Source of the DNA: Planctomycetaceae bacterium | Lineage (GTDB): Bacteria > Planctomycetota > Planctomycetia > Planctomycetales > Planctomycetaceae | Length of the DNA stretch: 47,971 nt | NCBI GenBank assembly: GCA_900299185.1 | Contig: OMIV01000110.1 | Coordinates: forward strand, 1 to 47,971 | Direction of reading: 5' to 3' | Shown here: positions 1-47,971 of the stretch, one piece after another | How positions within the stretch are numbered: position 1 is the stretch's first letter | Layout of the letters: each line of letters opens with the position of its first letter | Program-made: the position numbers and the translations under genes | The notes under the pieces: generated by a model | Databases searched by the model: none | Seen by the model: the letters and a program-made list of their open reading frames with translations, nothing else | What the model was told of the DNA's origin: nothing

Positions 1-2
1 CT

Positions 3-35
3 TCGTCGGCAGCGTCAGATGTGTATAAGAGACAG
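3..35 (+). other. Illumina Nextera transposase adapter (artefact)
   Basis: These 33 bases match the Nextera Read-1 transposase adapter exactly, ending in the 19-bp Tn5 mosaic end AGATGTGTATAAGAGACAG at 17-35. Translated from base 19 it gives MCIRDS, a peptide known as an adapter artefact in protein databases. It is not organismal DNA; genuine sequence starts at about base 36. It indicates untrimmed reads at a contig end. Confidence 0.97.
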
Positions 36-41
36 CCCTAA

Positions 42-66
42 CCCCTCTCCCCATAGGGGCGAGGGG
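42..66. repeat. Short GC-rich foldback next to the adapter
   Basis: CCCCTCTCCCC (42-52) and GGGGCGAGGGG (56-66) form an 11-bp stem with one mismatch and an ATA loop. C/G-rich stems of this kind are common as dispersed repeats in bacterial genomes, which would fit a contig ending here. Copy number cannot be seen from the window. Confidence 0.5.
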
Positions 67-154
67 AACTATGAAATTGACCAAGTTTGTGAATCTGATG
101 AAGCCGTTTCTTGGCATTGGTGCTCGATCAAACTCGAACGCTCATTCATGAGGT

Positions 155-3100
155 ATGTGGCTGATGGTTGTTGGTTTGCGACTACGACTTCTTCTGCTGT
201 GCTGGTTGCTGCTAAGCGGCCTCAGCCAGTGGGCTGTCGCGCAATCACAACCTCGTGACACCAAGATCAATCGCATCTTTGTGCCGGCGGGTAAGCCCGA
301 AACTTGGCCTCCCGGAGATTGGGTGCCGATCACGCCGGAACGTCTGCAAGCCTTGCTCGCTCAACAGAGTCGACCAGCACCTCGCACGTTGGTGGTGAAT
401 GAAGCTCGATTGCATGCCTCATTCGATCCCGATCGCAACGCACTGGTCAGTGGCCGCGCAGTGATCTCGTTTGCGGACAAAGTTCCAAACGATCGACTCG
501 TCGGGCTCTCGCCATTGAATGTCGCCATTCGCAACCCGAAGTGGACTCGCGCGACCGACCGAACCGTCGTCATGGGATACGACGAACATCAGCAACTGCA
601 AGTCGCCGTTCCACCCGATGGCGGTGAGCTGCAATTCGATTGGCAGCTTTCGGGCACATCGAGATTGAACGGAGTCGAATTCGATCTCCGACTGCCGCGC
701 TCGATCGTCGGTGAAGTATCTGTCGACACACCGAAAGACTGGTCGCTCTCTGTAGGAACAACGACACTCAAACCCGAAGCTCAGCCCAACGGTTCGTGGC
801 GCTGGACCATCAACGCGATGCCCGGCAACAGCCTGAGATTGTTGCTGTCTCCCGAATCACTCAAAGCCGCTCCGTATGCCGCCACCACATCGCTGCTCTA
901 TCGCCAAACCACAACGATGCAGCTTTCGCGCGGTCGCTTGGATGAGCGAGTGGATTACGTGCTCGATCCGTTGTCGGTCGTCCCTGCTCAATGGCAATTG
1001 CCGCTTCCAACGGAATGGCATTGCGATGCCGTTTCGATCAACGGCCGCTTGCTGACCGAGAACGAATGGCGCGTCTCGTCGGCCAACAAAGAGTCCTTGC
1101 TAACGGTGCCGTTGGCCGGGCAAAGCATGCTCGCAGTGCCGACCATCTCCGTTCGCATGAGCCGCACTTTTGCCGCAGGAGTCAAACAAGCGATCGGCAT
1201 TTGCCCGGCTCCCAAACACGAACGAGCGGTCTTACTCTCTGGCCAAGTTGAACTGCAAGTGGCTTCGTCTTTGGCATTGGTTCGACATGAACCACATGAC
1301 TTGCGACAGACCGAAGTGCGTCTGGATGAAGGCGTCGAACGTCTCGCGTTTCAACAAGATCGATCCGGTGCGCAGCTCGAACTGCAATGGTCCGACCAAA
1401 CCGAATTGCTGCGGCTGGAAACTCGACAGTTCCTCGTCGTGAATCTGGAAGACAGCCCGGCGAGCTTCCTGGCCGACATCGAAATCGAACCGCAGACTGG
1501 CTCGCTCTTTGACATGTCGATCGCTTTGCCTCGCAACTGGGAACTCAGCGATGTGCTGCTGACAAATGGCACCACCAATGGTCGTCGCATTGATTGGACC
1601 GTGGTGCCGGGCGAAACCGATCAGCAGCTCAAGCTGTCGTTTCCCGATGGGGTCTCGGCCAACAGCGCGGTGATGATTCGCTTGAATGGGCACTATGTCG
1701 GGACAGCGCGCACCACCGACTTCTCGGCTCCCATCGGAGTGCTGTCGCGAGGAACCCCCGACACGTTGCTTGTGGCAATCACGGGTTCGTCGACGGCCGC
1801 CACGTTGGTAGCTCCCAACAATCGCTTTCAGATCGCCACCACCGAGTCACTGATCGCAGCGCGTGCTTGGACTCCGTTGGCCAAGTTGGCGAGCGACAAG
1901 AACTCGCGCGTGTGGGTCGCCACCGGATTGGATTCCACGGTCGATCTGCGCGAAAGCCGCTTACGAGCTCAAGCACCAACCACCGAGCCTGCTCCGGCGA
2001 GTTCAGTGACTACCGCACTTCCCACACTTACCGCGACGAACAGCAAGACGACCGAATCGAAGGCACCGCGTGAAGGCTTTCGACCAGTCTTTGCGGGATC
2101 ATTGAGATCAACGCTTTCTCCGGGTCGAGCTAGTCGCGATCAGCACGAGCTCAGCTTGAAGTTGCTCTATGCCAGTGAAGGTGGATTGCTCGAATTCCGC
2201 ATGCCCGCGCACGCTCAATTGCAGCACGTGGAATGGCATGGTCAGCGAATCGCCGCGACGAACGTGGGCGATAAGTTGTCAGTCCCCTTGCAGTCACCAA
2301 TGCCCGGTGACGTGCTAGGCATTCATTACACGCTGCCTGCCGAGATGTTGTATCTGCGCGAAACCTATCAGGCCGACTTGCCTGAGTTCGCGGTGCCGAT
2401 TGATGGACTCGAGTGGGAAGTGCGACTGCCGAGTCGCTTCATGGTGGTGTCGTTCCCCGGCGACTTTGTCTTCGATGGCCGACGTTCGCGACCACATTGG
2501 TTGGCATGGCTCTTCGGACCACTCGCACGACGCCGCGACGATGAAGTCTTCAATCCCTTCGACGCCGAGCAATGGCAACCTCTCTTCATTGGAGATGAAG
2601 AAGACGTCATCAGTGAGAAGGACTCTGACAATGGTTGGATGAGTTACACCGCCCGAACGCCGCGACTGCCGGAGTCTCTGGCCATCGAGGTTTGCGATCG
2701 ACTGCGACTGGCTGCGACGGCGTGGCTCATTCTGGCAGCAACGGCTTGCGTGGGCGTCACTCTGCGAGCAACCAAATCGAATCGCCGGAACGCCGTCGGC
2801 ATCGCTTGGCTGACGTTCGCTGTGGCCTCGACCATGCTGATCTCCACGGCTTATGCCGAGCTCGTTGGAGCCACGATTGTCGGCAGTGTCATCGCCTGCT
2901 TGATCCCGCGAGGACTCATCCGTCGCGAGCCGAAAGCTCCGGTGGATCGCACGCATGAACGACACTTCGCTCCAACGGTCACTATCCAGCAAGGCTTGCT
3001 CGGAGTGCTGATGCTTGCCCTCTCGGTGCGAGCACTGACGGCTCAAGATGTGTCGCCCGTCGCACCTCCGATGGAGTCGATTGATCTGCTGATTGAATAC

Positions 3101-6100
3101 GAAGGCGATCGCTTTGCGGCACCCTTAAAGACCGGCTTGACCTGCGTGCCCGCAGCCACGCTCGAACAACTGACGAAGAACGCAACCCCGACTGCCACGA
3201 CCACTCGCGCTCTCTTCCAAGCCGCGACATACAGCGGCGAATGGACCGTTAATGGACTATCGAAACTGACTTCGAATTGGGACGTTTGGGTGTTGCATTC
3301 ATCAGCCGCGACCAAGACCGCAGCGGCCTTCGATGAAGTCGTCATCCCGTTGCCGCTTCGAACAATCGCCGACGTCAGCCAGTTCCGTATGAATGGCCGA
3401 CCTCTGGAACTGATTCCCAACGCCGACGGACAAAGCGTTCGAGTTCGCATTCCGAAGATCAAAGACACCGGAGCTGCGACCGCGCTGCCGCCGCTTCCTG
3501 AAGAGCGAGTCATCCCACTGGCCGACAAGTGGCGGCTCGTGAAACTTGAGGCCGAGTTGCGACCGCAGCCCCTGCGTTCGTTCAATCAGATTGCTTGGCA
3601 AGTACCGGTGCCGCGCACGCTGAGGTCGGATGTGGAAATCGTTCAACCGGATCCCGTGCTGGAACGTCCGGCGTTTTCAGCAGGATGGATCGGAGCGTCC
3701 GCCGACCGTTTGGGAGCTGGCGCCTTCGATCCTGTGAACGAACTGCGGTTGACTCAGCGCCGACCTGACGCCGCCAACCTGCAACCTGTCGTGAGCATGA
3801 AACTCAGAAGCCATATCGAGCTCGCGGCCGAGTCATCGCGTCGAGTGTTGTTGGCTCAGTACTCGGTTGAGCGCGGTGAGTTGAAACAAGTCGCCTGGAA
3901 ACTGCCGCCACATGCCATCGTGCAAACAGAACGCATCGTGGCCCCGCAACTGCGAGCGGCTCAGGTTCGTCGCACCGAAACCGAGACATTGCTGTTCGTC
4001 GAATTTAGTCCGCCATTAACTGGCGACTTCCAACTGGTAATCCCGTGGTTGTTGCCAGAGCGACAACCCGAAGGCACTCGCACGTTGGGTTGGGAACGAC
4101 CTGTCACAACGACTACACCGCATGCCGACCTTGAAGTCCGCGAGCATCTGGCCGGAGTCACCACTTCGCCCGGCTTTGTATGGCGACCAACGAACAACGT
4201 GCCCACGAACTTGGGTGCTGAAGTCGAGTCGGAATTCGTTGCTGGCTGGCCCAGCAACCAAAGCCTGCGTGCTCCGCAATTCGTATGGAACGTGGCTGCT
4301 CAACCCAACCCGCAATGGCGTTTGAGTCCGACTGTCGCAGACAAAGCTGCTCGCTGGACGACGTTGGCATTGATCGATCGCGACAGCATCTCGTGGCACT
4401 TCACGGCGCGCGTCGAAGTGGCCGGAGCACCGGCCTTCGTTCATCAATTAGAAGTCGATCCGCGACTCACCATCGAGGCCGTGACTGTCACTCAAGACGA
4501 CGTGAACCGCTTGACTTATTGGACTCGGCAAGGCGATCGACTGTTCTTGCATCTGCGCGATCGAGCGTCTGGCACGCAGCTCATTCGGGTACAAGCGCTG
4601 GAAGCCAATCGAGACACCGATGTTGTGAGTTATCCGCGCATGGAACTGACCGGAGCGAAGTCCGGCGAGGTCAACTTACGAGTGCAACGCACGCGAGGCG
4701 TCAGTGTCGAAGTGGCGGGCACCGAAGTCCCTGAGTCGGTCGATTTCGAAATCGAGCACGAGCTTGTGCCGCTCAACGCTGTGGAGGTCGGGTCATATCG
4801 AGTCCGCTCGACGGCAGATGTTTCGATGCTCGTCAGACTGCTGCCGGTAGTTTCACGCAGTTGGTGCGTCGCCACGATTGATAGTGGAACAACTCATCCA
4901 GCCATCGAACTGGCCTTCAACATCGAACCCGGAAGGCTCGAACGCACGCTGCTCACTTTGCCGAACTGGCCGTTGGGTGATGGCATCGTCGCCGAGATTG
5001 ATGGCGACCCGTCCGCGACGATCAAGATGAAACCGGGGTCACCACAAACCTGGGCCATTGAACTTGGCAAGAACACCGACTTGCCGCTGCAAGTCCGCAT
5101 GCATGTGCCGTTGGTCGAGACCGACGACATGTTCGAAATCGAACTGGCAGCACCAGTGCTCGAAGGCGTCGAAGAACAGACCGTTGGTTGGGCCAGTCAG
5201 CAAAAGAAGCTCGATGTCGCAGGAGCAGACCTGCTCTCTGAAGCGCAACGTGTCGTCTTCCTCGAACGTGGCATCATGGCTCCCGTTTTGATCGATGTGC
5301 CGATCATCGATTGGAACCGACAGTCTCTGACGGTGCCGCGCGCCAGCGTTGTGGTGGAGCGACTCAACGAACTCCCGTGCCTGGTCCAACACGAGTTGTG
5401 GCTTGGTCGCCGCGAACGCACTGCCGCTCGAACAACCATTCTGACGATCGCGACTCCCGGCGCGTTGAAGGTCAGTTGGCCGAACAACATCGTCATGCAA
5501 GCGTGCTTGGTAAATCGCATGCCTCGTTCGATCGAACGTGACGCGCAAGGACGATTGATAGTCCCGCTTAATAGCAGCGATCTCATGTCGACGGTCGAGC
5601 TGTTGTGGTCGCAACAAGAGTCCCATCGCCCCTTAAGGATCGAGCAGCGACAGCTTTCGCTACCGACGATTCAAGCCGCCAAGATCTTGGAGCGAGCCAC
5701 GCTCGCGCTGACAGACTCTCATCAAGCGTTGCCCATTCAGAAGCAGCCAGCCAAGAGCAACGGCGAATGGCTGACTGCTTTAGAAAGTTGGTCAACCGAG
5801 ACTTCGCTGCGACCAGCTCTGGTGACCAAGCAACTGACCGAAGTCATGAATCGCTTTCAGAGCGATCTTGATCCCGCCGAAGAAGCGAGCAGCGGGACGT
5901 CGCGACAAATGGTGCGGTTCGAGAACCTCAGCAACTCGACATTACGTGTGTGGGTGGTCGACGCAAGACTGGACCATGTTGCGATCTCCGTATTACTCGC
6001 GTTGCTCGTCGCGCCCATCATTCGGTTGTTGATGCAATTCCAAACGGGAGATTGGTTGGCGAGTCGACCGGCGATGGCCTGTGCCGCGTTGAGCGGGATT

Positions 6101-6259
6101 TGGTGGCTGTGTTTGCACGGCAGCGGATTGGGCTTGGCTGCATTGTGTGCTTCGATTCTGGCTATCGGACTCGCTTGGATCAGACGGCAGCGCGACTTGG
6201 AGCTCTCCGTATTGCGAAGCGCGTCCGCATCTCAGTCTCGAAGCCGACATTCATTTTGA
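155..6259 (+). CDS. Giant secreted/membrane protein of unknown function (2034 aa)
   Basis: I do not recognise a named family. The N-terminus is a signal peptide (hydrophobic residues about 8-29, cleavage near AVAQ). Residues about 30-845 are a long extracytoplasmic region rich in beta-type sequence. A membrane cluster follows at about 848-965, with hydrophobic runs around TAWLILAATACVGVTL, IAWLTFAVASTMLIS, LVGATIVGSVIACL and GLLGVLMLALSV. A second extracytoplasmic stretch runs from about 970 to 1940, then two or three helices at about 1943-2008 and a short basic tail. The two halves look like a repeated plan: each opens with a hydrophobic export-like segment and a VP...L..L stretch. The next ATG (164) has GAGG ten bases upstream and may be the real start; 155 keeps the longest frame. 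Downstream lies a hairpin without a T-run (6273-6289). A planctomycete-type envelope role is inferred only from topology. Confidence 0.85.
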   Translation: MWLMVVGLRLRLLLLCWLLLSGLSQWAVAQSQPRDTKINRIFVPAGKPETWPPGDWVPITPERLQALLAQQSRPAPRTLVVNEARLHASFDPDRNALVSGRAVISFADKVPNDRLVGLSPLNVAIRNPKWTRATDRTVVMGYDEHQQLQVAVPPDGGELQFDWQLSGTSRLNGVEFDLRLPRSIVGEVSVDTPKDWSLSVGTTTLKPEAQPNGSWRWTINAMPGNSLRLLLSPESLKAAPYAATTSLLYRQTTTMQLSRGRLDERVDYVLDPLSVVPAQWQLPLPTEWHCDAVSINGRLLTENEWRVSSANKESLLTVPLAGQSMLAVPTISVRMSRTFAAGVKQAIGICPAPKHERAVLLSGQVELQVASSLALVRHEPHDLRQTEVRLDEGVERLAFQQDRSGAQLELQWSDQTELLRLETRQFLVVNLEDSPASFLADIEIEPQTGSLFDMSIALPRNWELSDVLLTNGTTNGRRIDWTVVPGETDQQLKLSFPDGVSANSAVMIRLNGHYVGTARTTDFSAPIGVLSRGTPDTLLVAITGSSTAATLVAPNNRFQIATTESLIAARAWTPLAKLASDKNSRVWVATGLDSTVDLRESRLRAQAPTTEPAPASSVTTALPTLTATNSKTTESKAPREGFRPVFAGSLRSTLSPGRASRDQHELSLKLLYASEGGLLEFRMPAHAQLQHVEWHGQRIAATNVGDKLSVPLQSPMPGDVLGIHYTLPAEMLYLRETYQADLPEFAVPIDGLEWEVRLPSRFMVVSFPGDFVFDGRRSRPHWLAWLFGPLARRRDDEVFNPFDAEQWQPLFIGDEEDVISEKDSDNGWMSYTARTPRLPESLAIEVCDRLRLAATAWLILAATACVGVTLRATKSNRRNAVGIAWLTFAVASTMLISTAYAELVGATIVGSVIACLIPRGLIRREPKAPVDRTHERHFAPTVTIQQGLLGVLMLALSVRALTAQDVSPVAPPMESIDLLIEYEGDRFAAPLKTGLTCVPAATLEQLTKNATPTATTTRALFQAATYSGEWTVNGLSKLTSNWDVWVLHSSAATKTAAAFDEVVIPLPLRTIADVSQFRMNGRPLELIPNADGQSVRVRIPKIKDTGAATALPPLPEERVIPLADKWRLVKLEAELRPQPLRSFNQIAWQVPVPRTLRSDVEIVQPDPVLERPAFSAGWIGASADRLGAGAFDPVNELRLTQRRPDAANLQPVVSMKLRSHIELAAESSRRVLLAQYSVERGELKQVAWKLPPHAIVQTERIVAPQLRAAQVRRTETETLLFVEFSPPLTGDFQLVIPWLLPERQPEGTRTLGWERPVTTTTPHADLEVREHLAGVTTSPGFVWRPTNNVPTNLGAEVESEFVAGWPSNQSLRAPQFVWNVAAQPNPQWRLSPTVADKAARWTTLALIDRDSISWHFTARVEVAGAPAFVHQLEVDPRLTIEAVTVTQDDVNRLTYWTRQGDRLFLHLRDRASGTQLIRVQALEANRDTDVVSYPRMELTGAKSGEVNLRVQRTRGVSVEVAGTEVPESVDFEIEHELVPLNAVEVGSYRVRSTADVSMLVRLLPVVSRSWCVATIDSGTTHPAIELAFNIEPGRLERTLLTLPNWPLGDGIVAEIDGDPSATIKMKPGSPQTWAIELGKNTDLPLQVRMHVPLVETDDMFEIELAAPVLEGVEEQTVGWASQQKKLDVAGADLLSEAQRVVFLERGIMAPVLIDVPIIDWNRQSLTVPRASVVVERLNELPCLVQHELWLGRRERTAARTTILTIATPGALKVSWPNNIVMQACLVNRMPRSIERDAQGRLIVPLNSSDLMSTVELLWSQQESHRPLRIEQRQLSLPTIQAAKILERATLALTDSHQALPIQKQPAKSNGEWLTALESWSTETSLRPALVTKQLTEVMNRFQSDLDPAEEASSGTSRQMVRFENLSNSTLRVWVVDARLDHVAISVLLALLVAPIIRLLMQFQTGDWLASRPAMACAALSGIWWLCLHGSGLGLAALCASILAIGLAWIRRQRDLELSVLRSASASQSRSRHSF

Positions 6260-6505
6260 TGAGATTCTAAATGTCACTCTCGGAGTGACGTGACAAATCG
6301 GTGTTCATAGTCCGGGATGCAGATTCGCTAATACGGAGATCTTGGAATTACGCAGAACCCCGTTGACAGTGAAATCACCGAGCATCGAGTTTTTCGCTTT
6401 AACGGATTTCTTTGTCTGCGTTTGCGGTCCTAGCATCAATTGGCAAGCGGGCTTATCGGTCGCTCCACACTCGCATCGAACTTTAGTTCGTCTGGAATGG
6501 GACTC

Positions 6506-6595
6506 ATGCCAGTTCCGCACCTTGGGTATCAAGACGTCGTGATGAAGGCTCTCGACATGCTAACGGCAGGTCTGAGGGACTTCGTGCGCGAGTAA
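6506..6595 (+). pseudogene. Detached N-terminus of the Swt1-type HEPN gene, ended by an in-frame TAA
   Basis: This frame encodes a fragment containing ALDMLTAGLRDFVRE and then stops at TAA 6593-6595. Reading through the stop in the same frame continues with LAQAMGPDWQQIA, the start of the downstream CDS. Swt1-type HEPN domains typically open with a helix of the form ALexLxxGLxxFVExEL, so these 29 codons look like the natural beginning of the next gene. One substitution (CAA or GAA to TAA) would explain the break. Possible starts in this frame are ATG 6497, 6506 or 6542; none has a strong ribosome-binding site. A sequencing error is an alternative. Confidence 0.6.
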
Positions 6596-6607
6596 CTCGC
6601 CCAAGCG

Positions 6608-7306
6608 ATGGGCCCAGACTGGCAGCAAATCGCGCAATCCAGTTTCCGCAAGGATCGAAATCTGGATGACGTCTCCGGCGACATCGACGACTGGGACGCG
6701 CACGCCTTGCTCACGATTATGTGGGACCACTGGAACGCCGCTTTCCGTCGCCGCTTGGGACTGTTTGAACGCAGTCTGGTCGCCGAGCTGAGAGCCTTCC
6801 GCAACCGCTGGGCTCATCAACGGCAATTCAACTTCGACGATACCTATCGGTTCCTCGACAGCGTCAATCGCTTGCTGTCGGCCATCGGTGCCAAGAACGC
6901 GACGGACCTCAGCGAATTGAAGTTCAACTTGCTGAAGGACGAGTTCTCTGAAGCTCTGAATGCAGAGTCGATGGAAGCCGACAATCGACGCGATCGCTGG
7001 GTCGTGGCCGGTGTTTACGCGGCTTGCGGAACGGTGTTCGTCACGCTGATCCCGTATGCGTTTGGCATAAAGACATGGCCATTGAGCGTCGCCTTTGCGT
7101 TGGCGTTCTCGTACTTGATCTACAAGCGGTTGAAGTGGCGACCATTGCAACTTGGCCCGCATGAATGTCGCCGTTGTCGCCGCATCATCTATGGCACCAG
7201 ATGCCCCTACTGCGACGAGCCGCCGGTCTTTGACTCTGCCGAGTTCCGAATGGGCGATCTCGAAGGCGAATCAAAAGACAGCACCCGTCGCGCCTTGCCG
7301 CGCTAG
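6608..7306 (+). CDS. Swt1-like HEPN domain protein with two TM helices and zinc ribbon
   Basis: Residues about 1-120 resemble the Swt1-type HEPN domain: the motif R65-N-R-W-A-H70 fits the HEPN Rx4-6H signature associated with RNA binding or cleavage, and WDHWNAAF and ELRAFRNRWAHQ match the family pattern. Two membrane helices follow (about 131-154 and 157-172), then a C-terminal zinc ribbon with C187-x2-C190 and C199-x2-C202. The ATG at 6608 is the first start after TAA 6593-6595; the true N-terminus probably lies upstream in the same frame (see the fragment at 6506). If the stop is real, re-initiation at this ATG, 12 bases later, could still make a shortened protein. It converges on the DUF4175-like gene. 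RNase activity is a family-level inference only; the membrane anchor plus zinc ribbon is an unusual combination for an HEPN protein. Confidence 0.8.
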   Translation: MGPDWQQIAQSSFRKDRNLDDVSGDIDDWDAHALLTIMWDHWNAAFRRRLGLFERSLVAELRAFRNRWAHQRQFNFDDTYRFLDSVNRLLSAIGAKNATDLSELKFNLLKDEFSEALNAESMEADNRRDRWVVAGVYAACGTVFVTLIPYAFGIKTWPLSVAFALAFSYLIYKRLKWRPLQLGPHECRRCRRIIYGTRCPYCDEPPVFDSAEFRMGDLEGESKDSTRRALPR

Positions 7307-7403
7307 GTCGCTCGTCACTTTGAGATTCAATCCTGGTGTGCTCCGGCTCGACGAAGCACTCCATGTTCTTGAGGAGAGAACTCACTCAATTTGAAGAGTC
7401 GAG

Positions 7404-10400
7404 CTACTCGGCATTCTTTTTAGCTGGCTCGTTGCTGCCGGACTTGGCGAGTTCCTCGAAGTACAGCTTGATGAGCTTCGAGTAATCGCCGTTCGCCTTT
7501 CGCTGAGACGATTGCAGGATCTCGGTCTTCAACGTGCCCGGCAGCTTGCCCCAGTTACGCTGCGCTTGTTTCAACAGATCAGTCTCTGGAGTCGAAACGT
7601 CACCAGGACTCTGATTGCCTTGTTCACCCGATGACGAACTGGGAGCGTTGTTCGCTGACTGTTGCTGCTTGGCCGTGATGCTCCGCGGACGATTGCCCGA
7701 TTGAGACTTACCGGCATCCGCTTGCAGTCGCTCGGCAGCTTGACTGAGTTGCTCAGCCGCTTGCCGCAGCGCTTCTGCATTCGCCGCGCGAGCTTGGTCG
7801 GAACTGCTCGCTGACCCGCTTTGCCCCGGCTGGCCTTCGCCGGGCTGACCTTGATTCGCAGTGCTAGGTGTTCCGTTCGCTGACTGCTGGCCGCCTTGCG
7901 CGTTGCCAGACTGACCCGACATCGGCTGACCGGGCATAGGCTGCCCCGACAGCGGTTGTCCCGGCATGGGCTGGCCGTTCATGGCGGATGTCATCGGAGC
8001 TACACCCCCTGCCTGTTGGCCGCCGGGTTGGCTGGCGGCAAGTTCGCGTTGAGCTTGCTGCAAGCGTTGAGCAGCGGTTGTCAGTTGGCTCGCTAACTCG
8101 CCGGGAATGGCATGCTGCTGACCGGATGCAGGCTGTGCGTTTTGAGCTTGCTCAGCAGCTTGTCGCAGCGACTCAGCCGCTTGCTGACTGGCCTGCGCGG
8201 CATCACCAACATTGCCTTGTTGCAGTGCTTGCTGAGCATCTCTTTGAGCTTGTTGGCCTTCCCCCGTGGCTTGTCCCGCTTGATTGGCTTGCTTCGATTG
8301 CTGATCGAGATCCAACGGCGCCGCCCCGAGTTGCTTGGCCAGTTGATTGAGTTCGCGTTGCAGGTTCGACGTCTGGTTAGCGAGCTGTCGTTGTTGATTG
8401 CGTTGCGCTTCCGCTCGAGCTGCTGGGTCTGCGGCAAGTTGATCGAGACTCTGAGCGACTTGCTGCTGACGCTCGGCCAAATCGCTGGCTCGTTGAGACA
8501 TTCCCGGAGCCGACTCTTTGAGTGCCTCGCTCGCTTGCCGCGCGGATTGAGCAGCTTGCTGAGCGTTCTTTGCAGCTTGATCGAGCTGACCATTCTGGGC
8601 CTGCCCTTGAGCTTGCTCGCCTTGCTGAGCCGCTTGTCGCGCCGCTTCTGCCGCTGCCGATTCAGGACCGGCTTGCTCCGCCGCTTGTCGTGCTAACTCT
8701 GCCGCCTCGGCAGCCAGATTCGCCTGCTGCTCGGCGAGCTCTCGTGGCGATGCGCGATCGGTGCTTGGTTCAGCCGGTTGACCTTTTGATGCTTGAGCTG
8801 TCTGAGCATTCGCCTGTTGTGGATCGTTGCTTGCCGCGTCTGACTTCATGGGAGAACCATTAGCCTGCTCGTTCGGCATGGGTTGACCCGGCGTCGCTTG
8901 CCTGGACATCGGCTGCGCGTCTGTAGGTTTTTCGCCTTTGGGCTGATTTAACTCGGCCAACTCACGAACCAACTGCCGCTCTTGCTGCGCCAACTCACGA
9001 GCCTGTTCGGCGAGTTGACGAGCTTCAGCTTGAGGGTCTTCAGGAGCCGCACGATTCGCAGCTTGTGCCAGTCGTTCGAGTGCTTGCTCGGCTTGCTGCA
9101 ACGCGCGGTTCGCAGCTTGAGCTTGCTGCTCAGAAGGTGTTTGAGCGAGTGCATCAGCCGCAGCATCAAGAGCCTGCTCGGCAGCTCGCTTCGCGGATTG
9201 AGCTTGAGGCGTCTCAAGTTCTCCCACTTGATCCGCCAGCTTCTGCTCTTGCTCAGCAAGCTGTTTGAGCTGCTCGGCATTCGGAGCCTGCTTGCCATCA
9301 CCGAGTTGCTCAGCGGCTTGCTTCTTCAATGCGTCTTGCTGCTTTTGAAGCTCGGCCAATGCGGCTTGAGTTTGCTTCTGCTGTGCTTCGCGATTCGCTG
9401 CGGCAGCTTGTTGTTGCTCAGCGGTCTGAGCGGCCTCGGCCAATTGATCCAGCGCGGCAGCGGCTTGTTGTGCGTTCTCTGCCGCGCGCTTGGCTGCTGC
9501 TTGAGCCTTCTCGGCATTGTTCGAAGCAGGCTGGTTCTGGCCGTCCATGGGCTTCCCGGGTTGTTGAGCCGCTGCCTCATCAGCCTTAGCGGCTTCGACC
9601 AATTGCTTCACGGCTTCCGCCGCTTGATCGACGGCGGCCTTTTGTTCGTCGCGTGCTTCTTGGCCTGCATCCAGTTGAGCAGCCGCGATCTCCAGCGCCG
9701 TTTCTTTGGCGGCCAGGTCTCGCAACGACGTTGACTCTTCGCCCTTCGCGAGTTCATCCGCGGCTTGAGCGATGTCTTTGGCTAAGGCTCGTTGCCGATC
9801 AGCCAAGGCCTTCGCAGCTTCGCGAGGATCAGCAGGCAGAGGCTCGGCCTTCAAGAGTTCTTGTTGAGTCCGCTCGGCATCCTGCGCCAACTTCTGAGCC
9901 AGTTCCTCGGCGGCTTGAGCGTTCCCGGCTTTGATCTCATCCAAGATTTTCTGTGCTGCTTCAGGATCGATCGGCGTCACCGGAGTCCGTGCTTGTTGAG
10001 CTTCCACTTGATCCGCCAACTGCTGAGCTTTCTCAGCAAGCGCGGCTTGCTTCTCGGCCAACGGAGCAGCAGCTTCTTGCTGGTGCTTTGCGTCACCATC
10101 AACGGCGTTGGCCAATTGGTCCTGACGATCCGCCAGTTTCTTCGCCTGCTCTGCCAACTGCGCGAGCCGCTCCAATTGATGATCTCGCGCGGACTCGACG
10201 ATCTCCGTCTTCTCTTCCAGCAACTTGTTGAGCGACGTGAGCAGCTCATCTTGTTCTTTGCCAAGCTGAGCCTGCTCTTGCTGAAGTTGCTCTTTTGCCG
10301 CCGCGCGATCCTCTGGTCGTTCACCGGCCAACAACGGCGACTGCTCCAACTCTTTGCGTTTGTCCTCCAACTGAGCTGCATCATCGGCCAGTTGATTGGC

Positions 10401-12530
10401 TCGCTGCGCCAAACGACCGACATCAAGCAGCTCGCGTTCGAGCTTGGCTAACTGATCCAACCGCTTCTCCATCGCGGCGAGTTGCTCGTCAGCCTTCTTC
10501 AAACCCACGGCATTGTCTTCGAGCTGTTCGGCCAGATCTTTGGGATCAAACTTCGTCGCCGTTTGAAGCTGTTGCGACTGCTTGGCGATCTCCTGCTCGG
10601 CAATCTTCTTGGCCTCCGCAGCAAGGTTCGCAAACAACGGATGCTCGCCAAATCGCTCGGCCAAATCCTTGAGACGCTCGGCCGTCGCGTGCTCTTGCTC
10701 GGCCAACCCAATCAGTTTGTCGGCCTGCTTGAAGGGCTTCTTGTCGGCCTCGTTCTGCTGAGCAACCGCCTGCAATTCGTCGCTGCGTTTCCGCTCAACA
10801 TTGAGATCCTGTCGGATTGCTTCCAGCTCTTGCTTCAGCTCCTTCTGCCGAGCAATCACATCCGAGGCACCCGGCGACAACGCTTCGGCTCGCAGAGCGA
10901 CGTAACGCACTTCGGACCAAACTTCATTGGCTCCGGGAATGGGACGCTCGTCCGCCGCTCGCACTTGCAGGCTCAATCGGTCCCCGGCCTTCAAGGCCAG
11001 ATCCTTGAGATCAATGCGGAACTCATGTTCGAGAGACCTGCCGCCGAGCTTTTCATTCGGAACCTTGATGACCTGGTCCAATCCACTTTCGGCTTTCAAA
11101 TGCAGTTCGAGCGCACCCAGCCCGAGATCATCAGCTGCGGCAAGCTTGAGCACGTAGACGTCGGTCGGTCGCGCTTCGTCATGCGTCGATGCTCGAACAT
11201 CCAACAACGGCGGCTGATCGAGCGTGATCAGCAACTGCCGATGAGGCTCTGCGTTCGTAAGCCCATGCTCATCCTGCAGTCGAAAAGCAACGATGGCTTG
11301 CAGCTCTGCCGGCAGTTCAAGTGTCGCCGTTCTTCCATCAGCGGCGAGCTTCATGGCCGAGCGCGGCAGCTCATCAACAACCGGAGCCAGCTCATTGAGG
11401 CGCGGTCCAGTCTGCTTTCGATCTTTCTCGGGTACGGCTGCGTCCTTCTTCTTTTCGAACTGAGTCCCAGGCACAGCGCTAGCCGACAGCCATTCGATCT
11501 CGGCGGACTTCATCGGCTTGTTGAAGGACAATTGCCACTTCAATCGACTGCGTTCAAAGACGCGGATATCGCCAGTCACACCATCGATCTCGCGCCGCGG
11601 TTCACCGACATACGGCGGCGACTCAACGATCAACTTCGCGGCCGTCACGCTCGGAGCATCCACAACTTCAACATGAAACTTCTTCGAACGAGCGCCATCG
11701 CCCACGATCTGGAAGTCGAACGAATCGAAGACCGCCGGCAATGTGGCCTGAAACGCATTCGACTCCGCATTGAATTGCAGATCGCGCGAGTCCGCTTCGC
11801 CATTCGAACTGCGAACGCTGATCGAGACCGGCTCTGGGATGGGATCATCGGACCCATTTCGCCATTGAATCCGCGCAGCGAGCGTGACTTCCGAGCCTCG
11901 CGCAACAACGCGATCACCGTCCAGCACATCAAACTGCAATCGCCCCACTGACTCGAAGTTGCCGAACGGATTGACCAATCGAGCAAACAACATCCCCGAG
12001 ACCGAAGGGAACAACACGAAGCTCAGCAACAAGCCGACGAGTGCCGCCGTCCCCGACCAAAAGCTGCGAAGAGCGCGGCGCTTCGGTACCGCTTGCTCGA
12101 TTTCGCAATCGGCCAAGCACTCGATCGTCTCGCGTTCGAGCATCTCGCGCATGAACGGTGAGCCGCGCTGCCCTTCAGCTAGACCCGGTTGAGTCAGTTC
12201 CACCAGCGACGTGAGGCGCTCTCCGAACTCTGGAAATTGCTGCTCGGCAAACGCCGCAAGCTCGGTGCTCGACAACTTCTGCAAGCACGGTCTGACCAAC
12301 CACCAACCGCCCAGAGACAGCGTCGCCACCCCAAACCCGACCAACATTCCGAGCCGAGTTATTGGTTCAAAGTCGATCAACCAATCCGCTGACAACACGG
12401 CCACAACCAAAGCCGTCACGCACAGCAAGAACTTGCCGCAGCCAGCCAAGACGGCCACTTGTCGTACTCGCTTCCCCAGCCCCAACAACCGCTGATTCAA
12501 CTCGCGCGGCAACTCGTATTGGCAAGCCAT
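7404..12530 (-). CDS. DUF4175-like membrane protein with giant Ala/Gln-rich coiled coil (1708 aa)
   Basis: The N-terminus has two hydrophobic segments (about 33-51 and 60-79) and a third at about 155-177, followed by an extracytoplasmic beta-rich part to about residue 540. This layout resembles DUF4175 proteins. From about 550 to 1640 the chain is nearly all heptad-like Ala/Gln/Glu/Lys coiled coil with repeated AEQAQ, LAEQ and QAAEQ units. Two Met-Pro-Gln-Gly-rich linkers interrupt it, including tandem GQPMPGQPxSGQPMPGQPMS. A short conserved-looking tail with LKTEILQSSQRKANGDYSKLIK closes it. It probably spans or scaffolds the periplasm; function is unknown. Several long plus-strand frames across this gene, one of 489 codons, are shadows of its biased codon content. 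Confidence 0.85.
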   Translation of the reverse strand: MACQYELPRELNQRLLGLGKRVRQVAVLAGCGKFLLCVTALVVAVLSADWLIDFEPITRLGMLVGFGVATLSLGGWWLVRPCLQKLSSTELAAFAEQQFPEFGERLTSLVELTQPGLAEGQRGSPFMREMLERETIECLADCEIEQAVPKRRALRSFWSGTAALVGLLLSFVLFPSVSGMLFARLVNPFGNFESVGRLQFDVLDGDRVVARGSEVTLAARIQWRNGSDDPIPEPVSISVRSSNGEADSRDLQFNAESNAFQATLPAVFDSFDFQIVGDGARSKKFHVEVVDAPSVTAAKLIVESPPYVGEPRREIDGVTGDIRVFERSRLKWQLSFNKPMKSAEIEWLSASAVPGTQFEKKKDAAVPEKDRKQTGPRLNELAPVVDELPRSAMKLAADGRTATLELPAELQAIVAFRLQDEHGLTNAEPHRQLLITLDQPPLLDVRASTHDEARPTDVYVLKLAAADDLGLGALELHLKAESGLDQVIKVPNEKLGGRSLEHEFRIDLKDLALKAGDRLSLQVRAADERPIPGANEVWSEVRYVALRAEALSPGASDVIARQKELKQELEAIRQDLNVERKRSDELQAVAQQNEADKKPFKQADKLIGLAEQEHATAERLKDLAERFGEHPLFANLAAEAKKIAEQEIAKQSQQLQTATKFDPKDLAEQLEDNAVGLKKADEQLAAMEKRLDQLAKLERELLDVGRLAQRANQLADDAAQLEDKRKELEQSPLLAGERPEDRAAAKEQLQQEQAQLGKEQDELLTSLNKLLEEKTEIVESARDHQLERLAQLAEQAKKLADRQDQLANAVDGDAKHQQEAAAPLAEKQAALAEKAQQLADQVEAQQARTPVTPIDPEAAQKILDEIKAGNAQAAEELAQKLAQDAERTQQELLKAEPLPADPREAAKALADRQRALAKDIAQAADELAKGEESTSLRDLAAKETALEIAAAQLDAGQEARDEQKAAVDQAAEAVKQLVEAAKADEAAAQQPGKPMDGQNQPASNNAEKAQAAAKRAAENAQQAAAALDQLAEAAQTAEQQQAAAANREAQQKQTQAALAELQKQQDALKKQAAEQLGDGKQAPNAEQLKQLAEQEQKLADQVGELETPQAQSAKRAAEQALDAAADALAQTPSEQQAQAANRALQQAEQALERLAQAANRAAPEDPQAEARQLAEQARELAQQERQLVRELAELNQPKGEKPTDAQPMSRQATPGQPMPNEQANGSPMKSDAASNDPQQANAQTAQASKGQPAEPSTDRASPRELAEQQANLAAEAAELARQAAEQAGPESAAAEAARQAAQQGEQAQGQAQNGQLDQAAKNAQQAAQSARQASEALKESAPGMSQRASDLAERQQQVAQSLDQLAADPAARAEAQRNQQRQLANQTSNLQRELNQLAKQLGAAPLDLDQQSKQANQAGQATGEGQQAQRDAQQALQQGNVGDAAQASQQAAESLRQAAEQAQNAQPASGQQHAIPGELASQLTTAAQRLQQAQRELAASQPGGQQAGGVAPMTSAMNGQPMPGQPLSGQPMPGQPMSGQSGNAQGGQQSANGTPSTANQGQPGEGQPGQSGSASSSDQARAANAEALRQAAEQLSQAAERLQADAGKSQSGNRPRSITAKQQQSANNAPSSSSGEQGNQSPGDVSTPETDLLKQAQRNWGKLPGTLKTEILQSSQRKANGDYSKLIKLYFEELAKSGSNEPAKKNAE

Positions 12531-12739
12531 GAGTACGTCTCCCGTTTGTCAGCAGCACACCACCAAGTGACCCGGCTCGCTTCCGAAATTCTGTCGACCA
12601 TCGGTTGACCACGATAATGCCTGCGACAAAGCAAGTCGCTGCCTGGTTGCATTCAGAGGCGGAATCAGCGACTTGTAAGAAGAGCCTGACGCCGCCGTCT
12701 CGGGTCGCATCAAATCTTAGACCTCTCCAGGACCATGCC

Positions 12740-13153
12740 ATGACGACCGACGACGAACTCGAACGCCTCATTCAAGCGGCTCGAGCAGCAGCCAGTCGTG
12801 CTTATTGTCCTTACAGCCGCTTCCCTGTCGGAGCGGCTGTCATGACCAGCGACGGAGCCATCTTCAGTGGCTGCAACGTCGAGAATGCGTCGAGCGGACT
12901 CACGATCTGCGCAGAGCGGTCTGCCGTCTTTCAAGCCATCGCGGCGGGGAAACAATCGCTGCGCCGAGTGATCATCTTCACTCCCACTCCCACTGTGACG
13001 GCTCCCTGCGGAGCCTGCCGACAAGTACTCAACGAGTTCTCTGCAGACTTACTGGTGACCTCAGTCTGCGACGGTCCGCAACGGCTCGACTGCCGGTTGA
13101 GCGAACTCTTGCCGCATGCTTTCGGCCCAGCCAATTTGGTCGCGATTGAGTGA
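12740..13153 (+). CDS. cdd: Cytidine deaminase
   Basis: Homotetrameric-type cytidine deaminase of 137 aa, which converts cytidine or deoxycytidine to uridine or deoxyuridine in pyrimidine salvage. The zinc site is visible as C57-A-E59 (Glu59 is the proton shuttle) and P-C90-G-A-C93. The substrate-binding FPVGAAV and NVENAS stretches are present, and the length is normal for the family. The open frame extends upstream to 12605, but ATG 12740 is preferred because it has CAGGA at 12728-12732 seven bases upstream and gives the canonical N-terminus. It is transcribed toward the BMC-T gene with foldback elements between. Confidence 0.95.
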   Translation: MTTDDELERLIQAARAAASRAYCPYSRFPVGAAVMTSDGAIFSGCNVENASSGLTICAERSAVFQAIAAGKQSLRRVIIFTPTPTVTAPCGACRQVLNEFSADLLVTSVCDGPQRLDCRLSELLPHAFGPANLVAIE

Positions 13154-13181
13154 CGCCAAGTGGCGGCCTGAGTCAAAAATG

Positions 13182-13230
13182 CGAGTCGCGGAGCGACTCG
13201 CCTACGTAGCTCAGTCGCTCCGCGACTGAG
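13182..13230. repeat. Composite inverted repeat between convergent genes
   Basis: AGTCGCGGAGCGACT (13184-13198) and its exact reverse complement AGTCGCTCCGCGACT (13213-13227) flank a centre containing the palindrome TACGTA. Each arm is itself a small hairpin (CGAGTCGC/GCGACTCG and TCAGTCGC/GCGACTGA with 3-nt loops). It could act as a bidirectional terminator for cdd and the BMC-T gene, or be a REP-like dispersed element. Confidence 0.8.
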
Positions 13231-13265
13231 AATAACCACAGCATTGACCAAGCTCGCCAAAACAC

Positions 13266-13359
13266 GAAAGCCGTTTGGCCATGACTCTCAAAGCAACGAG
13301 TCCGCGCGAGGATCCTCGCGCACAGACGCACTTCAGAGAGCCGCAGCAAAACGGCTTCG
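13266..13359. repeat. Nested foldback with 18-bp central palindrome
   Basis: The outer arms AAGCCGTTT (13268-13276) and AAACGGCTT (13349-13357) are inverted. Inside lie CTCTC and GAGAG arms, and near the centre the perfect palindrome GCGCGAGGATCCTCGCGC (13304-13321). The element abuts the BMC-T stop codon. It may be a transcription terminator for one or both convergent genes or a small non-autonomous repeat. Confidence 0.7.
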
Positions 13360-13389
13360 AAAATCCAGCCGGACAAAATCGTCCTGAGC

Positions 13390-14001
13390 TTACTTGGGCA
13401 AGAGCGCTGCAAGGTCCGAATGCGGACGTGGGATGACGTCGGCGAGAATCAACTTGCCACCCAGTCGTTCGACCGTGCTGCGGCCAGTTTCGATCGCGTT
13501 CTGCACCGCCGCAACGTCGCCTTTGATCATGATCGTGATGTAAGCGGCACCGATCTTCTCTTTGCCGACTAGAGTCACGTTGGCCGACTTAAGCATGTCG
13601 TCTGTCGCATGCAGGGCGGCAACCAAACCTTGAGTTTCCAACAATCCGAGGGCGTCACTTGTGCTCATCGCGTCTTTCCGAGGAACTCGAGAATCGTAAA
13701 CACCGAGAAGAGGGCTGAATTGCGGCGGCTGATCCGCCAACAAACGTGTGACTTCCAATGGGGCCGGGAGCACCGTGAATGTCGCGGTCGCGCCCATTCG
13801 CTGGGCGATCTCCATGCCGTGTTCGGCAGCGAATTGCACTTCAGCAACGCCGCCAATCAGCTTGATGCACTGAGCCGCGCTGTCGGTACTTTCGATGCCC
13901 AAAATTCGCACGCCTGCAGCTTTCGAGCACCGATCCGCGACGATGAACGACGGGGAGAGGTTGCTCACTTCCAGCAGGCCAAGACTGAATCCGTCTGTCA
14001 T
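13390..14001 (-). CDS. BMC-T: tandem-BMC microcompartment shell protein
   Basis: Two consecutive BMC domains are visible. The first, about residues 5-90, begins SLGLLEVSNLSPSFIVADRC; the second, about 108-190, contains ALGLLETQGLVAALHATDDM and a GAAYITIMIKGDVAAVQNAIE stretch. Proteins of this build form trimers that act as pseudohexameric tiles, often with a gated central pore, in bacterial microcompartment shells. No other BMC gene, aldehyde dehydrogenase or signature enzyme is next to it, so it would be a satellite shell gene. The frame opens at GTG 14022; ATG 14001 gives the usual BMC-T N-terminus, though neither start has a strong ribosome-binding site. Stand-alone use of a BMC-T-like protein outside a compartment cannot be excluded. 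Confidence 0.9.
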   Translation of the reverse strand: MTDGFSLGLLEVSNLSPSFIVADRCSKAAGVRILGIESTDSAAQCIKLIGGVAEVQFAAEHGMEIAQRMGATATFTVLPAPLEVTRLLADQPPQFSPLLGVYDSRVPRKDAMSTSDALGLLETQGLVAALHATDDMLKSANVTLVGKEKIGAAYITIMIKGDVAAVQNAIETGRSTVERLGGKLILADVIPRPHSDLAALLPK

Positions 14002-14386
14002 GTCGCCACCACTGTGAGTCACTCAAAGGAGACCAAACTACGCGAGAATTTAGCACGGCTCGCGAGTCTGGGTAGGCAGCATGTGACCGCACAGAGTTGG
14101 GAAGACAAGAATCTTGGCGCGGTCGCAACGGTTTTACGCGCCGTGGCGATCAATCGGGCAGCGAAGCAGCACAACCAGAGTCGCCAGATACCGTGCTTGT
14201 GACGTGCCGAGTTTCCGCCGAAATCGCAAATCTGCCAGCAAATTAGGGCTCGTTACGGGCCTGCTGCCAAGCTCGCCGAGGCCCGTATTGCTCGATTTTT
14301 TCCGAGCGACCTATACTCGACCCGCACATCGAGAAGTAGACTTTCTCGAAACTTGAATAAATCTGCTCGGCGAAAGGATTCGTCCG
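14002..14386. other. Divergent intergenic region between the BMC-T gene and the LptD leader
   Basis: This gap of about 385 bases has no supported gene. It holds the inverted repeat and sigma70-like promoter described separately. It also has a hairpin, CGAGAA (14330-14335) with TTCTCG (14343-14348), in the presumed 5' leader of the lptD-like gene. No clear minus-strand promoter for the BMC-T gene was picked out. Confidence 0.6.
14255..14317 (+). promoter_or_regulatory. Candidate sigma70 promoter and upstream inverted repeat for the lptD-like gene
   Basis: TTGCTC (14288-14293) and TATACT (14312-14317) are spaced by 18 bases, a good sigma70 -35/-10 fit. Just upstream, ACGGGCCT (14255-14262) and AGGCCCGT (14279-14286) form an 8-bp perfect inverted repeat. 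It could be an operator or the terminator hairpin of an upstream transcript. It is the strongest promoter-like match in this gap. Confidence 0.5.
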
Positions 14387-14440
14387 ATGTCTGGGCGTTT
14401 GGCGCGGCGTCTTGAACCATCAACTGCGGAGCGACTGTGA
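14387..14440 (+). CDS. 17-codon leader ORF overlapping the lptD-like start
   Basis: ATG 14387 is preceded by AAAGGA (14373-14378) at eight bases, a better ribosome-binding site than that of the following gene. It encodes MSGRLARRLEPSTAERL and stops at TGA 14438-14440, which overlaps the GTG start of the lptD-like gene in the tetranucleotide GTGA. Such overlap usually means translational coupling. The peptide is basic and matches nothing I recognise. It may serve only to deliver ribosomes to the weak GTG start. Confidence 0.45.
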   Translation: MSGRLARRLEPSTAERL

Positions 14441-17400
14441 CGGATATTGTTCGCAGTCGCTGGCGGTGGTTTGCTCTCCATGTCGTCTTGCTCGTCATGG
14501 CCGCGCTCGTGCTGCGCACTCAGATGAAAGCCCAGGAAACTCCCGAGCCGCTCTCTGCGGTCGCTCCCGCCGTTCGAATCGCGGCAGATATCGCCCATCA
14601 GTCTAAAAGCGATGACGGCAGCCAGATTTCAGTCTTGCGCGGCAATTGCCGGATTGAGCAAGGCGACACCACGATGTTCGCTCGGCAGGCCGTCATCTGG
14701 GAAACGCGGATCGGCAATCGGCAGCGAATCGAGGTTTATCTCGAAGACGACGTCCGCATCGAAACAGCGTCCAACAGTCAGCAGCTTCAACAGACTTTTT
14801 TGCAACTTTGGTCGGACTCGGGAGTGACTTACCAATCGCGCTGGCCGCGCGAGTATCAAGCTCCGCTAACCGACCCCCTGACACAGCGCGGAATGTCTCG
14901 GCGCAAAGTCCACTTCGATCAGATCAGTCAGCAGTCTGCTCAACTGCAAGTGCCAATCGACGGCAGCACGTTCCAAGGCTTGATTCTCGAAACGCCGAAC
15001 TCCGTGATGCGCCGCGTGCGAGTCTCATCACGGACCGGCTCGCCGTTCTCGGTGCGGACCGAGCGTTCGACGACGTCTACCCCGGCCGAGCAGATCGCGA
15101 TGCTGACTGGCGGCGTGAAGTTGAACATCGACTCGCCGACTGCCGATGGTCGACCTGACCCCAAAGCTTTGGAACTGGCCGCCGACAACATGGTCGTGTG
15201 GACCGAACCGACGGACATCGACAACCTCGCAGCGGGGGCCGAGCGATTCCAAACGCGAGACACTCCGCTGCAAATCTATCTCGAAGGCAACATCGTCGTG
15301 CGTCAGGGCGACACCGTGTTGCGAGCCGCTCGGGCGTTCTACGACGCGCGCGACAAGCGAGCTTTGATGACGGACGCCGAACTCCGCGTTTCGATGGCCA
15401 AGTCCGACGTGCCGTTGCGAGTCCGTGCCGGTCGCATCCGACAACTTGGCGAGAAGTCATTTCATGCTCAGCAGGCTTGGATGACTGGCAGCAAGTTCGG
15501 CAAGCCCGGCTATCGACTCGAAGCCAACGACATCTTCTATGAAGAGCGAGTGGTCAATCCGTGGGTCCATTCCAATGGCGGCTGGGTTGATCCGGAGACC
15601 GGCGAATACGACGACGGTGTCGTTGATTGGGTCACCACGCTCGATAACCGGTTCTACTTGGGCGACCTTCCAGTTGGGTATCTGCCCTACCTCAGTGGCC
15701 CCGCCGAAGACCCTAAAATTCCGATTCGCAAAGCATCGGTGCGATCCGATCGTCCCTTCGGTGTCTCGGTGCAGACGGTGTGGGATCCCTTCCATCTGCT
15801 GTCGATCGACAAACCCAAGGGGCTCGATCTGGGCGTCTTGATTGACGGCTACTCGCGACGCGGCGTCGGACTGGGACTTGAAGGCGCTTACAAAGGTGAA
15901 GATGCCTTTGGCGTCGACGACCGATTCTCGGGAGAACTGCTGCCGTACTACGTTCGCGATGAAGCCACAGACATCTTGGGTCTGGATCGTCGCAACGTGA
16001 AAGTGCCTGATCCGAATCGCGGTCGAGCCTTCTGGCGACATCGGCACGAGCTGCCCAACGACCTCTTCATCAGTGGAGAAGTGGGCTGGATTAGCGATCG
16101 CAACTTCTTGGAGCAGTACTACGAGAACGAATTCGATCGCGACAAAGACAACGAAACGCTGCTCTACGGGCAACAGCACATCAACGAGAACTGGACCTGG
16201 GGCCTGTTGGGTCGCGTGCAAACCAACGACTTCGAGAACAACACACAGTGGTTGCCCAAGGGCGACCTGTATGGCCTGGGCGAACCGTTGCTAGATGGCC
16301 TCATCACATGGACCAGCCACACGTCGGCAGGCTATGGGCAGGTCTATCAAGCCGACGCTCCGTATGACCCCGCCGAAGCTTTCACGGCACTACCGTATTA
16401 CTCCGGTGTGTCGGGTGGAGTTTTTATGACTCGGCATGAGTTGGCGGCCCCGTTCAACTTGGGACCAGTCATCATCTCGCCGTATCTGCGAGGCGAAGCT
16501 GCCTATTGGAGCGAGGATTTGACGGGTTCGTCAGCGGACCGCTTCGTCGGCACGGGCGGTGTCCGAGCTAGTCTGACGATGTGGCGCGTGTGGCCGTACA
16601 TCCGCAACTCGATCTTCAATCTCAATGGTCTCGCTCACAAGATGGTGTTCGACGTCGACTGGTCCTACACCGATTCGTCGCGCGACCTTTCAACGATCGC
16701 TCAATACAACGAGTTCGACGACGACGCCCAAGAACGACTGCGACAGCGCATTGTCACCAACACCTTTGGCGGCGCCTTGCCGAACTTCTTGGATCCTCGT
16801 CAGTACGCAGTGCGAGCTGGCGCCGGTGAAATGGTGAGCGTGCCGTATCACGAACTCGTCAACGACCTGCATGCGATCCGCTTCGGTTGGCACCATCGGC
16901 TGCAAACAAAGGTCGGTCCTCCTGATCGACAACGCATCCGAGATTGGATGACCCTGGACCTGGGAGCCGCGTACTTCCCGAGCGCTCAGCGCGACAACTT
17001 TGGTGAAGACTTTGGCCTGCTAACTGCTCGCTACAGTTGGATGATGAGCGACCGAGTCACGCTGCTCGCCGGTGCGACTTATGACACCTTCGCGGGCGGG
17101 CAAGAGCTATGGCATGTAGGCTTCCTGACACAGCGTCCCGAGCGTGGCAGCTTCTATTTGGGTTATCGCAATGTGCGAGCCAAAGACATCGACAGCCAGA
17201 TTCTCACCAGCAGCGTGAGCTATCTGTTGAACCCCAAGTGGATCATCACTGCCAGCACCGCCTACGACGTCGCCGAGCATCAGAACCGCGGCCAGTCACT
17301 GACGTTGACTCGCGCTGGAGCCGACTGGTTGTTCCATCTCGGCGGCAGCTTCGACGCGAGCAAGAACAGCTACGGTGTGGCGGTCTCCTTCGAACCGCGC

Positions 17401-17460
17401 TTCGGAGCTCGCGACGCCAGCTCGACGCAGTTGAGTTCGCTGTTGGGCATCACTCGCTAA
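14437..17460 (+). CDS. lptD: LptD/OstA-like outer membrane LPS-assembly protein
   Basis: A 1007-aa protein with an N-terminal export signal (hydrophobic residues about 11-26, then Ala-Gln). An OstA/LptA-like beta-jellyroll region follows (about 55-330), with repeated strands such as VLRGNCRIEQGDTTMFARQAV and IYLEGNIVVRQGDTVLRAARAFYDARDKRALM. The long C-terminal part has alternating aromatic and polar strands typical of a beta-barrel and ends in a strand near FEPRF. By family, LptD with LptE inserts lipopolysaccharide into the outer leaflet. The start is GTG, overlapped by a short leader ORF. An LptE-like lipoprotein and BamD are encoded about 1-3 kb away on the other strand, supporting the call. 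Sequence divergence from proteobacterial LptD is large, so the transported lipid is inferred. Confidence 0.8.
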   Translation: MTDIVRSRWRWFALHVVLLVMAALVLRTQMKAQETPEPLSAVAPAVRIAADIAHQSKSDDGSQISVLRGNCRIEQGDTTMFARQAVIWETRIGNRQRIEVYLEDDVRIETASNSQQLQQTFLQLWSDSGVTYQSRWPREYQAPLTDPLTQRGMSRRKVHFDQISQQSAQLQVPIDGSTFQGLILETPNSVMRRVRVSSRTGSPFSVRTERSTTSTPAEQIAMLTGGVKLNIDSPTADGRPDPKALELAADNMVVWTEPTDIDNLAAGAERFQTRDTPLQIYLEGNIVVRQGDTVLRAARAFYDARDKRALMTDAELRVSMAKSDVPLRVRAGRIRQLGEKSFHAQQAWMTGSKFGKPGYRLEANDIFYEERVVNPWVHSNGGWVDPETGEYDDGVVDWVTTLDNRFYLGDLPVGYLPYLSGPAEDPKIPIRKASVRSDRPFGVSVQTVWDPFHLLSIDKPKGLDLGVLIDGYSRRGVGLGLEGAYKGEDAFGVDDRFSGELLPYYVRDEATDILGLDRRNVKVPDPNRGRAFWRHRHELPNDLFISGEVGWISDRNFLEQYYENEFDRDKDNETLLYGQQHINENWTWGLLGRVQTNDFENNTQWLPKGDLYGLGEPLLDGLITWTSHTSAGYGQVYQADAPYDPAEAFTALPYYSGVSGGVFMTRHELAAPFNLGPVIISPYLRGEAAYWSEDLTGSSADRFVGTGGVRASLTMWRVWPYIRNSIFNLNGLAHKMVFDVDWSYTDSSRDLSTIAQYNEFDDDAQERLRQRIVTNTFGGALPNFLDPRQYAVRAGAGEMVSVPYHELVNDLHAIRFGWHHRLQTKVGPPDRQRIRDWMTLDLGAAYFPSAQRDNFGEDFGLLTARYSWMMSDRVTLLAGATYDTFAGGQELWHVGFLTQRPERGSFYLGYRNVRAKDIDSQILTSSVSYLLNPKWIITASTAYDVAEHQNRGQSLTLTRAGADWLFHLGGSFDASKNSYGVAVSFEPRFGARDASSTQLSSLLGITR

Positions 17461-17569
17461 GCAGCCATCACGCAGCTCTGGCTCTTACGAGGCGACAGCG
17501 CCCGTAATGAAGGCGTCGGCCAAGCCGCTCTCAATAACTTGATTGCACGAAGAGTTACATAAGGCCGTT

Positions 17570-17655
17570 GTCTCACGCGGAGGCGCAGGGTTCGCGGAGA
17601 TACGAGACGTGTTTTTCGTCTTCTTCTCTGTGATCTCCGTGCCTCTGCGTGAGAC
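17570..17655. repeat. Long foldback element with GTCTCACGC ends
   Basis: The left arm, which starts GTCTCACGCGGAGGCGCAG at 17570, pairs with the right arm ending GTGCCTCTGCGTGAGAC at 17655. Inner pairs GGAGAT/ATCTCC and CGAGACG/CGTCT extend the stem, giving one long imperfect hairpin of about 86 bases between the convergent lptD-like and PfpI genes. It resembles the dispersed GCAGAGGC-type palindromes common in planctomycete genomes. A related motif occurs at 24975-25059. It may also terminate transcription. Confidence 0.75.
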
Positions 17656-17731
17656 CTCTTTCTGATCTTCAGATCGAGTCCGCTGCTGCCTGCACCTCAC
17701 CGCAGCAAGCTGTTACGTGCAGCGCGGCGCC

Positions 17732-18268
17732 TCATTGACTCGCCAAGACTGCGATCATGGCTCGGCAGAAGTCAGGCAGGTCGTCCGGCTTGCGGCTGGA
17801 GACGAAGTGCCGATCGGTGACGGCTGGGGCGTCTTCCCAAATGGCTCCGGCGTTCTCGAGATCGTCCTTAATGCCTGGTGAGCCAGTGACTCGCACTCCG
17901 CGATAGACCTTGGCCGAGATTGGCATCCACCCGCCGTGACAGATGGCTGCCACCAGTTTGCCAGCGGCTGCGAACTCGTTGATGAGCGACAGCACTTTGG
18001 GATCGCGGCGGAGCTTGTCGGGCATGAATCCGCCGGGGCAGAGCACTCCATCAAAGTCTGTCGACCGCATGTCGTTGATCGCCGAGTCCGACACGCAGGG
18101 ATAACCGTTCTTCCCCATGTATTTCTTGGCCGCCTCTTGACCTGCAATCACAACTTCAGCTCCGGCCTCAATGAGCCGCAGCTTCGGATACCACAGCTCT
18201 AAGTCCTCGTAGATATCACCCGCAAAAGCGAGCACTCGTTTGCCAGTCAGCGGAAGTGGATCAGTCAT
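17732..18268 (-). CDS. DJ-1/PfpI family protein
   Basis: A 178-aa class I glutamine-amidotransferase-like protein of the PfpI/YhbO type. The nucleophile elbow AAIC110H111GG carries the Cys-His pair, CPGGF (77-81) precedes it, and Glu21/Glu22 occupy the position of the conserved acid in DEDLEL-like motifs. Family members are reported as stress-protective deglycase-like enzymes, chaperones or peptidases; the activity of this one cannot be told from sequence. It is a single gene between the lptD-like gene and lptE with its own strand orientation; no link to LPS transport is suggested by sequence. Confidence 0.9.
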   Translation of the reverse strand: MTDPLPLTGKRVLAFAGDIYEDLELWYPKLRLIEAGAEVVIAGQEAAKKYMGKNGYPCVSDSAINDMRSTDFDGVLCPGGFMPDKLRRDPKVLSLINEFAAAGKLVAAICHGGWMPISAKVYRGVRVTGSPGIKDDLENAGAIWEDAPAVTDRHFVSSRKPDDLPDFCRAMIAVLASQ

Positions 18269-18431
18269 GTGAAGTCTTTCGGTGAGGAATGGATGGGGAG
18301 CGATCGTGGGTCATAGCCAGAACACGGAAGACCTTCGAGCAACGACGTGGAGTGAACCTTACAAATCCGAAGCACCAGCGAGTGCTTGTAGGCACGGTCT
18401 TCTAATGCGCTCGATGACTTCGCTGACGCGA

Positions 18432-18968
18432 CTACCAAGGCGAGTCCATCAAGTCGACGATGCGTCGCGCGGTCTGATGCACGCTTTCGTTAACCACTGT
18501 CGCTAGAGATTGGCCGACTTCAGGAGCGAAGTCGCTGTTGGTCGCCAACGCGGTCGAGCCGGCATCCAGCGGGACACTTTGCTGAGCCAGCACTTCTCCA
18601 CTGCGAATGTCTTCCCACGTGACTTCGACGACCATCGTCAGTTGCAGCTCGCGCGGGTCATCGTTGCGAGTCTCGCCCAGCACGTTCTTGCGGAAGTCGA
18701 CAATGCGACCGGTCAGCCGAGTCTGAGCACCAGGGCCTTTCGCCAAGCGCATCGTCGTGCGGTTCTGAATCTCTTTCTGCACCGCTTCCGTCAGCATCTG
18801 CTCCATGCCGCGACGGAAGGAGTCGTTCTTGAAAGTGACCACTTCGACCGACGTGATGCAGGCATCATGAGCTGGCCCGACCGCATAGTTACAACCACTC
18901 GCGCCGATCACGCATCCGGCCACAAGGCCGATGATTCGCAGCACGAAGATGGGTCGCAGATAGGTCAT
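18432..18968 (-). CDS. lptE: LptE-like LPS-assembly lipoprotein
   Basis: A 178-aa lipoprotein with a signal peptide ending in ASGC; Cys26 is the lipidation site. The mature part has the LptE-type pattern: an opening strand around SVEVVTFKNDSF, the helix RRGMEQMLTEAVQKEIQNRT, then strands with RLTGRIVDFRKNVLGE and LTMVVEVTWEDI and a C-terminal helix. LptE plugs the LptD barrel in the outer membrane. It is the last gene of a recO-bamD-lptE run, 63 bases after bamD. An lptD-like gene lies nearby on the other strand, which strengthens an otherwise weakly conserved family assignment. Confidence 0.75.
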   Translation of the reverse strand: MTYLRPIFVLRIIGLVAGCVIGASGCNYAVGPAHDACITSVEVVTFKNDSFRRGMEQMLTEAVQKEIQNRTTMRLAKGPGAQTRLTGRIVDFRKNVLGETRNDDPRELQLTMVVEVTWEDIRSGEVLAQQSVPLDAGSTALATNSDFAPEVGQSLATVVNESVHQTARRIVDLMDSPW

Positions 18969-19031
18969 GATCGAATCGATTGCCAGGTGGCTGCTGCCAC
19001 TTGCTCCAGGTCACAAGGCCGAAGTTGATCT

Positions 19032-20468
19032 CTATTCCCTACCGGGCAACAAGCCCCACAAACGACGAGACGGCTTCGTCTCGGATTGCTCTGGAGTGAG
19101 CTCACGTGGAGCCTCTTTGTTGCTGTCGCTCTTCGGAGTCGAAGACTCTTCCGACGACTCTGATTCGCTGCGGAATGGTCGCATAATCGAGTTGGCCTTT
19201 GGCATCAAGCCCTTGTGCTCAGCGACCATGTCAACCTGACCAAGTTCGCGAAGCCGCTGTCGGCCACGCTCGGCAAAGTCGGTATCGGGGAATTCATCGA
19301 TCAACTGCTTGAGCTGGATGGCCTCGGCCTTCGGCTTGCCCTTCTTCCGCCAGAACTCAGCTTGGTCGTAGCGGCGCTGAGCCTCGGCGACATAGATGTC
19401 CTTCAACTCGCCGCGGATGCGTTCTGCTTCAGGTGCGTTGGGGAAGAGTCGCAGCGTGCTCTCTTTGAGATCTCGTGCATCTTCCAAAGTCTCTTCTTCG
19501 TAGGCCGAGCCTTGGTAAGACGCCAACTTCACATGCGAGCCCAACACGAAAGCCGCCTGCAAGTGCGGGCTCTTCGGGAATTGCTCACGCAGCAAGGTGA
19601 AGAGCCGATCGGCCTCAATGTTGTCGTTCTCTCGCAGATAGTGAGTTGCCGCGAGCATCAACGCATCGTCGGCCAATGGACCGGTTGTGTCGTAAGTCCA
19701 GATCGTGCGAAGAGCGTCGATCGCGAAGCCGTTGGTATCGAGTACCGGTCGGGTCTTGTCCCACGGATTCAGTGCGTACCAACGATGTGGCGATCGAGGC
19801 CCCGTCGAAGTCGGCTTACGGTTGGGCTCTTCGAGATTCACGTTCGTGATTTCATTCGACGTCGCGAAGTCATGGTCACCGAGCCATTGCTTAGCGATCT
19901 CAAACAGGCGGCGCGTTGAACGGTCGACATACGCGGTCGACGGGTAGTCCTTAACGACGACCTTGTAATTGTCTCGAGCACGCCGCAGGTTCTTCTGCAT
20001 GTAGAGCGCTTCTCCTTGATAGAAGAGCGCCTCTGCGCGGATCGAGTCGTACATAGGCCGGTCGTTGTTGCTGAGTGCAAACAGCTTGGACAACGAGAAG
20101 CGTTCCGGATCGCGAGCCTTCTGGACCTCTTTGAAGATCTTCTCGGCTTCGGCGTATTTGCCAGCATCAAACAGGTCGCGAGCTTTCTTGAGATCGGCGA
20201 TGTGTTCGCGATCTTTCTCGCTCTTGGGCACCTGAGGCTGCTTGGACATTGCCAGTCGCTGCAGCGGACCCGCAACGTCGTTCTTGACCTTGCCGTCCGA
20301 GTCCGACTTCTTCGCGACAAACACAATCGGCGGTTCTGACTTCGAAGCCAGGGACGCACTGCGGCCCATCGTCTGACAGCCAGAAGTCACAAGCACTAAG
20401 CACGCGCAAGCCACCACGGGGCGAATAGCTCGCAACGGCAAACATCGAATGAATGAGGCGGCGGCCAT
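19032..20468 (-). CDS. bamD: BamD-like TPR lipoprotein
   Basis: A 478-aa protein with a lipoprotein-type signal (hydrophobic residues about 14-29, then SGC31Q). The mature part is tetratricopeptide-like helical hairpins, among them ARDLFDAGKYAEAEKIFKEV, AEALFYQGEALYMQKNLRRA and LMLAATHYLRENDNIEADRL, matching the outer-membrane-lipoprotein BamD/YfiO pattern. BamD is the essential lipoprotein of the BAM complex that folds outer-membrane barrels. This protein is much longer than enterobacterial BamD (about 245 aa), with an inserted segment near 205-245 and a Ser/Glu/Lys-rich tail. It lies 54 bases downstream of recO. A general TPR lipoprotein is the alternative. Confidence 0.75.
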   Translation of the reverse strand: MAAASFIRCLPLRAIRPVVACACLVLVTSGCQTMGRSASLASKSEPPIVFVAKKSDSDGKVKNDVAGPLQRLAMSKQPQVPKSEKDREHIADLKKARDLFDAGKYAEAEKIFKEVQKARDPERFSLSKLFALSNNDRPMYDSIRAEALFYQGEALYMQKNLRRARDNYKVVVKDYPSTAYVDRSTRRLFEIAKQWLGDHDFATSNEITNVNLEEPNRKPTSTGPRSPHRWYALNPWDKTRPVLDTNGFAIDALRTIWTYDTTGPLADDALMLAATHYLRENDNIEADRLFTLLREQFPKSPHLQAAFVLGSHVKLASYQGSAYEEETLEDARDLKESTLRLFPNAPEAERIRGELKDIYVAEAQRRYDQAEFWRKKGKPKAEAIQLKQLIDEFPDTDFAERGRQRLRELGQVDMVAEHKGLMPKANSIMRPFRSESESSEESSTPKSDSNKEAPRELTPEQSETKPSRRLWGLLPGRE

Positions 20469-20522
20469 CCTTGGTCCACCTTCTGTTACGAAATGGAGAC
20501 GCGAGTGCGTCGCAGGGCGAGA

Positions 20523-21269
20523 TCAAAACTGCAGAAAGCGAAGTGTCTTGGGGCGATACCCCAGAATGGCGGAGATCGAAGAAGTCACTGTGTGTCGGAC
20601 TTCTTGAACTTGCTTGGGAGAGGCACTGACGTGTTCGGCATGAGTATTCGAGTCAATCGCTAAGTGCTTCATCAGCGCGACTGACCCAGCTTGAATGGAC
20701 TGCTGCGTGTACTCCTGACTTTGGCAAGCAGGACAGATTAGACCGCCGTGCGAGACCGCGTAGGAGTAGTGGGTATGGCTCTCCGTCGACTCGCCGCATT
20801 CCATGCAATGATCGAGCGTCGGGAGATGACCAATCTCGCGAAGTAAGACGAGCTCGAATCGCAGCACAATCAACCGATAGTCAGACTGCAGCATGCACTG
20901 CCGCAAAGCCCACTGAGCGGTCTCGAAAAGATGCGGATGCGGGTCGTTTTCTTCCGTGAGGCAGGTCAGCAAATCCGCGACATAACACCCCGCATAGAAG
21001 CATCCCACATTGGCCGAATTAGGCCGAAAACGTAGGGTCAAACTGGCTTCCGTGAGGATGTCGAGCGCAGCGCTAGACTTGCGGAGAAAAACTATTCGTG
21101 ATTCAGAAAGTAGGTCAAGACCAGTGTCAAATGGCCCTTTGAGCCGCTTGCCGCCCTTGGCGATCGCCGACACCTTGCCGAAGTCGCGTGTAAAAAAAGT
21201 GACAACGCGACTGGTGTTCGAGAAGTCCGCCAAGCGAATCACAATTGCGTCTGTCTTCTCTGCGTCCAA
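20523..21269 (-). CDS. recO: DNA repair protein RecO
   Basis: A 248-aa RecO: an N-terminal OB-fold (MDAEKTDAIVIRLADFSNTS then VTFFTRDFGKVSAIAKG), a helical middle, and a zinc-finger part with C-M-E-C-G and I-C-P-A-C. RecO anneals single strands and loads RecA with RecR in the RecFOR pathway. The only start codon that fits is TTG at 21269; upstream in frame there is a stop before any ATG or GTG. It heads the recO-bamD-lptE run. Confidence 0.9.
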   Translation of the reverse strand: MDAEKTDAIVIRLADFSNTSRVVTFFTRDFGKVSAIAKGGKRLKGPFDTGLDLLSESRIVFLRKSSAALDILTEASLTLRFRPNSANVGCFYAGCYVADLLTCLTEENDPHPHLFETAQWALRQCMLQSDYRLIVLRFELVLLREIGHLPTLDHCMECGESTESHTHYSYAVSHGGLICPACQSQEYTQQSIQAGSVALMKHLAIDSNTHAEHVSASPKQVQEVRHTVTSSISAILGYRPKTLRFLQF

Positions 21270-21337
21270 AGCCGACTCCGTTCGAGATGAGTGACATCAA
21301 CTGCAACTAAGAACTCGCATGTGTCCGTACCGCGAAT

Positions 21338-22786
21338 CTAGTCGTTCTCACTGTTCTTCCTCTTCTTGTCGCCAACTCGCTTTTGAGAAGCTTCGGACAT
21401 TTCGCGCCGAGCAGGCATGGGAGCGTTGATGGCCTGCCTCCATTCCTTCAGTCGCGCGTGTAGCTCTGCCGCCTTCTCGGGTTGAGTCTTCGCCATGTCT
21501 CGTTGTTGACCAACATCAGCTTTCAAGTCGTAGAGCTCGATGTGTTGGTCTTCGAAGAACTCCAAGAGCTTCAGGTGACCCACTTGAACGGCTCCCGCAG
21601 GAGTCGTTCGCCATTGGTCCTGACCCGCCCCGAGGTAACCTGGAAAGTGCCAATACAAGGCGCGAGCTTTCCACTCGTCGCGACGGCCAGTCAACAAGCT
21701 GAGGTAGCTCTGGCCATCCAGCTTTTGGTTTGCCGGAAGTTTGCTGCCAGTCACTTCAGCCAATGTGGGATGGAGATCGATGCTCGCGATGGGCTCATCA
21801 CTCACTTGCCCCGCTGCGATCCGACCAGTCCAACGGAAGATGTAGGGAACTCGAACTCCACCTTCGTAGAGCATGCCCTTTCCGCCGCGCAACGGTGAGT
21901 TATCAGTGATCGCACCGGCCTTGCCGATGCCCGCTGCCTGATAGCCACCAACACCGCCGTTGTCGCTCGAAAAGATCACCAGCGTGTTGTCGCTGAGTTT
22001 CAGCTCATCCAGCTTTGCGAGGACTCGACCCACACTTTCATCGACGCTCGCGATCATGGCCGCATACGTCGGATCGTGATGACCACCGACGGCAGGCTTG
22101 TCTTTAAACTTGGCGATCAACTCTGGCTTAGCTTCATGTGGCGAATGCACTCCGAAGTGCGGCAGATAGAGGAAGAAGGGCTCAGCCTGATGCTTCGTCA
22201 CAAAGTCGAGAGCGCGGTCCGTCAGAAAGTCCGCGAGGTACTCGCCCTTGGGGACTTTCACCTTCGGAGACGTCGCAAAGTCGAAGTGCTTTCCCATGCT
22301 CACAATGGCTTCGTCAAAACCTTGATTGAGGGGATGATGCTCGTCGTCTTGACCCAAATGCCACTTGCCAAACATGCCAGTCGCATAACCGTTGCCCTTC
22401 AAGGTCTCTGCCATGGTGACCGTCGAAGTCTTGAGCTTTTCGACGTTCTCTACCGGCACGAGTGGACGTCGACTCGAGTCAAACCGATCCGTCCCACCAA
22501 CGGTGTAGATGCCCGTTCGAGGCCCGTATTGACCGCTCATCAATGCCGCGCGAGTCGGCTGGCAATTCGGTCCGCATGAATACCCGAAGTTGAACTTGAT
22601 GCCCTGAGCGGCGAGCCGGTCAATGTTTGGAGTCTCGTAATAGCGGCTGCCAAAACACCCGAGGTCGGTCCAACCAAGGTCATCAGCCAGTATGAAAATC
22701 ACATTCGGCTTCCGATCAGCAGCAGTCACATCGAGGGCTATCAGCATGGCCCACAGACACAGTCCTATAAGTCTTAGATTCAGCAT
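21338..22786 (-). CDS. Secreted sulfatase (formylglycine type)
   Basis: A 482-aa family S1 sulfatase with a Sec signal peptide (about 1-23). The modification motif is C75-Q-P-T-R79 followed by AALMSG; Cys75 would be oxidised to formylglycine. Metal ligands D35-D36 sit in FILADDLGWTDLGCFG, and the catalytic GKWHLG and later SSDNGG stretches are intact. It should hydrolyse sulfate esters in the periplasm or outside the cell. Planctomycetes carry many such paralogues for sulfated polysaccharides; the substrate cannot be read here. The C-terminus is Lys/Arg-rich. Confidence 0.92.
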   Translation of the reverse strand: MLNLRLIGLCLWAMLIALDVTAADRKPNVIFILADDLGWTDLGCFGSRYYETPNIDRLAAQGIKFNFGYSCGPNCQPTRAALMSGQYGPRTGIYTVGGTDRFDSSRRPLVPVENVEKLKTSTVTMAETLKGNGYATGMFGKWHLGQDDEHHPLNQGFDEAIVSMGKHFDFATSPKVKVPKGEYLADFLTDRALDFVTKHQAEPFFLYLPHFGVHSPHEAKPELIAKFKDKPAVGGHHDPTYAAMIASVDESVGRVLAKLDELKLSDNTLVIFSSDNGGVGGYQAAGIGKAGAITDNSPLRGGKGMLYEGGVRVPYIFRWTGRIAAGQVSDEPIASIDLHPTLAEVTGSKLPANQKLDGQSYLSLLTGRRDEWKARALYWHFPGYLGAGQDQWRTTPAGAVQVGHLKLLEFFEDQHIELYDLKADVGQQRDMAKTQPEKAAELHARLKEWRQAINAPMPARREMSEASQKRVGDKKRKNSEND

Positions 22787-23086
22787 TCAGATCTCTCCCA
22801 TTAGTCGCTGATCGCGCAAATATGAGTCGTCCGTCTTATTCGTAATGAGAACAAGGCCCTCTTCCAGCGTTTCACCCGGCGTCAGACTCTATCGCGTTGC
22901 TCGATGATCTGTCCTGTCGCGGAAACACGTTGATCGAAGTGGCATCGGAATGATGCCCAATTGCTTAGAAGCACAATGCTATGACCCTTCGAATCTTCCT
23001 AAGCAGATGCCTAGAAACCTGAAGAATTTCTTTCGCATCAATGATTGCTTGCCTTTTCGCGCGAAGTTTTGCGTGCTTAGACTCCA

Positions 23087-23136
23087 GCCCGCTTGAGGTG
23101 AGGGCGGGCAGAGACAAGTTTCATTGATAAGCCCGC
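23087..23136 (+). promoter_or_regulatory. Competing stems in the cold-shock leader
   Basis: GCGGGC (23104-23109) can pair with GCCCGC upstream (23087-23092) or with an identical GCCCGC downstream (23131-23136). The two pairings are mutually exclusive, so the region could switch between structures. This is a sequence-level observation; any thermosensor role is inferred from the known behaviour of E. coli cspA leaders. Confidence 0.35.
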
Positions 23137-23195
23137 AAGTTCGTCAACGAGGCATCCGGAGCTTCCGAGACCGATCGCTTCTCCTCTCGTCTCTT

Positions 23196-23225
23196 GAGTT
23201 CGAAAAACGCGGTGGCTTCGAACTC
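23196..23225 (+). promoter_or_regulatory. Perfect 9-bp hairpin in the cold-shock leader
   Basis: GAGTTCGAA (23196-23204) and TTCGAACTC (23217-23225) form a perfect stem with a 12-nt loop, 72 bases before the start codon. An outer GAGAC/GTCTC pair (23167-23171 and 23189-23193) lies just upstream. There is no T-run, so it is not a terminator; it may stabilise or gate the mRNA or bind a regulator. Confidence 0.5.
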
Positions 23226-23297
23226 ACCCCGCGAGACTGATTCAGGGCTCGTTGTCGCGGAGTTTTTCTTTCCCTGTGAGTGCGTGAGGAATGTCAG

Positions 23298-23498
23298 ATG
23301 CCACAAGGCACGATTAAGAAGCTTGCGGAAAAAGGTTTTGGTTTTAATGCCAGCAATGGCGGGGACATTTTCTTCCATCTGTCTTCTGTCCAAGAAGGCT
23401 TGCGATTCGAAGAACTACAAGTCGGCCAGAAGGTCGAATACGAAATGGGTCAGGGCCCCAAAGGTCCTCGCGCGGAAAATGTCCGCGTCATCGACTAG
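23298..23498 (+). CDS. CspA-family cold-shock protein
   Basis: A 66-aa single cold-shock domain that binds single-stranded RNA/DNA and melts structure. RNP1 appears as KGFGFN (residues 12-17) and RNP2 as DIFFHLSSV (23-31). Start ATG 23298 has GAGGA (23286-23290) at seven bases; an upstream in-frame GTG at 23280 would add six atypical residues. The long structured leader and a strong intrinsic terminator downstream make this a monocistronic unit. Confidence 0.93.
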   Translation: MPQGTIKKLAEKGFGFNASNGGDIFFHLSSVQEGLRFEELQVGQKVEYEMGQGPKGPRAENVRVID

Positions 23499-23648
23499 TT
23501 ATAAATGTCTGAAGCACCAGCAGCCGCAGTGACTTCAGAGAGTTCGAGCAGGACGCCCGAGCTACAGCGCCAAGCAGGCTCATGATTGCTGTCCCGCGAT
23601 TCCAGACTCACCGGACCCAAACGGGACTGCAACTGCGAAACCCCTAAG

Positions 23649-23679
23649 ATGCCGACGTACCGGAACGTCGGCATTTTTT
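23649..23679 (+). terminator. Intrinsic terminator after the cold-shock gene
   Basis: ATGCCGACGT (23649-23658) pairs perfectly with ACGTCGGCAT (23665-23674) around a 6-nt loop and is followed by a run of Ts (23674-23679). It ends the cold-shock transcript, although it is 150 bases past the stop codon and only 22 bases before the pentapeptide-TIR start. Confidence 0.9.
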
Positions 23680-23700
23680 ATTGATGAGCAGGGGGGGCGC

Positions 23701-24837
23701 ATGATGGGTAGCAGAAGCCAAATTGAAATCGCCAAACAAGGGCGTGCGGCACTTTCCAAATGGCGTCAGGCCAATCCCGATGTGCTACTCAACTTGTCCG
23801 AGGCCGACCTGGTTGGCGTCAATCTCCGTGGTGCGAATCTCAAACGCGCTGACCTAACCGGAGCTTGCTTTCAAGAGGCTGATCTCGTTGGAGCACAACT
23901 GACCGAAGCCGATCTCACCCGTGCAGATTTGCGAGGTGCCAAGCTCGTCAAAGCAGATTTCTATTCCGCGAAGTTGCTTCGCGCGACACTGGCCGGAGCC
24001 GATGCCAGCGGTGCCTATTTCCGTCGCGCCGAGATGACACAATGCGACTTGCGCGGGACAGATCTCACTAAGGCTGACTTGATTGACGCCAACCTGCAAA
24101 AGGTCGCGCTGCAAGAAGCCATCTTGATCGCTGCAGAACTCGCTCGAACTCGACTGACCGACGCCGACTTGACCGGTGCGACGTTCGGCTGGACCTCACT
24201 CGGCGACTTGGATCTTTCACGAACACTCGGCCTTGATGACATCAAACATATCGGCCCCAGCATGTTGGGCATCGATACCGCCACGCGGTCTCACGGCGTG
24301 TTGTCGACGACCTTCCTACAAGGCTGCGGCATTGCGGAAGGAGTCATCAACCACTGGCAGTCCTTGTTCGGACATCCCGCCGAACAAGTCGGCTGTATCA
24401 TCCGCTACACCGCCGAAGATGCCGTTTTCGCGCAAGCTCTCTTTAAGCAGGCGCAAAGCAAAGGGGTACGATGCTGGCTCGATCAACAGTCGGACGAGGG
24501 TGAGAAGCACGCTCATCTTTCGTCAGCGACCTATGAGACCACCGAACGCGTCCTGCTTTGCGCTTCGAAGCCGGCCCTAAAGACCGAATGGATGAACGCT
24601 GAATTGGAACGTGTGCTTGATCGAGAGCAGGACCTCAAAGCATCGACTGGTCGAGACATTCGACTGCTCTTTCCGCTCAATCTCGACGGCTACATGTTCA
24701 GCGGAGATTGGAAGCACAAGCACGAAAAGTACATCGCTAAGCTGGCGATCGACTTCGTTGGTTGGCGACGAAACACCGAGAAGCTCGAACAAGAATTCGC
24801 CAAGCTGCTGCCGCTACTCATCGGCGATAAGCGATAG
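23701..24837 (+). CDS. Pentapeptide-repeat protein with C-terminal TIR-like domain
   Basis: Residues about 31-165 are a right-handed beta-helix of pentapeptide repeats of the A(D/N)LxxA type (for example ADLVGVNLRGANLKRADLTG). Residues about 230-375 look like a TIR domain: strand one VGCIIRYTAEDAVFAQAL, a KGVRCWLD strand-helix, and W297-M-N-A-E301, which fits the WxxxE motif whose Glu is catalytic in bacterial TIR NADases. By family such TIR proteins can deplete NAD+ or make signalling nucleotides during immunity; pentapeptide domains usually mediate protein contacts. Start ATG 23701 follows a strong AGGGGGGG. It is a lone gene without an obvious partner. Enzymatic activity is inferred. Confidence 0.85.
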   Translation: MMGSRSQIEIAKQGRAALSKWRQANPDVLLNLSEADLVGVNLRGANLKRADLTGACFQEADLVGAQLTEADLTRADLRGAKLVKADFYSAKLLRATLAGADASGAYFRRAEMTQCDLRGTDLTKADLIDANLQKVALQEAILIAAELARTRLTDADLTGATFGWTSLGDLDLSRTLGLDDIKHIGPSMLGIDTATRSHGVLSTTFLQGCGIAEGVINHWQSLFGHPAEQVGCIIRYTAEDAVFAQALFKQAQSKGVRCWLDQQSDEGEKHAHLSSATYETTERVLLCASKPALKTEWMNAELERVLDREQDLKASTGRDIRLLFPLNLDGYMFSGDWKHKHEKYIAKLAIDFVGWRRNTEKLEQEFAKLLPLLIGDKR

Positions 24838-24974
24838 CGACAGACTGAACCCCACGGGTTTCCCTCAGCTAAGCCTTCGTCACACACCTTGCGAGCAGAG
24901 CTTAAGGGCAAGACTCAAATGAAACTGGCTGAATAGGAACTACTCACCGTCGCCGTTTCGAAGACGTCGTCTCA

Positions 24975-25059
24975 GTGTCCTCAGTGCCTCTGTGTTTCAA
25001 ATTCCACTCTGCTGCCAGTGGGAGGTCGATGATTGGAAACACGGAGGCACAGAGAACAC
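24975..25059. repeat. Inverted repeat of the GCCTCTGTG type
   Basis: The left arm, starting GTGTCCTCAGTGCCTCTGTG at 24975 and ending at 24998, matches the reverse complement of 25036-25059 (core CACGGAGGCACAGAGAACAC) with about three mismatches in 24 bases; 37 bases separate the arms. It lies between convergent genes in a gap of about 310 bases that holds no supported gene. The motif resembles that at 17570-17655, suggesting a dispersed family. Confidence 0.7.
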
Positions 25060-25148
25060 AGCGGAAACAAAAACAGAGCAGCCTCAAGGCAGGTGCTTCA
25101 GTCGAGTCTCCGTTGCCGATTCATGCGTGTGCTCAGCAACTCTGCTTC

Positions 25149-27554
25149 CTAGCCAACCAATCGCTGCCGACGTCGGAGCTCGCTGAAGAGCCTTCCAAAC
25201 TGTCGCGGCGTTTGATTCTCCAGGTCCGGTGCTCGCTCCTCGGACTGCCGACGTTCTTGCGGTTTGTCCGACTTACGTTCGTTCTTCGCCGCGACACTTC
25301 GAACTGGTTCATCTTCCGGCAGTACGACATCGAATCCACCCAACGCAGCTCGGTCATAGACTTCGTCATCATCCGGTGGATCAATCGCTTCCAACTGCCC
25401 TTTAAGCGAATCAACAACGGAGTCCTGTGCTTGCCGAATTGCGGCTTGAGTATCGAGGCACAGATCTAAGACCTCGGAACCGAGATGATCCTCAAGGTCT
25501 GGTTCGCCCGAGGTCAAAGCGTCGATCAGCTCAGCTTCAATCTCTTCGCGCGAACGATTGCTCGACTCAGGCAATACGGTGTCGCCATCAGGATCAATGA
25601 CTTCGCTCAGCATCGGCATGATCGCATCGAGATACCGACTCGGCTGCAACGGTCGAATGTCCTCAACCACCCCGTCAAACCTCAATACGGACTCTGACTC
25701 TTCATCAACGTGAGCGACTTCGGAATTGTCGACGGCGGCCATTCGCTCGCGTCGTTCCTGGCGTTGCTCAAAGTGAGGACTGAACTCCAACGTCATACGC
25801 GGTGCTTCATCGATGACCGGCTCAGATTCAATCTCTGACGCCGATGGTTCGACCGCAGCAACAGTCGTCTCAGCACTGGCTTCAACCTGCGTTGGCCGCG
25901 CGAAGTTCCAAATGATGCCGCTGAACTCAGGCTCTTGAAGTGCGGCGTAATGGTCTAAGACGATTTCTTCGACGAACTGAGGCACGGGTTGTTCCTCGTG
26001 AGAAAGTGTGACTTCAATCAATCGGACGGACTCTTCGACGAGGTCAGCCGTGCTGAGCGCAGGCTGCTCGTACTCCGTAGTTTCAAATGAGACTTCGCAA
26101 GCTGCGGCAGCAGTCTCGCAAGTCGCGGTGGAATCAATCTGACAGGACTCCGAATTCAAATTCGCTGACGGCTCGTTGGCCTGAGGAATTTCGACTACTC
26201 GATCTTCCAACCGTCGAAATCGCCCCGGCGCCGTGATGGTGATGCAACAACCGTCATTCGCCGTGACGTCGCCCAGTTCGGTGCCTCGACCATCATGCTC
26301 ATCAGCAGAGCGTTCGATTTCACCAAGCTGAGCTGCACCGATCTCGACTTCGGCCAATCGGCCTTCGACCGTAGGCGGCAAAGACTGAGCTTCGTCAATA
26401 CTCGGGAAATCGCGCAATACGCCGACTTCAACGGTGTCGGCACCGAATTCAAACACCGTACTTTCGGCTGAGTCCACTGCAACCGAAGCAGCTTCTTCAA
26501 TGGTCTCGGTGACCGACGTCTGTAAGTCGACAGCACTGTCGCTGCCGAATTCGAAGCTCGAAGTTGATGCTGCTTCGTTCGCGATCGGCACCTCGAACAA
26601 GGTGTCTTCAACGGGTATCTCAAACGACGTTTCGTCGGAGAACTCTGCATCGTCATTGGCCGTAAATGACGAGAGATCATGCAAGTCGTTCCATTGCAGC
26701 GGCAGACGCTTCATCTCGGTCAACGCCCGTCGCACCGTCTCCGCCACAATCGGTCGTTCGTGCTGAGGTTGAGCTAAGAACAAGCAATGATCAGCGAGCA
26801 GATTCAGGCATCTCGGCAGCCCATTCGCCGCGCGAGCGACGAATTGCAGAGCTTGCTGGGTAAAGATCGACTCGGGATTGCCACCCGCCCAATTCAGTCG
26901 GAAGTTGACGTAGTCCATCGACTCGCTGGTCGACAGCGACTGCAAGCTCGAATGCGTACTGACCCGCTGATTGAGTGCTGCGAATTCGCGATCCGCCAAC
27001 CGCTCTTCCAACCGCCACTGTCCCACCAAGACCAGCCGCACCAACTCGACCCCGTCTTCGGCCAGGTCCGACAACATCCGCAATTCTTCAAGGGCATCGG
27101 TCGAGAAGTTCTCTGCCTCATCAACGATGAGCAGCATTCCTTCTCGATTCGGTCTGATGCGCTGCACGCGCTGCCGCAACACCAGCCTCAACTCGGCTTC
27201 ATCGCGTCCCTCCGTCGATTCGCCGAGATCACTCAGAATCTCTAACAACATCGCGCGGCTCGACGGGAACTTGGCATGCTTCAAGAGCACCACGTCGAAC
27301 TCAGCGGCCAACTCGAATTTGAGTCGTTCGCAGAGGAGCGATTTCCCGCTGCCAGCATCTCCGGTGAGGATGCTAATGCCCTGACCTCGCTGAACTCCGG
27401 CTTTCAGTTCGTCGAGCGTCGCTTGGATGTTCTTGGTTGTGAAGAAGCACTTCGAATCCGGCATCGCTCCAAAGGGGCGACGGGCAAGATCAAAAGCTTG
27501 AAGGATCTTTTCGAACATGCCGGGACTCGGAATTAGATTACCGTGTTTACGCAT
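25149..27554 (-). CDS. ExeA/GspA-like AAA ATPase with long acidic tail
   Basis: Residues about 13-290 are an ExeA-type AAA+ domain. It opens with FEKILQAFDLARRPFGAMPD, then Walker A G65-D-A-G-S-G-K-S72, Walker B MLLIVDEAE, a sensor LVLVGQ and a helical lid. ExeA/GspA ATPases are often tied to type II secretion or cell-envelope assembly. Instead of the usual transmembrane and peptidoglycan-binding part, residues about 290-801 are Glu/Ser/Val-rich and probably disordered, with loosely repeated SxFEFGxDxxxD units. No secretion gene is nearby. Start ATG 27554 is the longest; ATG 27518 begins directly at the conserved domain, and neither has a clear ribosome-binding site. Confidence 0.8.
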   Translation of the reverse strand: MRKHGNLIPSPGMFEKILQAFDLARRPFGAMPDSKCFFTTKNIQATLDELKAGVQRGQGISILTGDAGSGKSLLCERLKFELAAEFDVVLLKHAKFPSSRAMLLEILSDLGESTEGRDEAELRLVLRQRVQRIRPNREGMLLIVDEAENFSTDALEELRMLSDLAEDGVELVRLVLVGQWRLEERLADREFAALNQRVSTHSSLQSLSTSESMDYVNFRLNWAGGNPESIFTQQALQFVARAANGLPRCLNLLADHCLFLAQPQHERPIVAETVRRALTEMKRLPLQWNDLHDLSSFTANDDAEFSDETSFEIPVEDTLFEVPIANEAASTSSFEFGSDSAVDLQTSVTETIEEAASVAVDSAESTVFEFGADTVEVGVLRDFPSIDEAQSLPPTVEGRLAEVEIGAAQLGEIERSADEHDGRGTELGDVTANDGCCITITAPGRFRRLEDRVVEIPQANEPSANLNSESCQIDSTATCETAAAACEVSFETTEYEQPALSTADLVEESVRLIEVTLSHEEQPVPQFVEEIVLDHYAALQEPEFSGIIWNFARPTQVEASAETTVAAVEPSASEIESEPVIDEAPRMTLEFSPHFEQRQERRERMAAVDNSEVAHVDEESESVLRFDGVVEDIRPLQPSRYLDAIMPMLSEVIDPDGDTVLPESSNRSREEIEAELIDALTSGEPDLEDHLGSEVLDLCLDTQAAIRQAQDSVVDSLKGQLEAIDPPDDDEVYDRAALGGFDVVLPEDEPVRSVAAKNERKSDKPQERRQSEERAPDLENQTPRQFGRLFSELRRRQRLVG

Positions 27555-27968
27555 CGGACGGCTGCAACACGAGCAAGGTCCGACGAATAGGCGCGAGCCT
27601 CCCCGCAGCGCGGAGATTCCCCCTCCTTAGGATCGAACTTGCACAACCGGGTTCTTGACTCCGATTTCTGGGAAGGGAGCCAACTTCGTCTCAAGTCGGC
27701 GAGCGACCGTGCAGAACCGGCTGATTCTCAGCAAACCTTCGAACCAACTCGCTCTGCCAAATTGCGATCAACTTGTGTGAGATTCTGGCAAGCGCACCAT
27801 CGCAAATTGCCGTCAGTCATTGAGGCTCTTACGATCGCCCGCCGCTGATATGAGCTATCTGGCTCTTCATCAGCCACGCCTTTACTTCCCCGCCTAAAGG
27901 TCACGCGAATCGACAATCTCGTGACCAACCGCCTCAGTCCCACCCTTCGGCTCTGCATTGAGGAAGCC
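27555..27968. other. Divergent intergenic region, no gene seen
   Basis: About 410 bases lie between the ExeA-like gene and the DUF1549 gene. Only short, low-quality frames occur. One feature stands out: GGTCACG (27899-27905) inverted with CGTGACC (27920-27926), 43 bases before the DUF1549 start, which may be an operator or leader hairpin. No clean promoter was identified. Confidence 0.5.
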
Positions 27969-30401
27969 ATGCGACTGACACTTTCCACGCTACAGATTCC
28001 GTTGCTGTCCTTGGCTGCATTTGCCGCGATGGCGTTTTCGCCCGCGCTGTCAGCCGATGCGATTGCCGTCTTTCCGCAGCAGGTTGAACTCAGCGACGCT
28101 TATGCGCGGCGGCAGGTGCTCGTTTCGATGAGTGAGCATGACGTCACGCGCGAGGCGACTTATCAGAGCCTCAATCCCGAGTTGTTTTTGGTCGATGCTC
28201 GGGGCTATCTGAGTCCGAAGGCTGACGGGACCGGGACGTTGCTCATCAAGCACGGCGGGATGGAGCAAAAACTACCCGTCGTTGTGAAGGGCTCGACGAC
28301 GAAGCGCGATGTCGACTTCGTCAATGAGATCGTGCCGATCCTCAGTCGCTATGGCTGCAACGCGGGCGGATGTCATGGCAAGCAACGCGGGCAGAATGGA
28401 TTTCAGTTGTCGCTGTTCGGCTTCGACTCGGTCTTCGACTTTCAGACGATCGTGCAAGACGCGCGCGGTCGACGAGTCTTCGCTCCGGCTTCGGGCACGA
28501 GCTTGATGCTGCTCAAGGCGACGGGCGCGGTTCCTCATGGTGGCGGCAAGCGGTTCGAGACAACTGACGAAGCGCATCAACTCTTCACCGCCTGGCTTGA
28601 AGCGGGAGCGAAACCGGCAGCTCCGAATGCTCCGAAAGTCGCGCGCATTAAGATCTACCCGAACGAGCAATCCTTTAAGCACGCCGAACGTCAGCAGCTT
28701 TGTGTCATCGCTGAATACACCGACGGCTCGCAACGCGATGTCACTCGGCAAGCGGACTTCGCGACCAATCTCGATGTTGTGGCGATCGTCGATAAGGACG
28801 GGCTCGTGACCGCCGGTGAGCAAACGGGCGAAGCGACGATCATGGCTCGCTACATGGGGCAAGTCAGCGTGCATCGGGCGCTCGTCCCGCATGCCGCTCC
28901 ACTCGCCTCGATCGAGGGCTTTGAACCGAACAACGAGCTCGATGAGTTCGCTGTGAATAAGTGGAAGAAGCTCGGGCTCAAGCCGTCTGCTGTTTGCGAT
29001 GACGCGACGTTCATTCGTCGTATCACGCTCGATCTCTGCGGTCGCATCCCGACGGTTGAGGAGACTCAAGCGTTCCTCGCGGACCAGTCGCCTCAGAAGC
29101 GGAACGTGCTGATCAACAAGCTGCTCGAATCGCCCGACTATCCGACGTTCTTCGCGCTGCGTTGGGGCTCGATCTTGAGGAACTCCAATCTCGCTGGGTC
29201 AGACGATGCGTCGTATGCGTTTCACAATTGGATCAAGAACGCGATTGCGCGGAACACTCCTTACGACGAGTTCGTGCGGGGCATCGTCGCCGCTGCGGGA
29301 GAATGGAAAGACGCGCCGGCCATCAATTGGTACTGGCAGAGCCGCGACGATCAGTTGCATCAAACCTCTGCGGATACCGCGCAGGTCTTCTTAGGACTGA
29401 GGCTGCAATGTGCTCGTTGTCACCATCATCCGTATGAGCGATGGACTCAGGAGGATTACTACGGCATGACCGGCTTCTTCACGCGGCTCGGTCGCAAAGG
29501 TTTTGGTCAGCCGCCGCCATACTTCGCTTCGGCCAGCGTGACGACCGGCGAGAAGAACCCGCTGACGAACAAAGCTCCCGAGCCAAAATATCTCGACGGC
29601 GACTACGCAAAATTCAGTGCTGAGGAAGATCCGCGTCACGGGCTCGTTGATTGGATGGCGAAGCCGGACAACCCGTTCTTCGCGAAGACGCTCGTGAATC
29701 GTTTGTGGGGCCACTTCCTCGGACGCGGACTCGTGCATGAAGTCGACGACCTGCGCGATACGAACCCGCCGTCGAACCCCGAACTGCTCGATCATCTCGC
29801 GAAGGATTTTGTATTACACCGCTTTGACATGAAGCACACGATTCGCAAGATCGTGAGCAGCAAGACCTATCAGCTCTCGTCAGTGCCGACCGAGCACAAC
29901 AAGAACGACCGCCAAAACTTCGCGCGGTTCTACGGTCGCCGCATGATCGCCGAAGTGCTGCTGGACTCGGTCGACATCGCTGCGGGCACGCGTTCGAACT
30001 TCAGCGGAGTCGGCAAGACCGCGCGTTCGATCGACTTGCCGCACGAGAATTTTGGTTCGTACTTCCTCGACGCCTTCGACCGCCCGAAGCGAGTGACCGG
30101 CTGCGAATGCGAGCGCTCGTCAGGAGCAACGCTCGCACAAGTGCTGCTGCTCGCGAACTCGGACGAGATCGAAAACAAAGTCGCCGACGGCAACGGTCGA
30201 GTCGCCAAGCTCATCGTGGCCAAGAAGTCCCTGCCGGAGATGATCGACGACCTCTATCTCGGCACACTTTCGCGTCTGCCAAACGCCGCCGAGAAGAAGT
30301 CGGTCGAGTCCTACGTCGCAGCCGAGATGGATCAAAAGAAAGCCCTCGAAGATGTCTTATGGACGCTGCTGAATTCGAAGGAGTTCTTGTTCAACCACTA
30401 A
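27969..30401 (+). CDS. DUF1549/DUF1553 protein with Ig-like domains (planctomycete cytochrome-like)
   Basis: An 810-aa secreted protein with a signal peptide at about 1-29. Bacterial Ig-like (BIG2-type) stretches occur near 30-100 and 215-290 (ending ATIMARYMGQVSV). DUF1549 lies in the middle (DEFAVNKWKKLGLKPS ... CARCHHHPYERW) and DUF1553 in the last third (DNPFFAKTLVNRLWGHFLGRG). There is a canonical heme motif C-A-R-C-H in DUF1549 and an odd C-N-A-G-G-C-H (Cx4CH) near the N-terminus. These proteins are a planctomycete hallmark and are usually paired with DUF1501, as here; their biochemical role is unknown. ATG 27969 is preferred over upstream frames because GAGGA lies five bases before it. 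Confidence 0.9.
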   Translation: MRLTLSTLQIPLLSLAAFAAMAFSPALSADAIAVFPQQVELSDAYARRQVLVSMSEHDVTREATYQSLNPELFLVDARGYLSPKADGTGTLLIKHGGMEQKLPVVVKGSTTKRDVDFVNEIVPILSRYGCNAGGCHGKQRGQNGFQLSLFGFDSVFDFQTIVQDARGRRVFAPASGTSLMLLKATGAVPHGGGKRFETTDEAHQLFTAWLEAGAKPAAPNAPKVARIKIYPNEQSFKHAERQQLCVIAEYTDGSQRDVTRQADFATNLDVVAIVDKDGLVTAGEQTGEATIMARYMGQVSVHRALVPHAAPLASIEGFEPNNELDEFAVNKWKKLGLKPSAVCDDATFIRRITLDLCGRIPTVEETQAFLADQSPQKRNVLINKLLESPDYPTFFALRWGSILRNSNLAGSDDASYAFHNWIKNAIARNTPYDEFVRGIVAAAGEWKDAPAINWYWQSRDDQLHQTSADTAQVFLGLRLQCARCHHHPYERWTQEDYYGMTGFFTRLGRKGFGQPPPYFASASVTTGEKNPLTNKAPEPKYLDGDYAKFSAEEDPRHGLVDWMAKPDNPFFAKTLVNRLWGHFLGRGLVHEVDDLRDTNPPSNPELLDHLAKDFVLHRFDMKHTIRKIVSSKTYQLSSVPTEHNKNDRQNFARFYGRRMIAEVLLDSVDIAAGTRSNFSGVGKTARSIDLPHENFGSYFLDAFDRPKRVTGCECERSSGATLAQVLLLANSDEIENKVADGNGRVAKLIVAKKSLPEMIDDLYLGTLSRLPNAAEKKSVESYVAAEMDQKKALEDVLWTLLNSKEFLFNH

Positions 30402-30537
30402 GCACGACCTCGATTCGTGACGAGAACTCATAAGAGTGCCTCTGCCAACCAAACACTCCTCAGTAGCGAACGCCCTCGCGACCGATTCACATACAGACCG
30501 CAGCCAATAACTCACTCCTTACTTGATGGGAGCCAAC

Positions 30538-31869
30538 ATGCTGAACCTCTTTCCGAATTCGCTTCGCCAGTGCAATGGGCTTAGCCGGCGTAGCTTTATG
30601 CAAGTCGGTAGTCTGGCGGTCGGCGGACTTACGCTGCCCAATCTGCTGAGGCATGAAGCGCTCGCTAAGGACGGAGGATCGAAGCCGCGACGTAAGTCGG
30701 TAATCCTCATCTGGGCGGCTGGAGGACCTTCACATATCGACATGTACGATTTGAAGCCGGAAGCTCCTCGCGAAATTCGCGGCGACTTCAAACCCATCGC
30801 CACCAATGTTCCCGGCATTGAGATCAGTGAGCATCTCCCGATGCAGGCCCGGATCATGGACAAGTTGGCGATCCTGCGATCGGCCTATCACACCAACGCC
30901 GGGCACGGCATGGGTTCTCAATGGATGCTGACTGGCTATCAGCCCAGCATCGAAGTCAACAACAACATCTTCCCAGCATGCGGCTCTGTAGCCGCGAAGA
31001 TGATTGGTTCGGGCGAGCAAGGCATGCCCGCATATGTGAATCTGCCGAACTCGCTCGGGCTCGGAAAAGCGGCGTACCTCGGGGCCGAGTTCAATCCGTT
31101 CTCGCCTGACAGCGATCCCAACAGCGATGGCTTCAACGTTCGCAACCTCGTGCTGCCCGGTCGTGTCGATCGCGGTCGCATGACGAAGCGACACAGCCTC
31201 TTGTCTCAGCTTGATACCGTGCGACGAGATATCGACACGAAGGGTGACATCGACGGGCTCGACAAGTTCTATGTCGACGCCGTCGAGATGATCACCAGCG
31301 AGAAAGCTCGCCGCGCGTTTCAGATCCAAGCCGAAGATCCCCTCTTGCGAGAGAAGTACGGTCGCAACGATCTCGGCCAAAGTTGCTTACTGGCTCGACG
31401 ACTGGTCGAAGCCGGAGTGACCTACGTCACCATTCAAGCTGGCGGCGGTTGGGATACTCACGGAGACAATTTCGCTCAGCTCAAGAACAACCTCTTACCG
31501 AAGTACGACCGAGCGATCACCGCGCTGGTTGAAGATCTGCATGACAGAGGCTTGATCGAAGACGTTCTCGTTACATCGTTCGGTGAGTTCGGACGGACGC
31601 CGCGTATCAATCCGGGTGCCGGTCGCGATCACTGGCCAGGAGCAATGTCGATCCTCTACGCCGGCGGCGGACTCAAGATGGGTCAAGCCATCGGTACGAC
31701 GAACAGCAATGCCGAGTATCCCACGAGCAAAGCTGCGACTCCTGGCTGCGTGCTGTCGACGATCTATCGTTGTCTGGGCATCGACCATCATCATGTCTTC
31801 TACGATCAAGCGTTGCGTCCGTTGCCTATCCTTAATGAAGGCGAGCCGATCGCCGAATTGCTGGGTTAG
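30538..31869 (+). CDS. DUF1501 protein (Tat-exported, sulfatase-like fold)
   Basis: A 443-aa DUF1501 protein. The N-terminus is a twin-arginine signal, S-R17-R18-S-F-M, followed by a hydrophobic segment and ALA. Family motifs IWAAGGPSHIDMYDLKPEAP, GGGWDTHGDNF, SFGEFGRTPRIN and AGRDHWP are intact; they resemble alkaline-phosphatase/sulfatase-superfamily metal-binding motifs. It follows the DUF1549 gene by 136 bases in the usual planctomycete order and likely works with it outside the cytoplasm. TTG 30523, ATG 30526 and ATG 30538 are in frame; the last has GGGAG five bases upstream and gives the best Tat signal. An intrinsic terminator follows. Confidence 0.92.
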   Translation: MLNLFPNSLRQCNGLSRRSFMQVGSLAVGGLTLPNLLRHEALAKDGGSKPRRKSVILIWAAGGPSHIDMYDLKPEAPREIRGDFKPIATNVPGIEISEHLPMQARIMDKLAILRSAYHTNAGHGMGSQWMLTGYQPSIEVNNNIFPACGSVAAKMIGSGEQGMPAYVNLPNSLGLGKAAYLGAEFNPFSPDSDPNSDGFNVRNLVLPGRVDRGRMTKRHSLLSQLDTVRRDIDTKGDIDGLDKFYVDAVEMITSEKARRAFQIQAEDPLLREKYGRNDLGQSCLLARRLVEAGVTYVTIQAGGGWDTHGDNFAQLKNNLLPKYDRAITALVEDLHDRGLIEDVLVTSFGEFGRTPRINPGAGRDHWPGAMSILYAGGGLKMGQAIGTTNSNAEYPTSKAATPGCVLSTIYRCLGIDHHHVFYDQALRPLPILNEGEPIAELLG

Positions 31870-31898
31870 ACATCGCGTCGCGCTGCAGAGATCTCATT

Positions 31899-31938
31899 CG
31901 AGCCGAAGGTTGTTAACAGCCTTCGGCTCGTTTTGTTT
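31899..31938 (+). terminator. Intrinsic terminator after the DUF1501 gene
   Basis: CGAGCCGAAGG (31899-31909) pairs perfectly with CCTTCGGCTCG (31920-31930) around a 10-nt loop and is followed by TTTTGTTT. It closes the DUF1549-DUF1501 transcript 30 bases after the stop codon, so the next sulfatase probably has its own promoter. Confidence 0.92.
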
Positions 31939-32045
31939 CAGCAGCGGCGTTGAGTCATCACACTTCCAACGGCCACGCTCAGCAGCCAACTTCATGCACC
32001 GCTGATCGGCCGAGACCCAGGATCTCTGACTGACAAAGGACACAT

Positions 32046-33746
32046 ATGCTCGCGCGACTCATCGCCGCTCTATTCGTCGCTCAAACCATCCTCTTCGGAG
32101 AATGCTTGGTTTCCGCAGCCGAAACTCGTCCCAACATCATTGTCATTCTCTCAGACGACATGGGCTTTAGTGACCTCGGCTGTTACGGCGGTGAGATCAA
32201 GACACCGCATCTCGATCAGCTTGCAGCTAACGGTTTGAGGTTCTCGCAGTTCTACAACACAGCGCGTTGCTGCCCTACACGAGCCAGCTTGTTAAGCGGC
32301 CTTTATCCGCACCAAGCCGGTGTTGGTCACATGATGGAGGACCGAGGTCACGACGGTTATCGCGGCGAACTCAATCGTCGTTGTGTCACCGTCGCTGAAG
32401 CGCTCAAGCCCGCAGGCTATGGCACCTACATGGTCGGTAAGTGGCATGTGACCAAGCACATTCAGCCCGCCGGTCCCAAGAACAATTGGCCGCTGCAAAG
32501 AGGTTTCGATCGCTTCTACGGGACAATCACCGGCGCGGGCAGCTTCTATGACCCCGGCACGCTGACTCGCGATAACACCATGATCTCGCCCTTCAACGAT
32601 CCCGAGTACAAGCCCGAGCAGTACTACTACACCGAAGCTCTCGCCGATCACGCCGTTCGATTCGTCGACGAGCATACTGCTCAGAAAAAGGACCAGCCCT
32701 TCTTCTTGTATGTCGCTTTCACAGCAGCCCATTGGCCGATGCACGCCCTCGAGCGCGACATCGCCAAGTATCAAGATCAATACAACGACGGCTACGAACC
32801 GATCCGTCACAAGCGTGCTCAACGAACCGCTGAGCTGGGATTGATCAACTCAAACTGGGCGGTGAATCCAACCGTTGGAAATTGGAGTGACGTCAAACAC
32901 AAGGAGTGGGAATCGCGCTGCATGCAGGTCTATGCGGCCATGATCGACAACATGGATCAAGGCATCGGACGTATCGTCGAGTCCCTCAAGAAGAACGGAC
33001 AACTCGACAACACTTTGATCCTCTACATGCAAGACAACGGTGGCTGCCAAGAGCCCATCGGTCGACAAGGTGAAGGTAAACGTCCAGCGATCGCGTCACT
33101 CAATCCCATCGCTAAGGAAACTCTTCGCACTGACGTCATCCCCAAACAGAATCGAGCAGGCGTGCCGACCTTACAAGGCCTTCACGTGATGCCCGGTCCC
33201 GAAGACACCTACATCGCTTATGGATTGAATTGGGCCAATGTCTCGAACACGCCCTTCCGCGAGTACAAGCACTTCGTGCATGAAGGCGGCATCTCGACGC
33301 CGTTGATCGCGCATTGGCCAACCGGCATTAAGCGGCGCGGTGAGATCGATCATCAGCCAGGACATCTCATCGACATCATGGCCACCTGCGTCGATATCAC
33401 CGGAAGCAAGTACCCTCCAAGTGTTGAAGGCCAACCCATTCAATCCTTGGAAGGCACGAGCCTGCAGCCAGCCTTCAAAGGCGAGCTACTGGGCCGCAAG
33501 CAACCGATCTTCTGGGAGCATGAGGGCAATCGAGCGATCCGAGATGGCCAATGGAAACTGGTCGCCAAAGAGAACTCCCAGTGGGAGCTTTACGACATGG
33601 TTGTCGATCGCACCGAAACGAAAAACGTCGCGACTCAACATCCCGAGATCGTCGCCCGTCTGTCCAAGAAATGGTCAGACTGGGCCGAGCGAGCCAACGT
33701 CCTACCCCTAGGAACATGGCGCGCCGAAAAGCCAAAAAAGAAGTAA
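32046..33746 (+). CDS. Secreted arylsulfatase (formylglycine type)
   Basis: A 566-aa S1 sulfatase with a signal peptide (about 1-25). D37-D38 in VILSDDMGFSDLGCYGG and the motif C75-C-P-T-R79-ASLLSG mark the active site, with Cys75 the formylglycine precursor. GKWHVTKHIQPAGP, MQDNGGCQEP and the C-terminal HEGNRAIRDGQWKLVA block are those of arylsulfatase A-like enzymes. It is clearly distinct from the sulfatase at 21338. AAGGA (32036-32040) precedes the ATG. It should cleave sulfate esters outside the cytoplasm; the substrate is unknown. Confidence 0.93.
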   Translation: MLARLIAALFVAQTILFGECLVSAAETRPNIIVILSDDMGFSDLGCYGGEIKTPHLDQLAANGLRFSQFYNTARCCPTRASLLSGLYPHQAGVGHMMEDRGHDGYRGELNRRCVTVAEALKPAGYGTYMVGKWHVTKHIQPAGPKNNWPLQRGFDRFYGTITGAGSFYDPGTLTRDNTMISPFNDPEYKPEQYYYTEALADHAVRFVDEHTAQKKDQPFFLYVAFTAAHWPMHALERDIAKYQDQYNDGYEPIRHKRAQRTAELGLINSNWAVNPTVGNWSDVKHKEWESRCMQVYAAMIDNMDQGIGRIVESLKKNGQLDNTLILYMQDNGGCQEPIGRQGEGKRPAIASLNPIAKETLRTDVIPKQNRAGVPTLQGLHVMPGPEDTYIAYGLNWANVSNTPFREYKHFVHEGGISTPLIAHWPTGIKRRGEIDHQPGHLIDIMATCVDITGSKYPPSVEGQPIQSLEGTSLQPAFKGELLGRKQPIFWEHEGNRAIRDGQWKLVAKENSQWELYDMVVDRTETKNVATQHPEIVARLSKKWSDWAERANVLPLGTWRAEKPKKK

Positions 33747-33835
33747 GAGTCTTCATCCGAAAGACAGCCAACCAATCCAACCAGTGTGACCGGTAACGTC
33801 GAGAAACGGGCACACCGCAATCAAGGACATGCAGC

Positions 33836-34735
33836 CTACTTGGCGATGTCGCCAACGTGTCGCAAGTCTTCCATCGTGCAGCCGCCTAGGGTGACGGGAT
33901 AGAGGCTTGAGGTCGGGATCGGTTGCTGGGTTTGGAATGAGTCCGACCGAATTCGGTCCATCTGACGATCAAGAGCGACCGCGCGCGGCTTTGTCAGCGC
34001 CGCTTCTTCAAACGAGGTAACAGTCAGACCTTGCCCCTGATGCGAAGTAGCCAGTGTCGAGAGTCGCATTCGACCCCACTGCCGCTGCCAGCCGTTCCGG
34101 CCCGAGACGCGATAGACTCGCATCTCGTTTTCCCAGTTTCCGACGAAGAGCACATCGCCATCGCGCAACATCACGACCGAGGCATGACAGTGTTCGCCGC
34201 TGAGTTGATACCAGTGCTTGGTGATGCCGTCGAAGTTTGGGGCGTCCATCAGCCCGCCGACGAAGAGGCCATCACGATCCCGCACATAAGTCACGGCGAG
34301 ATTGGCCATGTTCCAGCCGCCGTCGACGTCGATCGCAATCGGACAATCATGAGCCACTCCGGCGAGTCCGCGCAGATGCGTCTTGATCTCGCCCGCCAGA
34401 GCTTTGTCTTTCGCGCATTGCCCCACAGTCCACGGCAACGTCCCATCGGCCGACCACTTCTGCACGAAGCCGTCGTAGAAGTCGCACCAATTGCGAGCCC
34501 AATCGTTAAACGCCGCGAAGCAGCTTCTGGTCCAAGGACCCTGATGTAAGAAAGCCGAATAGCGCGACTCGCGAAGTGGGTTGGATCGAACCTCGGCGTG
34601 CAGCGTCCAAAGATCGTTCCTTAAGGCAGCGTGCCATAGACTGGAGCGCCGGCAGCAGTCCAACTCGTGACCATGAATTGCATGAGGTGCCGCCCTGTTT
34701 TGTCGCTGCTGATCGATCGTCCTCCTGCAACGCAC
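33836..34735 (-). CDS. Unrecognised protein, possibly a 5'-damaged gene
   Basis: The frame is well formed from about codon 38 onward (NDLWTLHAEVRSNPLRESRY ... LSGEHCHASVVML ... DGDVLFVGNWENEMRVYRV), with regular codon use and a beta-rich, propeller-like feel near the C-terminus. The first 37 codons from GTG 34735 look non-coding (many Arg, Gln, His and Cys), there is no ribosome-binding site, and no signal peptide. In another frame just upstream, MQFMVTSWTAAGAPVYGTLP runs straight into a stop at the point where the good frame begins, hinting at a frameshift or a lost 5' end. I do not recognise a family. Confidence 0.5.
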   Translation of the reverse strand: MRCRRTIDQQRQNRAAPHAIHGHELDCCRRSSLWHAALRNDLWTLHAEVRSNPLRESRYSAFLHQGPWTRSCFAAFNDWARNWCDFYDGFVQKWSADGTLPWTVGQCAKDKALAGEIKTHLRGLAGVAHDCPIAIDVDGGWNMANLAVTYVRDRDGLFVGGLMDAPNFDGITKHWYQLSGEHCHASVVMLRDGDVLFVGNWENEMRVYRVSGRNGWQRQWGRMRLSTLATSHQGQGLTVTSFEEAALTKPRAVALDRQMDRIRSDSFQTQQPIPTSSLYPVTLGGCTMEDLRHVGDIAK

Positions 34736-35078
34736 CGGCCGCTTCGAACCCCCGCATCACCGAGCGCTCCGCGAACTCGTTGAAGCGGCAACGAAGGCAT
34801 TTTGAGTACGCGAGAAGAAGATGTCTCGCGAGTCTCCTCAAGGCGATCAGCGCCCGACCGGCTTACAACAAAGCGACCGCAGGTCTGTGTCGCAAAGCTG
34901 GCATGGATATTTTGGTCTGCACTCCCGAAAAGCTGGCTGAGTGCATGGCTGAAATCATCCGCGCGTAGCCACTCTGATCGAGGGTCGTCACCAGCTTCGG
35001 ACGCGGTCCTCGAAGTCAGCGCGAAACATTGATCCAACAAACGGCAGCTATCGACTCACTCGCAACTCAACCTCGGTA
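34736..35078. other. Intergenic region, nothing supported
   Basis: About 340 bases between typA and the unrecognised gene. Frames exist on both strands, but none shows a coherent protein or a ribosome-binding site. It may include decayed 5' sequence of the unrecognised gene at 33836-34735. Confidence 0.4.
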
Positions 35079-36887
35079 TTAGCGCTTGTTGCGTCGACGC
35101 TCGGTTTCGGACAGCAAGATCTTTCGCAGACGGATCACCTTCGGAGTGATTTCGACGTACTCGTCGTCCTCGATGTACTCCAAAGCTGCTTCAAGTGAGA
35201 GCTTGCGGGCGGGCTCGAGCTGAATGTTCTCGTCGGAGCCCGAAGCTCGCATGTTGGTCAGCTTCTTTTCCTTGATGGGGTTCACGACCATGTCGCTGTC
35301 GCGCGAGTTCTCGGCGATGATGAGGCCCTCGTAAACTTCGTCACCTGGCTCCACAAACATCATCGAACGCTCTTGCAGCTTCCACAGGGCGTAAGCCACC
35401 GCCTTGCCGTTCTCCTGCGAAATCAGCACGCCGTTTTGGCGATGTGGAACATCACCTTCCTGTTGTTTGTACTCATCAAAGCGGTGATTGATGATCGCTT
35501 CACCGCGCGTCGCATTGAGCAATCGAGTCCGCAAACCAATCAAACCACGAGCCGGAATAGAGAACTCCAGATGCGTGTTCTTGCCCTGACCCGAGACCAT
35601 TGAAGTCAGTTGCCCCTTGCGGATTGAAGCCAGCTCAATGACCGATCCCATGCTTTCGGTGGGAACGTCGACATGCAGCAATTCGAACGGCTCATGCCAC
35701 TTGCCATCGATCTCTTTGCGAATCACCTGAGGCTTGCCGACACACAGCTCGTAGCCTTCGCGTCGCATGATTTCGATCAGCACCGCCAAGTGCAGAACGC
35801 CACGCCCCGACACTTTGAAAGTGTCTCGGCTATCGGTTTCCTCAACACGCAGAGCCACGTTCGATTGCAGTTCACGCATCAGTCGATCGCGCAGATTGCG
35901 ACTGGTGATGTACTTGCCATCGCGGCCAGCCAAAGGGCCATTGTTGATTGTGAAGGTCATTGCCAACGTTGGTTCGTCGATCTTGATTCGCGGGAGCGCG
36001 ACAGGCTTCTCGACATCGGCCACGGTGTCACCGATCTGAGGATCGGGCAGCCCAGTCAACGCCACGATATCGCCAGCAGTACCAACCGGTGCGTCGTACT
36101 TGCCGAGCTTGTCGAAGAGTTGCAGGTTGGCCAATTCAGCAATCACGTTCTTGCCGTCGGCCTTCATCAGCGCGACCTTCTGCTTGGCCTTGATCGATCC
36201 ACTTTGGATTCGACCAACCGCAATTCGACCTACGAAGTCCGAGTAATCGAGGGTCGTAATCGCCATCTGCAGAGGAGCATCGGGATCGACTTCGGGTCCC
36301 GGAATCTTCTCAACGATCATCTCCAGTAGAGGAGTGATGTTTTCAGTTCGCTCCGAAGGATCATGCGTCGCAAACCCAGCACGACCGCTCGCGTAGATGT
36401 AGGGGAAGTCGAGCATCGCGTCGCTCGCCCCGAGTTCGACGAAGAGTTCGAAGGTCTCATCCAGCACAGCATGTGGACGACAATCTGGGCGATCGATCTT
36501 GTTAACCACAACGATCGGTTGTAGTCCCGCCGCCAACGCCTTCTTCAACACATATCGAGTTTGTGGCCGCGGACCTTCGAAGGCATCGACGAGCACCAAC
36601 GCTCCGTCCGCCATGCTCAAGACGCGTTCAACTTCACCGCCAAAGTCCGCGTGTCCCGGCGTGTCAATGATGTTGATCTTCGTGCCTTTGAAGTTCAGCG
36701 CGATGTTCTTGGCGAGGATCGTAATGCCACGCTCACGCTCGAGATCGTTCGAGTCGAGAATGCAGTCACCAGAGAGCTGCGTTTCACGAAACTGACCGCT
36801 CTGCTTCAGGAGGGCATCGACGAGAGTCGTCTTACCGTGGTCAACGTGAGCGATGATGGCGATGTTGCGGATGTCGTTGCGACGCAT
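35079..36887 (-). CDS. typA: Translational GTPase TypA/BipA
   Basis: A 602-aa TypA/BipA. The G domain starts RRNDIRNIAIIAHVDHGKTT (G1), with RERGITI (G2), DTPGHADFG (G3) and NKID (G4). The EF-G-like domains and TypA-specific C-terminal region follow (SIPARGLIGLRTRLLNATRG). It acts on the ribosome in stress or cold adaptation and large-subunit assembly. The frame continues upstream to 36989 but the family start is ATG 36887. A terminator hairpin for xylA lies between the two genes, so typA probably has a separate promoter. The Arg-rich tail ERRRNKR is typical enough for the family. Confidence 0.95.
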   Translation of the reverse strand: MRRNDIRNIAIIAHVDHGKTTLVDALLKQSGQFRETQLSGDCILDSNDLERERGITILAKNIALNFKGTKINIIDTPGHADFGGEVERVLSMADGALVLVDAFEGPRPQTRYVLKKALAAGLQPIVVVNKIDRPDCRPHAVLDETFELFVELGASDAMLDFPYIYASGRAGFATHDPSERTENITPLLEMIVEKIPGPEVDPDAPLQMAITTLDYSDFVGRIAVGRIQSGSIKAKQKVALMKADGKNVIAELANLQLFDKLGKYDAPVGTAGDIVALTGLPDPQIGDTVADVEKPVALPRIKIDEPTLAMTFTINNGPLAGRDGKYITSRNLRDRLMRELQSNVALRVEETDSRDTFKVSGRGVLHLAVLIEIMRREGYELCVGKPQVIRKEIDGKWHEPFELLHVDVPTESMGSVIELASIRKGQLTSMVSGQGKNTHLEFSIPARGLIGLRTRLLNATRGEAIINHRFDEYKQQEGDVPHRQNGVLISQENGKAVAYALWKLQERSMMFVEPGDEVYEGLIIAENSRDSDMVVNPIKEKKLTNMRASGSDENIQLEPARKLSLEAALEYIEDDEYVEITPKVIRLRKILLSETERRRNKR

Positions 36888-36941
36888 AGTGGGGACTAAC
36901 CGATGGCAGGATGAATCGGGCACGCTCAATACGCGCCGCAT

Positions 36942-36979
36942 TAAAAGAAAACAGCCCCGGTCTGGAACGACCGGGGCTG
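36942..36979 (-). terminator. Intrinsic terminator after xylA
   Basis: CAGCCCCGGTC (36952-36962) and GACCGGGGCTG (36969-36979) form an 11-bp perfect stem with a 6-nt loop. Read on the minus strand it is followed by a T-rich run (complement of 36942-36951), so it ends xylA transcription 33 bases past its stop codon, before typA. Confidence 0.9.
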
Positions 36980-37012
36980 AGGTCGACAATCAAGTGAGGA
37001 CTACTAACCGGT

Positions 37013-38323
37013 CTACAGGTAGCGATTGATGATGTTCTCAATCAGCTCTTGTCGCCCGCTGTCGTTGGGGTCTGGGTTGCCCTTCTTGAGCATGTAGGCT
37101 TCGAGATCTGCAAAGGACGCCTTGCCCTTCTCGATCTTCTTGCCGATGCCACCGTCCCAGCTTCGATAACGGTGCTTGACGATGTCCTTCAGGACGCCGT
37201 CTTTACGAATCGCTGCCGCAATCTTGAGACCGCGAGCAAACGCATCCATGCCACCGATATGTGCGTGGAACAAGTCAACCGGCTCGAAGCTCTCGCGACG
37301 TACCTTGGCGTCAAAGTTCACGCCGCCCGGTGCAAGTCCGCCTTGAGCAAGAATGACGAGCATGCATTGAGTGGTGAGATAGATGTCGGTTGGGAATTGA
37401 TCGGTATCCCAGCCGAGCATCAAGTCACCAGTGTTGGCGTCGATGCTGCCAAGCGCGTCGGCGTCTGACGCAACTTGCAGTTCATGCATCATCGTGTGGC
37501 CAGCCAGCGTGGCATGGTTGGTTTCGACGTTGAGCTTGCAGATGCCTTCCAATCCGTATTGGCGGATGAAGTTCAAGCATGTCGCTGAGTCGAAGTCATA
37601 CTGGTGCTTGGTCGGCTCTTTCGGCTTGGGCTCAATCAAGAACTGGCCTTTGAAGCCGATCGACTTCGCATGGTCATGAGCAAGGTGTAAGAACTTTGCC
37701 AGGTGGTCCAGTTCACGCCTCATGTCGGTGTTGTAGAGGTTGTGATAACCCTCTCGTCCGCCCCAGAAGACGTAGTTCGCGCCACCAAGTTCTTTGGTGA
37801 CTTCGATGGCCTTCTTCACCTGAGCAGCGGCAAAAGCGTAAACGTCCGCGTTGCAACTCGTCGCCGCACCGTGCATGTAGCGCGGGTTGCTAAACAGGTT
37901 CGCTGTGCCCCAGAGCAACTTGATGCCAGTTCGCTTCTGCTCGGCCTTCAGCTTCTCAACGATGCGATCAAGGATCGCATTCGACTCTGCGAGGGTCGCA
38001 CCTTCGGGAGCAATATCCCGATCATGGAAGCAATAGAAAGGAGCTTGCAGCTTCTCCATGAATTCAAACGCCACGTCGACTCGACGCAGAGCGTTATCAA
38101 CCGAGTCTGTCCCGTCTTCCCATGGACGTTGCATCGTGGGAGCACCGAATGGATCGACGCCCGTGCCACGGAATGTGTGCCAGTAAGCAACGGCGAAGCG
38201 AAGAAGTTCTTTCATCTTCTTGCCTTCGACGATTTCGTCCGGGTTGTAGTGACGGAACGCGAGGTCGTTCTTGGTGGTCGGACCTTCGAACTGGATACGC
38301 TCAATATCCGGGAAATAAGCCAT
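37013..38323 (-). CDS. xylA: Xylose isomerase
   Basis: A 436-aa class II xylose isomerase (D-xylose to D-xylulose; also glucose/fructose). Hallmarks include [15 protein letters not shown] with the catalytic His, the metal-site Glu in [18 protein letters not shown], and [19 protein letters not shown]. The family start is ATG 38323 ([12 protein letters not shown]); the longer frame to 38383 adds unlike sequence. No xylulokinase, transporter or xylose regulator is adjacent, so xylose breakdown must use distant genes. Confidence 0.95.
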
Positions 38324-38559
38324 CAACAAACTCACGGTTAGGGGGCACGGGGCGACCTCAAGAGAACTCGAATCCAGACGCACGGAGAGCCCGAGGACGC
38401 ACTTTCAAAGGCCGGGAACGATATTGCCTGCCGCAGACACTGGAAAGTCAGTGAAATTCCTCGATGGATCAGACCAATCTGAGCTTATGGAACGACGGCA
38501 TCCACCTCGCCAAACACTGCAAAACGAGCACCCAAAGGCTCTCGGAATTTGGGACATCT

Positions 38560-39891
38560 CTAAAGGTCAATCCCCAACTCTTCGATCTTGCGGTAGAGGC
38601 TCGACAACCCCAGACAAAGCCGTTTGGCGGCTTCTTTCTTATCCGGCCACTGTCGCAAAACTCGGCTGATATGCAGTCTTTCGTAATGGCGAAGAGCACT
38701 CCGCAGGTCATCAGTATCCGGCAACGGACTATCCAGGCCCAGCAGATCCGGCGGTAGATCTTGCGGAGAAATCATGGTTCCATCCGTCATCATGACGGCT
38801 CGTTCGATGGCATTATCGAGCTGTCGAACATTGCCCTTCCAATCGGCGGACATCAGCAGTCGGACCGTTTCGCTCGATGCTCCCGAGACTCGTTTTTTCA
38901 TCTGCTTCGAATACTTGCCGACGAAGAATTCCACCAACTCTGGGATGTCGTCCGAGCGTTCTCGCAGTGGCGGAATGCGAATTTTGACACCGTCTAAGCG
39001 ATAGAAAAGGTCTTCGTGAAAGCGCCCCTGAGCGACCTCACGAACGAGCTCACGCGTAGTTGACGCGATAATTCGGCATTCGACGCGTTGCGGCTCCGAT
39101 CCCCCAACTGGCAGAACTTCTTGATACTCAATTGCCCGCAACAGACGGGCTTGAGTACTCAATGGAAGGTCCGCGACTTCGTCGAGAAACACCGTGCCCA
39201 TGCCCGCCAGTACTAACAACCCGCTTCCCGACCCAGCAGCGTCTCCAAAGAGCTGTCCCTCCAGCAATTCAACCGGTCGAGTGGCACAATTGACTGCCAA
39301 GAATCTCTGCTCGCCGTTCGGCCCAGCGGCATGTATCGCACGTGCAACCAGCTCTTTGCCGGTTCCGGTCTCACCAACCAGAAGTACCTTCGCGTTTGTT
39401 ACGGCGACCTTGCGAATCTGTTCCTGCACGGTCTTGATAGCGTCGCTCGAACCAACGATTTCGTCGAAATCATCCTGTCGAGCCAGCTCTCGGCGAAGCG
39501 ACTGATTCTCAAAGTACAAACTTCGGAACTCGTAGAGCCGATCGAGCTTATGCAGCAAGTCCTCGAATAGAACCGGCTTGACGATGTAGTCGAACGCCCC
39601 CGCCTTAAAAGCCTCGACGGCGTTTTCGACCGTCGCGTAAGCGGTAATCACCAGGATGCACGTATGCGGATTCATCTGGTGAAGCCGTCGCAGCAATGCC
39701 AGCCCATCACCATCGGGAAGCTGGACATCGCAGATCGCGACGTCGAAATCCTGCTCGCGAGCCAATTTCACAGCGTCGGCCACACGAGCTGCCGCACTGA
39801 CGACATACTTCTCGCCGGAAAGTAGTTCCTTGAGTGTGTCGCGAATGACCTCTTCGTCTTCAACGATCAGGATCGTACGCCGCTCGCTCAC
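38560..39891 (-). CDS. NtrC-like response regulator with degenerate GAFTGA loop
   Basis: A 443-aa protein: receiver domain (residues 6-118; phospho-acceptor D55 in ICDVQLPDGDG; K105), AAA+ domain (about 143-370; Walker A GETGTGKE 173-180, Walker B TVFLDE 233-238) and a Fis-type HTH at the C-terminus (KKEAAKRLCLGLSSLYRKIE). In place of the sigma54-contacting GAFTGA loop it reads LFGDAAGSGSGLLVLAGMG, several residues shorter than the usual LFGHExGAFTGA segment. Start GTG 39891 has AAGGG eight bases upstream; a TTG at 39957 is the only longer choice. No histidine kinase gene is adjacent. Because GAFTGA is missing, classic sigma54 activation is doubtful. Confidence 0.88.
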   Translation of the reverse strand: MSERRTILIVEDEEVIRDTLKELLSGEKYVVSAAARVADAVKLAREQDFDVAICDVQLPDGDGLALLRRLHQMNPHTCILVITAYATVENAVEAFKAGAFDYIVKPVLFEDLLHKLDRLYEFRSLYFENQSLRRELARQDDFDEIVGSSDAIKTVQEQIRKVAVTNAKVLLVGETGTGKELVARAIHAAGPNGEQRFLAVNCATRPVELLEGQLFGDAAGSGSGLLVLAGMGTVFLDEVADLPLSTQARLLRAIEYQEVLPVGGSEPQRVECRIIASTTRELVREVAQGRFHEDLFYRLDGVKIRIPPLRERSDDIPELVEFFVGKYSKQMKKRVSGASSETVRLLMSADWKGNVRQLDNAIERAVMMTDGTMISPQDLPPDLLGLDSPLPDTDDLRSALRHYERLHISRVLRQWPDKKEAAKRLCLGLSSLYRKIEELGIDL

Positions 39892-40039
39892 CGTGTTTGC
39901 CCTTTTCCGCTGCGTGTCAGTCTCAAACCCGTTCGAGCAGTCTAGGACTCTATCCAAGAAATCGTAGCTCGCTTCATCAGGTTACTACGCCTTATCTCAA
40001 CCCGGTACATCCTGGGGAGATTAGCGGCTGATAAATGGA

Positions 40040-40141
40040 CTGAGCCGAGATTGTGAAGCAGTCTCTGTTGTTGAGCTGAGACTGAACTCCTCGGGCAAAG
40101 GCCAGTCTACGCAACAAAGCTGCCTCACAAACTCGGCTCAG
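40040..40141. repeat. 102-bp foldback with 22-bp arms
   Basis: Positions 40040-40061 (starting CTGAGCCGAG) and 40120-40141 (ending CTCGGCTCAG) are inverted repeats matching at 20 of 22 bases. The 58-base centre has its own stem, AGTCTC (40060-40065) with GAGACT (40078-40083), which competes with the innermost base of the outer stem. It may be a structured RNA, a MITE-like repeat or part of a regulatory leader. Confidence 0.65.
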
Positions 40142-40296
40142 CTGGAAACCAAGGCGAGGGCAAATTCGCACTGTCTTTCCAGCCTCTACTAGAGCTGGCT
40201 CTGACCGTTTCTCTGAGAAAACTTCCCATTTTCTAAAAGTCTCCTCGGTGAGCACCAAGTGCACACCGTCTTCAGCCCCCGCGTCGCAGACCGTCC

Positions 40297-40324
40297 TTGA
40301 CGCTCTATCGTCCAGCCCTATACT
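40297..40324 (+). promoter_or_regulatory. Strong sigma70-like promoter for the TPR-ABC operon
   Basis: TTGACG (40297-40302) and TATACT (40319-40324) with a 16-base spacer are close to consensus. A start near 40331 would give a leader of about 120 bases before ATG 40455. It is the best promoter match in the window. Confidence 0.6.
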
Positions 40325-40454
40325 CGCCCAATCGCGCCGCGCAGCCACCGAAGGTGACGGCGCAACTGCTTGATGAGCAACCACTTACGTCGCCACGCCG
40401 ACGCCGATTCGATCAGCTTTTCGGCTGATCTTCGAAGGACTGGAGCCTACTCGG

Positions 40455-41315
40455 ATGAGCGTTCAACAGCCTCTGCAAACGAGTCCACAAGACATAGATG
40501 ACCTGACGACTAAGCTCGTTAGCTTTCTCCAGGATCACGGCAAGAAGATTCTGATCGGAGCCTTCTTGGCCGCGACCGCCATCCTAATCGTGAAGCACTT
40601 CCGAGAGAGTGCGGAACACGATCGAGCCATGGTTTGGAGCAAGTTCGCACAGTCTGAGGGTGCTGCTGGTTTGGGTGACTTCGCAACCGACCACCCTGGA
40701 ACAACGGCTGGCATTTGGGCTCGTCTGCTGGAAGCCGAACAATCATTCCGCGATGGTGTTCGAATGCAGTTCAACGATCGTCAGGGTGCCGAGTCCGAGC
40801 TCAAGAGGGCAGCGGATGCCTTCGACAAAGTACTCAAGACTGAAAACGCTCCGGCCATCGCTACCGAACGTGCCTTGATTGGAAAAGCGCGTCTCCTTGA
40901 GACGACATCCAACGGCAACTTCGAAGAAGCGGAGAAGGCATACTCAGCCTTCCTGCAGAAGTACCCAGAGTCGATCTACAAGGACTCGGTCCAAGAGCGA
41001 CTCGACGCGTTGAAGAAGGCTGACACCAAAGAGTTCTACGCTTGGTTTGCAAAGCAGAATCCGAAGCCAACCGACCGACGTCGTCCGAAGGATGGTTTGC
41101 CACCAGGTCATCCCGACATTCCGCTGACATTGCCCGAGATCCCTGAAGAGCTTTATCCCGCTAACTGGTCGGAACTGAAAACTGACGCTCAGCTCGAAGA
41201 GAAGTCAGCCGAGAAGGCTGATGAGAAGAAGCCCGAATCCAAGTCCGCGGATAGCGCGGCAGAAAAGCCAACCGCCGAAAAGGCTGACGAGAAGACCAAG
41301 CCTGACGCGAAGTAG
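40455..41315 (+). CDS. YfgM-like membrane-anchored TPR protein
   Basis: A 286-aa protein with a cytoplasmic N-terminus, one transmembrane helix (about 31-49, KILIGAFLAATAILIVKHF) and a TPR-like periplasmic region (about 55-190, including ATERALIGKARLLETTSNGN and AEKAYSAFLQKYPESIY). A Pro-rich linker and a highly charged Lys/Glu/Ala tail with repeated EKADEK complete it. The layout resembles YfgM, a SecYEG-associated chaperone-recruiting protein, but the tail is extra and the match is by topology. It is the first gene of a likely operon, 26 bases before the ABC ATPase. Confidence 0.75.
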   Translation: MSVQQPLQTSPQDIDDLTTKLVSFLQDHGKKILIGAFLAATAILIVKHFRESAEHDRAMVWSKFAQSEGAAGLGDFATDHPGTTAGIWARLLEAEQSFRDGVRMQFNDRQGAESELKRAADAFDKVLKTENAPAIATERALIGKARLLETTSNGNFEEAEKAYSAFLQKYPESIYKDSVQERLDALKKADTKEFYAWFAKQNPKPTDRRRPKDGLPPGHPDIPLTLPEIPEELYPANWSELKTDAQLEEKSAEKADEKKPESKSADSAAEKPTAEKADEKTKPDAK

Positions 41316-41341
41316 TCGACGTTTGGAATCGGAATTGTCTC

Positions 41342-42109
41342 ATGATCGTCGCCCGTAAGCTCGCGATGGATTACGGCAGCCAGTCGGCGGTTATCAGCGA
41401 CGTCGATGTTGAAATTCAGACCGGCTCATTCGTGTCGATGGTCGGCCCGTCCGGTTGCGGAAAGTCGACCTTCTTGAGACTGGTCGCTGGACTCCGCGAG
41501 TCGAGTTCCGGGCAACTCTTGATCTCAGATCGAACGCCACAGCAATGCAATCTGCGTCGAGCGTTCGTGTTCCAAGATCCGAGCTTACTCCCGTGGCGTA
41601 CGGTGGCGGGCAACGTGCATTTGCCATTCGAGCTTGATCGAGAACTCGCGAATTCCACGACTCAGCCCGCAACTCGAGTTCAGGAAGCGATCCGGCTTGT
41701 TGGTCTCCTTGATGCCGATGCCAATAAGCGTCCGCGTCAGCTTTCCGGCGGCATGCGCATGCGAGTGTCTCTCGCTCGGGCGTTCGTGACCGACCCTCAG
41801 ATCATGCTGCTCGACGAACCTTTTGCAGCACTCGACGACATCTTGCGACAGCAGCTCAACGAAGAATTGCAGCGCATTTGGTGGCAGCGGCGGTGGACTG
41901 GAATATTTGTGACACACAATGTCTCTGAGGCGGTCTTCATGAGTCAGCGAGTGCTCGTGATGAGTCGTCGGCCCGGTCGTTTCATTGCGGACTTAACAGT
42001 TCCATTTGAGTACCCCCGACATGCCGAACTCCGGGCCGATGCCGGCTTCGCAAAGCTTACAGGCGAAGTCAGTCGGTATCTGAGACAGGCAGCGGGAGTC
42101 GATCCATGA
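41342..42109 (+). CDS. ABC importer ATPase, SsuB/TauB type
   Basis: A 255-aa ATP-binding subunit with Walker A GPSGCGKST, Q-loop VFQDPSLLPWRT, signature LSGGMRMRVSLARAF, Walker B IMLLDEPFAALD and H-loop FVTHN. The PWRT Q-loop context and overall length are those of the nitrate/sulfonate/taurine family of importers. Its stop codon overlaps the permease start (ATGA at 42106-42109), showing translational coupling. Substrate is unknown because no binding protein is encoded here. Confidence 0.93.
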   Translation: MIVARKLAMDYGSQSAVISDVDVEIQTGSFVSMVGPSGCGKSTFLRLVAGLRESSSGQLLISDRTPQQCNLRRAFVFQDPSLLPWRTVAGNVHLPFELDRELANSTTQPATRVQEAIRLVGLLDADANKRPRQLSGGMRMRVSLARAFVTDPQIMLLDEPFAALDDILRQQLNEELQRIWWQRRWTGIFVTHNVSEAVFMSQRVLVMSRRPGRFIADLTVPFEYPRHAELRADAGFAKLTGEVSRYLRQAAGVDP

Positions 42110-42882
42110 AGCCAATCGCTCTCGCAAAAACCACGATCCCTCCGATCCTGACTTTGGTAGCCGTGCTGCTTTCATGGCACGCGGCGGTGAAGTTCTGGGA
42201 CATCAAACCATTCTTACTGCCTGCTCCGCTCGACGTTGCTCACGCGGCCTGGAACAAGAAAGGCGAACTCATCCAAGCCACCGGGGTCACGGCGTTGGCT
42301 GCGTTTGTGGGTTTTGTAGCTAGTCTTACATTCGGCACGCTGGTCGCATTTGGTTTCTCGCAATCCAAGGCCATTCGAGCCAGCGGCTATCCCTACGCCA
42401 TCTTTCTGCAAACCGTTCCGGTTGTTGCGATCGCCCCGCTGATTGTGAATTGGTTCGGCAACGGGCTGCACAGCGTGATGATCGTCTCATTCATTGTGAG
42501 CCTCTTTCCAATCATCACGAATGCCACAAACGGCATGCTTACGGTAGATCCTGATTTGCTCGATCTCTTCCGTTTGCACGGAGCCAGCCGTTGGCAAGTT
42601 TGGATGAAGCTCAGGTTGCCGAATGCCGTGCCCCACATTGTGACGGGAGCCAAGACATCAAGCGGTCTGGCTGTCATCGGTGCTATCGTCGGTGAGTTCT
42701 TCGTCGGTTACGGCACGAAGTGGATGGGACTGGGTTATCTCATCAACTACAGCAATGGGCAGCTGAGGATTCCCGAGTTACTAGCCTCGGTGATCGCATC
42801 GACGCTCCTCGGATTGAGCATCTTCGGTTTGATGACGCTGCTGAGCGGGACGGTTCTCCGGCTTTGGCATCAAGACGCATAA
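42106..42882 (+). CDS. ABC importer permease, SsuC/TauC type
   Basis: A 258-aa inner-membrane permease with about six helices and the cytoplasmic coupling (EAA-like) loop LFRLHGASRWQVWMKLRLPN. It is of the nitrate/sulfonate/taurine type and pairs with the preceding ATPase. A typical system would include a periplasmic binding protein; none is in the window, so it must be encoded elsewhere. It is transcribed toward the CLC gene. Confidence 0.93.
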   Translation: MKPIALAKTTIPPILTLVAVLLSWHAAVKFWDIKPFLLPAPLDVAHAAWNKKGELIQATGVTALAAFVGFVASLTFGTLVAFGFSQSKAIRASGYPYAIFLQTVPVVAIAPLIVNWFGNGLHSVMIVSFIVSLFPIITNATNGMLTVDPDLLDLFRLHGASRWQVWMKLRLPNAVPHIVTGAKTSSGLAVIGAIVGEFFVGYGTKWMGLGYLINYSNGQLRIPELLASVIASTLLGLSIFGLMTLLSGTVLRLWHQDA

Positions 42883-42919
42883 GCCGACCATCGCTGCCGA
42901 GTTCTCGTCATTCATGCCT

Positions 42920-44281
42920 CTACGATCTCTGAATTGATCCGATCGTTTGCTCGCGATGCTCCTCCCAATGGCTCGCTTTTGGCTGACCGATGCGTTGAGT
43001 CGTGTAGATACCGGTATGGCCGCTGGAGAGATACGCCAACGTGCAGCCCACCGCGTAGTAGACTGCATGTTCGGAGCCGAATAGTTCGATCGCCATCACG
43101 GTGCTCGCTAATGGTGTATTCGTTGCTCCAGCAAAGACTGCAGCGAAGCCGATCGCCGCGAGAAGATCCACCGGCACTCCCATCAACATCGCCAAAGTGT
43201 TCCCGAGTGCCGCTCCGATGAAAAACAACGGAGTGACCTCGCCGCCCTTGAACCCGGTGCCAAGTGTCACCGCCGTGAAGAGCAGCTTCCAAAACCAACT
43301 CATCGATGTTGCTCCACCTGGCAGGAAGCAGGAGGAAATCGTCACATGGCCAAGTTCGGAAATCGGCGCCGTCACACTCAGCCCTAGAAAGTCCCGCGTC
43401 CCCAACCAAAACGTCAGCAGGATCAGCAAGCAGGCTCCCAGTACCGGTCGCAACAAGGCATTCGGAACAAGTCGGCGACTCACTCGCTGAACGCCATGAG
43501 TCAGCGATGCAAACAAAGCACCAACCAATCCAAAGCCAATCGCGGCAATCGACACTTTGCCAAGTAGCATCCAATCGATCGAACTTGCTCCCGTAACTAT
43601 CGGCAACGAAGCAACCGATACGCGCGGATGATGAATGCCCCAGATCGTGCAGGCCCAATCACCGACGAGCGCGGCAAACAGGCATGGAATAAGTGCTCCA
43701 TGATTCAGCTGACCGATCGTTAAAACTTCTAAGGCGAAGATTACTCCGGCCAGTGGAGTTCCAAAGACACCCCCAAAACCTGCCGCAACTCCCGCCATCA
43801 GCAATAGGCGAACGTCAGCAATGGCCTGCCCCGAAAATGGCTCACGTCCTGACCAACCCCATCGTCGATAAAGTCGCAAGAACGAACTGGCGATGCTGCC
43901 GCCCATTTGCACCGCAGTACCTTCACGGCCCGCCGAGCCTCCACACAAATGAGTCAACAGCGTCGTTACCAGAATGAGCGGAGCCATACGTCTCGGAACA
44001 CCGCCACCAGGGTGATGAATCTGTTCGATGACCAGACTGTTACCGCCTTCGATCGATGCTCCCCAAGACCGATATAGCCAAGCCACAATCACGCCGGAAA
44101 TCGGCAGGGCGTAGAGCAACTGCGGTTGTTGCAAGAACAACGCCGAGATCTCGCTCAGCGACCACAAGAATAAGGCACATGCACAGCCCGTCGTCGCGGC
44201 TACTGGAGCAACAAGCAACAACGCTCGCGCGGTTTCGATGGCCAATTTCACGTGCTCAATGAGTTTCCAACGATAGGGCAT
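42920..44281 (-). CDS. CLC-family anion transporter
   Basis: A 453-aa polytopic CLC protein with many hydrophobic helices. The filter motif G118-R-E120-G-T122-AVQMGG carries the gating Glu120, with Thr where chloride CLCs have Pro. GTGFKGGEVTPLFFIGAALG matches the G(K/R)GGxxxP region. The sequence around GGNSLVIEQIHHPGGGVPRRMAP resembles the subgroup of CLC proteins that includes fluoride exporters. No fluoride riboswitch was recognised upstream. It is divergent from purB. The transported ion is inferred: chloride or fluoride. Confidence 0.88.
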   Translation of the reverse strand: MPYRWKLIEHVKLAIETARALLLVAPVAATTGCACALFLWSLSEISALFLQQPQLLYALPISGVIVAWLYRSWGASIEGGNSLVIEQIHHPGGGVPRRMAPLILVTTLLTHLCGGSAGREGTAVQMGGSIASSFLRLYRRWGWSGREPFSGQAIADVRLLLMAGVAAGFGGVFGTPLAGVIFALEVLTIGQLNHGALIPCLFAALVGDWACTIWGIHHPRVSVASLPIVTGASSIDWMLLGKVSIAAIGFGLVGALFASLTHGVQRVSRRLVPNALLRPVLGACLLILLTFWLGTRDFLGLSVTAPISELGHVTISSCFLPGGATSMSWFWKLLFTAVTLGTGFKGGEVTPLFFIGAALGNTLAMLMGVPVDLLAAIGFAAVFAGATNTPLASTVMAIELFGSEHAVYYAVGCTLAYLSSGHTGIYTTQRIGQPKASHWEEHREQTIGSIQRS

Positions 44282-44559
44282 AGCTCATATTTCTCAGGCA
44301 AAACTGCATCGCGGCAACGACACTGGAACTCAAACTTCAAACCCACGAAAACTCGCGACGATCACGCTGCTACTCAATGTTCAACGTCGAAGTTTTTCTG
44401 CATTTGTAGTCGAGCCATCCCGCCGTTCGACAACGGCAAGCAAATCACTTCGCCCCAGAACAACGTCGAGTTTCCGAGTATCTCATCCATATCGCAAAAG
44501 ATCGCAGCTTCGGCCCAAGTCTCTCGCGTTCAACAACCTTCGCTTCGGAGTCTTCTAAC

Positions 44560-45987
44560 TTGAGTCACGACATCTACGACAACCCACTGATTTCCCGATA
44601 TGCCTCGCGCGAGATGGCCGACTTGTGGTCGCCGCAACGTCGTCATTCGACCTGGCGACAACTGTGGGTAACGTTGGCCGAGTGCGAACGAGAACTCGGG
44701 CTCGACATCTCCGAGCAGCAAGTGGCGGAACTGAAGGCTCAGGTTCACGACATCGACTTCGATAACGCCAACAAGTACGAGCGCGAGTTGCGGCACGACG
44801 TCATGGCTCACGTGCATGCCTACGGCGACGTTTGCCCGACCGCCAGGCCGATCATTCATCTGGGTGCCACCAGTTGCTACGTCACCGACAACGCTGACTT
44901 GTTGTTGATGCGCGAAGGCTTAGAGATGCTTCGCACGCGGCTTGTTGAAGTCATTGATGGACTCGCGAAGTTCGCTGCCGAGTATCGCGCGTTGCCGTGC
45001 TTGGGTTTCACGCACCTCCAACCCGCTCAGCCTACAACCGTGGGCAAGCGAGCGACCTTGTGGTGCTATGACCTCGTGCTGGACCTGGAAGAACTCGAAC
45101 ACCGCATCAACTCGCTGCGTTTCCGCGGCGTCAAAGGCACGACGGGCACGCAAGCCACCTTCCTCACGCTCTTCAAAGGTGACCACGTCAAGGTCGAGGA
45201 ACTTGATCGCCTCGTAACTCGCCGCATGGGTTTCGCCGAACCCTATGCCGTCACCGGCCAAACATATTCGCGCAAAGTCGACGCACACGTTTTGCAAACG
45301 CTCGCGGGCATTGGTCAGTCGGCTCATAAGGCGGGTTCTGACCTTCGCATCCTGCAAAGCCGCAAGGAAATTGAAGAGCCGTTTGAAACGAAGCAAATTG
45401 GCTCGTCGGCCATGGCCTACAAGCGAAACCCCATGCGTTCCGAGCGGATGTGTTCGCTCGCTCGATTCGCCATCAGCTTGCAAAGCAACGCCGACCAAAC
45501 GATCGCGACGCAATGGCTCGAACGAACTTTGGATGACAGCGCGAATCGCCGCTTGTCGATTCCTCAAGCCTTCCTTGCTATTGATGCAGTGCTGATCCTC
45601 TATCGCAACATCACGCGCGGATTGGTCGTCTATCCGAAGGTCATCGAGAAGCACCTGCAAGAAGAATTACCCTTCATGGCCACCGAGGAAATTCTCATGG
45701 CCGGAGTTCAAGCCGGCGGCGATCGCCAAGAGTTGCATGAACTCATCCGAGTCCACAGCCAGGAAGCAGGCAAGCAAGTCAAAGTTCATGGCGGTAACAA
45801 CGACTTGCTGGACCGCCTGAAGTCCGATGCAGCTTTCGCGAAAGTGGACCTATCTCGCGCCCTTGATTCGCAGCGTTTCACCGGACGAGCCGCCGAACAA
45901 GTCGACTCGTTCGTTCGCGACATCATCGGACCGATTCGAGCTCGATACACAGCCAACAGCCAACTTGGCGGCGATGTGCAGGTCTAA
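44560..45987 (+). CDS. purB: Adenylosuccinate lyase
   Basis: A 475-aa fumarase/aspartase-superfamily enzyme acting twice in purine synthesis: SAICAR to AICAR, and adenylosuccinate to AMP. Motifs include [40 protein letters not shown] and the signature [16 protein letters not shown] with the catalytic Ser. The start is TTG 44560, with CGGAG nine bases before; no in-frame ATG fits the conserved N-terminus. Its C-terminal region ([20 protein letters not shown]) is normal for the family. Confidence 0.95.
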
Positions 45988-46136
45988 GCAACATGGCTTC
46001 CAGTCGTCGTCTCGTAACGTCGATTGCGAGCTGATTAACCACGCAACGTCCTACGAGTTGCCAGATGGCTGCTCTATACCTCACTGACTCTGATCCAACT
46101 CATTTCACTCCGACAAGAATTTGAAGGACACACGGC

Positions 46137-47822
46137 ATGACCGTTCTCAATTGGAATAGCCAACAACTCACTCGTGGATGGCAGCGCGGTGTGACCGCTT
46201 TCTACTACGGCATCGGGATGACTCAGAACGACTTCGATAAGCCGCAAGTCGGCATCGGAGTGCCGTTGCTCGAAGGCAATATCTGCAACGTGCATGCTTA
46301 CGCGCTCGGCCAAAAGATCGCCGAAGGATGTCGCGCAGCAGGATTGCTGGGTTTCCCGTTTGGTACGCCGGGAGTCAGCGACAACATCACTCAAGGCCAA
46401 GAAGGTGGAAACGCCAGCCTGGTTTCGCGCAACCTCATCGCCAATTCGGCTGAGTGTGTTGTGACTGCTCACTGTTACGACGCCATGGTCGGTCTGCATA
46501 ACTGCGACAAGAACGGCCCCGGCTTTGCGATGGCACTTGCTCGCATGAACTATCCCGGCTTGATCGTCAGCGGCGGCAGCATTCAGCCCGGCTGTTACAA
46601 AGGCCGCAACGTCACGATCTTGGACGTCTACGATTCTCAAGCGGCTGCGTCCGTCGGTGCGATCCCTCAGCAAGAAGCAGACGACATTCTGCGAGTCGCT
46701 TGTCCGGGCGCGGGCGGTTGCGGTATCGCCGCGTCGTTCAACACCTGGGGTCTGGCGCTCGAATCGATTGGATTGATGCCGCCTCAGAGTAGCTCGATTC
46801 CGGCCATCGACCCCGCGAAACAAGCCGAGTGCTTGAGTACCGGGCAACTCGTTCGCAACTTGCTTGAGAAGCAGATTCGTCCGCGCGACATCCTCACTCG
46901 CAAGGCGTTCGAGAACTCGGCAGCGACGATTGCGGCGGCAGGCGGTTCGACCAACGGTGTACTTCACATGCTGGCGCTCGCTCGCGAAGCACAAGTCGAC
47001 TTCACGTTGCGGGACCTGCAAGAGATCTTCCGCAAGACGCCCGTGCTGTGCAGCTTCGCTCCGCGCGGCACCAAGACGATGGTCGACTTGCACAACATCG
47101 GAGGCACGTCGGTGCTGTTGAAGCACCTCATTCGAGCCGGCGTCATTGATGGAAGTTGTCTGACAGTGACCGGCAAGACGATCGCCGAAAATGTTGCGAA
47201 CGCTGCCGAACCGCCAAGCGGACAAGACTTGATTGCTCCGGTCGACAAGCCGTTCAAAGGCTTTGCCGACATGCAGATTTGCTTCGGCAACCTGGCACCG
47301 GACGGCATCGTTTTCAAAGTTTCGAGCCTGCAAGACCCGCGCTTTCATGGTCATGCCATGTGCTTCGACAACGCGAAGGATGTCGCGGACGCCGTCGAGC
47401 AACATCGCATCAAGCCGGGTTGCGTGATCGTGCTACGAGGGCTTGGGCCAGTCGCTTCAGGTATGCCCGAAGTGCTGGTGGCTTCGGCAGCGCTGTCGGT
47501 ACCAGAACTCAATGGCAAGGTGGCGATGGTCTCTGACACACGCGTGTCGGGAGTTTCTCACGGAGCAATCGGAGTTCACTGCGCTCCCGAAGCTGTGGTC
47601 GGTGGACCGATCGCTTTGGTCAAGGACGGCGACGCCATCAGCTTCGACTTGCTGAAGGGCGAGATCACCTTACATGTCAGCGATGAGGAACTCGGCCAGC
47701 GCCGCTCGCAATGGCGTGCTCGCCCGATCGAACACACCCGAGGCTACCTCGCCGACTTCTCCGCTACGGTTGCTCAAGCCAACCACGGCGCAGTCAGCAA
47801 GGCACTGTATCGCAGCCTGTAA
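46137..47822 (+). CDS. IlvD/Edd-family dehydratase (dihydroxy-acid dehydratase-like)
   Basis: A 561-aa member of the Fe-S dehydratase family that includes dihydroxy-acid dehydratase (valine/isoleucine synthesis), phosphogluconate dehydratase and sugar-acid dehydratases. The three cluster cysteines are in place: C50 (GNICN), C123 (CDKNGPG) and C195 (GAGGCG). Family segments are diverged: NTWGLALESIGLMPP and RVSGVSHGAIGVHCAPEA replace the usual IlvD wording, and SDNITQGQEGG replaces the SDGIxMGxxGM loop. AAGGA precedes ATG 46137. It stands alone, with no ilv or sugar-acid genes beside it. A sugar-acid dehydratase is as likely as IlvD itself. Confidence 0.85.
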   Translation: MTVLNWNSQQLTRGWQRGVTAFYYGIGMTQNDFDKPQVGIGVPLLEGNICNVHAYALGQKIAEGCRAAGLLGFPFGTPGVSDNITQGQEGGNASLVSRNLIANSAECVVTAHCYDAMVGLHNCDKNGPGFAMALARMNYPGLIVSGGSIQPGCYKGRNVTILDVYDSQAAASVGAIPQQEADDILRVACPGAGGCGIAASFNTWGLALESIGLMPPQSSSIPAIDPAKQAECLSTGQLVRNLLEKQIRPRDILTRKAFENSAATIAAAGGSTNGVLHMLALAREAQVDFTLRDLQEIFRKTPVLCSFAPRGTKTMVDLHNIGGTSVLLKHLIRAGVIDGSCLTVTGKTIAENVANAAEPPSGQDLIAPVDKPFKGFADMQICFGNLAPDGIVFKVSSLQDPRFHGHAMCFDNAKDVADAVEQHRIKPGCVIVLRGLGPVASGMPEVLVASAALSVPELNGKVAMVSDTRVSGVSHGAIGVHCAPEAVVGGPIALVKDGDAISFDLLKGEITLHVSDEELGQRRSQWRARPIEHTRGYLADFSATVAQANHGAVSKALYRSL

Positions 47823-47853
47823 AGAAGGCTGACACGTTAGCGAATAGAGTTAG

Positions 47854-47971
47854 GTCGTGTGGACGCTGTGTTGCATCGCCTGTGTATTTTCTATTTGAGC
47901 AGGATTATGATGGAATCCAGTTGGACGAAGGCGAGGAAGTTTTGAGCCTTTTTCTCGTAGCGAGTGGCGAC
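47854..47971 (-). mobile_element. Partial IS5-family insertion sequence at the window edge
   Basis: The transposase tail (47891-47971) is followed by 37 bases to a candidate outer end, GGTCGTGTGGACGCTG, starting at 47854. TTA (47851-47853) just outside would fit the TNA target duplications of some IS5 subgroups. The rest of the element, including the other end, is missing because the window stops. Assembly breaks at multicopy IS elements are common. Confidence 0.65.
47891..47971 (-). CDS. C-terminus of IS5-family transposase (partial)
   Basis: The minus strand encodes VATRYEKKAQNFLAFVQLDS followed by IIILLK and a stop. The (A/T)RYEKxAxNFLAFVQLA pattern is the hallmark C-terminal helix of IS5-group DDE transposases, carrying the catalytic-region Tyr and Lys just past the third acidic residue. 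Only 26 residues are in the window; the start and the DDE catalytic triad lie beyond base 47971. Confidence 0.85.
   Translation of the reverse strand, partial: VATRYEKKAQNFLAFVQLDSIIILLK

Follow-up and report, generated by a model that had tools for sequence, protein, structure and literature searches.

The window, that is, the whole stretch of DNA analysed here, is a complete contig of 47,971 bases from a draft genome whose 383 contigs total 7.87 Mb, with a completeness of 97% and a contamination of 3.4%. Between two long ORFs, 155–6259 (+) for 2034 aa and 7404–12530 (−) for 1708 aa, neither of which has a Pfam match at E 0.001, lies a small gene for a protein with a HEPN domain of the Swt1 type. 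Its frame, read by translation on the plus strand from 6497 to 7306, consists of 32 codons, an internal TAA, 236 more codons and a terminal TAG (Table 1). The part 5′ to the TAA has in-frame ATG codons at 6497, 6506 and 6542. Elsewhere in the window are found lipopolysaccharide transport genes, LptD-like at 14437–17460 (+) and LptE-like at 18432–18968 (−), and an ORF at 23701–24837 (+) in which Pfam detects pentapeptide repeats and, after them, a TIR domain.

Table 1. Features of the interrupted HEPN gene; positions are those of the window.
Feature	Position	Strand	Remark
HEPN gene, 5′ part	6497..6592	+	32 codons, ends at the internal stop
Internal TAA	6593..6595	+	Within the first HEPN segment; loop of an inverted repeat
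HEPN gene, remainder	6596..7303	+	Rest of HEPN, RNRWAH, two hydrophobic segments, zinc ribbon
Candidate restart ATG	6608..6610	+	In frame; a frame of 232 codons would start here, past the stop
Terminal stop TAG	7304..7306	+	

The TAA is inside the domain, and the HEPN_Swt1 domain of this gene is thus not in one uninterrupted frame. With an X in place of the stop, the Pfam profile PF18731 (HEPN_Swt1) is matched over its full length (positions 1–115, E = 4e-34, 117.8 bits), and the protein read from ATG 6608 matches positions 23–115 (E = 1.4e-26, 93.4 bits); with and without the part upstream of the stop, the score is above the curated cut-off of 27.5 bits. A start at ATG 6608 therefore loses the first 22 profile positions, and the stretch upstream of the TAA contributes about 24 bits to the match. 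A chance open frame 5′ of the TAA is ruled out by these bits, which belong to the same Pfam domain, together with the conserved codons in relatives described below. The preliminary description had proposed a single Swt1-HEPN gene cut by one in-frame TAA with both sides still coding; the continuous match to the masked protein bears this out, and the positions that it gave for the stop and for ATG 6608 were exact.

The motif RNRWAH at residues 102–107 corresponds to the catalytic pattern Rx4-6H with a polar residue after the R. It is followed by two segments found by hydropathy (17-residue mean of at least 1.3), at about residues 167–189 and 190–209, which probably span the membrane, and by a zinc ribbon of the form CRRC...CPYC at residues 224–239, for which the Pfam family Zn_ribbon_3 gives E = 0.17, under its cut-off. 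A PIN domain is absent from the protein by Pfam search. A search of solved structures by sequence returned one chance-level match (E = 0.5), and an AlphaFold model, made from a two-row alignment as input, has a mean pLDDT of 41.

This architecture, HEPN with two transmembrane (TM) segments and a zinc ribbon, is already known in print from a protein named Plim_2023, in which Plim presumably stands for Planctopirus limnophila. Among the Swt1-like HEPN proteins, an entry of Table 1 in Anantharaman et al. (2013; PMC3710099) reads “ZnR with two TMs (Plim_2023), active”. By the table description, the protein of the window resembles this type, since both have a Swt1-type HEPN, two TM segments and a zinc ribbon; the window copy differs from it in the TAA in the first HEPN segment. 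A second type in the same paper is represented by Ava_2192, where HEPN is combined with large AAA ATPase-type proteins (DUF499); the HEPN_Swt1 domain is common to it and the window gene, but the Ava_2192 type consists of large proteins whereas the window gene encodes a small stand-alone one. Eukaryotic Swt1 shares the domain name and a distant homology (PF18731). Its HEPN is described in that paper as joined to a PIN domain and probably inactive (PMC3710099), whereas the bacterial protein of the window keeps RNxxxH and is without PIN by Pfam. In the open-licence PMC literature Plim_2023 was found in Anantharaman et al. (2013; PMC3710099) only, and no experimental study of this protein or its domain was found there. 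The HEPN gene with its TAA is a real feature in a known kind of protein. From what is known of the family, the product of an intact gene is most likely a membrane-anchored putative RNase that would act at the membrane.

The gene is widely kept in the family. A HEPN_Swt1 gene is present in 113 of 170 family genomes, the window genome counted, and the 112 relatives have mostly one match each (105), the other seven having two. In 100 of the 112 the match covers the position of the stop and is open there. Stops are entirely lacking in 95 of these 100, and five were flagged with one stop near the C-terminus. For four of the five (G005, G160, G058 and G032) the flagged stop is the terminal one, 3′ of the zinc ribbon, in an alignment that overruns the gene. 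In the fifth, G115, the stop is also near the C-terminus yet before the position of the zinc ribbon, and a ribbon is absent from all forward frames of the 1,501-base stretch; this locus (L038, G115:C37:6400-7900) is either a natural ribbon-less variant or a C-terminal truncation. Among the other 12 relatives, ten have matches that start later in the protein, one (G060) is cut by the contig end and one (G106) is decayed, its match being split into two pieces. The G106 copy (L039, G106:C2:90000-91500) is broken by two in-frame stops and a frame change, and its catalytic His is replaced by Asn, which indicates that the gene is sometimes lost. A sample at phylum level, 149 genomes spread evenly over the larger group, has 13 with a HEPN_Swt1 match, seven of which belong to the same family; the remaining six are all in open frames of 887–1199 aa, that is, in large proteins, whose length suggests the ATPase type.

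For 79 of the 112 relatives the proteins were aligned with that of the window; 30 were left out, in addition to G106, G080 and G060, which are broken or cut. The column of the stop is occupied by Glu in 32, Lys in 18, Arg in 11 and Gln in 10 of the 79, and by Cys (3), Ala (2), Ser, His and Met (1 each) in the rest. The preliminary description had asked whether Gln or Glu occupies this codon. Among the closest relatives it is mostly Gln: eight of the ten nearest have Gln and two have Cys, and in the congener G001, which is 68% identical, the codon is one for Gln, a single transition away from TAA. As an observation that would speak against an interrupted gene, the preliminary description had named homologues all starting at the equivalent of ATG 6608, with the upstream codons unconserved. 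The relatives are of the opposite kind: all 79 have a residue in the stop column and none has Met in the column of ATG 6608. Residues 1–9 are poorly shared, and conservation starts at about residue 10, with Leu19 in 76, Leu22 in 76 and Gly25 in 71 of the 79, all upstream of the stop. Downstream, R102, N103 and H107 are invariant (79/79), C224, C227, C236 and C239 are each kept in 78/79, with G115 as the exception, and in 78/79 HEPN is followed, before the Cys pairs, by the two hydrophobic segments.

No operon and no conserved adjacent antitoxin gene was found near the HEPN gene with the loci of 22 relatives. The window neighbours have no homologue among the ORFs of these loci (BLASTP, E 1e-8, coverage >50%). 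The ORF for HEPN could be placed in 17 of the 22, a simple ORF picker having missed its frame in L142, L144, L150, L151 and L156. In the congener, no homologue of the neighbours of the window HEPN gene was found at the corresponding place, with paralogue-level matches only. Nothing here suggests a toxin-antitoxin pair. Inactivation or lowered expression had earlier been called biologically plausible on the ground that HEPN RNases are often toxic; this motive is weak, with no recurring neighbour and a single match in 105/112 relatives. A gene present in 113/170 genomes, mostly as a single match and with no partner found beside it in the window, would seem to encode a cellular RNase kept mainly by vertical descent rather than a mobile toxin. 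In three relatives of two genera (L149, L153 and L155) the HEPN gene adjoins the same pair of genes (clusters c1 and c5), whose products have about 480 and 970 aa, and both members of the pair are also present in L144, where the HEPN frame was not placed. A functional link between this recurrent pair and the HEPN gene beside it is possible.

The 236 codons after the TAA contain no further internal stop, and the catalytic and Cys residues are kept. Given the lack of decay 3′ of it, the TAA is either very young, or tolerated, or an error of the assembly. How recent it can be was bounded with a codon likelihood model of 14 sequences and 239 codon columns on a fixed tree, some inner nodes of which have low support (37–59). 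The one-ratio omega is 0.053, and the fitted length of the window branch is 5.57 substitutions per codon. When a neutral tail of 0.02, 0.05, 0.08 or 0.20 substitutions per codon is placed on this branch, lnL changes by −0.70, −1.79, −2.92 and −7.65, respectively. A neutral tail beyond about 0.05 is disfavoured, and constraint therefore held over about 99% of the branch or more, with any loss falling in about the last 1%; synonymous sites are saturated on this branch, and the bound on age rests mainly on amino-acid changes. An omega fitted to the window branch alone is lower than the background (0.008 vs 0.053, 2dlnL 4.13). The branch length reached its bound in this fit and the value is not interpretable as such; no relaxation of constraint is detectable. 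For four other tips, 2dlnL is 0.01, 0.17, 0.18 and 3.64 in this test. The earlier view that the lesion is recent or an assembly error agrees with these results.

PF18731 detects this locus only in the window's own genome, with one TAA inside, and no backup HEPN_Swt1 copy was found there at the level of Pfam. For comparison with other conserved domains of the same assembly, internal stops were counted in ABC_tran matches (0/53, with 150 of 163 candidates scored) and in Sulfatase matches (1 of the 67 listed, with 150 of 183 candidates scored). The single-stop sulfatase gene has one TAG in a frame otherwise open (L137, G000 contig C149:34610-35704). The assembly consensus is thus good, yet with some single-stop genes. 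The first 35 bases of the window, at the contig start, are an adapter-like sequence, whose minus strand yields a spurious peptide end, VSYTHLTLPTK. We take positions 1–35 to be a Nextera transposase adapter, which points to short reads.

Probably, the TAA is a real and very recent loss-of-function nonsense mutation, too young for further decay to have followed. The TAA would then be a base of the organism's DNA, a single nonsense substitution by which translation ends within the first segment of HEPN, after 32 codons (29 or 17 from the other starts), and no functional protein would be made. As in a pseudogene, a gene that relatives have intact carries a disabling lesion here. This reading is favoured by the continuity of the domain across the stop and the open frames of relatives at that position, by the Gln codons of the nearest relatives, from which TAA is a single transition away in the congener, by the intact 236 codons and the disfavoured long neutral tail, by the rarity of internal stops in this genome, and by the decayed copy in G106. 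Against it, an error at one base of the assembly accounts for the same data, and the stop in the sulfatase gene also fits errors or a strain mixture. On the same side stand the saturation of synonymous sites, with an age bound that rests mainly on amino-acid changes, and a window-branch omega that is lower, not higher, than the background.

A base error at the TAA, or the base of a minority strain taken into the consensus, with the gene of the organism intact, is a possible explanation, though we think it doubtful. The genome is a draft of 383 contigs with a contig start that points to short reads, and the remainder of the HEPN gene is constrained. Furthermore, GCGAG-TAA-CTCGC is a perfect inverted repeat with a stem of 5 bp, and the TAA is exactly its three-base loop. 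Stems of at least 5 bp around a three-base loop occur at 58 of 47,931 positions of the window and, in four long ORFs, at 6 of 5,495 codon positions. Illumina miscalls are reported to be preceded by inverted repeats, in a passage of PMC3622629 that cites earlier work. The repeat was spotted after the fact, however, and the minimum-energy DNA fold lacks the hairpin, although the centroid and the RNA fold have it. The rarity of stops in conserved domains of the same assembly (1/120 matches among those scored) also argues against an error. The sequence GCGAG-TAA-CTCGC fits a miscall or, as a guess, a mutation-prone loop.

Two further readings keep the TAA and let a protein be made; even taken together, they are unlikely. 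Quite unlikely on its own is a restart at ATG 6608, 12 bases past the TAA, which would give a 232-residue protein without about 22 HEPN positions. The part downstream is intact and constrained and includes the catalytic motif, but the product would miss the conserved Leu19, Leu22 and Gly25, none of the 79 relatives has Met in that column, and no Shine-Dalgarno-like run is seen by eye in the 25 bases before the ATG. Planctomycetes often have genes without Shine-Dalgarno sequences. Ribosomes at an ORF-internal stop are known to restart at a nearby internal Met codon, with a reach on which reports differ (PMC6728339). The proposal of the preliminary description that the lesion is tolerated through re-initiation at ATG 6608 gains little from this comparison. 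Barely credible is a read-through of the TAA, by a suppressor tRNA or recoding, to the full-length protein. The intact and constrained downstream frame would agree with it. Among the 43 tRNA genes given an anticodon, however, none reads TAA, in a list that is itself incomplete, since it lacks tRNA-Trp and tRNA-Tyr and leaves 63 of 213 candidates unscored; several ORFs in the window terminate in TAA; and the column is free of stops in all relatives, with no sign of conserved recoding. A stop recoded lineage-wide is ruled out by the same stop-free column. It is also highly improbable that the TAA in its hairpin loop and the ATG 12 bases on form a tolerated attenuator, which would keep an N-truncated membrane HEPN RNase at a low level; such an attenuator, if true, would account for the absence of decay downstream of the TAA.

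Taken alone, the very recent nonsense mutation that we favour affects a single base of one draft genome, and its biology is ordinary unless the split gene is used. Of wider use may be the protein itself, for which no partner gene was found in the window: a HEPN protein with two TM segments and a zinc ribbon, the catalytic residues of which are invariant in 79/79 aligned relatives and the gene for which is carried by 113 of 170 genomes of this planctomycete family.
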